Below are positions 1-64,000 of a stretch of DNA of 64,000 nt, one piece after another. The stretch's first letter is position 1. Each line of letters opens with the position of its first letter. Below the pieces are notes generated by a model. That model was not told where the DNA came from and did not search any database. It was given only the letters and a program-made list of their open reading frames with translations. Made by a program: the position numbers and the translations under genes. The stretch is from Thermodesulfobacteriota bacterium. Lineage in GTDB: Bacteria > Desulfobacterota_D > UBA1144 > Nemesobacterales > UBA2774. Location: assembly GCA_040754335.1 (NCBI GenBank), contig JBFMCV010000001.1:372001-436000 (forward strand). Reading direction: 5' to 3'.

Positions 1-1427
1 TGCTTGTTCGGGAAGAGGAATTTCACCCTGCCTAGAGGGTTGGAAGGGCCCGGGTTCTGGCGGAGCCTGTAATTACCGGTAAGCACCTTTGACAGATATT
101 CCTCCTTGGCCGAGGCTATCACGGTCTCGTCCGCGCTTTCCGTCTCCTCCATTTCGAGTCCGACTGCCTGTATGTTCCTGTTGGCCATGTAATCGGGATC
201 CGACTTGATCATCGGGGCTATGTCGTCCCTGAAAATGCTGGGAGGAATGTTCCAGTAAGGGTTGAGGACGATATGGGTCATCTGCTCGCTGAAAATAGGC
301 GTGTTCCATTTGGGCTTGCCCACGACGATCCTCATATTTATAGAGTCCTTATTATTCTCTACCGCATAGAGGTGGTAGTTCGCGATGTTGACGAGGACGA
401 ATTTCTGCCCGAGGCTCTTGGGCAGAATGCGCCAGCGCTCGAGTGTCAGCTCGATCTGGTTCACTCGTTCGCTTGCCGGCACGTTCAGCGATTCGAGAGT
501 TGAATCTCCTACGACTCCGTCAACGTAGAGTCCGTTCGTCTCCTGATATTTCCTCACGGCCTCTTCGAGCGTCTGGTCGAAAACGTCGCTCCCGAGCGCC
601 TGTCCGTCGAGCTCCCCGGTAACAACTAGCCTCTCCTTAAGCGCTGTGACCCTCTCGCCCCTCGCTCCTTTTCTCAGCTTCTGTCCCCCGGGTACGGGTT
701 TCCATCCGCCCGCGGCTTCATATTCCCTGTATTCGACGAGCGCGGTCTTCAATCTGCCGTAGACCGGATAATCCGGAAGGAGACCGTTCAGCGTTTCGTC
801 GATCTTGTTTTCGTTCACCGCCGTGACGAGCAGCCCGTTCAGGTCGACGGGCTTTTCCCCGAAAACGAGCTCGAGGTTGATCTGCTCGGGGCTTATTTGC
901 CCGTATAGCAGGTCGCTCGCGTATTTAAGGAACGAGTTCGAGAGCAGTATGTCGAGCTCGGCGAGCAGTTCCGGAGTGGGCAGTTTGCCCGATCCGCTTA
1001 CAGCTTTTATTCTCGAAAGCGTATGATCGATCTGTTTGATGTTGTATTTATCGGGGTTGAGGCCTTCCCTGTAGCTGTCCTGGATCGCCTCCACCATATC
1101 GCTGCACTGGGGCTTGGGGCCGTCGTCTCCGACCCAGACCGGCTGATAGCTCAGGCTCCGGTATAAGGCGGGTAAGGAGCCGTAGAATTTCACGCTCTCG
1201 TTATCGATGACGATTGACTTGGGAGCCTCCGGATTATCCACCTTCTGCCTTATTATGCCGCTTGTAAGACTGAGCAGCGTTTCCGGGGACTGCGGGGACG
1301 AAACGCCTGTTTTGTCGGACGTCTTTTCCTGCGGCTGAATGCAGCCCGCCATTATCATGCCCGAAAGCGCGAGCGCAGCTATGACTGCCGCCAGTCTTTT
1401 TCTTCTGAATACAGTCATTTTATTCAT
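1..1427 (-). CDS. Murein L,D-transpeptidase, YcbB/LdtD type (lipoprotein, 3' part missing)
   Basis: The frame is open from an ATG at 1427 to the left edge, giving about 475 residues without a stop, so the C-terminus lies outside. The N-terminus (MNKMTVFRRKR, then a hydrophobic stretch and the lipobox IMAGC near residue 29) indicates an exported lipoprotein. A helical scaffold region follows. Residues about 252-318 look like a peptidoglycan-binding domain (LRKGARGERVTALKERL ... YVDGVVGDSTLESL). The YkuD transpeptidase domain begins near residue 335 (LVNIANYHLYAVE; NPYWNIPPSI). The stretch YRLRQNPGPSNPLGRVKF is characteristic of the YcbB family. The catalytic Cys motif should lie just past the window edge and cannot be checked. 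The family makes 3-3 crosslinks in peptidoglycan and acts in the periplasm. No neighbour suggests an operon partner inside the window. Confidence 0.88.
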   Translation of the reverse strand, partial: MNKMTVFRRKRLAAVIAALALSGMIMAGCIQPQEKTSDKTGVSSPQSPETLLSLTSGIIRQKVDNPEAPKSIVIDNESVKFYGSLPALYRSLSYQPVWVGDDGPKPQCSDMVEAIQDSYREGLNPDKYNIKQIDHTLSRIKAVSGSGKLPTPELLAELDILLSNSFLKYASDLLYGQISPEQINLELVFGEKPVDLNGLLVTAVNENKIDETLNGLLPDYPVYGRLKTALVEYREYEAAGGWKPVPGGQKLRKGARGERVTALKERLVVTGELDGQALGSDVFDQTLEEAVRKYQETNGLYVDGVVGDSTLESLNVPASERVNQIELTLERWRILPKSLGQKFVLVNIANYHLYAVENNKDSINMRIVVGKPKWNTPIFSEQMTHIVLNPYWNIPPSIFRDDIAPMIKSDPDYMANRNIQAVGLEMEETESADETVIASAKEEYLSKVLTGNYRLRQNPGPSNPLGRVKFLFPNK

Positions 1428-1611
1428 TGCCGATTATCAGATTTCAGCCGAATTGTCATTCAGCCCGCGTACATAACCCCGGTTTAATCAATAATCAAGA
1501 ATAGCTGAAATTTCCGTGCGTGTTAACGAAATTTCAGTCAATTCGGCATTTTTATTATAATGCCAAACTTATATATTGGCTATCCCGGATAGCACAAATT
1601 TCTGTCGGTTT

Positions 1612-3333
1612 TTACAATACCCTGGTATCCTGGGAAAGACATAATCCCCTGAAAAGATAGCGTTTTATTTTACGCGTAGTCGTTTTGGGGAACTCTTCGA
1701 GCCTCAACGCGAAATGTCTTATCTTCTTGTAGGGTTCAAGCTCCCTGTTGGTTTTCCTGATCTCTTCGCGGAGAAGCTCCCATATTTTCTCAGGTGTCGG
1801 ATGCTCTCCCATCTGCCCGAGCCTCTTCTCCGCTTCTTCCATCTGGGGGTAGATAAGGGCCTGTATATTCACGTCGTCCGGACTGAAGACAAGAGCTTCT
1901 TCTATCAAGGGGGATTTCGTCAGCTTCTCCTCGATTTCTTCGGGAAACACATTCTTTCCTCCCCTCGTCACTATTACGAATTTCTTCCTCCCCGTTATGT
2001 AGAGGTACCCGTCCTCGTCGAAATAACCCATGTCGCCCGTAAGCAGCCACCCGTCGGGAGTTATGGTCTCGTCCGTGGCCGATTTGTTTTTGTAATATCC
2101 GATCATGATGTTCGGCCCCCTGGCCGCTATCTCTCCGTTCCCTTCACTGTCAGTGTCCCTGATTTCGACGTCGCCGCTCGGTATCACCATCCCGATGCTT
2201 TCGGGCTTGGGGTTTGAAGGCGGGTTCACCGCGATGAGCGGAGACGCTTCCGAAAGTCCGTAGCCCTGAATTACCTCGAGCCCGTAACCGGAGAGCCCGG
2301 AAGATACCCACCCGGGCAATGCCGCGCCGCCCGACACGATGAGCCTTATATCGTCGAATCCCAGGCTCTGCCTGATCTTCCTTTTTATGAAGCTCCTGGG
2401 CAGGATGTTCGATACGAACGCTTTAACTCCCTTTTGACCCGACACCTCTTTGTGTATCCTGAGATAGAGCTTTTCCAGTATGAGCGGCGCGCTCAGCCAT
2501 ACGGTCGGCCTAGCGAGCTTCATGTCTTCCAGCAGCTCCCTCGGCTTGAGTCCCCTCCCGTAAAAGACGCTCATCCCGCTTCCGAAAGTAGCGATGAGCC
2601 CTCCCGTGCATTCGTACGAATGGTGTACGGGGAGGATGGAAAACGCCCTGTCCCGAGGGCCGTAGTTTATCGTCCTGTGCACGTCGTCGACGTTCGACAT
2701 TATGTTCCTGTGACTGAGCATTACGCCCTTCGGGTCTCCCGTCGTCCCTGAGGTGAAGAGTATCTCGAGGAGGCTCTCCGGGCCCACGTTCTCCATTGCC
2801 TGCCCCGATGCGTATCTTTCGCATATATCCTCTATATTATCCATAGGGATAATATGCCTCAAGTCCTTGAGTCCGGGCGCGATCGAGAGGATATCCGCGT
2901 AGTATGAGCCCGAGACGATTACCGCTTTCGCGGACGAGAAGGATAGTATGAATCTATGGCTGTCGAGCGGCGCGCGCGCGTCGAGCGGTATAGCGACTGC
3001 CCCTATCCAGGAGACGGCGAAGAGGGATATTCCCCACTCGGGCCTGTTCTCCCCGAGTATCGCCACGTGGTCCCCTTTTTCGATTCCGAGCTCTTTTAGG
3101 TGCCTCGCCAGTTTCTTCACCCGTTCGAGCACCCCGCCGTACGTGAGCTCGAACAGGGTATTCCCTCTCGGCGTGCGGTATGCGACGTTGTCCGGGTACT
3201 TGTCCGTGCTGAACTCGATCAGCTCCGGAAGCGTATTGATTCCGAGCGTGTCCCTGAACGTCGGTATCTTCCTTGACGGCTTCGTATATTTCTTCATCCG
3301 GGCCCGGGTTCCTGCATTTCCTGCATACATCAA
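1612..3333 (-). CDS. AMP-forming acyl-CoA synthetase (long-chain fatty acid-CoA ligase family)
   Basis: This is a 573-residue ANL-superfamily adenylating enzyme, expected to activate a carboxylic acid, probably a fatty acid, to its CoA thioester. The P-loop TSGTTGDPKG is at residues 194-203, the YGLSEASP motif at 358-365, the LTGDMGYFDEDGYLY core motif at about 431-445, and the hinge/A8 region TGRKKFVIVTRGGKN at about 447-461. A C-terminal Lys-rich motif (PKTTTRKIKRY) matches the catalytic-lysine region. The start is uncertain: the frame opens with a TTG at 3333 followed by ATG at 3330, and ATG 3297 (MKKYTKPS) is an alternative; none has a strong Shine-Dalgarno. A small membrane protein gene lies 49 nt upstream on the same strand. 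Substrate chain length cannot be read from the sequence. Confidence 0.88.
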   Translation of the reverse strand: MMYAGNAGTRARMKKYTKPSRKIPTFRDTLGINTLPELIEFSTDKYPDNVAYRTPRGNTLFELTYGGVLERVKKLARHLKELGIEKGDHVAILGENRPEWGISLFAVSWIGAVAIPLDARAPLDSHRFILSFSSAKAVIVSGSYYADILSIAPGLKDLRHIIPMDNIEDICERYASGQAMENVGPESLLEILFTSGTTGDPKGVMLSHRNIMSNVDDVHRTINYGPRDRAFSILPVHHSYECTGGLIATFGSGMSVFYGRGLKPRELLEDMKLARPTVWLSAPLILEKLYLRIHKEVSGQKGVKAFVSNILPRSFIKRKIRQSLGFDDIRLIVSGGAALPGWVSSGLSGYGLEVIQGYGLSEASPLIAVNPPSNPKPESIGMVIPSGDVEIRDTDSEGNGEIAARGPNIMIGYYKNKSATDETITPDGWLLTGDMGYFDEDGYLYITGRKKFVIVTRGGKNVFPEEIEEKLTKSPLIEEALVFSPDDVNIQALIYPQMEEAEKRLGQMGEHPTPEKIWELLREEIRKTNRELEPYKKIRHFALRLEEFPKTTTRKIKRYLFRGLCLSQDTRVL

Positions 3334-3382
3334 TTCTACTTCGAAAAGGGTGCTCCGTTCAATCGGCTATATCGGCCCGGGA

Positions 3383-3709
3383 TCACTTTTTGAATATGAA
3401 GTAAGCCCCCGCCGCGAGAAGTGCGAATCCGAGTAAATAGTTCCACTTCATCTGCTCCCCCAGGTAAAGCACGCCGAAAAATGAAAACACGGAGAGCGAA
3501 ATCACCTCCTGGATCGTTTTAAGCTCGACTGCCGTGAACTCCCCATAGCCCCACCTGTTGGCCGGGACCTGGAAGCAGTACTCGGCGAAGGCAATGAGCC
3601 AGCTTACGAGAATGACTTCCCAGAGGGGGAGGTACCGGAACTTGAGGTGGCCGTACCAGGCGAAGGTCATGAAGACGTTGGAAAAAATGAGAAGTACTAT
3701 CGTTACCAT
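3383..3709 (-). CDS. Small DMT-type membrane protein (DUF486-like)
   Basis: This 108-residue protein is almost entirely hydrophobic and has about four predicted membrane helices, starting MVTIVLLIFSNVFMTFAWYG and ending in GFALLAAGAYFIFKK. The pattern, including WLIAFAEYCFQVPANRWGY near residues 38-56, matches the DUF486 group of small drug/metabolite-transporter-like proteins found widely in bacteria. No substrate is known for this group. It lies 49 nt upstream of the acyl-CoA synthetase on the same strand and may be co-transcribed with it; a functional link is not evident. Confidence 0.75.
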   Translation of the reverse strand: MVTIVLLIFSNVFMTFAWYGHLKFRYLPLWEVILVSWLIAFAEYCFQVPANRWGYGEFTAVELKTIQEVISLSVFSFFGVLYLGEQMKWNYLLGFALLAAGAYFIFKK

Positions 3710-3947
3710 ATATAATGCGCTCCTTGAGTGTATAGTGTTTGGACACCGCCCGGGGTGATGAACGTAGAGAGACCGGGATTAAAATGGAGAGAATTATAAA
3801 AGCCCTGTAAATAAATTCCAATAAGTCGCCGCGACGGGGATAGGGGAGGGGGAGAGAGGGGCTATTCCGGAACCGGCACCGGACGGATCGGTCCGCGGTG
3901 ATTTTCTCCCGGTATGCCGGAATCATCGTAAAGCAATAAAAATCTGC

Positions 3948-3975
3948 TTGACTTTTCTAAGAAATAAACTATACC
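3948..3975 (+). promoter_or_regulatory. Candidate sigma-70-type promoter for the VWA gene
   Basis: A -35-like TTGACT (3948-3953) is separated by 16 nt from a -10-like TATACC (3970-3975). The predicted transcript start near 3982 leaves a leader of about 40 nt before the ATG at 4021. Only the match to consensus supports it. Confidence 0.45.
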
Positions 3976-4020
3976 TCGTGATATATGTGCATATGCCATT
4001 ATAAAAAGGGGGGTAAGGCT

Positions 4021-5475
4021 ATGAGGTATGTATTCTATATTTATGTCGGCAGAACGGTGCTTGGATTACTCCTGTTATTATTCTCGTTCGTGAGCTCCGA
4101 TCTTTCACTCGCCCAATCCGCGGGCGGCTCTTCCGGGGCCAATATCCTGTTTATACTGGACGCTTCGGGGAGCATGGCGGGGCAGATGGAAGGCAAGGCC
4201 AAAATGGACGTGGCCAAGAGCGTCATGGCCGACCTGATCGACGGCCTGCCCGACAACGTGAACGTGGGCCTCGAGGTCTACGGACACAGGAGCAAGGGCG
4301 ACTGCGACGATATAGAGACTATGGTCGAGGTCGGGGCGCTTAACAAACAGGCGCTCATCGACAGGATAAACTCCATACAGCCAAAGGGAAAGACGCCGAT
4401 CGCCAAATCACTCGCGATGGCCGGTGACAAGCTCGGAGCTTCCGAGGACCAGACCACCATTATACTGGTGAGCGACGGGGAAGAGACCTGCGAGGGGAAC
4501 GCCTGCACCTACGTGAAAGACCTCAGGGAAAAGGGCATCAACGTAAAGGTGCACGTCGTTGGATTCGATGTAGGGCAGAAGGAAAAGGAGCAGCTGAGCT
4601 GCATAGCCGAAGCGGGAGGAGGTAGGTACTACACGGCGAATAACGCTGATCAGCTGAAACAGGCGCTTACGGAAGTGAAAGAGGAAGTGGTCGCCGAGGC
4701 CGAGCCCGCTCCTCCCGCCGTCTCTAAGCTCAAGATACTTCCCAAGGGAGGAGACAGGCCCGAGACAGCGGTCCCTGTGGAGCCGGGTGATTACGAAATT
4801 GACCATGCGATAGCCAAAAACGCGAGGGAGTATTTCTCGGTCAAGCTCAGAGCCGGACAGACGCTCAGCGCCGGAGTAAGGACGCCCGACAGCGAAAATC
4901 CCTATGCCGGTGTCGGTATATATAACGACTCCGGGGCCCTCGTCGTTCACGAAAATATCATTGGAAGCGAAGGGGTGCTAAAAACCGTAAGCTGGATGAC
5001 GAATTCGGAGAAGGATGAATACACATACTATTTCAGCGCCGGGAACGAATATGATCCCACACCTGTTGGCACCTCGTACTATATAAAAGTCGAGGACAAT
5101 TTCGATATCGGAAGCACGACCGATGCCGGTGATATATTCGATAAGGCGATGGAAATGGAGCCGGGGAAATATGCTGGGTACCTGACCGGGGACTGGGGTT
5201 ACGACAAAAAGGATTACTACGCGCTGCCGATGAAATCGGAGCAGAAGCTCAGTATAAAAGTAACGCCCGCCACGGACACGGGGTTTAACCTGACTGTTCT
5301 CGATCAGGACCGTGTGATCGTGGCTCAGAAGTCGTCGGCGAACGCCGGGGCTATAACGAGGCTCTCCTGGACCGCAACCGAGGACCAGGAAGTCGTTTAT
5401 GTACTCGTCGAGCCCGCGAGCTTCCCGGGAAAATCTTCGGCCCTGAAATACGACATAAGCGTCACGCTCGAATGA
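4021..5475 (+). CDS. Exported von Willebrand factor A domain protein
   Basis: The ATG at 4021 is preferred over an in-frame ATG at 3985 because a purine-rich AAGGGGGG lies just upstream of it and the protein then begins with a clean signal peptide (MRYVFYIYVGRT..., cleavage near LAQSAG). The VWA domain starts at about residue 40 with ANILFILDASGSMAG. D47, S49 and S51 form the MIDAS metal-binding motif, and the later conserved VSDGEETC is also present. Residues about 240-484 hold two beta-rich modules with similar patterns (EPGDYEIDHA...REYFSVKLRAGQTLS and EPGKYAGYLTG...DYYALPMKSEQKLSI). They resemble pre-peptidase C-terminal-like domains. The protein is probably periplasmic or surface-exposed with a binding role. 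It stands alone, with its own promoter and terminator. The ligand is unknown. Confidence 0.85.
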   Translation: MRYVFYIYVGRTVLGLLLLLFSFVSSDLSLAQSAGGSSGANILFILDASGSMAGQMEGKAKMDVAKSVMADLIDGLPDNVNVGLEVYGHRSKGDCDDIETMVEVGALNKQALIDRINSIQPKGKTPIAKSLAMAGDKLGASEDQTTIILVSDGEETCEGNACTYVKDLREKGINVKVHVVGFDVGQKEKEQLSCIAEAGGGRYYTANNADQLKQALTEVKEEVVAEAEPAPPAVSKLKILPKGGDRPETAVPVEPGDYEIDHAIAKNAREYFSVKLRAGQTLSAGVRTPDSENPYAGVGIYNDSGALVVHENIIGSEGVLKTVSWMTNSEKDEYTYYFSAGNEYDPTPVGTSYYIKVEDNFDIGSTTDAGDIFDKAMEMEPGKYAGYLTGDWGYDKKDYYALPMKSEQKLSIKVTPATDTGFNLTVLDQDRVIVAQKSSANAGAITRLSWTATEDQEVVYVLVEPASFPGKSSALKYDISVTLE

Positions 5476-5511
5476 CGGATTGAGCCGGAGTTCTACTTTC
5501 GATAATCGGGG

Positions 5512-5555
5512 ACGGGACACCTGAGCATACAGCCGGGGTCCCGTTTCTTATTTTA
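5512..5555 (+). terminator. Rho-independent terminator after the VWA gene
   Basis: The arms ACGGGAC (5512-5518) and GTCCCGT (5538-5544) can pair. They are followed on the plus strand by the T-rich tract TTTCTTATTTT, 37 nt past the VWA stop codon. The T-tract overlaps the end of the convergent HAD gene. Confidence 0.6.
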
Positions 5556-6306
5556 AGGAGGGGAGTATAGCCGCGATGTCGGGGAATGACTGAATTATAA
5601 AGTCGGGCTCGGGGATTAAATCATCCTCGGCCTCCTTCTTGTTGTTGAGCCATACTGCGTCCATGCCGACTCCCTTCGCCCCGCATATGTCCGCCCTGAA
5701 ATTATCGCCGACGTAAAGCGTTTCCTCAGGCCTTACGTCCATGAGCTCCATCGCCGTCGTAAAGATAACGGGCTTGGGCTTCCTCCACCCTACTTCCTCC
5801 GATATTACTATCTTCTCGAAAAATCGCCCTATACGGAATTTCTCGATCAGCGAATACGCCGTCGGGGCGTAATCGAAGTTGGAAATGATGGCCATGCGGT
5901 AGCCTTTGCTCCTCACGCTCTCGAGAGCCCTCTCGTTCTCTTCGGGGAATTCGACCGCCTTAGCTAAACCTTCCATGTGGGCGGTCACCATGGCGTCCGC
6001 AGCGAAGTCGGCGTCCGGGTCGGCGGGGATGCCCATGTTTCTGAGCATCAGCTTGAACCTCACGCGGTTCGGATACTCTCTGTATTCCGCGCGCTTCATC
6101 TCCTGGAACCGGTGATAGCTGTCGACGAAATAAGGATAGAACTCCTCGAAGGTTATGCCGGGATAGTATGTGGCGAAGGCGGCATATACCTCGCGGCTTG
6201 TCGTCCTCGATCTCAAGCCCATAAGCTCTATCGAGGGCAGGTGCCTGAAATTGAAGTTGACTATCGTATCGAAGAGGTCGAATATGACTGTCGTGTAGTA
6301 TTTCAT
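5548..6306 (-). CDS. HAD-superfamily hydrolase
   Basis: This 252-residue haloacid-dehalogenase-like phosphatase has motif I as FDLFDT (D10 nucleophile), with Phe at the usual second-acid position as in haloacid-dehalogenase-type members. A helical cap follows. Motif II is around IISNFD, motif III Lys in WRKPKPVIF, and motif IV is GDNFRADICGAKGVGM. Such proteins usually dephosphorylate small metabolites or dehalogenate 2-haloacids; the substrate cannot be predicted. It is the last of three same-strand genes (PepT-like, CbiX-like, HAD), separated from CbiX by about 70 nt. Its stop codon lies within the T-tract of the opposing terminator. Confidence 0.82.
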   Translation of the reverse strand: MKYYTTVIFDLFDTIVNFNFRHLPSIELMGLRSRTTSREVYAAFATYYPGITFEEFYPYFVDSYHRFQEMKRAEYREYPNRVRFKLMLRNMGIPADPDADFAADAMVTAHMEGLAKAVEFPEENERALESVRSKGYRMAIISNFDYAPTAYSLIEKFRIGRFFEKIVISEEVGWRKPKPVIFTTAMELMDVRPEETLYVGDNFRADICGAKGVGMDAVWLNNKKEAEDDLIPEPDFIIQSFPDIAAILPSLK

Positions 6307-6375
6307 TTGCCGGTCTTGAGTTCGGGGTGTAAGCGTAGTTAAGCGTTCGGGTCCAGCGCCGGCGCCCGGTACGTA

Positions 6376-6756
6376 CTATATCATCTTATCTGCTGACGCC
6401 CGTTCTAGAATCACCTCTATAATTTTTTCGTGGACTCCGAGCGGTTCCGTTACGTTATAGCTCACGCCCTTATGCCTGCCCGCGGCTTCTGCCACCATTC
6501 TGGGTATGTCCTGTTTCGAGTGCTTTCCCGGGACGAGGAAATAGGGGTGTACCACGATGTGGCTCGCGCCTTCGGCGACGCACGCGTCAAAGGCCTCTCC
6601 GATCGTGGGCTCCGCCAACTCCATGTGGCAGTACTTTACGATGCCGAAGCCGCTTTTCCCGCTCGACCTGACAAGCTCGGCGACCCGAGCGAGCGTGTCG
6701 TTCGCTTCCTCGACCGAGCTTCCGTGATCCACGATGATAAGGGCTTTCTTCTTCAA
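6376..6756 (-). CDS. CbiX/SirB-type chelatase family protein
   Basis: This is a 126-residue single-domain protein of the sirohydrochlorin/cobalt chelatase (CbiX) family, which inserts Fe2+ or Co2+ into sirohydrochlorin. The N-terminal motif IIVDHGSS contains the metal-binding H11, and HIVVHPYFLVPGKHS supplies H70 and H79. The short length fits the CbiX-small type, which works as a homodimer. No other siroheme or cobalamin genes are in the window, so the metal and pathway are open. It lies 41 nt downstream of the M20 peptidase gene on the same strand. Confidence 0.8.
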   Translation of the reverse strand: MKKKALIIVDHGSSVEEANDTLARVAELVRSSGKSGFGIVKYCHMELAEPTIGEAFDACVAEGASHIVVHPYFLVPGKHSKQDIPRMVAEAAGRHKGVSYNVTEPLGVHEKIIEVILERASADKMI

Positions 6757-6797
6757 TGGCGTCGTTTCCGGTAAGCATGGTTGATTCGCGTTCGGTG

Positions 6798-7973
6798 TCA
6801 GCCCCGGCGCGTATCGATAGCGTTCAGTTTTAGCGACTCGAGGACGATCTCGGAGCAGCGGAAAAATTCATCTAGCACGAGATACTCGTTGACCGTGTGG
6901 AGATCGTACATCCCCGTTCCCAGGTTCACGCATTCTATCCCCATCTTGTTGAAGTAGTTCGCGTCGCACCCGCCTCCGCTCGTGTGGTGCTCGATCTTGT
7001 GTCCCAGGTTTGTGACGGCCGTCTCCACAAGGCGCGCCGGTACGGATCCAGGAGCGACGTCCATCCTGTCGTAGCTCCTCTCGATCTTTTCCTCGAGCGT
7101 CGCGACGCGCGTCGTACCCTCGACCGAGAGGTCGTCGTGAATCGTGACTTCATATTTGGAAACCGCGTCGTGGAAGCAGGCACGCATGTGATCGACCTGT
7201 GCTTTGAGCGCCTCCTCGCTGTGGCTCCTCGCTTCCCCCGTGACCTTGACCAGGTTGGGGATGATATTGGTCGCTCTGCCTCCCTGTATGATGCCGATAT
7301 TCGCGGTCGTGATCTCGTCGATCCTTCCGAGGTTCATCCGCGATATCGCTTCGCTTGCGATCTTTATGGCGCTGAGCCCGTTCTCGGGACAAACTCCGGC
7401 GTGTGCTTCGAGACCATGCACCGTGAACTCCATCTTCACGGCGGAAGGGCACCTGAGTACGAGCCTCGACGGGGTGCTGCTGTCGAGCACGATTCCGTAC
7501 CTGGAATCGAATTTGGAAATGTCTATGTATTTCGCTCCGAGGAGGCCTACCTCCTCGCATATGGTGAAAGCGACCTCGATGTCCCCGTGCGGTATGTCTC
7601 TTTCTTTCAGCGTCCTCAGCACTTCCACGATGACGGCTACTCCGCTTTTATCGTCGCTCCCCAGGATCGTCGTCCCGTCGCTCTTTATTATGCCGTTCTC
7701 GATCCTGGGCTTAATCCCTTCACCGGGTGCGACGGTGTCCATGTGCGCGGACAGAAAAAACGGCGGGACGCCGGATTTGTTGCCTTTGAGCTTAACGATC
7801 AGATTCCCGACGTTACCGTTTACCTTATCCCCAGCGTTGTCGTAGAAGCATTCCGCCCCGAGCTCCTTCATTTCCTTCTCAAGCCTCAGTGCGACTTCCC
7901 TTTCTTTTCTCGACGGGCTGTCTATTCTGATGATCTCCATTACGTGCTCGGTCATTCTTTCGGTATTGATCAT
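6798..7973 (-). CDS. M20 family metallopeptidase, peptidase T-like
   Basis: This zinc aminopeptidase/carboxypeptidase-family protein is expected to cleave small peptides in the cytoplasm. The metal-binding motifs are seen in order: SAHMDTVAPG (first His and Asp), TILGSDDKSGVA (bridging Asp), FTICEEVGLLGAK (catalytic Glu pair), LDSSTPS, and TSGGGCDANYFN near the C-terminus. A dimerisation domain lies between (HAGVCPENGLSAIKIA). The frame extends to an ATG at 7997, but the ATG at 7973 (MINTERM) is better because GGGGAG lies about 7 nt upstream. The annotated form is 391 residues, close to the usual PepT-like length. It heads a possible operon with CbiX and HAD genes. Confidence 0.87.
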   Translation of the reverse strand: MINTERMTEHVMEIIRIDSPSRKEREVALRLEKEMKELGAECFYDNAGDKVNGNVGNLIVKLKGNKSGVPPFFLSAHMDTVAPGEGIKPRIENGIIKSDGTTILGSDDKSGVAVIVEVLRTLKERDIPHGDIEVAFTICEEVGLLGAKYIDISKFDSRYGIVLDSSTPSRLVLRCPSAVKMEFTVHGLEAHAGVCPENGLSAIKIASEAISRMNLGRIDEITTANIGIIQGGRATNIIPNLVKVTGEARSHSEEALKAQVDHMRACFHDAVSKYEVTIHDDLSVEGTTRVATLEEKIERSYDRMDVAPGSVPARLVETAVTNLGHKIEHHTSGGGCDANYFNKMGIECVNLGTGMYDLHTVNEYLVLDEFFRCSEIVLESLKLNAIDTRRG

Positions 7974-8227
7974 AAAAGCTCCCCGCCTGGCATACAATCA
8001 ACAGGAAAATATATTTTATATTATTTGTTCGAAACCCGGACCCAATCATTATAACTCAAGCTGGCGGGATTAGGAATCGGGCCGGGTGCGGGCGCATAGA
8101 GCGTAAACGCTATGGGAACATCGGCCGTATCGGTCGGTAGAACTGTTTTAAGTTTATCTTTGTGGAAATATCGAGTTTTAATTAGCGGCTAAAATTCTCC
8201 CGGATAGCAAGTAATACGGTGGCTTTC

Positions 8228-8412
8228 GTTTTTCCCGACATTCACGGAATCGGCGGCGGGTGAGCACCCGCGGGCATACGGTTCTATTCACCGGCTCTGC
8301 TCAACCCTACCCGTTCGCCCTGAGCAGGAGCCTGTCCTGAGCTTGTCGGAGGGTCTAATGACTGAGCGTTCTCCTATATACACATATTCGTCGGCTCACA
8401 GGCCCGCATGCA
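8228..8412. repeat. Gene-free stretch with composite short repeats
   Basis: Three repeat modules found elsewhere in the window sit side by side here. One is a TTTTTCCCGACATTCAC-type segment (about 8229-8250, also near 58664). The next is the perfect palindrome GCGGGTG-ag-CACCCGC (8256-8271). After it comes a segment shared with 19769-19817 (CACCGGCTCTGCTCAACC), leading into a degenerate CCGTTCGCCCTGAGC module (8311-8354). The rest of 7974-8228 shows no gene or clear signal. Confidence 0.75.
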
Positions 8413-8670
8413 TCATCCGTTCATCAATTCCTCGATCCTGTCTATGAGTTTCCTGAGCTCCGTTCTATTCAGAGAATAGATGCGGTTTTGTTTTATTTTT
8501 TGCTCTTTGATCAATCCCGCTTCTTTCAGGATCTTCAGGTGGTTCGAGACAGTCGGCTGAGAAATGTTGAATTTGCTCGCTATTTCCCCGGCGCTTGCGT
8601 CGTTCTTCCCTAAAATTTTGAGAATCGTCCTTCTCCGTTCGTCGCTTATCGCTTTGAAAGCACAGCCCAT
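8413..8670 (-). CDS. ArsR-family winged-helix transcriptional regulator
   Basis: This is a small ArsR/SmtB repressor of about 85 residues. The recognition helix region is SQPTVSNHLKILKEAGLI, and the wing is KIKQNRIYSLN. The start at 8670 (MGCAFKAISDERRR) is chosen over the ATG at 8754 for three reasons: GGGGGA lies 7 nt upstream, the paralogue at 12124-12405 begins the same way (MGCPYKAIADDTRR), and the longer frame would run into a palindromic operator. No canonical metal-binding CxC motif is visible, so it may sense something other than a metal. The nearest upstream gene is a DoxX-family protein more than 400 nt away. Confidence 0.85.
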   Translation of the reverse strand: MGCAFKAISDERRRTILKILGKNDASAGEIASKFNISQPTVSNHLKILKEAGLIKEQKIKQNRIYSLNRTELRKLIDRIEELMNG

Positions 8671-8749
8671 CTCATCCCCCGTCGGGTTCGTAATTAGTAA
8701 ATTATGAAAATTCATTTTATATGATAAGGTTTGTAAAATCAACTGGGCA

Positions 8750-8777
8750 CACAATAAATTTTTTATAATTTATTGTG
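8750..8777. promoter_or_regulatory. Palindromic operator candidate upstream of arsR-like gene
   Basis: The arms CACAATAAATT (8750-8760) and AATTTATTGTG (8767-8777) are perfectly complementary over 11 bp around a 6-nt centre. The site is 80 nt upstream of the ArsR start codon on an A/T-rich background. ArsR proteins bind such dyads, often their own promoter, so autoregulation is the simplest reading. Confidence 0.55.
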
Positions 8778-9120
8778 ATGCGTTTTTTTGCGGGATATGG
8801 GGATCCTGTTGAAATTCGCGTTCTGATCTGCGGCAGGGGGGCTCGTTCAGCGACAATTATTTTGGGAATGAGCCTCTGATAACGAAATAAATATCGTTAC
8901 GTCTGATGCTTTTGGCGCGTGAATCGGTCGTCCCTGCATGATAAACGCCCTTGGAACCGGGCCTGCGCTCTTGCAGCGTTTGGATAAAACCAGCTGCCCG
9001 GGGTTTCTATGCTTGACAGGCGGGGAAGGTATGCCGATGCTTTCGGCCCGCCGGGCCTCGCATTCCCGAATCGGATGCCGATACGTCTCCCGCGTCCCGT
9101 CAACTCGCAGCTTCCGCTCC
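8778..9120. other. Intergenic stretch without a supported gene
   Basis: This stretch lies between the ArsR operator and the DoxX stop codon. Short open frames exist on both strands, but none has a ribosome-binding site, a recognisable domain or a coding-like composition. I see nothing else here. Confidence 0.5.
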
Positions 9121-9558
9121 TTACCCGGAGATCGCACGGTCTACCGACCAGATGCCTCCGCCCTTGATCAGCACTATCAGTCCAAGTCCGACGGCCAATA
9201 GGTGGAACTCAAAACCTTCTCCGGCCTGTGTGCCCGCCCAGTTCATGAAGAAGCCGTTCTGGAGGTGAACAGTAACGATTGCACCGAGCATGATGATAGT
9301 TATTCCCAGTGCTGCCAGCCGGCTGAGAAATCCCACTATGAGACCGAGGGCGCCGAACGATTCTCCTATGATTATTAGAATCGCGACGAATGCCGGGATA
9401 CCGCTGCTCACGAAGAATTCGACAGTACCCGAGAATCCGGCCCCACCGAAAAGTCCGAGGAGTTTTTGCATACCGTGCGGGAGCATTACTATACCGAGAG
9501 TGATTCGAGCTATAAACGCGCCTGTATCGTCGCTTGTACGGAATATTGAGCCTACCAT
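9121..9558 (-). CDS. DoxX-family membrane protein
   Basis: This 145-residue protein has four hydrophobic segments (e.g. FVAILIIIGESFGALGLIVG and AALGITIIMLGAIVTVH). It has the DoxX hallmarks GIVMLPHGMQKLLGLFGG near the N-terminus and NWAGTQAGEGFEFHLLAVG near the third helix. DoxX-like proteins are inner-membrane proteins linked in some bacteria to thiosulfate:quinone oxidation or redox stress; most members are unassigned. The gene stands alone between an ArsR regulator and a long gene-free stretch. Confidence 0.85.
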   Translation of the reverse strand: MVGSIFRTSDDTGAFIARITLGIVMLPHGMQKLLGLFGGAGFSGTVEFFVSSGIPAFVAILIIIGESFGALGLIVGFLSRLAALGITIIMLGAIVTVHLQNGFFMNWAGTQAGEGFEFHLLAVGLGLIVLIKGGGIWSVDRAISG

Positions 9559-10318
9559 ACTTCACCCCCTCAAGTTATTTAGCCCTTACGGATCATATTC
9601 TATCTTATTGAAAGGCGTATGTTCAATACCGCATTTTTCGTACTATCGTCCCGGTTCGTCCCTTACCGCTCACATACCGAGAGAGCCGATTCGCGTTTGA
9701 ACAAACGGGCGTTTTTTCGGCGTGTAATGCGGTATAGAATATATCTGATAGCTCATAATACTTACCTATATAGTATATTTGATATCACAAAGTATTCCGT
9801 ATGCTGGGGTTGCCGACAACAGTTGCGCTCGGCCTTCCGGTTCCGGCTCAGGATGGTTAAAGTAGCGCTTGAAGATACGGCATATAATCATATATGACAT
9901 TATATATGTATTGTAACCACCCGTATTCATAGTATAATAAAACTTAATTATAATGTTTAACTGTTTTTTTGCTCCTTCAGGTTTTGATCTTTAAAGATTT
10001 AACTTCTAAAGGATAAAGGCAGGTACCGGTATTAACCTGCCGTAATCAATGTAAAACACCTTCCTAATGTGAATTGTCAGTTTTTAAGAAAAACTTAAAG
10101 AAAAAATACGGCGGGATCGCCGTTTCCTTCCGTTCATTTATATAGAAGGCATATAAAAGCAATAAAAGCATAAAAAGCATATTGAAAATACATATATATT
10201 CCCGCTATCGGATATATTGCTCCTATTTGTATGAATCTGTATATCAGAGCTATTTTTATGACGTTATGCGGGGCGGAGCAATGTTTTCGGATTGAAAGAA
10301 GTTCTGTGCCGGCCGGGT
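9559..10318. other. AT-rich gene-free stretch
   Basis: About 760 nt, clearly richer in A+T than the flanks. A small inverted repeat GGCAGGT/ACCTGCC (10018-10024 and 10035-10041) is present without a T-tract. Several tracts such as CATATAATCATATATG near 9886 look promoter-like but cannot be assigned. A 92-codon open frame at 9619-9897 has no ribosome-binding site and an unlikely composition, so it is not called. Confidence 0.5.
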
Positions 10319-10840
10319 TTACGGCCTGTGCTCCGGACGACGCCCCCTTAAGGCCGACTCCTCGATTCTTATCCTCCTCCTGAGCGCGATCATGTTAAGG
10401 ACGCTGAACACAGCGCATGTGTAGTAGCAGGAGAACATGAGCGGCACGACTGCTATCTCTATCACCACGGCGAGGTAGTTCGGGTGCTTGATATATTTAT
10501 ATGGACCCGAGCTCACGGCGGGAGACCCCGGCACGACGAGTATCTTCGTATTCCAGAATTTCCCCAGGCTTGCGATAGACCAGTACCTGAGCCCTTGTGT
10601 CAGTAGGAAGATCGTCAGCAGCGCCGGCCAGTAACCGTTAAGGGTTCTCCCCAGCAGGAAGTATTCGGCTGCCAGGGACACGAAGAATGCGGCGTGCATC
10701 AGAACTATCGCTTTGTATCCGCGCCTGTCGTACTCGAGTGCCCCCATTTCCCTGACGACGCGTTCGTTCCGCCTTGCCAGGAGCAGCTCGGACACGCGCT
10801 GAATAATCAAGATGGATATAAAAAGGAGGAAAACTTTCAT
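10319..10840 (-). CDS. Isoprenylcysteine carboxyl methyltransferase-family protein
   Basis: This 173-residue integral membrane methyltransferase of the ICMT type has several hydrophobic helices and the family motif GPYKYIKHPNYLAVVIEI (residues about 112-129), which forms the SAM site with downstream residues. Its ATG overlaps the TGA of the type III polyketide synthase gene (ATGA at 10840-10837), implying translational coupling. In Bacillus subtilis the homologous pair BpsA/BpsB makes alkylpyrones and then O-methylates them, so an O-methyltransferase acting on a polyketide lipid is the likely role here. True protein prenyl-cysteine methylation is improbable in bacteria. Confidence 0.85.
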   Translation of the reverse strand: MKVFLLFISILIIQRVSELLLARRNERVVREMGALEYDRRGYKAIVLMHAAFFVSLAAEYFLLGRTLNGYWPALLTIFLLTQGLRYWSIASLGKFWNTKILVVPGSPAVSSGPYKYIKHPNYLAVVIEIAVVPLMFSCYYTCAVFSVLNMIALRRRIRIEESALRGRRPEHRP

Positions 10841-11901
10841 TCTGTCCTGAAGAGCAGCAGCTCCGAGCTGAACCCGGGCCCGAGCGCTGAAATAATACCG
10901 TATTCGCCTTCGTCCTGGGATTTACTGTCCATGAACTCCTTCAACACATAAAGCACCGTAGGAGATGACATGTTCCCGTGCTCTCTCAGGACCTTCCTTG
11001 AATGCACGAACGTCCCTTCACCGAGGCCGAGGGACCTCTCGTACTCGCTCAGCACCTTCGGCCCGCCCGGGTGGACGATGTAGTGTTTCAGATCGCTTAT
11101 CTTGATGCCGTAGCCAGTTGTGAGCTCTTCGATATTCACCCTCACTCTCTCTCTCACGATCGACGGGATGTCCTTGCTGAATATCGCTTTAAACCCGTCG
11201 TCCACGATTTCCCAGCCCATGACACCGAGCGAATCATAATAGGTCGTGGAGAGGGAATCCAGTAAGCTCGGGCCCCGGCGCCCGTAGAGCCTGTTTTCCT
11301 TTCCCGCTACTACGACGGCCGCGGCGCCGTCCGAAAACAGCGCGAGCGACACCAGGTTGCTTTTCGAAAAGTCGCCGCCGTGGAAGGCAAGACTGCATAT
11401 TTCGGTCGCGATAAGGAGCGCCGCGCTCTTCGGACGGGCTTTCGTGTATTCGAGCGCACGGCTGAGCCCAGCCACTCCCCCGGCGCATCCGAGCCCCCAG
11501 ATCGGGGTGCGTCTCAAATGATTGTCCAGCCTGAGCTCGTTCACGAGGACGGCATCGATTGTGGGTGTGGCGACGCCGGTGCTTGATACATAGAAGATGT
11601 GGTCGACGTCCCCGGGGTCCCCGCCGAATCTATCGAGGCAGTCTGTGAGTGCGGAACGGGATAACGTGAGCGCGCCCGACAGATAGTGCTCGGAGCGCTC
11701 CTTGAAGCTCTTTTCGTTTTCGAACCACTCTTTCGGGTTTACGAATCCCCGGTATTCGATGAGAGAGCTGTCGAACACATCGAGCATCCTGCCCGGGTCG
11801 TGGCCGTTTCTTGAAAGCAGGGTGTGCGCGAAGCTTTTAAGCTCGCTCTGCCGGAATTCATACGGCAGCGAGGCGGTTCCAACCGAAATTATTCTCGACA
11901 T
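10837..11901 (-). CDS. Type III polyketide synthase (chalcone/stilbene synthase-like)
   Basis: This 354-residue thiolase-fold homodimeric enzyme condenses an acyl-CoA starter with malonyl-CoA. The catalytic triad is visible: C139 in GLGCAGGVAGLSRA, H277 in YIVHPGGPKVL, and N310 in REHGNMSSPTVLYVL. The C-terminal GPGFSSELLL matches the conserved GPGxxxE segment of the family. Together with the coupled ICMT-like gene, this suggests an alkylpyrone or alkylresorcinol-type lipid, possibly for the membrane. It lies 220 nt downstream of an ArsR-family gene that ends in its own terminator, so it probably has a separate promoter. Starter specificity cannot be read from sequence. Confidence 0.9.
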   Translation of the reverse strand: MSRIISVGTASLPYEFRQSELKSFAHTLLSRNGHDPGRMLDVFDSSLIEYRGFVNPKEWFENEKSFKERSEHYLSGALTLSRSALTDCLDRFGGDPGDVDHIFYVSSTGVATPTIDAVLVNELRLDNHLRRTPIWGLGCAGGVAGLSRALEYTKARPKSAALLIATEICSLAFHGGDFSKSNLVSLALFSDGAAAVVVAGKENRLYGRRGPSLLDSLSTTYYDSLGVMGWEIVDDGFKAIFSKDIPSIVRERVRVNIEELTTGYGIKISDLKHYIVHPGGPKVLSEYERSLGLGEGTFVHSRKVLREHGNMSSPTVLYVLKEFMDSKSQDEGEYGIISALGPGFSSELLLFRTE

Positions 11902-12013
11902 TACGTCTCAACCCTTTACCCGTTATATATCAGGAAAATGGAATCCGGGATTTTATCGGGCACCGCGCGCGGATCCTGAGACAATAGGCAGCATCCGGAA
12001 AGATTATATGGAT

Positions 12014-12053
12014 AAAAAGCCGTTTCCAGTAAAAGTATACCGGAAACGGCTTT
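12014..12053 (-). terminator. Rho-independent terminator after the second arsR-like gene
   Basis: Arms AAAGCCGTTTCC (12016-12027) and GGAAACGGCTTT (12042-12053) are perfectly complementary over 12 bp. Read on the minus strand, the hairpin is followed by TTTTT (complement of 12014-12018). It lies about 70 nt past the ArsR stop codon and insulates the polyketide synthase gene from it. Confidence 0.7.
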
Positions 12054-12123
12054 CTTTGATTTTGCAACCGAGCGATGCGATCACATTCGCGTCGGAAAAA
12101 TGACTAATGCTGAATAGCCGTGA

Positions 12124-12405
12124 TTATTGAGCCCTCATCGGATGGTTATCTTTTCCCGTTAAAGAGGCAAGGAAAAATTTCATATTCTCTATCTTGCTGT
12201 TGTTGAGGGAATAGAGACGGTTTTGTCTCACTTTGCGCTCATTAACGATCTCGGCTTCCTTGAGTATCTTGAGGTGATTCGAGATAGCTGGCTTCGATAT
12301 GTCGAACTTGCTTGCGATATCACCGGCCGCACTCTCCCCCTGGCTCAGGAACTCCAGGATTTTCCTTCTTGTATCATCTGCAATTGCTTTATACGGGCAA
12401 CCCAT
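12124..12405 (-). CDS. ArsR-family winged-helix transcriptional regulator (second copy)
   Basis: This is a 93-residue ArsR/SmtB regulator with recognition region SKPAISNHLKILKEAEIV and wing RKVRQNRLYSLN. It is about 60% identical by eye to the regulator at 8413-8670, so the two are paralogues. An excellent ribosome-binding site, AAGGAGG, precedes the ATG. Like its paralogue it starts MGC and lacks an obvious metal-binding CxC pair. It is the first leftward gene after the divergent pepA and ends in a strong terminator, so it is probably monocistronic. Its target may be the polyketide pair or the divergent pepA region; this is untested inference. Confidence 0.87.
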   Translation of the reverse strand: MGCPYKAIADDTRRKILEFLSQGESAAGDIASKFDISKPAISNHLKILKEAEIVNERKVRQNRLYSLNNSKIENMKFFLASLTGKDNHPMRAQ

Positions 12406-12675
12406 TTCGATTTCCTCCTTGGTTTTCTTATACGATTTTTTAGTGTATTAATTTACCTTATCTTTGTCGATACTTCTACTAAAAAGTGCGCGCATTTGTT
12501 TTAAATAAATTCTTTTGTATTTAGAGATTTTGAATTCCATCTCACGAATAGTATACCATAAAATGTAAAGAAAATTAATTCTGATAGTCAATTAACCGAA
12601 AATTCCTCCGGTTTCAATTTCGAGTCTGTATGCTAATCTAATCCCAATATCTCAAACTCAAGGAGGAGCGGTCAC

Positions 12676-14148
12676 TTGGACTTCACTTACAGCAGCGAAA
12701 ATTTGTTAAAGATCAAGACGGATCTTCTGGTAGTGGGCTTGTTCAAAGGTGAAAAATTCTCCGGATCTCTCAAGAGTGTCAACGATGCTCTGGGAGGCGT
12801 TCTGAAAAGTTTGTCGGAAGACGAAAAGTTCGAAGGGGAGCTCGGGAAGAGCGTGTCCCTTAACAGCACGTTCGGGAAGATCGGGGCAAAACGGGTGCTC
12901 CTGCTCGGGCTCGGGGACAAGCCGAGATTCTCACCCGACACGGTGAGAAAAGCGGGAAGCCTGACTGCAGGGAAACTGAAAGCTGCATCTACACATGTAA
13001 CGTTCGCACCGGAGTTCAACGGTGGAAAGGGATATATCGCGGCGCTTGCGGAAGGGGTTATGCTCGGTGCGTACGATTTCGACAAATACAAGACTAAAAA
13101 CGGAGCGGAGAGCGAGATAGACGCCGTGGTGATAATATCGGAGGAAATCAAGGACAGGAGGTTCGAGGAAGAGATCGGAACTGCAAAGGCGATCTCCGAA
13201 TCCGCTTGCCTCGCGAGGGATATGGTGAACGAGCCTCCGGTCTATATGACCCCATCCAGACTCGCCGACATAGCGACCGTCATCGCAGACGAAGGGGGGA
13301 TGAAGTGCGAGATATTCGACCTCGATGAGATAAAGAGGAGGGGAATGGAGGGGCTCGCGGCCGTCTCTAAAGGCAGCGACGAGCCGCCCAGGTTCATCCA
13401 TCTCACTTATGAGCCTTATAAGAAACCTAAGGCGACGCTTGCGGTCGTAGGGAAGGGTATTACGTTCGATTCGGGCGGCCTCTGCCTGAAGCCCGCAGAC
13501 AGCATGCGTACGATGAAAATGGATATGGCCGGCGCCGCGGCGGTGCTCGGAGTCATGAAGGCGATTGCGCGACTCAAGCCCTCGGTCAAAGTCCACGGGC
13601 TCATATCTTCCTGTGAGAATATGACCGGTCCGGGCGCTTATAAACCGGACGACGTGATAAGGGCATATAACGGAAAAACGATCGAGGTGATAAACACGGA
13701 CGCCGAGGGCAGGATCGTGCTCTCTGACGCCCTATCCTATGCCGTGCACCTCAGGGTGGACGAGATAATAGACCTCGCGACGCTCACGGGGGCATGCATG
13801 GTCGGCCTCGGTACCTATACCGCGGGCTTGATGGGCAATAACCAGAAGCTTATCGACAGGATTAAAAAGGCCGCCGACGGAGCGGGCGAGAAAATCTGGC
13901 AGCTTCCCATGGATGACGAGCTCCGTCAGGAGATTAAGAGCGATGTCGCCGATATGAAAAACACGGGCAGCAGATGGGGAGGGGCAATCACGGCGGCGAT
14001 GTTCCTCGAAAACTTTGTCGGAGATACGGCCTGGGCCCACATCGACATAGCGGGCCCCGCATACAACGAGAAAGAAAGCAGCTGGAGCCCCAAGGGCGGC
14101 ACCGGGTTCGGGGTCAGGACCCTGGTATCGTATATTATGAACAGATGA
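12676..14148 (+). CDS. pepA: Leucyl aminopeptidase (M17)
   Basis: This 490-residue dinuclear-zinc aminopeptidase releases N-terminal residues from peptides. The start is TTG at 12676, supported by AGGAGGAG 7-14 nt upstream and by the lack of an in-frame ATG nearby. The N-terminal macrodomain-like part covers about residues 1-165. The catalytic domain shows GKGITFDSGGLCLKP (metal-binding Lys and Asp) and the signature NTDAEGRIVLSDAL. Length matches the family. Cytoplasmic; some homologues also act in DNA binding at recombination sites, which cannot be judged here. It reads toward sppA, which begins about 50 nt later. Confidence 0.95.
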   Translation: MDFTYSSENLLKIKTDLLVVGLFKGEKFSGSLKSVNDALGGVLKSLSEDEKFEGELGKSVSLNSTFGKIGAKRVLLLGLGDKPRFSPDTVRKAGSLTAGKLKAASTHVTFAPEFNGGKGYIAALAEGVMLGAYDFDKYKTKNGAESEIDAVVIISEEIKDRRFEEEIGTAKAISESACLARDMVNEPPVYMTPSRLADIATVIADEGGMKCEIFDLDEIKRRGMEGLAAVSKGSDEPPRFIHLTYEPYKKPKATLAVVGKGITFDSGGLCLKPADSMRTMKMDMAGAAAVLGVMKAIARLKPSVKVHGLISSCENMTGPGAYKPDDVIRAYNGKTIEVINTDAEGRIVLSDALSYAVHLRVDEIIDLATLTGACMVGLGTYTAGLMGNNQKLIDRIKKAADGAGEKIWQLPMDDELRQEIKSDVADMKNTGSRWGGAITAAMFLENFVGDTAWAHIDIAGPAYNEKESSWSPKGGTGFGVRTLVSYIMNR

Positions 14149-14199
14149 CACTGCCCCCTCGGTCCTGAATGATTATTCATTTTCCTGGTACAGGACTGC

Positions 14200-15861
14200 G
14201 TGATGAAACCAATGTCGATGAACGGCCTTTTAGAGTCCTTTCGAAAATATAACTTTGTAAAATTCGAGCTCAGAGGCGAGATACCCGAAGAAGAGGAAAA
14301 GGGTTTTCTCCCTTTTCTCGGCGGCGAAAAAAAACTCACGGTCGGAGAGATAGAGAAAATCCTCGCATCCGTCGAGCGTTCGGATAATATCACCGGGGTA
14401 TTAGTCCTGATAAGCGAGCTCAGGATCGGTCTCGCCCGCGCGAATTCCCTGAGGCGCCGCCTCCTGGCATTGAGGAGAAGCGGCAAAAGGGTCTTCGTTT
14501 ATATAGAGAGCGGGGGGAACATCGAATACCTCATGGCCTCTGCGGCCGATCGCATCTATCTGCCGCCGTGGGCGATGCTTAACCTGATAGGCCTCGGCGC
14601 GGAGGTCACTTTCTTCAAAGACCTCCTCGACAAGCTGGGCATATCCGCGAGGCTCAAGGGCTATGGCGAGTACAAGAGCGCCGCGGAAACGTTTACGAGG
14701 GATTCCATTTCCCGGGCTCACAGGGAAATGGTCGATTCCATTTTGGGGAATCTCGAAGGCGAGCTCGAGGAATCCATTTCCGATGGGAGGGGCATAGAAC
14801 GGGCTCAAGTACGAGCACTCATCGACAGGGGCCCCTTCGTGCCTTCATCGGCCCTCTCCGAGGGTCTCGTTGACGGCACGGCTTACGAGTCCGAGATAGA
14901 GGACAGGGCCTCCGGGGTTACGGGCGTCAAGGTCAAATCCATCAGCGCCCGGCATTACAACAGGATTCTTAAAATCAGGGAAAAGCTCGGATCGATCGGT
15001 GTGAGAATATGGGGAGACGCGGGCACGATCGCAGTAGTCGCGGATTCAGGCTTTGTAGTGCTCGGAGAGAGCCTTGGACGCGGGGCGATGAAAACCATGG
15101 GCTCGGATTCCGTCCTGGCACAGCTGGACAGGGTCTCGAAAGACAGGGACGTGAAGGCGCTCGTGTTCAGGATAATGACGCCCGGGGGCTCGGGGGTCGC
15201 CTCGGACCTCATCAGGAGGCGACTGAGATCGATTTCGGAAACAATGCCTGTGATTGTCTCGATGTCGGACGTTTCCGCCTCGGGAGGCTACCTGATAGCT
15301 CTCGGGGCAGGGAAAATCGTTGCCGACCCCGCGACTCTCACGGGCTCGATAGGGATCGTATACGGCAAATTCGAGCTCGGGGAGCTGTACCGGAAACTGG
15401 GCGTGAAAAGGGAGCTGATACCGCTCGGGAAAAAGTCCCTCATGTTTTCCGCGAGCAGGGACTTTTCGGAGGATGAGGAACAAAAGCTCGACGAGCTCAT
15501 GAAATTCTATTACGGAGAGTTCGTGAGGATGGTCTCTGAATCAAGGGGTCTGGACGCGGCCCGCGCCGAGAAAGCCGCGAAGGGGAGGGTGTGGACGGGA
15601 GCACAGGCCAAGGAGCTGGGTCTGGTCGACGAGTTAGGCGGCTTCTGGGACGCGGTAAATATCGCAGGACGCGAGGCCGGTCTACCTGAAGACAAAATCC
15701 CCCGTCTCAGGTTCTACTCTCCGCAAAGGGGTATCAGGCTCTCTTCTCTCTTCGGGGATGCCGGATATTCGGAATTCTTGAGGGTACTGATCGAGAACGC
15801 GCCTCTTCCCGGATGCGAGGGCTGCCTCCCGGTCATGCCATTCCGCATCAGTGTGAAATGA
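14200..15861 (+). CDS. sppA: Signal peptide peptidase SppA, 67K type
   Basis: This 553-residue tandem-domain serine protease degrades cleaved signal peptides. The general-base Lys is in the N-terminal half (GYGEYKSAAETF, K159). The nucleophile Ser is in the C-terminal half (SDVSASGGYLIALGAG, S361), as expected of the double-length type. No clear N-terminal membrane anchor is visible, unlike E. coli SppA; the first 35 residues are fairly polar, so it may be peripheral or cytoplasmic. The frame opens with GTG at 14200 directly followed by ATG 14203, with further ATGs at 14212 and 14218; the exact start is uncertain. Probably co-transcribed with pepA. Confidence 0.88.
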   Translation: MMKPMSMNGLLESFRKYNFVKFELRGEIPEEEEKGFLPFLGGEKKLTVGEIEKILASVERSDNITGVLVLISELRIGLARANSLRRRLLALRRSGKRVFVYIESGGNIEYLMASAADRIYLPPWAMLNLIGLGAEVTFFKDLLDKLGISARLKGYGEYKSAAETFTRDSISRAHREMVDSILGNLEGELEESISDGRGIERAQVRALIDRGPFVPSSALSEGLVDGTAYESEIEDRASGVTGVKVKSISARHYNRILKIREKLGSIGVRIWGDAGTIAVVADSGFVVLGESLGRGAMKTMGSDSVLAQLDRVSKDRDVKALVFRIMTPGGSGVASDLIRRRLRSISETMPVIVSMSDVSASGGYLIALGAGKIVADPATLTGSIGIVYGKFELGELYRKLGVKRELIPLGKKSLMFSASRDFSEDEEQKLDELMKFYYGEFVRMVSESRGLDAARAEKAAKGRVWTGAQAKELGLVDELGGFWDAVNIAGREAGLPEDKIPRLRFYSPQRGIRLSSLFGDAGYSEFLRVLIENAPLPGCEGCLPVMPFRISVK

Positions 15862-15977
15862 AGCCCGGACTGATATGGATCGAATACCGCACCTGAGTAT
15901 ATTGCGCCGGATGTGATGATAAGAACGACGCGAGCGGGGGGTTTTATATAAGCTGACGGACAGCCGCAGTGCGCCGT

Positions 15978-16934
15978 TTATAGAGACTCGTTTTTGACTT
16001 TCAGTGTAGAGACTACGGGAAAGAATTCGAGCCATTCGGTGAATTTCGGGTCGCGCCCTTCGACGATATCGAAGAACCTCGATTGCAGCCGTTTGGTTAT
16101 CGGCCCCGGCTTTCCTTTCCCGATGACCCTCTTGTCGACATCCCGGATAGGGGTTATCTCGGCCGCGGTCCCCGTGAAAAAGGCCTCGTCCGCTATGTAG
16201 AGCTCGTCCCTCGTGAAACGCTCCGTTTCGAGCTCGATCCCTTCGTCTTTTGCTATCTCGATGACGGAGTCCCTGGTAATACCCTCGAGTATGGACGTGA
16301 GCGGCGGGGTTTTGAGCACGCCGTTCCTGACAATGAAAATATTCTCACCCGTCCCTTCGGCTACATAGCCTTCCGTGTCGAGCAGTATGGCCTCGTCGAA
16401 ACCGAGGGAAGTGGCCTCTAGCTTTGCGAGGACGGAGTTTGCGTAATTACCGCTGACCTTGGCCTTCGTCATAAACGAGTTTACGCCCATTCGCGTAAAG
16501 GACGATATTTTCGCGCTTATTCCCTTCGACAGAGCGCCTTCCCCGAGATATGTCCCCCAGGGGTACGCTGAGATCGCGAGCGTGATTGGATTATCGCCCG
16601 GGTGAAGGCCCACTTTACCCCCGCCAATGAACGCTATGGGTCTTATATAGGCTTCTTCCAGGTCGTTAACGGTGAGAAGGTCCAGGATGGCGTCGTGGGT
16701 TTCTTCCTTGGAGTAGGGGATCTTGATCTGGGCTATGTGCGCGGACGCGTACAGCCTGTCTATGTGCTCGGGAAGCCTGAACACCGCCGACCTGCTGTCC
16801 CCGCATTTATATGCCCTGATGCCTTCGAAAACGGCGAGTCCGTAGTGCAGCGTATGTGTCAGGACATGGACCGAAGCGTCGTCCCAGGATACAAATTCAC
16901 CGTTGAACCATATCTTATAAGGCTTGCTGCTCAT
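15978..16934 (-). CDS. ilvE: Branched-chain amino acid aminotransferase
   Basis: This 318-residue fold-type IV PLP enzyme catalyses the last transamination in Val, Leu and Ile synthesis with glutamate. The N-terminal [16 protein letters not shown] (residues about 28-43) and the PLP lysine K159 in the [12 protein letters not shown] context match IlvE. The cofactor-phosphate segments [18 protein letters not shown] and [11 protein letters not shown] are also present. It is convergent with sppA and shows no linked ilv genes. Confidence in IlvE over D-amino-acid transaminase comes from length and the EGIRAY motif. Confidence 0.93.
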
Positions 16935-17030
16935 CCCCGAAACTCCTGTTTACGTGAGGCTTGATTCGTATAATCTATAAAATATTCCTTTTTTTCCTCT
17001 AGATTGTCAAGTGCTTAATTTATAAAATTC

Positions 17031-17060
17031 TTGACTCGCGAAGGTTTCTTTGAATAATTA
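17031..17060 (+). promoter_or_regulatory. Weak promoter candidate directly before the PhaR-like gene
   Basis: TTGACT (17031-17036) and TAATTA (17055-17060) are spaced by 18 nt. A start site near 17067 would leave almost no leader before the ATG at 17069, and no Shine-Dalgarno is visible there. Confidence 0.3.
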
Positions 17061-17068
17061 TAGTACCT

Positions 17069-17653
17069 ATGCCGAAAGAAGAGAAAGAGGGCCCGGGTCA
17101 GGTTATTATAAAAAAGTATAGTAACCGCAGACTCTACGACTCCACAAATAAGAAATACGTCACCCTCGATGATATTGCCGCGCTAATACGCGAAGGGAAC
17201 GAGGTGAAGGTAATTGATTCCCAGACCGGAGCCGATATATCAAAGGTGATACTCATTCAGGTCGTCCTTGAGAGCGAAAAGAACAAGGAGGACATCCTCC
17301 CTGTCTCGTTCCTGCATATGCTTATAAAATACGGCAACAAGGTCGCGAAGGACTTCTTCGAGAATTATTTCCTGATGATGTTCCAGCCTTATTTCTCGGT
17401 ACAGGAGAATTTCAAGAAGAACATGCGCCTCTGGCAGGAAATGGGGTGGTTCCCTCCGGGGGTAAAGCTGCCTCCCAACCTGGAAATGCTGAGCTCCGCC
17501 GAACCTCCCGGTGCGGATGCGTTCACCGCACCTGCGGAAGGACCGGAGACGGGTAAACCGGTGCCTCCGACTGCCAAAGAAGTCGAATACCTCATGGAGA
17601 AGATAAAGGAGCTTGAGAAAAAGGTTAAGTCCCTCGACGAGGAGCAGAAGTAA
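17069..17653 (+). CDS. PHA-synthesis-repressor-type DNA-binding protein (PhaR-like)
   Basis: This is a 194-residue protein. Residues 12-75 match the PHB/PHA accumulation regulator DNA-binding domain (IIKKYSNRRLYDSTNKKY, then VTLDDIAALIREGNEVKVID), followed by the accumulation-regulator helices up to about residue 125. The C-terminus is a Pro-rich linker and a short coiled coil (EYLMEKIKELEKKVKSLDEE). PhaR proteins repress phasin and PHA genes and can bind PHA granules. No PHA synthase or phasin is in the window, so the targets are unknown. In many deltaproteobacteria this family appears as a stand-alone regulator. Confidence 0.85.
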   Translation: MPKEEKEGPGQVIIKKYSNRRLYDSTNKKYVTLDDIAALIREGNEVKVIDSQTGADISKVILIQVVLESEKNKEDILPVSFLHMLIKYGNKVAKDFFENYFLMMFQPYFSVQENFKKNMRLWQEMGWFPPGVKLPPNLEMLSSAEPPGADAFTAPAEGPETGKPVPPTAKEVEYLMEKIKELEKKVKSLDEEQK

Positions 17654-17702
17654 CGCCCGGGCGCTGTATCAACTCCGGCATCACCTGATATTTGCCAATT
17701 GC

Positions 17703-18374
17703 TTAATCTATCTCGACCCTGTCCGCGTCCACTGTATTTGCGCTCGGAAAATCTCCCTGGACCTGTACATTGCGTCCGAGTAAAAAGTCTTCACATACGG
17801 CGTCTTCGCCGTTTATTATGAGATCGGTCGATTCCGCTATCTGAACTATGATCGTCTCCTGCCCCTGGTCGTTTTCGGCGTCGACTTCGATAAAACCCGA
17901 GTTCCCTGTGCAGTTGTTGGACGATACGTCGCCGTTGAATGTTACCTCGGCTACATTCGGCCTGTTGACGTTGCCGTTCTCGAGACTTATATTCCCGAGA
18001 TCGATCTGGGCGGTCGGGAACACGCTTATACTTATAGCACCCAGCGAATCTAATTCCTCGTCAAAGAATTCGATTATCGGGTCGCCGACAAGCGGGCCTT
18101 CTATCGAGAAGAAGCCCCCGGCGTCTGTTACGTCCGTCTCGGGCGGGCCGTCGTCGACTGTAATTTCAACTGTGATACCTTCGATGTCCTGGTCAGGTAC
18201 TATGAGTACGACTGTTCCCTGGACGGTCTCCACTTCATCACCGCCGCCTCCCCCGCCTCCCCCTCCGTTATCGCCGCTGCTTCCGAACTCGACGTCACAG
18301 CCCCCGATTAAAAAGAACCACAGAAAAAGAAGCGATACGATGCCACGTAAAATCATCCTGAGATTGCAGCTCAT
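17703..18374 (-). CDS. Exported lipoprotein with poly-glycine linker, function unknown
   Basis: The start at 18374 (MSCNLRMILRGIVSLLF) is chosen because AGGAGG lies about 8 nt upstream; the longer frame to 18407 lacks support. A signal peptide ends in a lipobox LIGGC. A tract of nine consecutive glycines follows, then a beta-rich region of about 180 residues. The part EGITVEITVDDGPPETDVTD resembles a carboxypeptidase-regulatory or Ig-like fold. The end, beginning FNGDVSSNNCTGNSGF and reaching QVQGDF, resembles a DUF5666-like barrel with two Cys. The protein is probably tethered to the outer or inner membrane, facing the periplasm or outside. It is convergent with the PhaR-like gene. I do not recognise a function. 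Confidence 0.75.
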   Translation of the reverse strand: MSCNLRMILRGIVSLLFLWFFLIGGCDVEFGSSGDNGGGGGGGGGDEVETVQGTVVLIVPDQDIEGITVEITVDDGPPETDVTDAGGFFSIEGPLVGDPIIEFFDEELDSLGAISISVFPTAQIDLGNISLENGNVNRPNVAEVTFNGDVSSNNCTGNSGFIEVDAENDQGQETIIVQIAESTDLIINGEDAVCEDFLLGRNVQVQGDFPSANTVDADRVEID

Positions 18375-18515
18375 TAATCCTCCTGTATCCTCGCAACAAC
18401 TCATCAATGCCTTAGTTTAATATTATACCCGCGGCTTTCTGATTTTCATTAAGAGCAGGATTAGCCTATTAATAGTTATCATGGTACGATTGCATAGCTC
18501 AAAAAAGGGACGGGT

Positions 18516-19760
18516 ATGGATTCTTTACCGCGTGTGCTTTTCATCAACCACTCGATCAGGGACGGCGGACCGGGAAAAAGCCTTTTTTACATACTCAAAT
18601 TCCTCGACAGATCGAAGCTCACTCCCTATGTCCTCATTCCGAAGGACGATGTCTTTTCCGACTGGCTCAAGTCAGAGGGCATATATGAGAACGTAATCAC
18701 GGATTCGAGGTTCCCCGAGAATCTGAAAAGGCCTTTCTTCGGCCAGTCCGTGAAGGACCATAATGGAATAATATCATTATTTACAGATAAATTAGCACAC
18801 ATTGTTTCAGTGTTTCTTAATGTTCTCGATCTCCTCTCGCTCATTGTTACGTCGCCCTTTCTCATAAGAAGGAACGGGATAGGCATCATATACTGTAACG
18901 GCACACAGGCAAAGATAGTAGGCGCGCTCATTGGTCTTATCAACGGGCGCCCGGTCGTATGGCACGTGAGGAACATACAGCAGACGCGGCTCCTCGGCTC
19001 CATAATCAACGGCCTCGCCGGACTGCCCGCCGTGAGAAAGATCATATGCGTATCGGGCGCGACGGCGGCACAGTTCACCAGGGGAAGGGAGAAGCTCGTC
19101 GTCATACATAACGGCATAGACGTCCGGGACTACGACCCCGTCTCTACGAGCGGGGAAATTAGGTCGGCCTATGGTCTCGCGGTCGATACGGTGATTGTGG
19201 GGAGCACGGGGAGGATAGTCCCGAGGAAGGGGTATGAATTATTCATAGAAGCCGCCGGTATCGCTCTCGGAAAGCTCGGCGGAGGACGATACTCCGTGAA
19301 ATTCGTCATAGTGGGAGACACCCCCTATTTTTTTCAGGATGACCACCTCGGTAAATTAAAAAGGACGGTTATTGATAAGGGACTCGGCGACTCCTTCATA
19401 TTCACCGGCTTCAGGAAAGACGTGAGACCGTGCCTAAAGGATTTCGATATATTCGTGATACCGTCGAGCTACCCGGACCCGTTCCCCCGGTCTGTGATCG
19501 AGGCTATGTCGTTCTCGCTCCCCGTTGTGGGTTATAGGGCAGGGGGGATAGTGGAGTCGGTCGAGGACGGGGTTACGGGCATACTGAGCGAGCCCGGCGA
19601 TGCAAGGCAGCTCGCCGAAGCGATCCTCAAGCTCATCACCGACAAGGGACTCCGCGAATCCATGGGCAGAGCCGGCCTGGAGCGTGTTCGGGAGAAGTTT
19701 TCGGCTCAGGCTGTCGCCTCGGAGATAGAAAAAAACATTCTCGAAGTCTGCGGCGGGTGA
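18516..19760 (+). CDS. GT4-family glycosyltransferase
   Basis: This 414-residue GT-B fold enzyme belongs to glycosyltransferase family 4. The N-terminal half holds the acceptor-binding domain (NHSIRDGGPGKSLFYILK) with one hydrophobic stretch near residues 88-115. The C-terminal half has the nucleotide-sugar motifs IVGSTGRIVPRKGYELFI and VIPSSYPDPFPRSVIEAMSF, the conserved E-x7-E-type region of GT4. It probably adds a sugar to a lipid or polysaccharide at the inner face of the membrane. No cell-surface polysaccharide cluster surrounds it. Its last codons and TGA stop lie in the GCGGGTGAGCACCCGC repeat (19753-19768), so the repeat set the current C-terminus. Confidence 0.88.
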   Translation: MDSLPRVLFINHSIRDGGPGKSLFYILKFLDRSKLTPYVLIPKDDVFSDWLKSEGIYENVITDSRFPENLKRPFFGQSVKDHNGIISLFTDKLAHIVSVFLNVLDLLSLIVTSPFLIRRNGIGIIYCNGTQAKIVGALIGLINGRPVVWHVRNIQQTRLLGSIINGLAGLPAVRKIICVSGATAAQFTRGREKLVVIHNGIDVRDYDPVSTSGEIRSAYGLAVDTVIVGSTGRIVPRKGYELFIEAAGIALGKLGGGRYSVKFVIVGDTPYFFQDDHLGKLKRTVIDKGLGDSFIFTGFRKDVRPCLKDFDIFVIPSSYPDPFPRSVIEAMSFSLPVVGYRAGGIVESVEDGVTGILSEPGDARQLAEAILKLITDKGLRESMGRAGLERVREKFSAQAVASEIEKNILEVCGG

Positions 19761-20066
19761 GCACCCGCGGGCATATGATCCTCGGCACCGGCTCTGCTCA
19801 ACCAAACCCGTTCGCACTGAGGCGCAGAACCTGCGCTAGTATATGATCCCAATGTCGCAATTCAGCTCCGGCCAGATAATAGAGCCGGCCCTTAACTGCG
19901 CGCCTGTCCTGAGCGAAGTCGAAGGATCGAAGTGCGTATATCTAGCCTGGATTCTGTGCGGGTGAGCACCCGCGGGCACACACATAGTGTGTTTTAATAT
20001 TCTTTCCGACTCCTCTTGTTAATCCAGCAACGAAGCCCGGCCCGTTGTCCGCGGAGTACTTGACAT
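19753..20066. repeat. Repeat-filled intergenic stretch
   Basis: Two copies of the perfect palindrome GCGGGTG-ag-CACCCGC lie at 19753-19768 and 19958-19973. Between them are a CCCGTTCGCACTGAG module with a GCGCAG/CTGCGC mini-hairpin (19822-19836) and a TCCT-gagcgaagtcga-AGGA module (19907-19926). The first copy plus its right flank is shared with 8256-8325. The second, with the preceding TAGCC.GGATTCTGT, is shared with 58845-58880. No gene is supported here. Confidence 0.8.
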
Positions 20067-21461
20067 CTACACGTACGACTCCGACCTCTTGACCTTGTCC
20101 TTTTTTCTTTCGGACCTGAAAAGTATTTTCACCGGCGTCCCTTCGAGCGGGAACTCCTCCCTGAGCCTGCTTTCGAGAAACCTCTTGTAGTTCTCGGGCA
20201 CTCCCTTTATCTCGTTCGTGAATATGACGAACGTCGGCTGTTTCGTGAGGGGCTGTGATATGTAATAGAACTTGATGTCCTTCCCCCTGTAAACAGGCGG
20301 CGGGGTCTTGGCGATCACGCGCTTCAAGAAATTATTGAGCCTCTTGGTGGGTATCCTCTGCGAGAAGTTTTCGTAAACCGTATCTATCTTCCCGAATATT
20401 TTTTCAACGCCCCTTCCGGTGAGGGCGGAAATGATCATTACCGGCGCGTAACCGACCGCGAGCAGGCTTTCTTTGAGAATCCCCTCTATGTTGGGCGTTT
20501 CAGCGGCCTCCTTCGGCACGAGATCCCACTTGTTGAGGAGAATTATGCACGCTCTCCCCTTGTCGCTTATGAGCTCGGCGAGGCGCGCGTCCTGGTGTGT
20601 CGGCCCCTCCTCGGCGTCTATCATGAGGAGCGCGATGTCGGCCCTTTCCATAGACCTTATCGCCCTGAAAACGCTGTGCCTTTCGACGGAAAAGGTGATC
20701 CTGGCTTTCCTCCTGATGCCGGCCGTATCGATGAGGAGATAGTTTTTGCCGTCCCTGGTTACATATGTATCTATCGAATCCCTCGTCGTACCGGGAACTG
20801 GGCTCGTGATGAGCCTCTCCTCGCCGATGAGCTTGTTGACGAGCGTCGATTTGCCGACGTTGGGCTTCCCGAGGACGGCGATCTTAATTACGTCTTCCTC
20901 TTCTTCCGCTTCCTCTTCCCCGTCAGTGCTCCTCTTGGGGAGCAGATCCACTATTTTGTCGAGCAGGTCGTTGATCCTCCTCCCCTGGAGCGCCGATATG
21001 TCTATGATCTCCTCGATCCCGAGCGCGTGGAACTCGAGCGCCCTCGACTCGTGCTTCCGGTCGTCTATCTTGTTGACGGCGAAGATGACGGGTTTTTTAA
21101 CCTTCCTCAGCATGCTCACGACGTCCCTGTCGTGGGGCATGACGCCCTCTTTCCCGTCCATGACGAACAGTATGAGGTCGGCCTCTTCGACGGCGATCTC
21201 TATCTGGTTCTTTATGAGAGAAGGGTAAATTTCCTCCTCATCCGGGTCGAACCCACCCGTATCCACGAGGCTGAACTCCACCCCGTCCCATTCGGTGTCT
21301 GCGTAGATCCTGTCCCTCGTGACGCCGGGGATGTCTTCGACTATGGATTTCCTCTCCCGTATGAGGCGGTTAAACAAGGTCGATTTGCCGACGTTTGGCC
21401 TGCCTATTATGGCAACGAGGGGTTTACCCCGCGGTTGAGTGCGCTTGACGATTTTATTCAT
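20067..21461 (-). CDS. der: Ribosome-assembly GTPase Der (EngA)
   Basis: This 464-residue protein has two tandem GTPase domains and a C-terminal KH-like domain, the architecture unique to Der. G1 motifs are GRPNVGKST (about residues 20-28) and GKPNVGKST (about 198-206). G3 DTGG and DTAG, and G4 NKID and NKWD, are all present. An acidic linker (EEEAEEEED-like) joins the G domains. It is essential for 50S subunit maturation in most bacteria. It is the last gene in the leftward run that begins at metK, about 100 nt after the Fe-S protein gene. Confidence 0.96.
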   Translation of the reverse strand: MNKIVKRTQPRGKPLVAIIGRPNVGKSTLFNRLIRERKSIVEDIPGVTRDRIYADTEWDGVEFSLVDTGGFDPDEEEIYPSLIKNQIEIAVEEADLILFVMDGKEGVMPHDRDVVSMLRKVKKPVIFAVNKIDDRKHESRALEFHALGIEEIIDISALQGRRINDLLDKIVDLLPKRSTDGEEEAEEEEDVIKIAVLGKPNVGKSTLVNKLIGEERLITSPVPGTTRDSIDTYVTRDGKNYLLIDTAGIRRKARITFSVERHSVFRAIRSMERADIALLMIDAEEGPTHQDARLAELISDKGRACIILLNKWDLVPKEAAETPNIEGILKESLLAVGYAPVMIISALTGRGVEKIFGKIDTVYENFSQRIPTKRLNNFLKRVIAKTPPPVYRGKDIKFYYISQPLTKQPTFVIFTNEIKGVPENYKRFLESRLREEFPLEGTPVKILFRSERKKDKVKRSESYV

Positions 21462-21564
21462 GTTTTCAGGAATGATTCCGGGTTTTTCTAATGCCGCTAT
21501 TGCATATCTTCTCTAATTCTCGAAGATTAATATAACCACTTTTGAAACCTTATCCATTTCCCCG

Positions 21565-22311
21565 TCACTTATAATTGAAATATTCCCTCGCGCTCTTGAG
21601 TACAAACTCATGGTGATGCGCTATCTGCTCCTCTCTATACGTATGCTCCTTCCCATACGGGCACGCGAGCCTCGATGCGCACTTAGCGGAGCACGTATCC
21701 GCGCCGAGCCTGTACCTCATGCACGCCTCCCAATCCCAGCCCCTGTCGGAAATCGTATGAGCCGGGCACGCCGTTATACACGGCTTCCAGCACGATGGAC
21801 ACGGATCGAAACCGCCGAGAGGCTCATCATACGTTTCAAATTCGATTGTCGTTATTATCGCTCCCCTGAGCGAGATCCAAGTCCCGTATTCGGGATGTAG
21901 CAGAATTCCCAGAAGGCTCGGGACGCCGACACCTCCCAGAATCCCGAGCCTGACGAAGTCGAGGTCGAGCGCGCCTTCCCCGAAAGGGAAAACTGTCTTA
22001 TACGGTACTCCGCCCGAGTCTTCCAGTACCGCTGTAATTTTTCCGAATATTAACCTCGTATAATCGTCTATAAGATTTTCGTGTTTTTCCTTGAAGCCCG
22101 GGTTTTTGGTGAGAAAGCGGCTGAAGGTTTCCCAGAAGGTTCTACCGGCGAATCCGGTGAGGACTATCGACCTCGCCCCCGGGACTAGCTCGCCCGGCTT
22201 TTTCTTTCTCGCCGCCTGTTCGTAATCAGAAGCCCTGATTTTTACGGTGAGGTTGAACCCGGCTTCCCTGAAATGTTCTCTAATCCCTTCGAAGATTTTC
22301 TCGGAGCTCAT
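21565..22311 (-). CDS. QueG-like 4Fe-4S protein
   Basis: This 248-residue protein has a ferredoxin-like motif CPSCWKPCITACPAH with C171, C174, C178 and C182, and further cysteines at C197, C207, C211 and C217 (TCSAKCASRLACPYG). The layout resembles the C-terminal iron-sulfur part of epoxyqueuosine reductase QueG. The N-terminal part (PGARSIVLTGFAG) resembles the cobalamin-binding fold of the same family. It is much shorter than QueG (about 350-390 residues) and lacks the C-terminal HEAT repeats, so it is more likely a member of the wider QueG/reductive-dehalogenase-like Fe-S group with unknown substrate. It sits between scpB and der on the same strand. Confidence 0.65.
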   Translation of the reverse strand: MSSEKIFEGIREHFREAGFNLTVKIRASDYEQAARKKKPGELVPGARSIVLTGFAGRTFWETFSRFLTKNPGFKEKHENLIDDYTRLIFGKITAVLEDSGGVPYKTVFPFGEGALDLDFVRLGILGGVGVPSLLGILLHPEYGTWISLRGAIITTIEFETYDEPLGGFDPCPSCWKPCITACPAHTISDRGWDWEACMRYRLGADTCSAKCASRLACPYGKEHTYREEQIAHHHEFVLKSAREYFNYK

Positions 22312-22352
22312 CTTTTTTCCACCTCGGGAATTATTGATGATCCGGGAGACGG

Positions 22353-22925
22353 CTAAGACAGCTCTTCCGGTAGGGTCGATATGCCGGGGTCGAGGTTCTT
22401 GCTTATTTCGTCTATTTCCTTGAGCGTAGGGAGGTCGGTCAGGCTCTTGAGGCCGAATACCTCGAGGAATTCACCGGTCGTGCCGTAGAGGAAAGGCTTT
22501 CCGATGACTTCCTTCCTCCCCTTTATCTCGAGTATCCTCCGTTCGAGAAGCGCGTTTATGACGCCCGAGGAATCGACGCCTCTTATGCTCTCGACCTCTA
22601 CCCTGGTCACGGGCTGTTTATAGGCTATTATCGCCAGCACCTCGAGAGCCGCTCGGCTCAGTCTGAACTTTTTGACGCGCTTGTTGAAGTTCGTTATGTA
22701 TTCGCTGTAAGCGGGGTCAGTCCTGAACTGATAACCTCCCGCCACTTCTTCGAGTACGACACCTCTTCCGATCGCGCTCCAGTCCTGAACGAGCTCTTTC
22801 AGATATTTCCTTATGTCCCCCTTTTCGAGCTCCGTGAACACTTGCTGCAGCTTGTCGACGGAAACAGGCTCGCCGGATATGAAGATTATGCATTCGATCG
22901 CTTTTTTGATATCAGTAGGTTCCAA
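22353..22925 (-). CDS. scpB: Segregation and condensation protein B
   Basis: This is a 190-residue tandem winged-helix kleisin-partner protein. The motif ALEVLAIIAYKQPVTRVEVE (about 92-111) and the following RGVDSSGVINALLERRIL are characteristic of ScpB. It forms the SMC-ScpAB condensin complex that compacts and segregates the chromosome. Its start overlaps the end of scpA by 14 nt. No smc gene is in the window. Confidence 0.95.
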   Translation of the reverse strand: MEPTDIKKAIECIIFISGEPVSVDKLQQVFTELEKGDIRKYLKELVQDWSAIGRGVVLEEVAGGYQFRTDPAYSEYITNFNKRVKKFRLSRAALEVLAIIAYKQPVTRVEVESIRGVDSSGVINALLERRILEIKGRKEVIGKPFLYGTTGEFLEVFGLKSLTDLPTLKEIDEISKNLDPGISTLPEELS

Positions 22926-23685
22926 TATTCGGTTCTCCCGCGTATGAGATGAGTATCGGCGAGCCTGGCGCTTCCTGAACCACCCGGACGTTCTCCATCC
23001 TCGCGAGCTCGAGGAGCGCGAGGAAGGTCACGACGAGGTCGAATTTGGAAGCGCATTCTTCGAGGAACTCTTCGAATTTGATAATTGCCTTCACCTTTAA
23101 CTTCTCCAGCACCTCCGTGATCTTATCCTCTATCGTTACGCTCTCCACTTCGTATACTATCTGCTCCGCCCAGAGATGGCTCCTCTTCCTGTAAAAATCG
23201 CGGAACGTCTCGATGAGAGCCCACAGGTCGACAGGGACGAGCTCGACCTCCTCTTCGGTCTCGAATACGGACATATCGAATTCCCTCTTGAACACGTCCC
23301 TCCCTAGTATCTCCCTTCCGAGGAGCTCGTTGGCTGCGTCCCTGTAGCGCTGGTACTCGATTAGCCTCCTGACGAGCTCCGCGCGCGGGTCCGCTTCCTC
23401 TTCCTCTATTACGGGCTTTGGAAGGAGCATCTTCGACTTAATCAGGCTCAGCTCGGCGGCGATGACCAGGTACTCGCCCACCACCTGGAGGTCGAGCTCC
23501 TTCATGAGCTCGAGGTACTCTATATACTGCTCGGTTATCACTGCTATCGGAATGTCGTATATATCGACTTCGTTTTTCTTTATGAGGTGGAGCAGCAGGT
23601 CGAGCGGCCCCTCGAAGAGCCGTGTCTTGATCAGGCAGGGCTCGTGTGGGGAGAGGGCTTCCGCATCGTGCGTGGTCTCGTTCAT
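22912..23685 (-). CDS. scpA: Segregation and condensation protein A (kleisin)
   Basis: About 257 residues from the chosen start. The family hallmark TRLFEGPLDLLLHLIKKNEVD is near the N-terminus (split here by length limits: TRLFEGPLDLLLHL then IKKNEVD). The region YLVIAAELSLIKSKMLLP and the C-terminal winged helix (FLALLELARMENVRV) are also typical. The ATG at 23685 is preferred to that at 23712 because it overlaps the S2P stop as ATGA (23685-23682), which implies coupling. The kleisin bridges SMC heads together with ScpB, whose gene follows with an overlap. Confidence 0.95.
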   Translation of the reverse strand: MNETTHDAEALSPHEPCLIKTRLFEGPLDLLLHLIKKNEVDIYDIPIAVITEQYIEYLELMKELDLQVVGEYLVIAAELSLIKSKMLLPKPVIEEEEADPRAELVRRLIEYQRYRDAANELLGREILGRDVFKREFDMSVFETEEEVELVPVDLWALIETFRDFYRKRSHLWAEQIVYEVESVTIEDKITEVLEKLKVKAIIKFEEFLEECASKFDLVVTFLALLELARMENVRVVQEAPGSPILISYAGEPNIGTY

Positions 23686-24368
23686 CTCAGCAGCGTTCCT
23701 ATTATATCCCAAAGATTGCCGTAATTGTATCCCGAAAACGCGACAGTCAGATATGAGACGGGGTAAAGGAGATAGTGAAATACCCCCCCTCCGAATATGA
23801 AAAGACCGAACAGCAGCAGGACACCGTAGGGCTCGAACCTGCTGTAGGCGTAAGCGTATTTATCGGGCAGGAGTCCGTAGAGCACCCTCGATCCGTCGAG
23901 AGGAGGTATAGGTATCATGTTGAAAACGGCGAGAGCGATCCCGTATACGAGGGTGAGGATGAGTATTATCGTGATGATCGAGTAAATGCCTTCGGGCTTT
24001 ATCTGTCCTCCCATCATCTGCGGGATAATGTATCTGAGAAGCACGCCCGCACCGATCGCCATCGCCAGGTTCGAGAGAGGTCCGGCTATGGCGACAAGTA
24101 TAGTGTCCTTCTTCGGGTCTTTGAAGTTGCGCGCGTTTATCGGGACGGGCTTAGCCCAGCCGAAGCCGACCAGGAACATGAGTATAGTCCCCAGAATGTC
24201 CAGGTGCGCAATGGGGTTGAGCGTGAGCCTCCCCTGGAGCTTTGCCGTCGGGTCCCCTAGCTTGTTCGCCGTCCATCCGTGAAAATATTCGTGGACGGTG
24301 AGAGATAACAGGATCACCGGCGCCTGGATCAAAAGGAAGTCTATGTTCTTAAGGAAATCGAAGCTCAT
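23682..24368 (-). CDS. Site-2 protease family membrane metalloprotease (M50, short type)
   Basis: This 228-residue polytopic protein has the zinc motif HEYFH (H26, E27, H30) in SLTVHEYFHGWTANKLGD, followed by GRLTLNPIAHLDILGT. A second conserved motif, NMIPIPPLDGSR, supplies the third ligand Asp. It lacks the PDZ domain of RseP-type enzymes and matches the small YwhC/Rv-like S2P group commonly encoded next to scpA. Substrates of this group are generally unknown. Its stop overlaps the scpA start. Confidence 0.92.
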   Translation of the reverse strand: MSFDFLKNIDFLLIQAPVILLSLTVHEYFHGWTANKLGDPTAKLQGRLTLNPIAHLDILGTILMFLVGFGWAKPVPINARNFKDPKKDTILVAIAGPLSNLAMAIGAGVLLRYIIPQMMGGQIKPEGIYSIITIILILTLVYGIALAVFNMIPIPPLDGSRVLYGLLPDKYAYAYSRFEPYGVLLLFGLFIFGGGVFHYLLYPVSYLTVAFSGYNYGNLWDIIGTLLR

Positions 24369-24422
24369 ATAGTGTTATAAATCTCCGTTTTTTCTAAATA
24401 ATATACTTGATATGAAGAAGTT

Positions 24423-25310
24423 TTACGATCTCGGGTGATACTTTTTGTGTATCACCTTGAGCCTTTCGCTCTCGACGTGCGTGTAAATCTGCGTCGTCGA
24501 TATGTCCGAGTGGCCGAGCATGATCTGTATCGTTCTCAGGTCTGCGCCTCTCTCCAGAAGGTGCGTCGCGAACGAGTGCCTGAGGGTGTGAGGGCTTATC
24601 TTCTTCGCGATACCGGCTTTAAGCGCGTGCTGCTTGATTATCTTCCAGAAGCCCTGGCGCGTCATCCCCTTCCCGAGCCTCGTGACGAAAAGCGCCTTCG
24701 CTTCCCTCGATTTAAGCAGGGTCGGCCTCGACGAGCCCAGGTATTCGAGGAGCTTCTGGCGCGCCTTGTCACCCATCGGGACTATCCTCTCTTTCGAGCC
24801 CTTGCCGTAGACGACGACGAAGCCGAGCTCGAAGTTCACGTCGTTGAGCTTGAGCCCGATCAGCTCGGACACCCTGATCCCCGTTGCGTATAGGGTCTCC
24901 AGCATGGCGGAGTCCCTTAACCCCTCGGGCGTGGATTCGTCGGGCGCCTTGAGCAGCGACTCCACTTCGTCGAGGGCGATAACGCCCGGAAGCCCCTTTT
25001 TCATTCTCGGGGTGCCTATGCGGGCGGCGGGGTCCTCCTCGATTATCTTCTCCATAAGCAGATACTTGAAGAACTGCCTTATAGATACGATGCTTCTTAC
25101 TACCGTGGTCGCGTTAAAGCCCCTCTCCTTGAATTGCGAGAGGTAATCGAGAATGTGGCTGTATCTAATTTCCCCCGCAGAGCGAAGGCCCGTTTCTTCC
25201 GCGAAGCGGATGAACTTCCTCAGGTCCCGGCCGTAGGATTCGAGCGTATTTTCGGATAGCCCCTTTTCAACCGCGAGGTAGGAGAGAAAGGAATCGAGGT
25301 GAACGTCCAT
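24423..25310 (-). CDS. xerD: Tyrosine site-specific recombinase XerD-like
   Basis: This 295-residue integrase-family recombinase has an N-terminal SAM-like domain (FLSYLAVEKGLSENTLESYG). Catalytic residues are visible: Arg in YATGIRVSELIGL, Lys in VYGKGSKERIVPM, His/Arg in SPHTLRHSFATHLLERG, His in MLGHSDISTTQIYTHV, and the nucleophilic Tyr in the latter. Size and motif spacing match XerC/XerD, which resolve chromosome dimers at dif. Placement in a housekeeping run with scpAB and no phage genes argues against a mobile integrase. XerC versus XerD is not certain from sequence alone. Confidence 0.9.
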   Translation of the reverse strand: MDVHLDSFLSYLAVEKGLSENTLESYGRDLRKFIRFAEETGLRSAGEIRYSHILDYLSQFKERGFNATTVVRSIVSIRQFFKYLLMEKIIEEDPAARIGTPRMKKGLPGVIALDEVESLLKAPDESTPEGLRDSAMLETLYATGIRVSELIGLKLNDVNFELGFVVVYGKGSKERIVPMGDKARQKLLEYLGSSRPTLLKSREAKALFVTRLGKGMTRQGFWKIIKQHALKAGIAKKISPHTLRHSFATHLLERGADLRTIQIMLGHSDISTTQIYTHVESERLKVIHKKYHPRS

Positions 25311-25329
25311 TACAGAACATTCTACAACA

Positions 25330-26607
<1,278 letters not shown>

Positions 26608-26630
26608 TTATGTATCCCGGGGGAACAGTG

Positions 26631-27791
26631 TCAGGATACCGCTCTCAGCAGGTCATTCACCCTGTCCGTCTTTTCCCAGGTGAACCCCGAGCCAAACCTG
26701 CCGAAATGGCCGTAAGCGGCCGTTTCACGATAAATGGGTTTCAGGAGATCGAGCGTGCTGATGATTGCCGAAGGGCATAGGTTGAACACTTCTCTTATGG
26801 CGTTCGATATCTTTTCTTCGGGTACGACTCCGGTGCCGAATGTCTCGACCATAATGGACACGGGCTCGGCTATCCCTATCGCGTAAGCGAGCTGGACCTC
26901 GCACTCCTTCGCGAGACCCGACGCGACAACGTTCTTGGCCACGTACCGCGCCATGTAAGCGGCGCTCCTGTCGACCTTGGACGGGTCTTTCCCCGAAAAG
27001 GCCCCTCCGCCGTGCCTCGCCCAGCCGCCGTACGTGTCTATGATTATCTTTCTTCCGGTGAGCCCCGAATCACCCATCGGGCCGCCCGTAACGAACCTTC
27101 CCGTCGGGTTGATGTATATCTTGGTCCTGTCGGAAATTAAATCGCCGTTTATGGAGTGCTTTATCACTTCTTCCATTATGCCTTCGTGTATTGTCTTGTT
27201 CGAGACTTCCGCCGAATGCTGCGAGGAAACTACTATTGCGTCTATACCGACCGGAATGCCGTTCTCGTACCTGACCGTAACCTGGGTCTTCCCGTCGGGC
27301 CTCAGGAACGGGAGTATTCCTTCCTTCCTCGTGTCCGTCAGTCTCTTGGCGAGCTTGTGTGCGAATATTATGGGGGAGGGCATGAGCTCGGGCGTTTCTG
27401 CGGTCGCGTAGCCGAACATGAGGCCCTGGTCTCCTGCTCCCTGCTCCTTTTCGGCGCTCGAATTCACACCCATAGCTATATCGGGCGACTGCTTGTCCAC
27501 GGCGATCACGAGCCCGCACGTGTTAGCGTCGAAGCCCATGGCGCTGTCGGTGTAGCCTATGTCCGTGATCGTATTCCTGACTATGTTCGAGAGGTCGACG
27601 ATCGTATTGGCAGTTATCTCTCCGGCGACGACGACAAGCCCCGTCGTAAGGAGCGTTTCGCAGGCTACCCTGCTGTGAGGGTCGCCGCCGATCATGGCGT
27701 CCAGCACCGCGTCAGATATTTGATCGGCCATCTTGTCCGGGTGCCCCTCGGTCACGGATTCCGAGGTAAATATGAAATTCCTTTGCGGCAT
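26631..27791 (-). CDS. metK: S-adenosylmethionine synthetase
   Basis: This 386-residue enzyme makes SAM from ATP and methionine. The signatures [12 protein letters not shown] (about 119-130) and [20 protein letters not shown] (about 261-280) are intact, as is the N-terminal [18 protein letters not shown]. It is the first gene of the leftward run with ahcY. A good promoter lies upstream, and no SAM riboswitch is recognisable in the short leader. It is divergent from rpe. Confidence 0.97.
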
Positions 27792-27836
27792 TATAATGTC
27801 CTTCTTATGAGCGGGAATTGTTCAACAAAAGCGGAT

Positions 27837-27865
27837 ATGGTAAATCGTTTTGGGGGGTCTGTCAA
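27837..27865 (-). promoter_or_regulatory. Sigma-70-type promoter for metK
   Basis: On the minus strand TTGACA (complement of 27860-27865) is followed after 17 nt by TACCAT (complement of 27837-27842). A perfect -35 with correct spacing, about 45 nt upstream of the metK ATG, makes this the best-supported housekeeping promoter in the window. Confidence 0.6.
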
Positions 27866-27903
27866 GAAAACAACACCGATGCCCCGGCGCCTGGCTCATA
27901 CGT

Positions 27904-27928
27904 AAAAAGGGACATATGTCCCCTTTTT
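27904..27928. promoter_or_regulatory. Palindrome in the metK-rpe divergent region
   Basis: The core GGGACATATGTCCC (27909-27922) is a perfect palindrome flanked by AAAAA on the left and CTTTTT on the right. It sits upstream of both the metK and the rpe promoters. It could be an operator for a dimeric regulator. Although it looks like a bidirectional terminator, neither flanking gene ends here. Confidence 0.45.
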
Positions 27929-27953
27929 CACGAGCGCGCGCGCATGGTATAAT
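27925..27953 (+). promoter_or_regulatory. Extended -10 promoter for rpe
   Basis: TGGTATAAT (27945-27953) is an extended -10 with a perfect TATAAT. A TTTTCA -35-like element (27925-27930) lies 17 nt upstream of the hexamer. The predicted start is near 27960, about 45 nt before the rpe ATG. Confidence 0.55.
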
Positions 27954-28004
27954 CCGTACCCTGAATTTTATTTAAACGATACTGCCCACTAAGGAACGGA
28001 ATAT

Positions 28005-28676
28005 ATGAAGAAATTGATCGCGCCTTCCATAATATCCGCCGATTTCACGAGGCTCGGGGAGGAAGTAGGGGCGATTAAGGGGGCGGGTGCGGACTGGATA
28101 CACGTGGACGTTATGGACGGCCATTTCGTACCCAATATAAGCATCGGGCTCCCCATAGTCGAGGCTCTCCGGAAAGCAGGCACGCCGCCTATGGATATTC
28201 ACCTCCAGATATCGAACCCCGAGGATTTCGCCGAGAGGTTCATAGACGCGGGCGGGGACGCCGTCGCGGGCATCACTGTACAGTACGAGACATGCAGGCT
28301 CCTCTACAGCACGATATCGAGGATAAAATCGAGAGGCGTGAATGCGGGGGTCGCGGTAAGCCCGATGACTCCCCTGTACGTCCTCGAAGAGGTGATTGAT
28401 CACGCCGACATGATACTCGTCATGACGGTCGAGCCCGGCTTCCCGGGTCAGAAGTTCATACAATCCATGGTCCCTAAGGTAAAGATGCTCCGGGAAATTA
28501 TAGACGCCTCCGGGCACAAGCCCTTGATCGAAGTGGACGGCGGCATAAAGCTCGACAATATAAGGCTCGTCGCCGAAGCGGGTGCGGACGTGATAGTTTC
28601 GGGCTCGGGCATTTTTCAGACGGAGAGCTACTCCGAGACCATAAAACTCATGAGGAAAGAGATTAAAGGTCATTGA
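28005..28676 (+). CDS. rpe: Ribulose-phosphate 3-epimerase
   Basis: This 223-residue TIM-barrel enzyme interconverts ribulose-5-phosphate and xylulose-5-phosphate in the pentose phosphate pathway. Family motifs are APSIISADFTRLGEE, HVDVMDGHFVPNISIG (metal-binding His and Asp), MTVEPGFPGQKFI, and EVDGGIKLDNI with the phosphate-binding end VSGSGIF. An AAGGAA ribosome-binding site lies about 9 nt upstream. It precedes the sigma-54 regulator but is separated by 112 nt, and no functional link is apparent. Confidence 0.96.
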   Translation: MKKLIAPSIISADFTRLGEEVGAIKGAGADWIHVDVMDGHFVPNISIGLPIVEALRKAGTPPMDIHLQISNPEDFAERFIDAGGDAVAGITVQYETCRLLYSTISRIKSRGVNAGVAVSPMTPLYVLEEVIDHADMILVMTVEPGFPGQKFIQSMVPKVKMLREIIDASGHKPLIEVDGGIKLDNIRLVAEAGADVIVSGSGIFQTESYSETIKLMRKEIKGH

Positions 28677-28794
28677 GCTTTCCGCATATCGGTTGCCGCG
28701 GCTTCTGGTGTCCGGGATTTACCGGATTGAATTGACCGGGACGGCCTCGAGCCCCGGATTGTAATAATCTCCAAATATCTATACTCTATTGGTA

Positions 28795-30744
28795 ATGGAT
28801 AAGAACAGGGTCCCCTTCCGGGGAGTCCAGGAAAACGAGGCTATAAGGGCCATCCTGGAGGGCACTTCGACCGAGACAGGGAGGAGCTTTTTCGGCTCGC
28901 TGGTCGAGAACCTTTCGAAAGTGCTCAACACCCACGGGGCTATGGTCACGGAGTTCCTGGAGAAAGAAGGCAGGCTCAGATCCATTGCATGTGTAATGGG
29001 GGGCCAGCGTATCAAGGAATTCGTTTACTCGGTCACGGGCACTGCGTGCGAATTGGTGGTTCACGAGAAACGCCTCGTGCACGTACGCGAGAAGCTCTTC
29101 AGCAAATACAAGGGCAACCCCGACCTGAAGGATTTTCCATCCGAAGGAATGGTCAGTTACCTCGGTTACCCGTTCGTGGACGTGGACGGAAAGATACTGG
29201 GACATATATCTGTCTTGGATAAAGACCCGATCCCCGAAGACCTCCGGGTTTTCAACATATTCAGGATATTCGCCAACCGCGGGACCGCGGAAATGCAGAG
29301 GCTCCGCGCTGAAAAGGAGATCCTCGAGCGCGAAGAAAAGCTGAGGAGGCTTTTCGACAGCGCCATGGACACGATAGTCGAGTTCGACAAGAACTTCAAG
29401 GTGACCAGGATCAATCCGGCGGCGTCCCGCCTCTTCGGATACGAAGGCGACAGGGTGCTGGGCAGGCTGGTGGCTCTCCTGCTCAATAAGGAAAGCGGCG
29501 TGAAACTCGTGAAGCTCTCGGAATTCCTCGACGAAAAACCCGAAGGAGAGAAGTTCATCTGGATACCGGAAGGCCTCCGTGCGGTAAACGAAAAGGGGGA
29601 AGAGTTCCCGGCTGAAGCGACGCTCTCAGGCTTCGAGATGGGACACGAACGCTTCTACACGCTCATTTTAAGGAACGTGAACGAGAAGCTCCTTGCCGAG
29701 AAGAAGATAAAGTCTCTGACGCTCGAATCGGAATACCTCAAAGAAGAATTGAAATCCCTCACGGAACCCGAGGGCATAATCGGCGACAGCGAGCCCTTGA
29801 GAAGGGTCATTGAGGACGTGAAGAGGGTCGCCGGAACCGAGACGACTGTCTTGATTCTCGGTGAGACTGGTACGGGAAAGGAGCTCATAGCCAGGTCAAT
29901 ACATTCCTCAAGCCGCCGCTCGGAGAAGCCTTTCGTAAAGGTGAACTGCCCGGCAATACCAACTAACCTCATCGAGAGCGAGTTCTTCGGTCACGAGAAG
30001 GGCGCTTTCACGGGGGCTACGGCGAAGAGGGATGGACGCTTTTCAATCGCTGACGGGGGCACTATTTTTCTCGACGAGATAGGAGAGCTTTCGACAGACC
30101 TGCAATCAAAACTCCTCCGCGTGCTCCAGGAGGGCGAGTTCGAGCCCGTAGGCAGCTCCAAAACTGTAAAAGTCGATGTCCGCGTGATAGCGGCGACGAA
30201 CCGGGATTTATTGAAAGAGGTTAAAGAGGGCAGGTTCAGGGAAGACCTCTACTACAGGCTGAATGTATTTCAGATCAAGCTCCCTCCGCTAAGGGAGCGT
30301 GCGGGGGACGTAGAGAAGCTCGCTCGCGCGTTCGCGGACAAGTATGCGAAGCGGAACGGGATCGCGCTTAATCCGCTCACACAGGAAGACATCGCCAGTC
30401 TCGAATCATACTCCTGGCCCGGAAATATCCGGGAGCTTCAAAATGTCGTTGAGCGTGCCGTGATAACCGCAGCGGACGGCAGACTGAACCTCGAAAGGGC
30501 GCTGCCCGAGTTGCGTGATGGTATTGGAAAACGGGAAACATCCGCCGTTACAGATTACGATGGACAGAAAGTTCTGTCGGACGGGGAATTGAGAGAGCTC
30601 GAAAAAAATAATATAGTTCGCGCCCTCGAAAAGGCGGGTTGGAAAGTTGCGGGTAAAAACGGCGCCGCCGCGATACTCGGAATACCCACGTCGACGCTCA
30701 ATTCAAAGATAAAATCTCTCGGAATAAATATTCCATCCAAGTGA
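28795..30744 (+). CDS. Sigma-54-dependent transcriptional activator (GAF-PAS-AAA+-Fis)
   Basis: This bacterial enhancer-binding protein has about 649 residues. A GAF-like sensor covers about residues 20-170 (NTHGAMVTEFLEKEGRL; YLGYPFVDVDGKILGHISV), and a PAS domain about 185-305 (LFDSAMDTIVEFDKNFKVTR). The central AAA+ domain has Walker A GETGTGKE (near 356), the sigma-54-contacting GAFTGA loop (near 403) and Walker B GTIFLDEIGEL. The C-terminal Fis-type helix-turn-helix is in residues about 600-649 (AAAILGIPTSTLNSKIKSLG). There is no receiver domain, so ligand or redox sensing by GAF/PAS is likely. ATG 28795 is preferred over the TTG at 28789; no clear Shine-Dalgarno exists for either. A consensus -24/-12 promoter lies 140 nt downstream of its stop, which suggests the local target. 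Confidence 0.95.
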   Translation: MDKNRVPFRGVQENEAIRAILEGTSTETGRSFFGSLVENLSKVLNTHGAMVTEFLEKEGRLRSIACVMGGQRIKEFVYSVTGTACELVVHEKRLVHVREKLFSKYKGNPDLKDFPSEGMVSYLGYPFVDVDGKILGHISVLDKDPIPEDLRVFNIFRIFANRGTAEMQRLRAEKEILEREEKLRRLFDSAMDTIVEFDKNFKVTRINPAASRLFGYEGDRVLGRLVALLLNKESGVKLVKLSEFLDEKPEGEKFIWIPEGLRAVNEKGEEFPAEATLSGFEMGHERFYTLILRNVNEKLLAEKKIKSLTLESEYLKEELKSLTEPEGIIGDSEPLRRVIEDVKRVAGTETTVLILGETGTGKELIARSIHSSSRRSEKPFVKVNCPAIPTNLIESEFFGHEKGAFTGATAKRDGRFSIADGGTIFLDEIGELSTDLQSKLLRVLQEGEFEPVGSSKTVKVDVRVIAATNRDLLKEVKEGRFREDLYYRLNVFQIKLPPLRERAGDVEKLARAFADKYAKRNGIALNPLTQEDIASLESYSWPGNIRELQNVVERAVITAADGRLNLERALPELRDGIGKRETSAVTDYDGQKVLSDGELRELEKNNIVRALEKAGWKVAGKNGAAAILGIPTSTLNSKIKSLGINIPSK

Positions 30745-30772
30745 TCTGACCGGAGCAAATATCACGAGATAC

Positions 30773-30816
30773 CGCTATTTCATAGCGAGTAATCGCTAGT
30801 TTTTAATCTACGCTAT
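30773..30816. promoter_or_regulatory. Upstream activator site cluster (CGCTA half-sites)
   Basis: CGCTAT-TTC-ATAGCG (30773-30787) is a perfect dyad. It overlaps a second dyad, TAGCGA-gtaa-TCGCTA (30783-30798), and a further CGCTAT lies at 30811-30816. The half-sites repeat about every two helical turns, 70-110 nt upstream of the -24 element. This is the normal place for an enhancer-binding protein site. The link to the activator gene just upstream is inference from position. Confidence 0.6.
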
Positions 30817-30884
30817 TCAGCATATAGAAATAATAAGTTTCATAACATGCCGTAATCACAGAATATAAACGCATAATAACTTTT

Positions 30885-30900
30885 TGGCACGCCCTTTGCG
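30885..30900 (+). promoter_or_regulatory. Consensus sigma-54 (-24/-12) promoter
   Basis: TGGCACGCCCTTTGCG matches the consensus TGGCAC-N5-TTGCA except for the last base. The invariant GG (30886-30887) and GC (30898-30899) are separated by exactly 10 nt. Transcription is expected to begin near 30911, giving a leader of about 28 nt before the small exported protein gene. Confidence 0.85.
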
Positions 30901-30938
30901 CTTATGTCCATGCAAATAAACAAAAGGAGGTAAGTGCA

Positions 30939-31199
30939 ATGAAGAAGTTAATCGCAGTCACGGTATTAGGGTTGTCTCTCGGTTTTTCGGCCCTTTCATC
31001 CGCTTCCGACTACATGGAGCTCTACACGAGCGGTCCCGAGGTCAGTGAAGCGAAGGGTGAGACGAAGGGCGGGGAAGTGGAGACGAGCCCGATGAGCTTC
31101 TACCTCAACCCGGTCAAGGGACACGATGACGATACATTGACCAAGGTAGAGGAGACGGGCGATGAGAATACTCTTCTCGTGTTCGGCGTCAGGATTTAA
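30939..31199 (+). CDS. Small exported protein, function unknown
   Basis: This 86-residue protein has a clear signal peptide (MKKLIAVTVLGLSLGFSALS, cleavage after SASA/SD) and a mature part of about 62 acidic residues. It contains no cysteines, no membrane segment and no domain that I recognise. A strong AGGAGG at 30925-30930 lies 8 nt before the ATG. It is the first gene after the sigma-54 promoter and is followed by a methyltransferase gene, with a hairpin between them. Tight sigma-54 control plus a strong ribosome-binding site suggests a conditionally abundant secreted or periplasmic product. Confidence 0.75.
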   Translation: MKKLIAVTVLGLSLGFSALSSASDYMELYTSGPEVSEAKGETKGGEVETSPMSFYLNPVKGHDDDTLTKVEETGDENTLLVFGVRI

Positions 31200-31214
31200 C
31201 TCCGCGCCAAAGTC

Positions 31215-31244
31215 GAGGGAGTCGTATATCGGTGCGGCTCCCTC
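31215..31244 (+). other. Intercistronic hairpin
   Basis: Arms GAGGGAG (31215-31221) and CTCCCTC (31238-31244) can pair over 7 bp, just after the small exported protein gene. There is no following T-tract, so it is more likely an RNA stabiliser or partial terminator than a full terminator. It could lower expression of the downstream methyltransferase relative to the small protein. Confidence 0.4.
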
Positions 31245-31295
31245 TCTTCCCGGGCGGGAGATAAAAACAAAAAAAATAAATAAAAGGAGAGAGCC

Positions 31296-32114
31296 ATGAG
31301 CGTTATACAAAATATCGAAACTATCAAGACAAGAATGAGGGATGCTTGGAACGCCGGGGACTACGGCAAGTTCGCGACCTATATGGAGCCCGGAGCATTG
31401 GAGATACTCAAGGGATGGCACATACAGCCCGGCTGCAGCATGCTGGACGTAGCCTGCGGAGCGGGGCAGATTTCGATCCTCGCTTCAAGGGCTGGTGTGG
31501 ATGTTACAGGGGTCGACATCGCGCCCAATTGGATAGACTTTGCGCGCGGACGCGCGATCAGGGAAGGGCTCAATGCCAGGTTCGACGAAGGGGACGCCGA
31601 GAATCTCCCTTATGCGGACGATTCTTTCGACGTCGTCACTACGCTCGTAGGCGCCATGTTCGCCCCTCAGCCAGAAAAAGTCGCGCGTGAATTCGTAAGG
31701 GTATGCAAGCCGGGAGGCAGGATGCTAATGGTCAACTGGACCCCCGAGGGATTCGTCGGGCAGATGTTCAAGACCCTTAGCAGATACGTCCCGCCGCCGT
31801 CCGATGTCCCTCCGCCTGTACTCTGGGGGAACGAAGAGATCGTTAAAGAGCGTTTCGGCAAATCTGTCAGCCACATAATACTTACGAAGAAGATATATCC
31901 CTTATGGGATTATCCCTTCGACGTGCCCGAGGTCGTCCAGTTCTTCTTCGACAACTACGGGCCGATGAATAAAGCGATAAATGCCCTCGACAAAACGGCG
32001 GGGGAATCCCTCAGGAAGGATCTCGAGAGTGTGTTCTCCGCTTTCAATATCGCAGAGAACGGCACGACTACGCTCTTCAGCGAATACCTGGAAGTGGATG
32101 CGATTAAGAAGTAA
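31296..32114 (+). CDS. Class I SAM-dependent methyltransferase
   Basis: This 272-residue Rossmann-fold methyltransferase has motif I MLDVACGAGQISILAS (about 48-63), motif II GVDIAPNWIDFARGRA, and the post-motifs NARFDEGDAENLPYADDSFD and FVRVCKPGGRMLMVNW. This matches the UbiE/Methyltransf_11 group. The substrate is unknown; such enzymes act on small molecules or lipids. AAGGAGAG precedes the ATG. It lies 96 nt downstream of the small exported protein gene and is probably on the same sigma-54-driven transcript. Confidence 0.87.
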   Translation: MSVIQNIETIKTRMRDAWNAGDYGKFATYMEPGALEILKGWHIQPGCSMLDVACGAGQISILASRAGVDVTGVDIAPNWIDFARGRAIREGLNARFDEGDAENLPYADDSFDVVTTLVGAMFAPQPEKVAREFVRVCKPGGRMLMVNWTPEGFVGQMFKTLSRYVPPPSDVPPPVLWGNEEIVKERFGKSVSHIILTKKIYPLWDYPFDVPEVVQFFFDNYGPMNKAINALDKTAGESLRKDLESVFSAFNIAENGTTTLFSEYLEVDAIKK

Positions 32115-32140
32115 TAATAAGGAGAAAAGAGTTGTACTTA

Positions 32141-32400
32141 ACCCCGTTCGCCCTGAGCTTGTCGAAGGGTTGAACGGGTTATTCTGAATTCTTCATCCAG
32201 CATGTAGGAGCGGCTTTCCTGAATCGATCCCGGCTCGCCAAGGAGCTCGCCTCGGCGAAGCAATCTCTTCCATATCTTGTCATTTCGAGCTGTGCGAGAA
32301 ATCTATCTTTGTCATGCTGAACTCGTTTCAGCATCTCGTTTTTTCTTCACTTCCCTCCTTTGTAAAGGAGGGTTAGGGTGGATTTGTTTTTAATCCGGAT
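32141..32400. repeat. Cluster of short hairpin repeats
   Basis: Four hairpin modules lie in this gene-free stretch. They are CCCGTTC...GAACGGG (32143-32178), ATTTC-gagctgtgcga-GAAAT (32282-32302), ATGCTGA-actcgtt-TCAGCAT (32314-32334) and CCCTCCTTT-gt-AAAGGAGGG (32353-32372). The middle two are each preceded by GTC and followed by CT, as in other copies in the window. The rest of 32115-32530 shows nothing I can assign. Confidence 0.75.
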
Positions 32401-32530
32401 GGGATCTGTGCTTGCAACCTCGATCTGAAGGGGCCGCCGACCTACGGCCCCTTCGCTAATATCTTAAAAGCACCCCGTCTCGCGGTCGCCTTCAGATTCA
32501 GGCGGAATTGGTATAGAATAAAATTGATTC

Positions 32531-33172
32531 ATGAGCGGCGGCACTGAGTACATAAAGGAAATCGAATCGTATTTTCTCAAGCTGGCGGGGGAGGGGATAA
32601 TGCTCTCCCCGATCGATTACGGGCTCATTCAGGACTGGAAAAAGCGGAGCGTGCCGAAGGAAGTCGTGCTTAAGGGCATAAACAGGGCGTTTTCCGAGAC
32701 CGGAGCGAAGCTCAAGGGTTCGGGTCCGCCGAAGAGCCTCAAGCACTGCGCAGGTTACGTGGAGAAGTGCATCGAAGAATACGGCCCATCTCCCCGGGAG
32801 AAGAAATCAAGGAAAAGGGCTTTACACGGCGGCGCTGACGGAGACATACTGGAGAAGTTAGAGCGCCTGATAAATGATGCCGGGACCGCTCCTCTCAGGG
32901 ACTATTATATAAAGCTCAGAAAGAAGGTGCTCGCCCTCGATAAAGACGAAGAGGCGGAGTATATTTCCTCTATAGCGGAGCTGGAGAAGGAATCGCTCGA
33001 AGAGTTTTTCCTGGGGCTCCCCGATAAGGAGAGGGAAAAAATCAGCTCCCAAGCCGGGAAGATGATAACGGACAGGGCCCGCTACATGACGAAGAGCGCT
33101 TATGCCGAGAGCCTCGTCTCGTTCAGGGACGAGATTCTCGCAAAAAAGTACGGAATAAAGTGTATAATCTGA
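32531..33172 (+). CDS. Unknown helical protein paired with a DnaC-like ATPase
   Basis: This 213-residue, highly charged and probably all-helical protein has no signal peptide or membrane segment. Its N-terminal part (ESYFLKLAGEGIMLSPIDYG, then LIQDWKKRSVPKEVVLKGIN) resembles a small DNA-replication-type helical domain, but I do not recognise the family with confidence. It ends 10 nt before the DnaC-like gene, so the two almost certainly form one operon. By analogy with DnaD/DnaB-DnaI pairs, a role in loading the replicative helicase is plausible but unproven. Confidence 0.6.
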   Translation: MSGGTEYIKEIESYFLKLAGEGIMLSPIDYGLIQDWKKRSVPKEVVLKGINRAFSETGAKLKGSGPPKSLKHCAGYVEKCIEEYGPSPREKKSRKRALHGGADGDILEKLERLINDAGTAPLRDYYIKLRKKVLALDKDEEAEYISSIAELEKESLEEFFLGLPDKEREKISSQAGKMITDRARYMTKSAYAESLVSFRDEILAKKYGIKCII

Positions 33173-33182
33173 TAAACAGCGC

Positions 33183-34013
33183 ATGAAAATGACGAAGAGA
33201 AAAGAGTTGATTGGATGTGATGATTGCAGCTGGTCCGGGTTTATGATAAAAGACGGGGAGAGTTATGCTACCGCCGTTCTATGCAACTGCGTGCTAAGGT
33301 GTGATGATTGTGACGGGACAGGAAATGTGCTTTTAACAAACGATAAGGGCTATACCCATGTCTCGCCGTGCCCCGCCTGCGGGGTCATTAGGAGGAACGT
33401 CAAACTCTACAACATGGCAGGGATACCGGTAAAGTATTCCAAAGTGTTGCAGGTGGATGCATGTTTGAATCTTAGCGGGATAGATAGTTCTTTCCAGGCG
33501 GCACTTAAATATGCCAGGGAACAGTTTGTAAAGAAATATCCGACAAATAAAGGGTTTTTGCTAATGGGACCTGCTGGTACGGGCAAAACGCACTTGGCAA
33601 TAGGCACAATATCGGAGCTGACTCTTCGATATGGTGTTCAATGTATATTTACCGACTTCTTCCATCTCTTAAGCGATCTTAGGCAAGCATATTCGGAAGG
33701 GACTCCGGAAAACGAAATCATTCTACCTCTCGTAGAGGCTGAAGTGCTTGTCATTGACGAGCTCGGCAAGGGAAGGAGCAATGAGTGGGAGCTGAATATT
33801 CTCGATCAACTAATATCAAAGCGATATAACACATCCAGGAAAACACTGGCTACGACGAATTATGTGACAAGAGAGATAGCCAGGACGAAAGCTGATACTA
33901 ATGAGATACTGGAAGTGAGGGTAGGGGAGCGCATAGCGTCCCGTCTCTTCGAGATGTGCGAGCTTATCCATCTCGAGGGCAGGGATTACAGGAAAGAGAA
34001 AAGGAAAGTCTAG
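33183..34013 (+). CDS. DnaC/IstB-like AAA+ ATP-binding protein with N-terminal zinc-finger-like region
   Basis: This 276-residue protein has an N-terminal part rich in Cys pairs (CDDCSWSG, CNCVLRCDDCDGTG, CPACGV), suggesting one or two zinc sites. The AAA+ core follows, with Walker A LLMGPAGTGKTHLAIG, Walker B VLVIDELGKG and sensor 1 LATTNY. This matches the DnaC/DnaI helicase-loader and IstB superfamily. No transposase is near, so a helicase-loader role is favoured over IstB. Its middle third (about 33400-33900) is richer in A/T-ending codons than neighbouring genes, which may reflect transfer or relaxed codon selection. The TAG stop shares the palindrome CTAG (34010-34013) with the convergent HDAC gene. 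Confidence 0.82.
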   Translation: MKMTKRKELIGCDDCSWSGFMIKDGESYATAVLCNCVLRCDDCDGTGNVLLTNDKGYTHVSPCPACGVIRRNVKLYNMAGIPVKYSKVLQVDACLNLSGIDSSFQAALKYAREQFVKKYPTNKGFLLMGPAGTGKTHLAIGTISELTLRYGVQCIFTDFFHLLSDLRQAYSEGTPENEIILPLVEAEVLVIDELGKGRSNEWELNILDQLISKRYNTSRKTLATTNYVTREIARTKADTNEILEVRVGERIASRLFEMCELIHLEGRDYRKEKRKV

Positions 34014-35044
34014 AACTTCCAGTACTGCGAATAATCCTTTTTGACCCTTTCTATTATCAGGTCGGCCCCCGTGGGTTCATTCGGTGAATCGTAGGGCGTG
34101 CGCTTCTTGTCGAGGAGCTCTTCGAGCACCTCCTTCGTTGAGATCCAGAGGCCGTCGAGATTGTACCCCCCTTCGAGTACGAATACGATCTTCCCGTCCG
34201 AGTATTTGCCGGCCGCGTCTGTGAGCATCCTCGTCATCTTCGCGAACCCTTCGGGCGTGACCTTCATCCCCCCGAGCGGGTCGTCGAAAAAAGTGTCGAA
34301 CCCCGCCGATACCAGTATGAATTCGGGTTTGTACTGTTCGATAACAGGGCCGAGTATCTCGTTGAAGATTTTTATGTACTCGTTATCACCCATACCCGGA
34401 GGGAGCGGCACATTCACGGTATATCCTTTACCTTCCCCGTTTCCGGTTTCAGACGGCCCGCCGGTGCCGGGGTAGTACGGGTACTGGTGCGTCGAGAAAT
34501 AAAGCACTTTGGGAGTGTTGTAGAACATGTGCTGCGTGCCGTTCCCGTGGTGGAGGTCCCAGTCGACTATCAGCACCCGCTCTAATCCCTTTACTTCCGT
34601 GAGATACGCCGCGCCCACGGCGGCGCTGTTAAACAGGCAGAAGCCCATGGCCTTGTCCGCTTCCGCATGGTGTCCGGGAGGTCTGACGAGCGCGAAAGCC
34701 CGCTCGACCTCGCCCGCGAGCACTCTCTCGATCGCTGCGAGCACGCCGCCCGCGGCCCTTACGGCGGCGTCGAAAGAAACGGGGCACGTGGAGGTATCGG
34801 CGTCGAGGAACACCTTCGGCTTCCCTTTCGTGGACGCCATTCTGTCGTAATGCTCGGGCGTGTGTACGAGCGTGATCTCTTCTTTAGTCGCGTCGCGCGG
34901 GACGATCTTGGCTGCCTCGTCTATCAGGCTCGTATATTTAAGCATGTCGATAATCGCGAGCAGCCTCTCCTGCGATTCGGGGTGCCCGAACCCGTTGTCA
35001 TGGTCTACGTAGAGCTTGTCGAGAACGATACCGGCTTTATGCAT
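34010..35044 (-). CDS. Histone-deacetylase-family protein (HDAC/AcuC-like)
   Basis: This zinc-dependent deacetylase has about 344 residues from the chosen start. Catalytic-site motifs are LVRPPGHHAEADKAMGFC (tandem His), LIVDWDLHHGNGTQHMFY (zinc Asp and His), and FILVSAGFDTFFDDPLGGM (second zinc Asp). The C-terminal VFVLEGGYNLDGL is also typical. Bacterial members include acetylpolyamine amidohydrolases and AcuC; the substrate here is uncertain. ATG 35044 (MHKAGIVLD) is preferred to the frame start at 35086 because the family begins at this point. It is convergent with the DnaC-like gene and follows folC on the same strand. Confidence 0.9.
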   Translation of the reverse strand: MHKAGIVLDKLYVDHDNGFGHPESQERLLAIIDMLKYTSLIDEAAKIVPRDATKEEITLVHTPEHYDRMASTKGKPKVFLDADTSTCPVSFDAAVRAAGGVLAAIERVLAGEVERAFALVRPPGHHAEADKAMGFCLFNSAAVGAAYLTEVKGLERVLIVDWDLHHGNGTQHMFYNTPKVLYFSTHQYPYYPGTGGPSETGNGEGKGYTVNVPLPPGMGDNEYIKIFNEILGPVIEQYKPEFILVSAGFDTFFDDPLGGMKVTPEGFAKMTRMLTDAAGKYSDGKIVFVLEGGYNLDGLWISTKEVLEELLDKKRTPYDSPNEPTGADLIIERVKKDYSQYWKF

Positions 35045-35122
35045 ATTATTTTGGTCCTCTTTGAACGCGGGATAAAAGGCTAGCACAGTTAGCGTGTTTA
35101 GACAAAACCGGTGTGCCGCTGC

Positions 35123-36379
35123 TCATGAATTACGGATCGCTTTAATAGCTCCCGTAAGGTATAAAGAGCCCGCGATACACGCCGGCCCATTCTCTTTCAG
35201 AAGCTCCGCATATGCCTTCCTGTAATCTTTCTCCGTTATTACCAAGCCCGGAAATATTCTCGAGACCTTCTTCGCAAGCGCTTCTGCGCCGATCGCCCTT
35301 TCCGATTCTATTTCCGTAACTACGAGCCTCGCGGCTATGGGCGTGAGCTCCCTTATGAAAGAGTTGTGGTCTTTGTCCCTGAGCATACCGATGAGGAACG
35401 TGAATTTCAGGGAGGGATACATTCGCTTAAGCGACATGGCGAGCGCCTTCGCTCCCGCCGGGTTATGTGCGCCGTCGAGTATGAGCGGAGGGTCTTTTCT
35501 CAGTATCTCGAGCCTCCCCGGCCAGTCGATGTCGAGGAGCCCGTTCCGGAGGCTCTTTTCTCCGATATAGATGCCGTGATATTCGTGTAATGCTTCGAGC
35601 GCCGCTATCGCGACCGACAGGTTCTCTATCTGGTAAAGACCCCGGAGGTTCGAGCGGAGGGCGAGAAGATTCCACGAGCTTCCCGCGTAACTGAAATCGT
35701 CTGTATTATCCCCGTTTGATGTGAAATCCCTCCCGTAAACCCTGAGGGGCGATTTTATCCTCCCGGCATACTCCTCTATGACCCGGAGGGCTCTGCCCCT
35801 GGCCGCAGTTACCGCAGGGACGCCCCGCTTTATGATACGCGCCTTCTCGGACGCTATTTCTCCGATTGTCCTGCCCAGATAATCCGTATGGTCCTTCGAT
35901 ACGTTAGTGATGACGGATACGAGAGGGATTATAACGTTAGTCGCGTCCCACCTGCCGCCCATGCCCACTTCGAGAACGCTGAAATCGACGCCTGATTCGG
36001 CGAAATATACGAAAGCCGCCGCCGTGAGCGTCTCGAAGTAGCTCGCGCCCCCGGCCCCGGATTTTTCCCCCGCCTTCTTTACCCGGAGGATCGTACGGGC
36101 GAGCTCCGAGTTTCCGATATTTTCCCCGTTTACCTTGATCCTTTCGGCAACGTCGATAAGGTGAGGTGACGTATAGGCGCCTGTCTTGAAGCCCCCGGCC
36201 CCCAGCACGGAGGAAATTGCAGCTGCGGCGGACCCCTTGCCGTTCGTGCCCCCGACTATTATCCCGGGCACCCTGTTTTGAGGGTTTCCCAGGCATTCGA
36301 GGAGCTTGCGTATTCGGCCGAGCCCCGGCTTTATCTTGTGTAGTCCCAGGGAATTCAGGTATATGTAGGCGTTATCCAT
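35123..36379 (-). CDS. folC: Dihydrofolate/folylpolyglutamate synthase
   Basis: This 418-residue Mur-ligase-family enzyme adds glutamate to dihydropteroate and to reduced folates. The ATP-binding motif is IIVGGTNGKGSAAAAISS (about 40-57). FSVLEVGMGGRWDATN is the second conserved motif, with SVITNVSKDHTDYLG and LDGAHNPAGAKAL following, all in the expected order. Length is normal. folP lies about 5 kb away in the same orientation, so two folate genes share the region though not an operon. Confidence 0.94.
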   Translation of the reverse strand: MDNAYIYLNSLGLHKIKPGLGRIRKLLECLGNPQNRVPGIIVGGTNGKGSAAAAISSVLGAGGFKTGAYTSPHLIDVAERIKVNGENIGNSELARTILRVKKAGEKSGAGGASYFETLTAAAFVYFAESGVDFSVLEVGMGGRWDATNVIIPLVSVITNVSKDHTDYLGRTIGEIASEKARIIKRGVPAVTAARGRALRVIEEYAGRIKSPLRVYGRDFTSNGDNTDDFSYAGSSWNLLALRSNLRGLYQIENLSVAIAALEALHEYHGIYIGEKSLRNGLLDIDWPGRLEILRKDPPLILDGAHNPAGAKALAMSLKRMYPSLKFTFLIGMLRDKDHNSFIRELTPIAARLVVTEIESERAIGAEALAKKVSRIFPGLVITEKDYRKAYAELLKENGPACIAGSLYLTGAIKAIRNS

Positions 36380-36483
36380 GGTAATTTTTACGAACTGGAT
36401 TTCAAGATTATATCATGGATTCGCGGACGGTTTTGAGAGCGTCTTTGTAATGGTAATTATTTCCAGTTAATAAAATTCACCTC

Positions 36484-36528
36484 TTGATATTCCTTTCAGT
36501 CTGATATATTCTTGATAATAAATATCAA
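36484..36528 (+). promoter_or_regulatory. Promoter and Fur/PerR-type operator before the Fur-family gene
   Basis: A TTGATA -35-like element (36484-36489) and TATATT (36505-36510) are separated by 15 nt. Immediately downstream lies TTGATAATAAATATCAA (36512-36528), a perfect 6-5-6 dyad. Its AT-rich GATAAT-like halves resemble Fur/PerR boxes. A repressor bound here would cover the start of transcription. Confidence 0.55.
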
Positions 36529-36547
36529 TTTCGCGGGGAGCTTGAAA

Positions 36548-37012
36548 ATGACTCCTGTAGCACAGATGAAAATGGACAGAAGAAAGACATTCAACGAGTT
36601 TATAACCAAAAAGCGCCTTAAATCGACCAAGCAGAGGGACGTTATATTCGACGAGTTCTTCGGCGGCTACATGGGCAGGCACGTGACCGTGGAGGAGCTC
36701 TACGAGGACATTAAGCGCAAGCACCCTCACATAGGGTTCGCCACCGTGTACAGGACACTCAAGCTCTTCAGGGAGAGCGGCATAGCCTCCGAGAGGAACT
36801 TCGGCGACGGCAAGGCCCGCTACGAGCCGATACGCGACGAGCGCGAGCACCATCACCACATGATATGCACGGAGTGCGGGAAGATTTACGAGTTCGCCAA
36901 CAACCAGGTCGAATCGTGCCTAAACCAGATAGCCAAGTTAAACGAGTTCAAGCTCGAGAACCACAAGCTCGAGATCTACGGCCTCTGCTCTAACTGCAGG
37001 GAAAGCAGGTAA
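36548..37012 (+). CDS. Fur-family metalloregulator (Fur/PerR-like)
   Basis: About 154 residues from ATG 36548, chosen because GGGGAG lies about 8 nt upstream; the longer frame starting at 36512 would overlap the operator. The N-terminal winged helix includes KSTKQRDVIFDEFFGGYMG and IGFATVYRTLKLFRESGIA. Metal-binding features are HHHHMICTECGKIYEF and the C-terminal CSNCR, which gives a four-Cys structural zinc site. Regulators of this type control iron uptake (Fur), peroxide defence (PerR) or zinc uptake (Zur); which applies here cannot be decided from sequence alone. The dyad over its promoter suggests autoregulation. Confidence 0.92.
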   Translation: MTPVAQMKMDRRKTFNEFITKKRLKSTKQRDVIFDEFFGGYMGRHVTVEELYEDIKRKHPHIGFATVYRTLKLFRESGIASERNFGDGKARYEPIRDEREHHHHMICTECGKIYEFANNQVESCLNQIAKLNEFKLENHKLEIYGLCSNCRESR

Positions 37013-37074
37013 TAATACCGCTGGCTTTTCTTCCGATCGGGGTGGAATTACGGGCTTGCGTTAAACGCGCCGCG

Positions 37075-37788
37075 TTAACTTATAAGTGTAACCATCTCCC
37101 TCACCGCGTCCTCGAACCCCACCATCATCGCCCTAGATACTATGCTGTGCCCGATATTGAATTCCTCTATTCCTTCGATTAGCGCTACAGGCCCCGCGTT
37201 CACGTAATTGAGCCCGTGCCCTGCGGACACCCTCAACCCGAGCCCCAGCGCGCTCTTCACGGCCTTTTTAATCTTTTTCAGCTCTTTTTCCCTTTCGGAA
37301 TCGTTCCCGGCATCCGCGTAAGAGCCGGTGTGTATTTCCACCATCTCCGCTCCCGACTTCTTCGCGGCCTTTATCTGCTCAGGGTCGGGGTCTATGAATA
37401 GGCTCACGAATATGCCTGCCTTTCTCAGCTCGCCCACGGTGCGGGACACGCCTTTTAAATTGCCTGCGACGTCGAGTCCGCCTTCGGTCGTGAGCTCCTT
37501 CCTCTTCTCGGGCACGAGGGTTACCATGTCGGGCTTTATCTCGCGGGCTATGGCGGCCATCTCGTCGGTCGCCGCCATTTCCAAGTTGAGCTTGGTCCTT
37601 ACTGTCTCTCTCAGAATCCTGACGTCCCTGTCCTGTATGTGCCTTCTGTCCTCCCTCAGGTGGACGACTATCCCGTGCGCTCCGCCCAGCTCTGCCAGGT
37701 ACGCGGCGAGCACAGGGTCGGGCTCCTTCCCTCCGCGCGCCTGCCTGACGGTAGCCACGTGGTCTATGTTTACGTTGAGTCTCGGCAT
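37075..37788 (-). CDS. pdxJ: Pyridoxine 5'-phosphate synthase
   Basis: This 237-residue TIM-barrel enzyme condenses 1-deoxyxylulose-5-phosphate with 3-amino-2-oxopropyl phosphate in the DXP-dependent vitamin B6 pathway. Signatures are [20 protein letters not shown] (residues 4-23), [25 protein letters not shown], and the C-terminal [10 protein letters not shown] and [12 protein letters not shown]. It is the last gene of the ftsH-folP-cdaA-cdaR-glmM cluster. Its ATG directly abuts or overlaps the glmM stop near 37788. Confidence 0.97.
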
Positions 37789-39164
37789 CAGGCGACTGCT
37801 CCGATGTCCCTCTGTATGGCGTCCGCGAGCTCGTTCGCTATCTCTCTTATGAGCGCGACGTCCTCGCCCTCGACCATCACCCTCGATATAGGCTCCGTGC
37901 CCGAGTACCTTATGTTTATACGGCCTTTCCCGTGGAGGCGGGTTTCGTTCCTGTCGAGGAGCTCGGGGAGGCCTTTTATCTTGCTCAGCTCTTTCTTCTT
38001 CCTTATCTTTACGTTGAGGAGGAGCTGCGGGTAAAGGTCTATTATCTTCGACAGCTCAGACAGCTTTTTCCCCTCCCTCTTCATTATCGCCAGCACCTGG
38101 AGCGCCGCGAGCGTCCCGTCGCCGGTCGTCGTGTGGTCGAGGAATATTATGTGCCCCGACTTCTCGCCGCCGAGGTTACAGTCTCTCGACCTCATCGCCT
38201 CGACGACGTACCTGTCCCCGACCTCGGTCCTTACGAAGCCTACGCCCTTGCCCTTTATGAAGTTTTCAAGCGCCATGTTGCTCATTAGCGTCGTGACGAC
38301 CGTGTTCCCCCTCAGCATCCCTTTCCCTATCATCTCTTCCGCGCATATGGCGATTATCTTGTCCCCGTCGACGATCTCGCCTTTTTCATCCGAGAATATG
38401 ACCCTGTCGGCGTCGCCGTCGAGCGCGATCCCGATGTCGGCCCCCGTCTCCAGAACCTTTTGTCTCAACAGCTCCGGGTTGAGCGACCCGCACTCCGTGT
38501 TGATGTTCCTTCCGTTCGGATTTACTCCTATTGTTATTACGTCGGCGCCGAGCTCCTCCATAATTATAGGCGAGACCTTGTACGCGGCCCCGTTCGCGCA
38601 GTCAAGCACTATCTTGATCCCTTCGAGCGTCATGTCGCACGGGAAGGAGTTCTTGGCGAAGACCACATATCTCCCCGGAGCGTCCTCTATCCTGTGGGCC
38701 TTCCCGATCTCATCGGGCGAGGCGACCGGGTGCTCTCCGCCGCCGTTCTCCATCAGCTCCTCGAGCTTCATTTCCTCGTCGTCGGGGAGCTTGAACCCGT
38801 GCCTGTCGAAGATCTTAATGCCGTTGTCCTCGTAGGGGTTGTGGGAGGCGGATATGACGATGCCCGCGTCAGCCCTCATGCTCTGCGTGATGAAGGCGAT
38901 AGCAGGGGTGGGCAGGGGGCCTACGAGCAGCACGTCGGCTCCCATTGAGGCTATTCCGGCCGAGAGTGCCTGCTCGAATATATATCCCGAGAGCCGCGTG
39001 TCCTTCCCTATGACGATCTTCGGGTTGTGGGAGGCCTTACCTCTCTTGAGAAGGTATGTGAGCGCCTTCCCCAGCTTGAGGCTCACCTCGGGCGTCATCG
39101 GGTGACGGTTCGCGACCCCTCTTATGCCGTCTGTGCCGAAAAGGTTTTTTCTCCTCTGCTCCAA
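37788..39164 (-). CDS. glmM: Phosphoglucosamine mutase
   Basis: This 458-residue alpha-D-phosphohexomutase converts glucosamine-6-phosphate to glucosamine-1-phosphate for UDP-GlcNAc, peptidoglycan and LPS. The phosphoserine loop is [20 protein letters not shown], with S107 as the likely phosphorylated residue. The metal loop is [13 protein letters not shown], the sugar loop [13 protein letters not shown], and the phosphate-binding loop [15 protein letters not shown]. It is located right after cdaR, an arrangement widely conserved in bacteria that make c-di-AMP, where CdaA and GlmM interact physically. Confidence 0.96.
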
Positions 39165-39178
39165 ATCGATCCTCCTTC

Positions 39179-40159
39179 CTAATTCGTTTTCACCGCAATC
39201 GTCCTCGGCGATTGCTTCGTCAGCTTCAGTATGTCCTTGTGCGGGTAATCGACGCTGACGTTGAGCGTGTGTGTCTTGCCGTTTCCGGGGTTCTTGATAC
39301 CGCTCCCGTCCACGTATAATTCTATATCCTTGCTGTTGAGATTGTTAATAATGCTGAAAGGCCCCTCGAACGCGAGCTCGGTCACTATGCTCTCGTCCGT
39401 TTCATATTTGAGACCGTCGAAGTTGACGAAGTTGATGTCGAGGTTGTTGAACTCCTTCTCCAGTATCTTTTCCTTTATGTCGACTGTGACTTTTACTGTA
39501 TTGACTCCCGTGATCTCGACGAGCGAATAGGGCGAGCGGAGCGGCACCTCTATCGTGAATTTCGATTTCTCGCCCTTGAGAGAGACCGGGTCCGTCCCCA
39601 CGCTCTTTATCCTCCTGAGGAGCTTCTCGGGTCCCGTTATCACGACCGTACCGGGCGTTACCTGGGGCGCGCCCGCGATCTCGTATCCTTCGTCCGGCGG
39701 CTCTATGACGGGCTCGACGCCGACCTTCTTCTGCGCGAGCCTGTCCACGTCCAGGTTTAGCTCGGAAGGGCTTATGGCCGTCACCTGCACGTCGCGCGGC
39801 GGGATTAACTGGTCGGTCCTTATCTCGAACATAGAGGTCCCTGCCGTCAGGTTCGAAAGGTCTATGGTGAAGACCATGTCCTTGGGCGATATGGAAGAGA
39901 GCTGGCTCCGTGGCCCTCTCACCCTTATGTTGAGCTTCTCGGGCGGGTTGTTGACTATGATCAGGCCCTTCGGGAGGTTGGTGTAGTTTATGTCGATGGA
40001 GATGTTCTTTTCAACATCGTGCTGGAGGTTGGCTACGAACCAGAGCGAGACTGCGATTATGAGCGCGAGCGCCTTTTTACCCGCATCTTTTATCAGGGGC
40101 TCTTTTTCCCTCCCGCCGTCTCCTCTGGGGCCGAATATCCCCTTTGACCAGTCTGTCAT
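39179..40159 (-). CDS. YbbR-domain protein, probable CdaA regulator
   Basis: This is a 326-residue protein with one N-terminal membrane helix ([18 protein letters not shown]) followed by about three to four YbbR-type beta repeats facing the periplasm. Repeat signatures include [30 protein letters not shown] and [16 protein letters not shown]. In Firmicutes the equivalent protein CdaR is encoded next to cdaA and modulates the diadenylate cyclase. The same order here (cdaA, cdaR, glmM) supports that role. Confidence 0.85.
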
Positions 40160-40168
40160 CGGGCCGTA

Positions 40169-41002
40169 TCAGGTGTTCGCTTTCTCACCGTTCTCCTTGT
40201 CTATTATTCCCTCGATTATATCCGCTTTATTCTTGGCGGGCCTCTTGATCCCAAGGAGGTCGAGTAGCTGGTTCTGAAGGGACGTGGCGTCGAGATTCCT
40301 CTTGATATCTCCTCCCGCCGCAAGCGAGATGATTCCCGTCTCTTCAGAGACGACTATGACCAGGGCGTCAGTTTCGAGCGAGAGACCTATCGCCGCCCTG
40401 TGTCTCGTCCCGAGCTCCCGCTCGAGGTCGGGGTCCGTCGCGAGCGGGAAGAACGAACCCGCCGACAGTATCCTGTTACCCGCTATGATAATCCCCCCGT
40501 CGTGGAGAGGGGAGGAGGGGTTGAATATGCTTATAATAAGCTCCCTCGAGACGAACGCGTCTATCCTCATCCCTATCTCGACGAAGTCGGATAAGCTGTT
40601 GTTCCTCTCTATCGCCATGAGCGCGCCTATGTGGCGGTTCGCCATGTAGCTTGCGGCCTTTACTATCTCCTCCGTGAAGAGCTCTTTCGATTTCCCGGGC
40701 GAGATTTTGAGGAGGAACGGCCTTCTCCCAATGGCCGCGAGACCCCTCCTGATGTCGTTCTGGAACAGTATCACTACTATGATTATTATAGAGCCCAGGA
40801 ACTGGCCGAGGATCCAGTTAAGCGTGAACAGTCCCCTCTGGGATACGTAGTAGAGCACTATCAATAACACGAAGCCGAAGAGCACCTGGAGAGCGCGCGT
40901 GCCTTCGAGGAGCCTGAGCACGTAGTAGATGATGAACGCGACGAGCATTATGTCGAGCGTGTCCCATATATATCTGTAGTTAAGTATCGCGTCGAACATC
41001 AC
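40169..41002 (-). CDS. cdaA: Diadenylate cyclase CdaA (DisA-N domain)
   Basis: This 277-residue protein has three N-terminal membrane helices (residues about 15-85) and a cytoplasmic DAC domain that makes c-di-AMP from two ATP. The catalytic motifs are PSSPLHDGGIIIAGNRIL and GTRHRAAIGLSLETDALVI. The first reads DGG where Firmicutes CdaA has DGA; the invariant Asp and the RHR motif are kept, so it should be active. The C-terminal helix region (DIKRNLDATSLQNQLLDLLG) is also typical. Its stop region overlaps nothing, and it begins where folP ends (ATG at 41002, folP stop at 40999, a 4-nt overlap). Confidence 0.94.
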   Translation of the reverse strand: MMFDAILNYRYIWDTLDIMLVAFIIYYVLRLLEGTRALQVLFGFVLLIVLYYVSQRGLFTLNWILGQFLGSIIIIVVILFQNDIRRGLAAIGRRPFLLKISPGKSKELFTEEIVKAASYMANRHIGALMAIERNNSLSDFVEIGMRIDAFVSRELIISIFNPSSPLHDGGIIIAGNRILSAGSFFPLATDPDLERELGTRHRAAIGLSLETDALVIVVSEETGIISLAAGGDIKRNLDATSLQNQLLDLLGIKRPAKNKADIIEGIIDKENGEKANT

Positions 41003-41937
41003 TCACCTTTCCCGGGCGCTGTCGTTTTACCGGCCACGGCGTCGGCCATCCTCACGACGCTCCTCATCAGGGCGACGTCGTGCACCCTTACGAGCGACGC
41101 CCCGTTCATGATCCCTATCGCGACCGTAGCCGCAGTGCCGAGGAGCCTTTCTTCCGCGCCGGTGCCCGATATTTTCCCGATGAACGATTTATTGGAGGTG
41201 CCTATCATTACGGGCACGCCGAGCTCGCCTAACCTCGCGAGGTTTTTTAGCATCGCGATGTTCTGCCCCGGCGTCTTTCCGAACCCGAACCCCGGGTCCG
41301 CGATTATGCTCCTCTCGCCCACACCCGCCTGCACGGCCTTTCCTACGGATATCCTGAGAGAGTCGAGTACGTCGTCCATGAGCGAGACGTATACGGTCTT
41401 GCTCTGCATGTCTTTGGGGCGTGATGGGGTATGCATCACGATCAGGCCGGCCCCGTGCTCGGACACGGCTTCCGCGATACCGCGGGAATACGTGAGCCCG
41501 CTTATGTCGTTCACTATGTCTACGCCTTCCGCGAGCGCCTCCCTCGCGACCCTTTCCTTCGTCGTGTCTATGGAAAGGGGGGCATCGGACCTCTTCCGTA
41601 TCTCCCTTATAACCGGCATCACCCTCCGGAGCTCCTCTTCCTCGGGGACGCCTGTCGACCCAGGCCTCGTCGATTCGCCGCCTACGTCTATTATGTCGGC
41701 CCCTCCCTCTATCATGCTCTCCGCGTGCCTGAGGGCGGAATCGACGTCTCCCCACTTCCCGCCGTCGTGGAATGAGTCCGGGGTGAGGTTCAGTATGCCC
41801 ATGATATGGGTTCTTTCATGGAGCCTGAGGGTCTTATCCCTGCATTTAAATATTAAGGCTGTAGTGTAGGATAAAGCTCCGTTGGGGGATTGGGTTTCGA
41901 CAGCTTCGGCGTAAGGGGCAACTTCGTTCTGCTGCAT
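40999..41937 (-). CDS. folP: Dihydropteroate synthase
   Basis: This 312-residue TIM-barrel enzyme joins p-aminobenzoate to the pterin pyrophosphate in folate synthesis. Motifs are MGILNLTPDSFHDGGKW (about 46-62), DVGGESTRPGSTGVPEEEE, PLSIDTTKERVAREAL, NDISGL, and DPGFGFGKTPGQNIAML. About 45 residues precede the first conserved motif; the native start could be later than 41937. The 3' end overlaps the cdaA start by 4 nt. It is the gene immediately downstream of ftsH, as in many genomes. Confidence 0.95.
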   Translation of the reverse strand: MQQNEVAPYAEAVETQSPNGALSYTTALIFKCRDKTLRLHERTHIMGILNLTPDSFHDGGKWGDVDSALRHAESMIEGGADIIDVGGESTRPGSTGVPEEEELRRVMPVIREIRKRSDAPLSIDTTKERVAREALAEGVDIVNDISGLTYSRGIAEAVSEHGAGLIVMHTPSRPKDMQSKTVYVSLMDDVLDSLRISVGKAVQAGVGERSIIADPGFGFGKTPGQNIAMLKNLARLGELGVPVMIGTSNKSFIGKISGTGAEERLLGTAATVAIGIMNGASLVRVHDVALMRSVVRMADAVAGKTTAPGKGE

Positions 41938-42064
41938 AGAAATCTTTTTTCCGGTTTCGATTTGTCATGGCGCGAGGCCCGTCTCAAATCTCTCGTCTCG
42001 GAAGTTTATTTTTCTAATTATACTTTCTATGTTGCAAAAACAGACGGGAGCCGGATGTCTCCAT

Positions 42065-43960
42065 TCAAGCGTCTTGGGTGCTGTTGCTGTTCCTGAGCGC
42101 TACGGAGCCTTCTGTACCCGCAGGTCTTTCCCAGGCGGACGTATAATCCTTCGATTTGAAATCCTTCACAAGCTCTTCGAGCTCCTTGCCGTCTATAACC
42201 TCTTTATCCAGGAGAACCTCGGTCAGTTTATGCAGCAGGTCGATGTTCTCCTCAAGGACTGCTTTTGCCTTTGAATAATTTTCGCCCACTATCCTTCTTA
42301 TCTCGCTGTCGATCTCGACAGCCGTTTCCTCGCTGTAGTCTTTCGGCCGCGATAGCTCCTTTCCGAGGAATATCTGCTCCTCGCCCTTGCCGAAGGTGAT
42401 AGGGCCTACCTTCTCGCTCATTCCCCATTCGCATACCATCTTCCTCGCTATCTCCGTCACCCGCTCGAGGTCGTTGCCCGCGCCGCTCGTCCTCTCGCCG
42501 AATACTATCTCTTCCGCGGCCCTGCCTCCGAGCAGCACCATAATGGTCGCGTTCAGGCTCGTCCTCGAAAGCGTGTACTTGTCCTCGATAGGGAGCTGCT
42601 GCGTGACGCCCAAAGCCATACCCCTCGGGATGATAGTGACCTTGTGTATGGGGTCCGTGCCCGGAGTGAGCTTCGCAACGAGCGCGTGTCCGGCCTCGTG
42701 GTATGCTGTGATCTTCTTCTCTGCGTCGCTGATTATGAGGCTCTTCCTCTCGACGCCCATGATGACCTTGTCTTTAGCGTATTCGAAGTCGTCCATGCTG
42801 ATCTTGGCCCTGCCGAACCTGGCCGCGTGGAGAGCGGCTTCGTTTACGAGGTTTTCTAGGTCGGCCCCTGAGAAGCCTGGAGTGGAGCGCGCGATAACCG
42901 TGAGCGCGACGTCTTCGTCGAGCGGCGTGTTCTTCGAGTGCACTTTAAGTATCTCTTCCCTTCCCCTCACGTCGGGCCTCGGGACTACGACCTGCCTGTC
43001 GAACCTGCCGGGTCTCAGCAGCGCGGGGTCGAGCACGTCGGGACGGTTCGTAGCGGCCATCACGATTATCCCTTCGTTCGATTCGAAGCCGTCCATCTCG
43101 ACGAGGAGCTGGTTTAATGTCTGCTCCCTTTCGTCGTGCCCGCCTCCGAGACCGGCGCCCCGGTGCCTGCCTACGGCGTCGAGCTCGTCGACGAATATGA
43201 TGCAGGGCGCGTGCCGCTTCGCCTGGACGAAGAGGTCTCTTACCCGGGAAGCGCCTACGCCCACGAACATTTCCACGAAATCACTTCCGCTTATTATGAA
43301 GAAAGGCACTCCCGCTTCACCGGCGATCGCTTTCGCGAGGAGTGTCTTGCCCGTTCCGGGAGGGCCTACTAGCAGTATGCCTTTCGGGATCCTGCCGCCC
43401 AGCTTCGTGAACTTCTTGGGGCTCTTCAGGAACTCCACTATTTCCTGGACCTCTTCCTTCGCTTCATCAATGCCGGCTACGTCCTTGAACGTTATCTTGT
43501 TCTGGTTCTCGGTCAGCATCCTCGCCCTGTTCTTGCCGAAGGACATCGCCTTGGTACCCCCCGCCTGGAGCTGCCTCATGAATATGACCATTATAACGAT
43601 CAGCAGCACGAGAGGGGCCCAGTTAAGGAGCATGTGCGTGAGGGACCCTTCCTTGTCCGTCGAGAACTTGAAGGTGATCCCCTTATCTTCGAGCTTCTTT
43701 ATGAGGTCGTCATTCGCGGGCCCTATGGTTTTGAACCCCTCCACGGCCTGATCGCCTACGGGGTTCGTGTACTGGCCCTTTATCTCCTCCCCCTTGAACT
43801 CGAGGTCCTTGACCTCTCCCTTCTCCACGTTCGAAAGGAAGTCGCTGTACGGTATTTCCTGGAAATTGCTCCTCGGGGTGTGCACCAACTGGTAGAGTGC
43901 TATGATGGCTACGAATATGACTAACCACAACACCAAGTTCTTGAATAACTGGCTGTTCAC
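42065..43960 (-). CDS. ftsH: ATP-dependent zinc metalloprotease FtsH
   Basis: This 631-residue membrane-anchored AAA+ protease has two N-terminal helices ([38 protein letters not shown]) flanking a periplasmic domain. Walker A is [16 protein letters not shown], Walker [12 protein letters not shown], the second region of homology [20 protein letters not shown], and the zinc site HEAGH (in [14 protein letters not shown]). It degrades misassembled membrane proteins and regulators such as LpxC and sigma-32 in Gram-negatives. It heads the folP-cdaA-cdaR-glmM-pdxJ run. Unlike in many bacteria, tilS is not directly upstream. Confidence 0.97.
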
Positions 43961-44082
43961 TTTTACCTCATTTTATTTGAAATTAATAAAGACTATGCAT
44001 GAAAAGGATAGCACAGTAGCCCGGGCTTTTCAACTTAGATTCCGTAATTATAAAGGATAATTACAAAGTTTGCTAAAGAGTT

Positions 44083-45015
44083 TCATTCGTTGTCGAAAAG
44101 TCCCGTGCTCAGATACCTCTCCCCGGTATCGGAAAATATCGTTACGACGTTCTTCCCTCTCCCCAGTTTTTTCGCGACTTTCACGGCGGCGGCCCCCGCG
44201 GCTCCGGCTGAAATCCCGATAAGCAGGCCCTCCTTTGCCGCGAGCTCCCTTGAGAAGTTCTTTGCCTCTTTGCCGCTTATTTTGATTACCTCGTCGTATA
44301 TCTCCCTGTTGAGTATTTCGGGTACGAAACCCGCGCCAATGCCCTGTATATCGTGGACATAGGCCTTTCCCCCCGAGAGCACGGCCGATTCTTCGGGCTC
44401 GACCGCGGCTATGTATATACCGGGGAATTTCCTTCGAAGCGCCTCGCCGACCCCTGTGATCGTCCCCCCGGTGCCTACCCCGGCTACGAATGCGTCTATT
44501 CCGCCTTCCATCTGCCCGAGTATCTCGGGCCCGGTGCCTTCCCTGTGGGTCGCCGGGTTCTCCCGGTTCCTGAACTGCTGGGGCATGAAAGAGCCGGGGT
44601 GTTCACTCAGTATCTCGCCGGCTTTCCTGACCGCCCCTTCCATCTGATCCGCGGCCGGCGTTAGCACGAGCTCGGCCCCGTATGCTGTGAGGAGCTGTCT
44701 CCGCTCGAGGCTCATATCGTCGGGCATCGTGAGTATCAGTCTGTATCCCTTCACGGCGCAAACGAGCGCGAGCCCTATCCCGGTGTTTCCGCTCGTAGGC
44801 TCGACGATGACGCTCCTTCCCGGCTCTATGACTCCCGCCTTCTCCGCGGCCTCGATCATCCTGAGGCATATCCTCTCCTTGACGCTCCCGGCGGGGTTAA
44901 GGTTTTCGAGCTTCGCCCATATGGTCGCGCTGCCTTCCTCAACCACGTTGTTCAGTTTGATGATCGGCGTTCCGCCGATGAGGTCAAGTATGTTATCGAC
45001 TACTCTCTCGCTCAT
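44083..45015 (-). CDS. cysK: Cysteine synthase A (O-acetylserine sulfhydrylase)
   Basis: This 310-residue fold-type II PLP enzyme makes cysteine from O-acetylserine and sulfide. The PLP lysine is K46 in NPAGSVKERICLRM, the substrate loop is EPTSGNTGIGLALV, and the phosphate-binding loop is GVGTGGTITGVGEALR. GISAGAAGAAAVKVA and IFSDTGERYLSTGLF complete the signature. Length and motifs fit CysK or CysM. A 65-codon gene of unknown function lies 12 nt upstream on the same strand. Confidence 0.94.
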   Translation of the reverse strand: MSERVVDNILDLIGGTPIIKLNNVVEEGSATIWAKLENLNPAGSVKERICLRMIEAAEKAGVIEPGRSVIVEPTSGNTGIGLALVCAVKGYRLILTMPDDMSLERRQLLTAYGAELVLTPAADQMEGAVRKAGEILSEHPGSFMPQQFRNRENPATHREGTGPEILGQMEGGIDAFVAGVGTGGTITGVGEALRRKFPGIYIAAVEPEESAVLSGGKAYVHDIQGIGAGFVPEILNREIYDEVIKISGKEAKNFSRELAAKEGLLIGISAGAAGAAAVKVAKKLGRGKNVVTIFSDTGERYLSTGLFDNE

Positions 45016-45027
45016 TCTGTTCCGGGC

Positions 45028-45225
45028 TTATTTTATTATCAGGGGTGCGACTTCGCTGAATACGCCGCTGTTCTTCCTATGAAGGGACTCGAGTATGGAC
45101 CTCACTCCTTCCCACGACGCGTCTTCCTTTCTGAGCTCGTTCTTTAACTTGAGGAGCAGTCCCTTGAGCTCCTGGTCTTCCATTCTCTTTATGTAGGAAT
45201 CGAGGGTTTCGCCGCTTCCTTCCAT
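45028..45225 (-). CDS. Small helical protein of unknown function upstream of cysK
   Basis: This 65-residue, highly charged, all-helical-looking protein (SYIKRMEDQELKGLLLKLKN; DASWEGVRSILESLHRKN) has no cysteines. It lies 12 nt upstream of cysK on the same strand, which suggests co-transcription. Its composition is coding-like and it ends just before the cysK start. I do not recognise a family. Confidence 0.5.
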   Translation of the reverse strand: MEGSGETLDSYIKRMEDQELKGLLLKLKNELRKEDASWEGVRSILESLHRKNSGVFSEVAPLIIK

Positions 45226-45272
45226 CGGCCCGCCTTTACTAATTTATGATTTTTTAATAATCCCAACTCAGG

Positions 45273-45278
45273 TATAAT
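45273..45278 (+). promoter_or_regulatory. Likely -10 element for the PBP1A gene
   Basis: A perfect TATAAT lies 62 nt upstream of the PBP1A ATG. The -35 region around 45250 is only T-rich (TTTTTT), so the promoter may need an activator or be a weak one. Confidence 0.35.
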
Positions 45279-45339
45279 TTACGTTGATTCTCCAAAAGTC
45301 AATCATCTACACGAGATAAAAGGGACTCGGCACACCTTA

Positions 45340-48042
45340 ATGGCCAGGAAAAAGAAGGTTAAATTTAAATCAAAACCCAAAAAAAGCAAACTCCTGGCTT
45401 TCTTTCTGGTAGCGTTCCTCTTCATTACCGCCTGCGGGGTCCTGGCGCTGTACGGCGCTTACCTCTACTACTCTCGCGACCTCCCCAACTTCAGGGCTAT
45501 AACGGGATACAAACCGAAGCTGATTACGGAGGTGTATTCCTCCGACGGGACGCTAATCGCGGAGTTCGCGGCCGAGAGGCGCAAGCTCATACCTTACGAG
45601 GACATTCCCCCTCACGTGAGGGACGCGTTCATAGCCGTCGAGGACAAGCGCTTCTTCGAGCACGAGGGCGTCGACATCAAGAGCATACTGGGCGCGGTGC
45701 TCGAGAACATTCAGGAGGGCGACTGGGTGAGGGGGGCGAGCACCATAACGCAGCAGGTTATCAAGAACATAATACTCACGCCCGAGAGGACCCTTTCGAG
45801 AAAAATAAAGGAAGCCATACTCGCCCACAGGATCGAGAACAACCTTTCCAAGGAAGAAATACTCTATCTCTACCTGAACCACATATATCTGGCTGACGGC
45901 ACGTACGGAGTCGAAGCCGCGAGCCGGAACTATTTCGGCAAATCGGCGAGGGACATTACACTCGCTGAAGCTGCGCTGCTCGCGGGCCTTCCGAAGAAAC
46001 CCGAATACTACTCGCCGCGGAAGCACCCGGACAGGGCGCTCGAGAGGCAGAAGCTCGTACTCAGCAAGATGGAAGAGGCGGGGTTCATTACGAGGGAGGA
46101 GAGGTTCGACGCCGTAGACCAGAAGATTGAGATTGTCCCGAGGCGCAGGGTCAACAGCGACCTCGCGCCCTATTTCGTCGAGCACGTGAGGAGGTACCTC
46201 CAGGACAAGGTCGGGGTGAAGGATTTTCTGAACGGCGGGTATACGGTCTTCACCACGCTCGACGTCGACCTCAACCTCGAAGCGCAGTGGGCGCTCAAGC
46301 GCGGCGTAATGAGCCTCGATTCCAGGCACGGACACAACCTCGTCCTCAGGCACCTGGCGAATGAAAAAGAGATTAAAAGGTTTACCGCGCAACAAAACAT
46401 AAAGAGCGTCGAGATCGGCGGGACGTACGACGCGGTAATCACGAAGGTCGCTAAAGACGACAAGACCAAGGACTCGGACAAGCCTCTCTACACTGCGGCG
46501 GTAAAAGTAGGCGGTGTGGAAGGGGTGCTGAAATTCGCCGTGAGCTCGCCGTACGGTAAGGCGGTGCCCGGCCTCAAATCCCCGTATCCCGACAAAAAGC
46601 TCGCCCCTGCCGACGGCTACGAGGACACCAGCCTCGCGCCCGCCGAGCTCAAGCAGGGCGACGTCGTAAAGGTCGAAGCCGACAGGAACGAGGACGGCAA
46701 GTACTATTTCTCGCTCGTCTACGTACCCGTATCCCAGGCTGCGCTCATCTCGATGGAGTCGAACGGCAGGATAAGGGCCCTCGTCGGGGGTTACGACTTC
46801 GGCCAGTCCCAGTTCAACAGGACTACCCAGGCCATGAGGCAGCCGGGCTCGTCGTTCAAGCCCATCATATACTCTGCGGCGATAGACAAGGGGTACAGCG
46901 AGACTTCCATACTGTACGACATGCCCGTGGTGGTCAAGGACTGGGCGCCCCAGAACTACGACGGGAACTACGAAGGGCCGATGGTCCTGAGGAGGGCGCT
47001 CGCGAAGTCGCGCAACCTCGCCAGCATCAGGCTCATAATCGACATCGACCCAAGGTATGCCCAGAAGTACGCGACCAGGAATTTCGGCTTCACATCCAAG
47101 CTCCAGCCGTACCCGTCCCTCGTGCTTGGCGGCTCCGACGTGACCGTGCTCGAGATGGCGAATGCGTTCAACGTATTCGCGACGGGCGGCAAGCTCGTGG
47201 AGCCGCAGTTCATTCTCCGCATCTACGACAGGAACGGGAAGATACTCGAGGACAACACGGGCGGGAAGTTCATGTCGAAGGAGGAGTCTCTCAAGGCCGA
47301 GAGGGAAGACGCCAGGCTCAGGATTCTGAAAGAGCTCGCCGAGAAGAAGGGCAGGGAGCCCGTGGAAGCGCCTGAATACATCAAGGAAGAGGTGCTCACG
47401 GACAAAGGCGATGTAGCGGCGAACGCCGACAACTACGCCTTCCTTACGCCCGAGGAGTTTCTCGGACTATTGAAGGAGCAGTCTGTCGACTTCACGTCCG
47501 CGGGAAATTCGAAAGAAACGATCACTCCCGAGACCGCGTTCATTATGACCGACCTTCTTCAGGCCGTCGTGAAGGAGGGCACGGGTATGAAGGCTTTGAG
47601 GCTTACGTCGCTCGCCCCTATAGCGGGCAAGACCGGGACCTCGAACGACTTCACTGACGCTTGGTTCGTCGGGTTCAGCCCCAAGATAACAACTGCAGTA
47701 TGGGTGGGCAGGGACGATCACAAGCCTCTCGGAAGAAAAGAGGCGGGCTCGGCGGCCGCTCTCCCGATATGGATGGACTACATGGAAGATGCCCTCGCGA
47801 AATACCCCGGCGGGACGTTCAAGCAGCCCGCGGGTATCAAGATGGTCTCGACGCCTTACGGCAATATCCCCTACAGCCTCGAGTCCTTAAGGGAAGACGT
47901 GCTGGATTCGATACGCGACAGGGTCGTGATAGACGGTCAGGAGATAGAGAATTCAGGTATGTACTATCCGAGGGAGTTAGGGGGAGTGCGAAACAGCGAG
48001 CCTGAGACCGAGACAGAGATCGACTTTCTCCTCAAGCGTTAA
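45340..48042 (+). CDS. mrcA: Class A penicillin-binding protein 1A
   Basis: This 900-residue bifunctional peptidoglycan synthase has a cytoplasmic Lys-rich tail (ARKKKVKFKSKPKKSK), one membrane helix (about 17-42), and a GT51 transglycosylase with EDKRFFEHEGVD (catalytic Glu near residue 100) and the following GASTITQQVIKN. A UB2H/OB-like insert covers about 315-470. The transpeptidase domain has SxxK as S504-S-F-K507, SxN as S557-R-N559 and KTG at K764-T-G766. It polymerises and crosslinks glycan strands. The insert of about 110 residues between SxN and KTG is common in Gram-negative PBP1A. Its TAA stop shares TTAA (48039-48042) with the convergent comEA-like gene. Confidence 0.96.
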   Translation: MARKKKVKFKSKPKKSKLLAFFLVAFLFITACGVLALYGAYLYYSRDLPNFRAITGYKPKLITEVYSSDGTLIAEFAAERRKLIPYEDIPPHVRDAFIAVEDKRFFEHEGVDIKSILGAVLENIQEGDWVRGASTITQQVIKNIILTPERTLSRKIKEAILAHRIENNLSKEEILYLYLNHIYLADGTYGVEAASRNYFGKSARDITLAEAALLAGLPKKPEYYSPRKHPDRALERQKLVLSKMEEAGFITREERFDAVDQKIEIVPRRRVNSDLAPYFVEHVRRYLQDKVGVKDFLNGGYTVFTTLDVDLNLEAQWALKRGVMSLDSRHGHNLVLRHLANEKEIKRFTAQQNIKSVEIGGTYDAVITKVAKDDKTKDSDKPLYTAAVKVGGVEGVLKFAVSSPYGKAVPGLKSPYPDKKLAPADGYEDTSLAPAELKQGDVVKVEADRNEDGKYYFSLVYVPVSQAALISMESNGRIRALVGGYDFGQSQFNRTTQAMRQPGSSFKPIIYSAAIDKGYSETSILYDMPVVVKDWAPQNYDGNYEGPMVLRRALAKSRNLASIRLIIDIDPRYAQKYATRNFGFTSKLQPYPSLVLGGSDVTVLEMANAFNVFATGGKLVEPQFILRIYDRNGKILEDNTGGKFMSKEESLKAEREDARLRILKELAEKKGREPVEAPEYIKEEVLTDKGDVAANADNYAFLTPEEFLGLLKEQSVDFTSAGNSKETITPETAFIMTDLLQAVVKEGTGMKALRLTSLAPIAGKTGTSNDFTDAWFVGFSPKITTAVWVGRDDHKPLGRKEAGSAAALPIWMDYMEDALAKYPGGTFKQPAGIKMVSTPYGNIPYSLESLREDVLDSIRDRVVIDGQEIENSGMYYPRELGGVRNSEPETETEIDFLLKR

Positions 48043-48563
48043 TCGAGATCGATATAAGGCTTTATCCCGGCGAGCTTCTTCTCGCCCATCCCGTTTACCT
48101 CGAGAAGGTCTGAAGTGTCCCGAAACCTTCCGTTCTCCTTTCTCCATGCGACGATCCTGAGCGCGAGCTTTTCTCCTATTCCCGGGAGTGCTTCGAGGTC
48201 CTCCGCGGTCGCCGAGTTGATCCCTATGGGGAGGCCGAGGGAAAGGCTCTTTAGTCCGCTTATTCTGCCTGTCCGGGACTTTCCCCCGTCTTCAAGTATA
48301 ATTTTATCTCCGCTCTTTAATGCTCTATCAATATTATATAATCGGTTGATTTGAAGAAGTTCGTCCGGACTTTCGAGAGCTTTCACCACGGAAGTGCGCC
48401 CGTCGTCTATCTCGATATAGATGCCGTCCGGCATATTGGCAGCTCCCGTATCGCGCGGGAATACGTAGCGGTAATAGGTCTTTGCGAGGAGTATCAGTAG
48501 GCAGAGTAGGGCGAGATACAGGAGTGAGTGATTTCTTTTTATAGAAACGCCGCCGTTCGACAT
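48039..48563 (-). CDS. ComEA-like helix-hairpin-helix protein with N-terminal membrane anchor
   Basis: This 174-residue protein has one N-terminal hydrophobic segment (LLYLALLCLLILLAKTYY) and a periplasmic linker. Its C-terminal domain has paired helix-hairpin-helix motifs (INSATAEDLEALPGIGEKLA and then LLEVNGMGEKKLAGIKPYID), the ComEA DNA-binding signature. ComEA binds incoming DNA during natural transformation, but many bacteria without competence carry similar proteins. No other competence genes are nearby. The gene overlaps the PBP1A stop by 4 nt tail to tail. Confidence 0.82.
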   Translation of the reverse strand: MSNGGVSIKRNHSLLYLALLCLLILLAKTYYRYVFPRDTGAANMPDGIYIEIDDGRTSVVKALESPDELLQINRLYNIDRALKSGDKIILEDGGKSRTGRISGLKSLSLGLPIGINSATAEDLEALPGIGEKLALRIVAWRKENGRFRDTSDLLEVNGMGEKKLAGIKPYIDLD

Positions 48564-48599
48564 TTTTTTTCATCTCGACATTCCCTTTGCATCAGCAAA

Positions 48600-48951
48600 C
48601 GAATACCCAACCCGTTCGCCCTGATCCTGTCGAAGGGTTGAACGGGCATCGCTACGTTGAGCAGTGGGATAAAATGTTTATTCTTTGTCATTCCCGACAC
48701 CGATCGGGAATCCAGTTTTAAATCCCCCTTGATCCCCCTTTTTCAAAGGGGGAGATTCTTATCCCTTCGCCTTAATGCCTTTAATTCCCTCCTTTGAAAA
48801 GGAGGACAATTCCGAGCAAAAGAGGAATTGGTCAGTGTTGATAAATGTCAAAGAAATGCCTTAATCAGAGTGACGCAGGTAGTAAACCCAAATGAGGGAG
48901 GATTTAGCCTTTCTTTTGTAGGAGCACCATCCCTTCGACCTTGCCGCAATC
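48600..48951. repeat. Cluster of short hairpin repeats
   Basis: Five hairpin modules follow one another with no gene between. They are CCCGTTC...GAACGGG (48611-48646), ATTCCCG-acaccgat-CGGGAAT (48690-48711), CCCCCTTT-ttc-AAAGGGGG (48734-48752), CCTCCTTT-ga-AAAGGAGG (48788-48805) and CAATTCC-gagcaaaaga-GGAATTG (48807-48830). All five have relatives elsewhere in this window. The last belongs to the family with a conserved loop and covarying stem. Confidence 0.8.
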
Positions 48952-49743
48952 CTAAAAAAGCCCCTTCGTCAGCCCCCCGTCCACCTGTATAGTAGTGCCC
49001 GTGATGTAGCTCGCTCTCTCCGAGGCTAAAAACACGACCAGGCTCGCGAGCTCCTCAGGTTTACCTATGCGTCTCAGCGGAACGTCCGTCTCCATCGAGC
49101 CGAGCGCTTCTTCAAGGCTCGTTCCTTCTCTCTTTGCCTTTTCCGAGGCAAGGTGGGTTATCCTGTCCGTGAGTATCCTCCCCGGGCAAACGTTGTTCAC
49201 AGTAATGTTGTACGGGCCGAATTCGTTGGACAGGGTCTTTGCGAGTCCGATCACTCCCGCCCTCGCCGTATTGGACAGTATCAGCCCGTCTATCGGCTGC
49301 TTCACGGCGACTGATGTGATGTTGACGATGCGTCCCCATTTCTCCGCTTTCATGTAGGGCAGGGCGGCCCTGCTGAACGATATAGTGCTGAAGAGATTGA
49401 GCTCCACCGCCTTCTGCCAGTCTTCGAGGGAGAAATCGAGGAACGCGCCCGTGGGAGGGCCTCCCGCGTTGTTTACGAGTATGTCAATGCGCTTGTATTT
49501 CTTTACCGTCTCGTCGATGACTTTATTGATATCTGCGGTCTTCGATACGTCGCAATCTATCGCCAGCACGTCCGCTTTGGTTTCGGTAATTATCTCCTCG
49601 GCCGCCTTATCGAGGTCTTCTTTGCCTCTAGCGCACAACGAGAGCTTCACGCCCTCCCTGGCAAGGCCGAGGGCGACGGCTTTGCCCAGGCCCTTGCTCG
49701 ACGCGCATACGATCGCTACTTTATCTTTGATTCCTAGGTCCAT
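48952..49743 (-). CDS. SDR-fold oxidoreductase-like protein with altered active site
   Basis: This 263-residue short-chain dehydrogenase/reductase-fold protein has a nucleotide-binding region VAIVCASSKGLGKAVALGLA and ILVNNAGGPPTG. The active-site Ser is in IVNITSVAVKQP, but the expected Tyr (13 residues later) is Ser and the Lys (four further) is Arg, in the segment LSNTARAG. This matches an SDR subgroup known to lack the normal catalytic tetrad (beta-ketoacyl-ACP-reductase-like). The C-terminus (TGTTIQVDGGLTKGLF) is normal. It may be a non-oxidoreductase or use another proton donor. Flanked by repeats on both sides, it has no operon partner. Confidence 0.85.
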   Translation of the reverse strand: MDLGIKDKVAIVCASSKGLGKAVALGLAREGVKLSLCARGKEDLDKAAEEIITETKADVLAIDCDVSKTADINKVIDETVKKYKRIDILVNNAGGPPTGAFLDFSLEDWQKAVELNLFSTISFSRAALPYMKAEKWGRIVNITSVAVKQPIDGLILSNTARAGVIGLAKTLSNEFGPYNITVNNVCPGRILTDRITHLASEKAKREGTSLEEALGSMETDVPLRRIGKPEELASLVVFLASERASYITGTTIQVDGGLTKGLF

Positions 49744-50087
49744 GATATTTCAATCTGTCATTCTGAACCATGTCCTGAACGCCGTCCTGAACTTGTTTCA
49801 GGATTTATTTCAGGATCTATTCAGCATCTCATCTTTTTACAATCTTTTCCAATTCATAGCAATAGTGGTCGAAGCCGCTCCTAACAGGGCAGGGCCCGTT
49901 CCGCCCACAGCTAACTATTTGTTTGTCATTCTGAACTACGTTTCTGAACAAGTGCAAGAACCGGACGCTCTTGGACGAATCCAATGATGTAACTATTCTC
50001 CGCTTATTCGTTTACCAAACCGAAATATTCAGAATCTCGTCTATCTTAAAACAAAGCCATACGGGAAAGCCTCGTTTCTTTCCACGA
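49744..50087. repeat. Repeat-containing intergenic stretch
   Basis: A GTCATTCTGAAC...TTCAGCATCT module (about 49757-49829) contains several TCCTGAAC and TTTCAGGA half-hairpins. CGTTTCT-gaacaagtgca-AGAACCG (49939-49963) is a copy of the covarying-stem family, here with one T-G pair. No gene is supported in the stretch. Confidence 0.65.
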
Positions 50088-50447
50088 TCATGCGCTCTTG
50101 GACTTTCTGGCCTTAGCCGTGTCCTTTTTAATCGATTCTACGGTGGACGCGCCCGATACGGCCGCGGCTTCGGACGGTAGGCCAGGAATCTCTTTCTTGT
50201 CCTTACCCTCGGCGCCGTCTTTCACCGGCGTGCCGATGTCGTTCGCATGAGGGGGTATGCCCGGTCCCTTGGCGTAGTCGGTCGAATACCATCCCGATCC
50301 CGTGAGCTGGAACGATGAGAGGGAGATGAGCTTTTCGAGCTTTCCTGTTTTACAGTATTTGCACTTCTTGAGCGGCGGGTCGTTGAACCCCTGGAGTGCT
50401 TCCGTTATCCTTCCGCATTTTTTACACTCGTACTCGTAGATCGGCAT
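50088..50447 (-). CDS. FmdB-type zinc ribbon protein
   Basis: About 119 residues from ATG 50447 (MPIYEYECKKCGR). This start is where the FmdB family always begins; the longer frame to 50537 has no support. The zinc ribbon uses ECKKCG and KKCKYCKTG. The middle ISLSSFQLTGSGWYSTDY is typical of the family, and the C-terminus is a low-complexity, Ala/Lys-rich tail ending KARKSKSA. FmdB was named for a regulator of amidase/formamidase genes, but its function in most bacteria is unknown. Confidence 0.85.
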   Translation of the reverse strand: MPIYEYECKKCGRITEALQGFNDPPLKKCKYCKTGKLEKLISLSSFQLTGSGWYSTDYAKGPGIPPHANDIGTPVKDGAEGKDKKEIPGLPSEAAAVSGASTVESIKKDTAKARKSKSA

Positions 50448-50542
50448 TGTACTTACCTCATATTGAGAGGGGTTACCTAAAATAAGTTTAAATATAATTG
50501 TTCGGGTCGGATTTTCAAGCTTCGGCGCTCGGCTCAATCATA

Positions 50543-50815
50543 CCCGTTCGCCCTGAGCCTGTCGAAGGGTTGAACGGGTTTAACTTCCGCACTGTCGGGT
50601 GATTTTTGCTTCTTTTTCGTCAAGGATAAAAAGAGAAATATATCGCTTTGTTATGTATTCCGTAGAAGGGGCGATAGGAGCTTAGGGCAAAAATACAGTA
50701 AGAAATTGCACTGTGATAATAGTTAACATAATATATCTTATCGGACATATGCAAATCCAGCCCTGGGACGGCCCGGTTTGTCCCGGAGGCTGTTATACGT
50801 ATACTATCCCGTACT
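50543..50815. repeat. Hairpin repeat and terminator-like module
   Basis: An ACCCGTTC...GAACGGGT hairpin (50542-50579) is followed by a module GGTGATTTTTGCTTCTTT (from about 50599). That module is also seen at about 51845 and 58969 and has CTTTTT/AAAAAG arms around a GTCAAGG loop. Nothing else is recognisable up to the next gene. Confidence 0.65.
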
Positions 50816-51559
50816 ATGCCTGATCCACCTTCGGATGTCCTCCCGCATAAAAAAGTATGGTTGGCGATTGCAGTTCTTCTTATGCTCTGCCTTTTCAGCA
50901 GAGCTGAAATTGCTCTGTCTCAGGAACCCTCCGTCGGCGAGAAAATCGCGCAGGCTTACGGTATCGGCGGCTTCGGGGAAATAGAAGAAATCAAATTCAC
51001 GTTCAACGTTCGTAAAGGCGAAACCGAAGCGCAAAGGTCCTGGATATGGCAGCCGAAGGCGGACCGCGTCACTTACCATGGAGACGGGAAAACTGACAAA
51101 GCGGTAACTTACTACAGGAAGGATTTATCGTCTCCCGGATCGGAATCGCTCGTGGAGATCGATTCGCATTTCATCAACGACCAGTACTGGCTCATTTTCC
51201 CCTTTCATCTAGTCTGGGACAAGGACATAACGGTCAAGATCGATCCCGAAAAGGGAAAGTTCCCCATCAGCGGCAGAATTGGCAGGATGGTCAGCGTTGT
51301 CTATCCGCCCACGGGCGGCTACACCCCCGGGGACAGATACGATCTGTTTTTAGACGACGACAACACGATTGCCGAATGGATTTACAGGCGCGGCGGCTCC
51401 GAGATACCGACTGTGTCCGCTGCGTGGGAAGACAACCGCCGCGTCGGCCCGATTATGCTTTCACTCAATCACCCGGGCGCAGACGGAAAATTCCGCGTCT
51501 GGTTTACAGGCGTGGAATTGAAACTCTCTTCCGGGGAGCGGATAAAATTGGACGAGTAG
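50816..51559 (+). CDS. Exported protein of unknown function
   Basis: This 247-residue protein has a signal peptide (KKVWLAIAVLLMLCLFSRAE, cleavage near ALSQ). The mature part is beta-rich: FTFNVRKGETEAQRSWIWQP, then DSHFINDQYWLIFPFHLVWD, then GKFPISGRIGRMVSVVYPP. The alternation resembles LolA/LolB- or DUF6503-like beta-barrel half-shells that bind lipids, but I cannot confirm this. It has no lipobox. No neighbour suggests a role; repeats flank it. The ATG at 50816 is kept because no closer Shine-Dalgarno-supported start is seen; ATG 50883 within the hydrophobic core is less likely. Confidence 0.65.
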   Translation: MPDPPSDVLPHKKVWLAIAVLLMLCLFSRAEIALSQEPSVGEKIAQAYGIGGFGEIEEIKFTFNVRKGETEAQRSWIWQPKADRVTYHGDGKTDKAVTYYRKDLSSPGSESLVEIDSHFINDQYWLIFPFHLVWDKDITVKIDPEKGKFPISGRIGRMVSVVYPPTGGYTPGDRYDLFLDDDNTIAEWIYRRGGSEIPTVSAAWEDNRRVGPIMLSLNHPGADGKFRVWFTGVELKLSSGERIKLDE

Positions 51560-51630
51560 ATTTCATCCCTTCTATACGGTTCTTCCATACCTCTTCTGCT
51601 TGATGCAGCAACCCGTTCATACTTCGATAA

Positions 51631-51900
51631 CGACATTACAGAATTGGCGTAAAGAAAATCAGCTGTTAACGCGTGCAAAATCTATCAGGGGACGATTCCG
51701 AACAAGTGAGGAATCGGATGCCCTTGCTAATAAGTAGCAACGTAAATTCAGCCGGCACGTCAAATCTTCATCGCTCCTTATGCGGGAGGAATTGATGGAT
51801 TTTAGCGTTAACTTGGGATTTTTAGCCAATTCTGTATAGTCTTGATTTTTGCTTCTTTGTATCAAGACAAAGAAGAAAAAAAATTGCCCTTTTTTTCTTT
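51631..51900. repeat. Composite repeat, copy 1
   Basis: The order of modules matches 58670-59030. First comes a CGACATTACAGAATTGGCGT segment (from 51631). Then come AAAATCT..AGGGGACG, the covarying hairpin CGATTCC-gaacaagtga-GGAATCG (51693-51716), a TTTTAGC...TTTTTAGCCAATTCTGT segment (51795-51836) and a GATTTTTGCTTCTTTG hairpin (from 51844; arms CTTCTTTG/CAAAGAAG). No gene is supported in 51560-51978. Confidence 0.75.
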
Positions 51901-51978
51901 TGATATGTCATAATACGAAAGCTGCAGCGCCTTCTCACCATTTAGCGATACCGACTATAACTGGTAGAATTGAATGTA

Positions 51979-52698
51979 ATGAGACTCGACGGCAAGAAGG
52001 CCCTCGTCACAGGCGGCGCCAAGGGCATCGGTAAAGCCGTAGCCGCTGCCTATCTCAAGGAAGGCGCGTCCGTGATCATATGCGGGAGGAACGAGATAAA
52101 CCTCAAAGCCGCATGCAACGAGCTAGGCAGATCAGGCGCCGTAGACTACGTAGTCGCGGATATCTCGCAGAGGGACGACGTCAAACGTCTCGCGGAGACG
52201 GTCGCTGAAAAATGGGGCTACCTCGACGTGCTCGTGAACAACGCGAGCATACTCGGCGAGCGTAAGCCCGTTTCCGACTATCCGGAAGACGTCTGGGAGG
52301 AAGTGATCGACATCAACCTGAACGCGCAGTTCTTCGTAACGAAAGCGCTCCTCCCGCTCCTGATGAAATCCGAGAGCGCATCGATTATAAACGTGAGCTC
52401 GAGCGTCGGGAGGAAGGGAAAAAAGGAATGGGGAGCCTACGCCGCGTCCAAGTTCGGGTTGGAAGCCCTTACACAGGTGCTCGCGGACGAATTGGGAGAA
52501 TCCGGTCCGAGGGTGAACTCCGTGAACCCCGGCGGCACTCGCACCGACATGCGCGCCGACGCCTACCCCGATGAAGACCCGATGTCCCTCCCCTCGCCCG
52601 ATGATATTTCCCCGGTCTTCGTATACCTCGCGTCCGACGACTCTATCGGCGTCACGGGAAAGGAGTTCAACGCCCGAGACTGGATCGGCGCGAAGTGA
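51979..52698 (+). CDS. SDR-family oxidoreductase
   Basis: About 239 residues with a complete SDR tetrad. The NAD(P)-binding motif is ALVTGGAKGIGKAVAAAYL, the structural motif LVNNASILGE, the catalytic Ser is in NVSSSVGRKGK, and Tyr/Lys in WGAYAASKFGLEAL. It is probably an NADP-dependent 3-oxoacyl reductase or alcohol dehydrogenase; substrate unknown. ATG 51979 (MRLDGKKA) fits the family start better than the frame start at 51970. It stands alone between repeats. Confidence 0.87.
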   Translation: MRLDGKKALVTGGAKGIGKAVAAAYLKEGASVIICGRNEINLKAACNELGRSGAVDYVVADISQRDDVKRLAETVAEKWGYLDVLVNNASILGERKPVSDYPEDVWEEVIDINLNAQFFVTKALLPLLMKSESASIINVSSSVGRKGKKEWGAYAASKFGLEALTQVLADELGESGPRVNSVNPGGTRTDMRADAYPDEDPMSLPSPDDISPVFVYLASDDSIGVTGKEFNARDWIGAK

Positions 52699-52964
52699 TT
52701 TACGATCGCTAATTTTCTTCACCTCACGTGTCATCCTGTCATTGCGAGGAGCGCTTTATGCCGGCGTCTCGTCCGGCGCAGCTTTAGCGAAGACGGAAGC
52801 CTTCAGGAGGAGCCGGATGCGACGCGGCAATCTCAAGAAAAGAGAGATCGCCCGGTTTTCACCCTGTATTCCCAAATTAATCCCTACCGTTGCGTTTGAT
52901 TCCGATGCTACCTATAATAGATAGCTTCACAACATGCTCAATTTAATTTCGGAGGATGATAAAA

Positions 52965-53462
52965 ATGGCGAATAAAAAAATTCTTGTATTTACTGCTGCG
53001 GCATTAATCGGCGCCGCCGTATTAACCTCATGCAACAAAACCGCCGGCACTGGCGCTGCGGAAGATTCTCCTGTCACGCACGGAGAGTACATCGTGAAAA
53101 TCACTGGCTGCAACGACTGCCACACCCCCGGGTATCCGGAAGCGGACGGCAACCTTCCTGTGAACGAATGGCTTACCGGGAGCCCGCTCGGATGGCGCGG
53201 ACCCTGGGGAACCACTTATGCGATCAACCTCAGGCTCTTCATGCAGGGCCTGACCGAGGACCAGTGGTTGGCATACGCAAGGTCCGCAAGATCGAGACCG
53301 CCCATGCCGTGGTATATACTGCGAGATCTCTCCGATTCGGACCTGGTAGCGATATATAAATTCGTGAGGTCGCTCGGCCCCGCCGGAGAGCCGATGCCCG
53401 ACTACGTTCCGCCCGACAAGGAGCCGACCGGCCCGTACGTCGAGTTCCCGAGCGCATTCTGA
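52965..53462 (+). CDS. Cytochrome-c-like lipoprotein
   Basis: About 165 residues. ATG 52965 is preferred over 52956 because GGAGG (52951-52955) is then 9 nt away rather than overlapping. The signal peptide ends in the lipobox LTSCN. A single CNDCH haem-c motif follows after about 30 residues, in the context ITGCNDCHTPGYPEADGNLP. The Met ligand is probably in PMPWYILRDLSDSDL. It is likely a periplasmic, membrane-tethered electron carrier. No oxidase or dehydrogenase partner is adjacent; the nearest leftward operon is lutABC, which uses iron-sulfur clusters. Confidence 0.8.
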   Translation: MANKKILVFTAAALIGAAVLTSCNKTAGTGAAEDSPVTHGEYIVKITGCNDCHTPGYPEADGNLPVNEWLTGSPLGWRGPWGTTYAINLRLFMQGLTEDQWLAYARSARSRPPMPWYILRDLSDSDLVAIYKFVRSLGPAGEPMPDYVPPDKEPTGPYVEFPSAF

Positions 53463-53488
53463 ACATGCGGGAATGAGTAACCCTCTCA

Positions 53489-53597
53489 TTGCGAACGAAG
53501 CTAACGAAGTTAGCGAAGTGCGGCAATCTCATGAATAAATGCGCGATCGCCACGGTCGCACACTACGCTCCCTCGCGACGACAAACCAGTAGTGTCA
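53489..53597. repeat. CATTGCGA...GCAATCTC-type repeat
   Basis: ATTGC (about 53494) and GCAAT (about 53523) enclose a loop made of near-repeats AACGAAGCT, AACGAAGTT and AGCGAAGTG. It is followed by GATCGCCACGGTCGC...CCTCGCGACGA. A shorter relative with CATTGCGAGGAGCG...CGGCAATCTC lies at 52738-52835. These occur between genes only. Confidence 0.6.
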
Positions 53598-54302
53598 TTA
53601 ATCTGGCGTGATAATCACGTACAGCTCCTTCGGCCCGTGCACGCCCAGAGTAAGATTAAGCTCAATGTCCGCCGTCCTGCTCGGCCCCGTGATGAATGTC
53701 ATGCAGCTTGGAACGCTTTGAGTGGTATCGAGCGTTTGTTTAAGTATGATGAATAACTCTCTGATATTGCTCACTATATCTGATTTTTTGACTATTGCAA
53801 CATGTACCGGAGGAAGGAGAGAGACGCTCCTCGGCCTGTTCTCGTCCGTGAGCAGCACGATTGTCCCCGTATCGGCTATGGCGTAATCCGCCCCCGATAT
53901 GCCGATCCCGGCTTCTGCTATCTCGTTCTTATCGTTGGATTTTATTTCCCGCAGCCCTTTCCCTTTCAGAAAATCAGTCAACCCCAGTGACCTTAGATAT
54001 TCGGTGTCCCATATCGCAAACGATAGTGCTCGTTTCCTGCGCGCGAGCTCGATTATATAAGCTTTTAACTCCACTTCGGTCTCGATTTGTTGAACCTCTG
54101 TATTAACATTAAGCAGTTCTTTAATAAATAACTCTACCAGCCTCTCTATATGCAATAATCTGTCTCTTTTGAGATCCTCAGCTTCTTTCCCGAAGTCCCG
54201 ATCTCCGTTCCGTGATAAAATTCCCCCCTCTTTACGCGCCGTGTCTCCGTACAGGCCCTTTTTTATGTTCCTCAGTATCTCTTCACGGGAATCATTTTTC
54301 AT
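53598..54302 (-). CDS. lutC: LutC-like LUD-domain protein
   Basis: About 234 residues. The ATG at 54302 is chosen because it overlaps the LutB stop as ATGA; the frame extends further upstream without support. The LUD fold is seen in ISGADYAIADTGTIVLLTDE (cofactor/substrate region) and the conserved end IKQ...FITGPSRTADIELNL. LutABC together oxidise L-lactate to pyruvate in the cytoplasm. LutC is the least-understood subunit. Confidence 0.88.
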   Translation of the reverse strand: MKNDSREEILRNIKKGLYGDTARKEGGILSRNGDRDFGKEAEDLKRDRLLHIERLVELFIKELLNVNTEVQQIETEVELKAYIIELARRKRALSFAIWDTEYLRSLGLTDFLKGKGLREIKSNDKNEIAEAGIGISGADYAIADTGTIVLLTDENRPRSVSLLPPVHVAIVKKSDIVSNIRELFIILKQTLDTTQSVPSCMTFITGPSRTADIELNLTLGVHGPKELYVIITPD

Positions 54303-55750
54303 TTCGTACTCCCCTCCCCTATTTCCTTTCTCAACTCCTTCCACCTCTCCCTGAACGGTATCTCCGCTATCGCCGGGAAATCCCTGTCCCGAGTCCATCT
54401 CGAAAACGGATACGGCAGCGATCCGAGACCTCCGCTCTCCCCCCTGTAAGGCATCTGTACGTAGTACATTAGCGAGGAGAAAAACCCGTAGAGTCTCTCG
54501 TGCGTGACTATGGTCCTCCAGAGCCTGAACGCTAGACGCTCGAAGAAGAGTTCCCGTCCTTTGCCTGTCTCTGCTTTTGTCTCCTTTACTTCATGCCTGA
54601 GCTCGAGGAGGACCTTCGGGAAATCTATTTTCACCGGGCACACGTCCCTGCACGCGCCGCATAGGGAGGACGCGAACGGCAGCTCGGGCGCTTTATCTAT
54701 ACCCAGGAGCTGCGGATTTATTATCGCCCCTATGGGGCCCGAATAGACCCACCCGTACGAGTGCCCGCCCACCTTCCTGTATACAGGGCAGTTGTTGAGG
54801 CACGCCCCGCACCTTATGCAGTAAAGCGACTCCCTCGTTTCCCCGTTCGCGAGAATACCCGATCGCCCGTTGTCCAGCAGCACCAGGTGGAATTCCTCGG
54901 GGCCGTCGGCGTCGCTTTCTCTACGCGGGCCCGTTATGAACGAGACGTACGTCGAGGACTTCTGCCCAGTCGCGCTCCTCGCGAGCAGCGTGAGGAAAAG
55001 CGAAAGGTCGTTATAGCGCGGGATTATCTTTTCTATGCCCATGAGCGCTGCGTGAATTCGCGGGACGGTTGTTGTCAGTCGCGCGTTCCCCTCGTTCTCG
55101 ACTATCACGATTGTCCCCGTCTCTGCCACGGCGAAATTGGCCCCCGACACTCCCATCCCCGCGCTCAGGAACTCGCTCCTCATCCTCTCCCTCGCGACCT
55201 TGGTCAGATCGGCGGGGTCGCTCATGTACGGTACGCCCAGCTTCTCCGAGAAAAGCCTCGATATGTCGTCCTTCGTCTTGTGCACGGCCGGGGCGATTAT
55301 GTGCGAAGGGTGCTCGCCTGCCAGCTGAATGATGTACTCGCCGAGGTCCGTCTCGACGGCCCTTATGCCTGCCCTTTCGAGATTGCTGTTCAGCTCCACC
55401 TCTTCGGTTGCCATCGACTTGCTCTTGACGACGGAGTTCACGCCGTTCTTACGCGCGATCTCTATTATTATCCTGCACGCTTCCTCGCCGTCCTTTGCCC
55501 AGTGGACGTGCCCGCCTGCCTTCTTCACGTTCTCTTCGAGCATGATGAGATATCTGTCGAGGTTTTCTATCGTCTCTTTCTTTATTTCCCTCGCGAGCGT
55601 CCTGAGCTCGTCCCACCCCGGCACCTCCGAGCTCGCCTTGTTCCTCGCCGACCTGAAGCGGTTGGTCACGTTGACGAGCGCATGCTGGAGCTTCTCGTCC
55701 CCGACCGCTCTTTCGGAATCAGTCTCGAAATTTATCCTCTCGTATGTCAT
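54299..55750 (-). CDS. lutB: LutB-like iron-sulfur LUD-domain protein
   Basis: This 483-residue protein has an N-terminal LUD domain (ELNSNLERAGIRAVETDLGE; ISGANFAVAETGTIVIVENE-type motif, here VSGANFAVAETGT), followed by two 4Fe-4S binding motifs, CIRCGACLNNCPVY and CGACRDVCPVKIDF. This is the LutB architecture of the lactate oxidation complex. It sits between lutA (10 nt gap upstream) and lutC (ATGA overlap). Confidence 0.93.
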   Translation of the reverse strand: MTYERINFETDSERAVGDEKLQHALVNVTNRFRSARNKASSEVPGWDELRTLAREIKKETIENLDRYLIMLEENVKKAGGHVHWAKDGEEACRIIIEIARKNGVNSVVKSKSMATEEVELNSNLERAGIRAVETDLGEYIIQLAGEHPSHIIAPAVHKTKDDISRLFSEKLGVPYMSDPADLTKVARERMRSEFLSAGMGVSGANFAVAETGTIVIVENEGNARLTTTVPRIHAALMGIEKIIPRYNDLSLFLTLLARSATGQKSSTYVSFITGPRRESDADGPEEFHLVLLDNGRSGILANGETRESLYCIRCGACLNNCPVYRKVGGHSYGWVYSGPIGAIINPQLLGIDKAPELPFASSLCGACRDVCPVKIDFPKVLLELRHEVKETKAETGKGRELFFERLAFRLWRTIVTHERLYGFFSSLMYYVQMPYRGESGGLGSLPYPFSRWTRDRDFPAIAEIPFRERWKELRKEIGEGSTK

Positions 55751-55759
55751 CGTCCTAAC

Positions 55760-56518
55760 CTAGTCGCCCTCGCTCCCTGTGTGCGCGAGCAGCTCAGCCA
55801 AGTGCATCACCCTCACGGGTATCTTCCTTCTCGAAAGCGCCCCCCCTATGTTCATGAGGCAGCCCATGTCGGACGATATGACGGTGTCCGCTCCGCTTCC
55901 GATGATGCAGTCTATCTTTTCGTCGAGCATAGAGACCGACACGCGGGGGAATTTTACGGAGAACGTGCCACCGAACCCGCAGCACGCGTCGTGCATCTCC
56001 ATCTCCCTGAATTCAATCCCCCTGACCGCCTCAATTAATCTCCTCGGCTCGTCCTTCACTCCGAGCTCCCGGAGCAGATGGCAGGAGTCGTGGTACGTGA
56101 CGACGCCCTTATAACTCGCCCCCACGTCGGCTCGCTTCATCACATTTACTAGAAACTCGGAGAATTCGTAGGTCTTGTTCGCTATAAGGGCTAATTTGTT
56201 CAGTTGTATCGGGCTATTAGACAGTAATTCTTTATAAAATACTTTAAGCATGGTAGTGCACGATCCCGAGGGGCAAACTATGTACGTTTCCTCGTCTCGC
56301 CTCTCTTGTAGCGCGTTCCCGAATATCGAAATGAACCTCTCGGCGACCGCCTGTGCATCCTCCCTGTACCCGCTGTTGAATGCCGGCTGGCCGCAGCACG
56401 TCTGGGCAGCCGGGAATTCGACGTCCACACCGAGCCTGTCGAGCACCCTGACCATCCCCTCCCCTACCCCGGGGAAAAACGTATCGACGAGACATGTGAC
56501 GAAGAGATACACTCTCAT
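55760..56518 (-). CDS. lutA: LutA-like Fe-S oxidoreductase (CCG domains)
   Basis: About 252 residues from ATG 56518 (MRVYLFVTCLVD), the usual family start; the frame opens earlier at 56566. Two cysteine-rich CCG motifs are visible, AAQTCCGQPAFNSGY and MHDACCGFGGTFSVKF, together with CPSGSCTTMLKVFY and HDSCHLLRELG. They bind a noncubane or 4Fe-4S cluster, as in GlpC/HdrB-like subunits. It is the first gene of the lutABC operon. Confidence 0.92.
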   Translation of the reverse strand: MRVYLFVTCLVDTFFPGVGEGMVRVLDRLGVDVEFPAAQTCCGQPAFNSGYREDAQAVAERFISIFGNALQERRDEETYIVCPSGSCTTMLKVFYKELLSNSPIQLNKLALIANKTYEFSEFLVNVMKRADVGASYKGVVTYHDSCHLLRELGVKDEPRRLIEAVRGIEFREMEMHDACCGFGGTFSVKFPRVSVSMLDEKIDCIIGSGADTVISSDMGCLMNIGGALSRRKIPVRVMHLAELLAHTGSEGD

Positions 56519-56669
56519 GGCGGGCCTTAATACGGTTAATTCGAGTCCGTAAGGATTCATTATCAACGATGATCGGGCTTATTTCAATTAGCGGTGATTA
56601 TACGAATCTGTTAGATTAATCACGGGCCTCGTTTATTTTAGGCCTGTGTTCGCAACCCGGAGCCGATTA

Positions 56670-57734
56670 ATGAGATACAGAGAGCTTCCCCTGCCCCCTC
56701 ACTTCAATCCAGAAAGAACGGGAGAGGTCTTCCGTGTGGAGTATGAGAATATTTCGCGGCTCGCTTCCGTATGGGCCGGCAGGCACGGGATCAAGCCGTC
56801 TTCAGCGGACGAATTCAGGGTGTCGCTCATCATCGTCGACGCTCAGAACACGTTCTGCATACCGGGGTTCGAGCTCTTCGTCGGCGGGCGCACCGGGAGA
56901 GGGGCGGTCGACGACAACACGAGGCTCTGCGAGTTCATATACAGGAACGCGGGCCTCATCACGGAGATCGCGCCCACCATGGACACCCACCAGGCGATAC
57001 AGATATTCCACGCCATATTCTTCGTGAACGATAAGGGAGAGCACCCCGCCCCTTACACGCTGATTTCCATCGGAGATATAGAGGAAGGCAAGTGGAAGTT
57101 CAACGGCAGGATCGCGGGCAGCTTGGCGTACGACGAAGACTATATAAAGCGTCACCTCCTTCATTACACGAAGGAGCTTAGAAAGTCAGGCAAGTATCAG
57201 CTCACTGTATGGCCGTATCACGCGATGCTGGGAGGCATAGGCCACGCGCTCGTGTCGTCCGTAGAGGAGGCGGTGTTCTTCCATACGATCGCGCGCTACA
57301 GCCAGCCTGACATACACGTAAAGGGCGACCACCCGTTGACCGAGCACTACTCCGTCCTCGGTCCCGAGGTAGAGACGGGGCCCGACGGTCAGCCGCTTTC
57401 GCTGAGAACGGAATCTCTCTTCCAGAAACCCGCCGCTTCGGAATCGATATACGGCAAGCTCTCGGAATTCGACGCCGTGATAATCGCCGGGCAGGCGAAG
57501 AGCCACTGCGTCGCGTGGACTATAGCCGACCTTTTGAAGAAAGTGATGGCCGGTGACGCGAGCCACGTCGAGAAGATATATCTCTTGGAAGACTGCACGT
57601 CGCCAGTCGTCGTGCCCGGCGTCATAGATTACACCGAAGACGCCGACAAAGCCTTCGCCGAATTCTCCGCGGCCGGCATGCACGTCGTCCGCTCCACCGA
57701 CCCCGTCGAATCCTGGCCTGGGATAAAGCTATGA
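56670..57734 (+). CDS. Isochorismatase-fold cysteine hydrolase (nicotinamidase-like, long form)
   Basis: About 354 residues from ATG 56670; GGAG about 8 nt upstream favours it over 56646. The catalytic triad is visible: Asp in [14 protein letters not shown], Lys in the middle ([14 protein letters not shown] context), and Cys in [19 protein letters not shown]. Family members are usually about 180-220 residues. This one carries an extra region of about 100 residues between the Asp and Cys parts plus an N-terminal extension, suggesting a distinct substrate. It is divergent from lutA. Nicotinamide or another amide is possible. Confidence 0.8.
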
Positions 57735-57778
57735 AGGGAACGCAATGCCTATTTCCCCCATTCGTCCTCATATTAGTC

Positions 57779-58182
57779 TCCTCCCCTTTGAGGGACGGTT
57801 CTGAGCGTGCGTAAGAACCGGTCGTAGCCACAACGAAGCCGACTTAGCCAATCAACTATAGGCACATTGCTGCTTAAACCAAATCAGGATTAAGGTGGGG
57901 TGATACACCCGTTCGTCCTGAGGCGCAGAATCTGCGCTCATATACGATTCCTCTATCACTCCTCAGCCTTCGCAAAACAAAGGAGCCAAGATAATACTGA
58001 TCTGCGAGCCTGTCCTGAGCGGAGTCGAAGGGTCGAAGGACGTAGTTTTTATTTCCCCCTCCCCATCGAGGAACGATTGTGAGCGAGCGAACAATCGGAC
58101 ACCACCGAACAGAGGCACGGAAGAACTTGACCCTTTAGCTCGAAATTACTTAAACCAAAACAGGGTTAGGGTGAGGGGGTAC
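57779..58182. repeat. Two adjacent MITE-like elements with covarying hairpins
   Basis: Element 1 is 57779-57900 and element 2 about 58054-58182. Each starts with CTCCCC, then GAGG.ACG, then a hairpin: CGGTTCT-gagcgtgcgta-AGAACCG at 57796-57820, and CGATTGT-gagcgagcga-ACAATCG at 58074-58097. Each ends with CTTAAACCAAA.CAGG followed by TTA.GGTG and a G-run. Element ends are thus C-rich and G-rich, like short terminal inverted repeats. Between them lie a CCCGTTCGTCCTGAG module with GCGCAGA-a-TCTGCGC (57923-57937) and a TCCT-gagcggagtcga-AGGG module. No coding sequence is supported. Confidence 0.75.
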
Positions 58183-58209
58183 CTTAAAAATATAGCATAA
58201 CATTCCCGA

Positions 58210-58237
58210 TTGAGCGCCCAGGCCTTTATGTTATATT
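58210..58237 (+). promoter_or_regulatory. Candidate sigma-70-type promoter for the HIT gene
   Basis: TTGAGC (58210-58215) and TATATT (58232-58237) are separated by 16 nt. The predicted start near 58244 leaves a leader of about 18 nt, which contains the AGGAGG ribosome-binding site. Confidence 0.45.
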
Positions 58238-58261
58238 GCTTTAAACGAGTAGGAGGCGATC

Positions 58262-58603
58262 ATGAGCTCAATATTCACGAGAATAATAAACAGAGAAATA
58301 CCCGCCGCAATCGTATACGAAGACGACGAGTGCATCGCGTTTAAGGACATAGACCCGAAAGCACCCGTCCACATTTTGCTCGTTCCCAAAAAAGAGATAC
58401 CCTCGCTCGCGGAAGTGACCGATAAAGACAAATCTCTCCTCGGGCATATGCTCGTGAAGGCTTCCGGGATAGCGAAGGATCAGGGCGTATCCGATTCGGG
58501 CTACCGCATAGTCATCAATACGCACGGGGAAGGCGGCCAGGAGGTCTATCACGTCCATCTGCACATCCTCGGCGGCAGGCAGATGACCTGGCCCCCGGGG
58601 TAG
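58262..58603 (+). CDS. hinT: HIT-family nucleotide hydrolase (HinT-like)
   Basis: This 113-residue histidine-triad protein ends with HVHLHILGGRQMTWPPG; the HxHxH part is the catalytic triad. The N-terminal SIFTRIINREIPAAIVYEDD is typical of HinT. The enzyme hydrolyses phosphoramidates such as AMP-lysine or aminoacyl-adenylates. AGGAGG lies 6 nt before the ATG. Repeats flank it on both sides, and no operon partner is seen. Confidence 0.93.
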   Translation: MSSIFTRIINREIPAAIVYEDDECIAFKDIDPKAPVHILLVPKKEIPSLAEVTDKDKSLLGHMLVKASGIAKDQGVSDSGYRIVINTHGEGGQEVYHVHLHILGGRQMTWPPG

Positions 58604-58624
58604 CGCAGTTTTCTAAAAATAATT

Positions 58625-59059
58625 CAAAATCCGTTCGTCCTGAGCCTGTCGAAGGACGGAGCTTTTTCCCGACATTCACAGAATCGGCGTTAAGAAATAT
58701 CTTATTAGGCGTAAAAATCTTTTAGGGGACGAATGCAAGCAGGTGCGCATTCGGACGCCCTATCCTACTAAGTGATGATGTCTTAGTCTTGCAACAATGA
58801 TAATTAGGGTGGGATTAAAAGATTTTAGCCGTAATAAGATATTTTAGCCAGGATTCTGTGCGGGTGAGCACCCGCAGGCAAACGATCTTTAACCTCTGCT
58901 TCCGATCAATTTCTACGATTCTTATATTTGCACCTGTAGTTACTTAACAATCATAAAACACACTTCGTGTGTGATTTTTGCTTTTTTTCATCAAGGAAAA
59001 GAAGGAAGAAATTGTTTGCTCTTCTTTTTCGACAACATAGTGTGACGGAGTGGGTGCTC
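58625..59059. repeat. Composite repeat, copy 2, plus hairpin and palindrome modules
   Basis: CGTCCT-gagcctgtcga-AGGACG (58636-58658) is followed by a composite beginning CGACATTCACAGAATCGGCG (58670). It continues with the hairpin CGAATGC-aagcaggtgc-GCATTCG (58730-58753), TTAGGGTGGGATT, TTTTAGCC...TTTTAGCCAGGATTCTGT, the palindrome GCGGGTG-ag-CACCCGC (58860-58875), and GATTTTTGCTTTTTTTCATC (58973-58992). It parallels copy 1 at 51631-51900 but has the extra palindrome. No gene is supported here. Confidence 0.75.
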
Positions 59060-61906
59060 CTAACCCAACCCCAGCGCCTCTGCATCCCTGTCCGAAAGGA
59101 ACCCTCCGTCGGATCGTTCCCTCACGGTGCCGTCCCTCTTCCACGAACGCTCGCACCTCGGCTCATCCTTGAGGTCGTTGATCGTGATTATGAGATCCTC
59201 TCCCTCTCCTACCGAGAACCTGCTCACGCCTGAGAGGTCCGCGAGCTCTGGCTCGAACGGTTTGATCCTGGAGTATTGTTCCGGTTCGAGCTGAACGTCC
59301 ACCCCTGTGTCGAGAGGGTTCGACACCCCCTGAGACTCCTTCGCATCTTCGAGCGCTTTCAGCACCTTCCCCCTCAGGTCCATCACCATGTCCCAGTTGG
59401 GGTCCGTATCGATTTCTATTTCCTCGGGCATGCCGAGCAGGTGAACGCTTTCGGCGGAGTCTGTTTTAAGGCCCCTGAGAGATAGATACGCCTCGTCCGC
59501 CGTATGCGCGAGTATGGGTGCGAGAAGTCTTATGAGTGCATCAGCAATGTGATACATCGCAGTCTGGCTCCTCCTCCTCTTCCTGCTCCCGCCCGCCTCG
59601 CAATAGAGCCTGTCCTTGGTCGCGGCAAGGTAGACCGCGCTCAGCGTGTCGAAGCAGAAATCGAATATGAGCTCGCTCGCCCTCTTGTACTGAAAACCCT
59701 CATAGGCTTCCTTTGTCTCGCGTACGAATTTTTGAAGCTCACCCATCGCCCAGCCGTCTATCGAATGCCTGTCTTCTTCGGAGAATGTAACGCTGTCCTT
59801 CGCCGGATCGAAATCGTATATATTGCCGAGCAGGAACCTTATCGTGTTCCTTACCTTCCTGTATTCCTCGCCCGCAACTTTGAAGAACTCCCAGTCGACC
59901 TTTATGTCGTTCGTGTATTTGAGAGAGCTCACCCACCACCTGCATATGTCTGCGCCGTGCTGCTTGAGCAGCTCATCCACCTCGAGCGCGTTCCCTCCGG
60001 ACTTGCTCATCTTCCTCCCGTGAGCGTCCACCATGAAGCCGTGCGTGAGGAGCGCCTTGAAGGGAGGCCTTCCGGTCACTCCGAGAGCCGGCAGGAGCGA
60101 GAGCTGGAACCAGCCCCTGTGCTGGTCTGAGCCTTCGAGGTATAAGTCGGCGGGGTACCCGATGCCTCTCGCTTCGAGCACGGAGTGCCAGGACGAGCCT
60201 GACTCGAACCACACGTCGAATATGTCCATCCCTTTTTTAATGTTTTTGAGCGCGCCTTTCTTTTTTGCCCAATCGGGCGCGTTCTTGTCTTTGCCGGGGT
60301 CGTAGCCTTCTAGTATTTCCTCCTCGCTCGCCTGAAACCAGTAATTGGCGCCCTTCTGTCTTATCTTTTCTATCACGGTATTGACTGAATCCGGTGTGAG
60401 CAGCGTCTCGCCCTTTTCGTTCATGAAAGCCGGTATGGGGAGCCCCCATGCCCTCTGCCTGCTTATGCACCAGTCGGGTCTCGCTTCGAGCATCCCCCGG
60501 AGCCTGTTCCTCCCCCACTCGGGGTAGAACTCTATCCCGCTCCGCGAGTATTCGAGGGCGAGCTCCCTGAGAGTCCCTCCGAATTCCTCGATGCGCTTGT
60601 CTACGCCAATGAACCACTGCTCGGTCGCCCTGAATACCGTGGGCGATTTGCTCCTCCAGTCGTGGGGATAGCTATGCAGGTATTCTTCTTCGTAATAGAG
60701 GTTCCCCGAATCCCTCAGGCGGTCGATTATTATTCCGTTCGCCTCCCATACGTCATACCCGCGTATCCATTCGGGGACCGTGTCGTCGAACGTGCCGTCT
60801 TCGAGCACCGGGCAGTATATGTCGAGCCCTTCCCTGAGCCCCGTCTGATAGTCTTCTATGCCGTGGCCGGGAGCCGTGTGAACGAGCCCCGTGCCTTCGT
60901 CGAAAGTTACGTACTCTGCGAGCACCACCCTCCCCGTCCTTCCAGCGAACGGGTGCCTGTACGTCACGGATATATCGCGCATATCCTGCCCGGTGCAGGT
61001 GCCCAGCTTCTCGTATTCCGCCGTCCCGGTCTTTTTGAACACGTTCTCTGCAAGGTTCTCGACGATTACGACATAGAATTCCTTTCCGTCTTTCCTGACC
61101 CGGTAGAGGCCGTACTTACCCTCAGGCGACGCTGCGACCGCGAGGTTCGCGGGAAGCGTCCACGGCGTCGTCGTCCATATCATGAGCGACGGAGACGCGT
61201 CCGGGGGGAGATTAAGCTTTGCGGGAAGGCCTTCAGGGTTATCTATTTCGAAGAGGACGTAGATGCTCGCGTCGTTCCTGTCGTAGTATTCGAGCTCCGC
61301 GTCCGCGAGCGCAGTGCGGTTCTCTATCGACCAGTGGACGGGCTTGAGGTCCCTGTATACGAGCCCTCTTTCCAGGAGCTTCGAGAAGACCTCGAGCACG
61401 CCCGCTTCGTAGTCGGGGGTCATTGTGAGGTACGGGTGCTCGTAGTCCCCGATCGTCCCCAGGCTCTGCATCTGTCCCGACTGGAGCTTCACGTACTTCT
61501 CGGCGTACGACTGGCATTTGTACCTGATTTTTATCTTGGAGAGGTCTTTCGCCTCGTCCCCCGTCTCCTTCATCACCTTGTGCTCTATCGGCAGGCCGTG
61601 GCAGTCCCACCCCGGGACGAAATCGACGTCGTAGCCGAGCATGGTCTTCGACCTCACTACTATGTCCTTGAGCACCTTATTGAGCATGTGTCCCAAATGT
61701 ATCGGCCCGTTCGCATAAGGCGGGCCGTCGTGGAAGACGAATTTTTCGAGCCCCTTCGATTTTTCCCTCATCCTCTCGTAGAGCCTTACCTTTTTCCACC
61801 TCTTCTGGTACTCGGGCTCTTTCTGGTTGAGGTTGGCTTTCATCGGGAATTCTGTCCTCGGAAGGTTGAGCGTGTCTTTATAATTTATTTTCTTCGCCTC
61901 CGACAT
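59060..61906 (-). CDS. ileS: Isoleucyl-tRNA synthetase
   Basis: This 948-residue class I aminoacyl-tRNA synthetase has the HIGH motif as HLGH in PPYANGPIHLGHMLNKVLKD, the editing domain (about 190-400; TTTPWTLPANLAV), and KMSKS in GRKMSKSGGNALEVDE. Anticodon-binding helices follow. The extreme C-terminus normally carries a four-Cys zinc finger needed for tRNA binding. Here it reads EPRCERSWKRDGTV and then RERSDGGFLSDRDAEALG, so only the first of four cysteines remains. The rest of the enzyme is intact, so a changed or zinc-independent tail is likely. It follows the 112-residue unknown gene by about 135 nt on the same strand. Confidence 0.95.
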   Translation of the reverse strand: MSEAKKINYKDTLNLPRTEFPMKANLNQKEPEYQKRWKKVRLYERMREKSKGLEKFVFHDGPPYANGPIHLGHMLNKVLKDIVVRSKTMLGYDVDFVPGWDCHGLPIEHKVMKETGDEAKDLSKIKIRYKCQSYAEKYVKLQSGQMQSLGTIGDYEHPYLTMTPDYEAGVLEVFSKLLERGLVYRDLKPVHWSIENRTALADAELEYYDRNDASIYVLFEIDNPEGLPAKLNLPPDASPSLMIWTTTPWTLPANLAVAASPEGKYGLYRVRKDGKEFYVVIVENLAENVFKKTGTAEYEKLGTCTGQDMRDISVTYRHPFAGRTGRVVLAEYVTFDEGTGLVHTAPGHGIEDYQTGLREGLDIYCPVLEDGTFDDTVPEWIRGYDVWEANGIIIDRLRDSGNLYYEEEYLHSYPHDWRSKSPTVFRATEQWFIGVDKRIEEFGGTLRELALEYSRSGIEFYPEWGRNRLRGMLEARPDWCISRQRAWGLPIPAFMNEKGETLLTPDSVNTVIEKIRQKGANYWFQASEEEILEGYDPGKDKNAPDWAKKKGALKNIKKGMDIFDVWFESGSSWHSVLEARGIGYPADLYLEGSDQHRGWFQLSLLPALGVTGRPPFKALLTHGFMVDAHGRKMSKSGGNALEVDELLKQHGADICRWWVSSLKYTNDIKVDWEFFKVAGEEYRKVRNTIRFLLGNIYDFDPAKDSVTFSEEDRHSIDGWAMGELQKFVRETKEAYEGFQYKRASELIFDFCFDTLSAVYLAATKDRLYCEAGGSRKRRRSQTAMYHIADALIRLLAPILAHTADEAYLSLRGLKTDSAESVHLLGMPEEIEIDTDPNWDMVMDLRGKVLKALEDAKESQGVSNPLDTGVDVQLEPEQYSRIKPFEPELADLSGVSRFSVGEGEDLIITINDLKDEPRCERSWKRDGTVRERSDGGFLSDRDAEALGLG

Positions 61907-62042
61907 CGGATGCTTTCTCCTTAAGGGGTAAAAACTACACTATACGGGATAATATTCAATCTTTGGTGGTCGTTGGAATAAATTCCTGACCTTGAGATGG
62001 AGAAATATTATTCATCACGGGGGGAAATGCAAGCTTCACGCC

Positions 62043-62381
62043 TTACTGGTCGACTATCTCTTCTAACTGCCTGAGGAGGTTCCGGGAGAATATCACCCAG
62101 TCCTCCCATGCCTCCATATATTCCTTATCCTCTTCGACCCTCTTCAAGAGCTTGAACCCTATGTTCGTGTCCTCGACCTGAAACACCTCGTCCCCTTCGA
62201 GCTTCTGCCTCAGGATGTCCACGTATCTTTTGAGCAGCCTGAGCTTTTCGTCGCTCCCCTCCCTGAACTCGGCTATGAAATAGCCCCTGGACTGGGCGGT
62301 CGGCATCTGCATTATGTTGCTCTCCTGAAAGTAAATCCCCTTGTTCAGGGTCTCGGCCTTCATCGAAATGAATAACTCCAT
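62043..62381 (-). CDS. Small protein of unknown function upstream of ileS
   Basis: This 112-residue, mostly helical, charged protein (SDEKLRLLKRYVDILRQKLE; AWEDWVIFSRNLLRQLEEIV) has no signal peptide, membrane segment or cysteine. Alternative starts at residues 7 or 24 are possible. It could share a transcript with ileS, 136 nt downstream. I do not recognise the family; its composition is coding-like. Confidence 0.6.
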   Translation of the reverse strand: MELFISMKAETLNKGIYFQESNIMQMPTAQSRGYFIAEFREGSDEKLRLLKRYVDILRQKLEGDEVFQVEDTNIGFKLLKRVEEDKEYMEAWEDWVIFSRNLLRQLEEIVDQ

Positions 62382-62516
62382 ATATCACTCACACGCGGGC
62401 AAATTCAACTCTATTGTATTTTCATCCGGCTCGGGATGTCAAGACTATTTATCATAAGAATATATTGATTTGAATCACTTGTGGACGGATAATTATCATG
62501 ATATAACGGTGCCGCA

Positions 62517-63230
62517 ATGAAAAAGCTGCAGGATAAAGTCGCTGTCATAACCGGAGGCACGGGAGGTCTCGGAAAGGCCGTGGTTTCCCTGTTTCTCGCG
62601 GAGGGTGCATACGTTCTCAGCACTTACATCGACGACGCCGAGCTCGAGGGGTGCCTGGGCCTGAGGGACGAGTACAAGTCGAGGGTCGTTTTCGGCAAGG
62701 CGAACGTCACGAAGGCTTCCAATGTCGCAAACGTAGCTCAGAAGACCATAGAGAAGTTCTCGCGCATAGATATTCTCGTGAATCTGGTCGGCGGCTTCGC
62801 TCAGTCCCCGCTCGCAGATACGGACGAAGAGGCCTGGGACACTATGATGAACACGAATCTGAAATCCGCGTTCCTCACTTCGAGGAGCGTCATCCCCCAT
62901 ATGATAAAACAGGGCCGGGGGAGCATCGTGAACATCGCATCCCGTCCCGCGCTCAAGGGCTCTCCCGGTCTCGCGGCATACGGCGCGTCCAAGGCGGGAG
63001 TGCTCAACCTCACGCAGTCCATGGCCGAGGAGCTGAAAGAGCACAACATAAACGTAAACGCAGTAATCCCGGGGACGATAAACACTCCGGCCAACAGGAT
63101 GATAATGCCTGACGCCGACTTCAGCAAATGGGTGGACCCCGAAGATATAGCGAAGGTCATCGCGTTCCTCTGCTCCGACGACGCGCGGGCCGTAAGCGGC
63201 GCCGCTATACCGGTGTACGGAAAGTCCTGA
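62517..63230 (+). CDS. SDR-family oxidoreductase (3-oxoacyl-ACP reductase-like)
   Basis: This 237-residue classical SDR has the cofactor motif AVITGGTGGLGKAVVSLFLA, the structural motif LVNLVGGFAQSPLAD, and the active site Ser in NIASRPALKGSPG with Tyr/Lys in AAYGASKAGVLNLTQSMAEE. The C-terminal VSGAAIPVYGKS is normal. Probably NADPH-dependent; substrate unknown. It is convergent with the GNAT-like gene at the right edge and divergent from the small unknown gene. Confidence 0.87.
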   Translation: MKKLQDKVAVITGGTGGLGKAVVSLFLAEGAYVLSTYIDDAELEGCLGLRDEYKSRVVFGKANVTKASNVANVAQKTIEKFSRIDILVNLVGGFAQSPLADTDEEAWDTMMNTNLKSAFLTSRSVIPHMIKQGRGSIVNIASRPALKGSPGLAAYGASKAGVLNLTQSMAEELKEHNINVNAVIPGTINTPANRMIMPDADFSKWVDPEDIAKVIAFLCSDDARAVSGAAIPVYGKS

Positions 63231-63257
63231 GTGAGGTCTGCATCTCGTCTGTAGAAA

Positions 63258-64000
63258 TCAGCCTGAGACGTCAGACATATCAGTAAATATGTAATCGAGG
63301 AGTTTCTGACCGAAATCGGAAGCCGTCTTTATATCGTCCCTCGATATATCGACGTTGTTAAGGTACTGGAGCCTGAGGACATCCCCATCCGCGTATTCGG
63401 GGATCAGGCACCCGAAGAAAAATCCTAGCCCCCGCGCAGCCGAGGCGACGTAGCCCGCCCCCTTCTGACGTAGCGGAATATCGACGTATATGCAATCGAA
63501 CCTCTCGTGCGCGAGATGCTTCAGCTGGAACTGTATCTCCTTCACCGTCATCCTCCCCGCCCTGTCTATATGAATGATGGCCTGGTTGTGGTCGTGCCTG
63601 ATTGAAACAGTAGTGCGGCCGTTCTGCTTTCCTTTGTAACCCGTCTCCTCGTCCTCTACCGTCAATTTTCTATCGAACCCGATGCGTCCGTATATTCCGG
63701 CGATAATTTCCTTGTAAACTTGAGGGACATAGACCGTCTCTCCGGCGCTCCCCGTTACGGGGGTGAACATCATCGCCACCGACTGCCGTCTCGGCCTCTC
63801 CGACTCCGAAATATTGCGGAACGAGACCGTTCCCGGGCTGTATCCGAGGAGGAACCCGGTCTCCCTCCCGCCGAGCTCTATACTCCCCTTCTGGCTGTAA
63901 GGATGCACCGTGACGGCCTCCCCGTAGATGCCGGCCACGTTCATTGAAGCGACACGGTCGATGAGATAATTTTTCATCATCTGGAATATGCCCCTCCCCC
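63258..64000 (-). CDS. GNAT-like/anti-sigma-type ATP-binding protein, C-terminal part (5' end missing)
   Basis: The frame is open from its stop at 63258 to the right edge; codons upstream of the ATG pair at 63980 and 63977 continue in frame (...GRGIFQ), so the true start is probably outside. The visible 240-plus residues resemble the C-terminal half of proteins that combine an RsbW-like ATP-binding domain with a GNAT acetyltransferase-like domain. The best-conserved part is VDIPLRQKGAGYVASAARGL, followed by GFFFGCLIPEYADGDVLRLQ and YLNNVDISRDDI. Function is uncertain; such proteins occur in signalling contexts. Confidence 0.55.
   Translation of the reverse strand, partial: GRGIFQMMKNYLIDRVASMNVAGIYGEAVTVHPYSQKGSIELGGRETGFLLGYSPGTVSFRNISESERPRRQSVAMMFTPVTGSAGETVYVPQVYKEIIAGIYGRIGFDRKLTVEDEETGYKGKQNGRTTVSIRHDHNQAIIHIDRAGRMTVKEIQFQLKHLAHERFDCIYVDIPLRQKGAGYVASAARGLGFFFGCLIPEYADGDVLRLQYLNNVDISRDDIKTASDFGQKLLDYIFTDMSDVSG

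Follow-up and report, generated by a model that had tools for sequence, protein, structure and literature searches.

A bpsA-bpsB-type polyketide synthase and methyltransferase gene pair in a genome of an uncultured Dadabacteria lineage

What is made by a type III polyketide synthase (PKS) gene that overlaps a membrane methyltransferase gene, and do the ArsR regulators and DoxX protein encoded around the two govern it? Both questions are raised by a locus in a 64,000-nucleotide stretch of bacterial DNA (hereafter the window). An earlier note on this DNA had read the locus as a coupled pair of the BpsA/BpsB and SrsA/SrsB kind and had suggested a stress-responsive membrane lipid as its product. 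We propose that the two genes form an operon of the bpsA-bpsB type and together produce methylated ring lipids with a long chain, a reading to which we give a probability of roughly 0.85.

Both genes lie on the minus strand. The PKS (10837–11901, 354 aa) matches Chal_sti_synt_N and Chal_sti_synt_C (E = 5e-21 and 1e-20; 75.5 and 74.8 bits against a Pfam cut-off of 27). With both domains above cut-off and a Cys-His-Asn triad it is a type III PKS; the triad, C139/H277/N310, is intact, as the earlier note had stated, and invariant in all 94 aligned type III PKS rows. The DpgA model NF042429 (NCBIfam, cut-off 425 bits) was missed at 187 bits. An AlphaFold model of the PKS (pLDDT 92.8) has as its best PDB match, and so as its closest solved structure, Mycobacterium tuberculosis PKS11 (TM 0.95, 32% identity).

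The methyltransferase (10319–10840, minus strand, 173 aa) belongs to the ICMT family, as judged by its PF04140 match (E = 4e-28; 98.2 bits, Pfam cut-off 24) and by its fold. Its model (pLDDT 94.4) matches the archaeal enzyme Ma-ICMT (4a2n) at a TMq of 0.74 with a weak Foldseek E of 3e-3, and a profile search that also hit 4a2n (E = 3e-5) agrees with this fold match. The PKS stop and the methyltransferase start share an ATGA at 10837–10840 (minus strand), which is common to both open reading frames, as noted earlier. An ICMT-type methyltransferase directly 3' of the PKS is the arrangement of a bpsA-bpsB operon. Rfam gave zero matches in the window at gathering score.

The pair is genuine and not a chance arrangement, because both frames are conserved and relatives keep the overlap. 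The earlier note had staked its reading on such retention, and with start codons in relatives set by a heuristic, 19 of 24 two-gene loci of the Dadabacteria order have a -4 overlap, two a -1 overlap and three gaps of 36, 191 and 259 bases. These 24 come from 27 order-level loci (L002–L028), of which L014 and L027 reach contig ends and L028 has a distant PKS without a partner. In the window's own family, 13 of the 14 loci having both genes show the -4 overlap. L028 (G042:C129) is itself unusual: its two type III PKS genes lie in tandem and are divergent (31–33% identity to the window PKS), an ICMT partner was not found beside them, and the other sampled genomes of its genus, g10, have no PKS match.

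The two genes also occur together genome by genome. The PKS is found at E < 1e-100 in 25 of 60 relatives, 24 of which have the methyltransferase too (split across two contigs in G009); the twenty-fifth, G017, has methyltransferase pieces at a contig end. A strong methyltransferase match was found in just one of the other 35 relatives (G025). None of 14 small f8 genomes has the PKS at E < 1e-100, and 13 of them have merely weak matches of 24–27% identity that are probably KAS III. Three small f8 genomes (L029–L031) have a KAS III-like gene in the vicinity of a DoxX-like open reading frame, possibly by coincidence. Published work already covers type III PKS clusters of Dadabacteria, describing them as common in organic-carbon-associated members and not found in pelagic ones (PMC12795557, citing PMC8115339), a pattern that our 25 of 60 and 0 of 14 fit. 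The words "polyketide", "PKS" and "T3PKS" have no occurrence in the main text of PMC8115339.

Conservation extends across phyla. In the best 80 of 510 named-genome loci confirmed by the scan, a sample that overlaps our other genome set for several Dadabacteria, the methyltransferase is the next gene, on the same strand and at most 86 bases away, in 76; 49 pairs overlap, 22 of those by 4 bases. Three of the four exceptions (L060, L065 and L081) lie on contigs that end about 210 bases or less from the PKS, and at the Zixibacteria locus L098 the partner was not found beside the PKS. Across the 76 rows shared by the two trees, PKS and methyltransferase distances correlate with a Spearman coefficient of 0.75 (reached by 0 of 999 permutations; L068 was dropped from the methyltransferase tree), an agreement partly due to shared host descent, and the nearest neighbour is identical in both trees for only 47 of the 76 rows. 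The two genes are thus a conserved unit, kept together across phyla. The methyltransferase partner is not universal, since no ICMT-like neighbour was found at 8 of 12 plasmid PKS loci examined.

Which hosts carry the pair bears on a further point. Among the matches listed, the nearest named loci are from Candidatus Dadabacteria (84% PKS identity), a lineage whose cell type we take to be Gram-negative. The earlier suggestion of a probably Gram-negative host stands, and its implication that such a host is noteworthy does not, as the pair also occurs in genomes titled Ignavibacteria and Bacteroidetes (among the matches listed) and on plasmids of Nitrobacter and Marinovum, where the overlap is again -4. 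The Nitrobacter pair is annotated as a type III PKS and an isoprenylcysteine carboxylmethyltransferase.

We asked where the synthase falls among type III PKSs, with Bacillaceae loci and the Streptomyces locus L135 standing in for BpsA, SrsA, ArsB and ArsC. L135 was taken as the srs/pkq-type stand-in because genes for a PKS, an ICMT-family protein and a FAD_binding_3 protein are consecutive there. In a careful tree of 52 rows chosen from 94, the window PKS lies inside a 45-row clade (support 98/95) of Bacillaceae, Thermoactinomycetaceae, Ignavibacteriota/Bacteroidota and alphaproteobacterial plasmid enzymes, the last including a Rhizobium enzyme that is one of the eight without an ICMT-like neighbour. 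PKS11 and L135 fall outside. The 94-row tree, which includes long branches and was built after 17 Bacillaceae rows had been removed by hand along with identical duplicates, gives the same split (97 SH-aLRT). The window PKS thus groups as BpsA-type, with the Bacillaceae stand-ins and apart from PKS11/Srs-type, THNS and DpgA enzymes. The phylogeny that the earlier note had called for, against BpsA, ArsB/ArsC and SrsA groups, is answered to the extent that stand-ins for BpsA and SrsA allow: it favours the Bacillaceae side over the Streptomyces/Mycobacterium type, and so sharpens the original comparison.

The likeness to bpsA-bpsB of Bacillus subtilis is that of a PKS with an adjacent methyltransferase in two genes, and of a supported clade shared with Bacillaceae enzymes whose loci have an adjoining ICMT-type gene, bpsA itself being absent from the tree. 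The differences lie in host phylum, in sequence (43–47% PKS identity to Bacillaceae, among the matches listed) and in neighbours, which are ArsR and DoxX here and xpt and pbuX upstream of the pair in a Priestia abyssalis member; xpt-pbuX is also the gene context of B. subtilis bpsA, and in this the Priestia locus speaks for the bpsA-bpsB reading. Because the methyltransferase is only 47–48% identical to the Bacillota ones compared, its substrate may differ from theirs. One record in the trees stands apart: at L132 (CP065518.1, labelled a Stenotrophomonas rhizophila plasmid) the PKS groups with Ureibacillus (100/100), as does the methyltransferase, and a FosB-like gene lies nearby. The record may be mislabelled Bacillota DNA or reflect a transfer.

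Going by what is known of the family, the PKS would load a long-chain fatty acyl thioester on C139, extend it with malonyl-CoA and cyclise the chain, yielding an alkyl alpha-pyrone, an alkylresorcinol (resorcylic acid) or both. The ICMT-type enzyme, predicted to be membrane-embedded and made by coupled translation, would then methylate a ring hydroxyl from SAM, and the resulting methoxy-capped amphiphilic lipid would sit in the membrane. For the Bacillus enzymes, BpsA is reported to convert long-chain acyl-CoA to triketide pyrones, and co-expression of BpsB to yield their methyl ethers (PMC4901931). The bpsA-bpsB operon is described as widespread, wild-type B. subtilis as containing C15 alkylpyrones, and BpsA/BpsB as giving triketide pyrones, their methyl ethers and small amounts of alkylresorcinols (PMC5686519).

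The product ring is the less settled part of this proposal. Clade membership is the sole pointer to a pyrone, since triketide pyrones are the main products of the characterised Bacillus enzyme; by this analogy we somewhat favour a pyrone and regard a resorcinol as possible, if less probable. Residue W230 of the PKS aligns with W230 of PKS11, and Trp230 of the mycobacterial enzyme MMAR_2474 is equated with the ArsB tryptophan (ArsB-281) needed for resorcinols, PKS11 being among the enzymes that keep it (PMC5916927). W230 would argue for a resorcinol, yet it does not discriminate between the two rings, because 90 of 94 rows have a tryptophan there, those of Bacillaceae among them. A Pfam scan found no acyl-donor gene among the genes adjoining the pair. 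A FadD-like AMP-binding ligase lies about 7 kb downstream (1612–3333, minus strand) and stays within this synteny block in 9 of the 13 family regions; the idea that it supplies the acyl starter is speculation.

The flanking genes were the basis of the stress-lipid claim, and as gene calls they are sound. An ArsR/SdpR-like regulator lies upstream (12124–12405), a DoxX-family membrane protein downstream (9121–9558) and an ArsR/SdpR-like paralogue beyond it (8413–8670), all on the minus strand. The listed start of the last (8754, TTG) is probably too early, with relatives supporting an ATG at 8670. The two ArsR proteins are 49% identical over the aligned proteins, and when the genome is searched with the upstream one, the downstream one ranks first after the query itself (55% identity across 75 residues). 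Both pass the broader NCBIfam model NF033788 (79.4 and 76.3 bits, cut-off 55) and fall below that for the SdpR-family autorepressor, NF033789 (95.5 and 92.0 bits, cut-off 100).

Such a setting could form a regulon in which the pair and DoxX are held down by the two SdpR-like ArsR proteins until a redox or metal signal lifts the repression, giving a stress-responsive lipid. The gene order ArsR-PKS-ICMT-DoxX-ArsR is kept in the family: all 13 regions fetched have the first ArsR and DoxX, and 11 have the second ArsR, the contigs of the remaining two ending before its position. Every one of 20 aligned ArsR proteins, both paralogues included, has Cys3. Other observations speak against the regulon. 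In seven regions outside the family, neither ArsR nor DoxX was found close to the pair at E up to 1e-4, and the pair is therefore independent of both. Where scanned, the gene upstream of the PKS in those regions encodes not ArsR but a cupredoxin (L043, 7621–8046; L044, 8472–8891; L050, 8585–9004; L051, 8479–8886) or a CBS-domain protein (L045, 9454–9894; L061, 4403–4837). The ArsR-type metal-binding cysteine pair was not seen in the ArsR proteins. By-eye, unscored inspection of the four upstream regions found short palindromes near the two ArsR promoters and none consistent at the PKS promoter, so that a shared operator is not established.

The stretch between the upstream ArsR and the PKS also speaks against joint control. 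A folding search found a terminator-like hairpin followed by a T-run at 12018–12051 (minus strand) that a simple terminator scan did not list. The same search found hairpins of -14.5 to -26 kcal/mol in 13 of 14 family loci; at L035 the hairpin is absent by the rule used. An earlier control with single-base shuffles was repeated with dinucleotide shuffles of the same stretch, and in each of the 13 loci 0 of 10 reached the observed hairpin, although one shuffle of the window stretch, at -15.5, surpassed the weakest of the real hairpins (-14.5, at L040). With such a hairpin 3' of the upstream ArsR at 13 of the 14 loci, the pair is probably transcribed separately from that gene. A conserved gene order whose members are transcribed separately says little about control, so that ArsR control and a stress role stay an unsupported lead; the regulon is unlikely in our view. 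A more specific version, in which one Dadabacteria family has placed a phylum-crossing BpsA/BpsB-type cassette under two SdpR-like ArsR proteins with invariant Cys3, together with DoxX, as a thiol- or redox-switched membrane-lipid module, is distinctly unlikely.

Could the lipid instead be a precursor of an electron carrier? DoxX is linked to quinone-dependent systems, and ten FAD_binding_3-like proteins are encoded elsewhere in the genome; an oxidoreductase acting from such a distance might hydroxylate a methylated alkylresorcinol to an alkylbenzoquinone. This is the chemistry of srsABC of Streptomyces griseus and pkqABC of Mycobacterium smegmatis, which share with the window pair a tryptophan at the ArsB-281 position (PMC5916927, PMC9927152) and a downstream methyltransferase. 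Unlike in those operons, no FAD oxidoreductase was found among the scanned neighbours of the pair, here or in relatives: the next window genes encode DoxX and ArsR, and PF01494 has no match in the window. The PKS also groups apart from L135 and from PKS11, and we judge the quinone route very unlikely. The hidABC or planctomycetal alkylresorcinol operon likewise joins a type III PKS to a methyltransferase gene and differs in its order of methyltransferase, oxidoreductase and PKS (PMC10896814; Paludisphaera L137), its PKS forming a long, separate branch in the 94-row tree.

An ordinary isoprenylcysteine or phospholipid methyltransferase that merely adjoins the PKS, as the Pfam family and a weaker PEMT match might suggest, is hardly credible given the adjacency across phyla (76 of the best 80 of 510 loci), the agreeing trees and a score of 24 bits against the 160-bit equivalog cut-off of NF040696 (NCBIfam) for true isoprenylcysteine methyltransferase.

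We conclude that the pair is of an ordinary, already described kind, in a little-studied, uncultured Dadabacteria host. By itself it opens no new question; the ArsR and DoxX genes kept around it throughout the family offer a modest lead. The finding brings an uncultured phylum into the range of a known two-gene lipid pathway, and the persistence of the two genes together across phyla supports reading the methyltransferase as a dedicated partner of the synthase.
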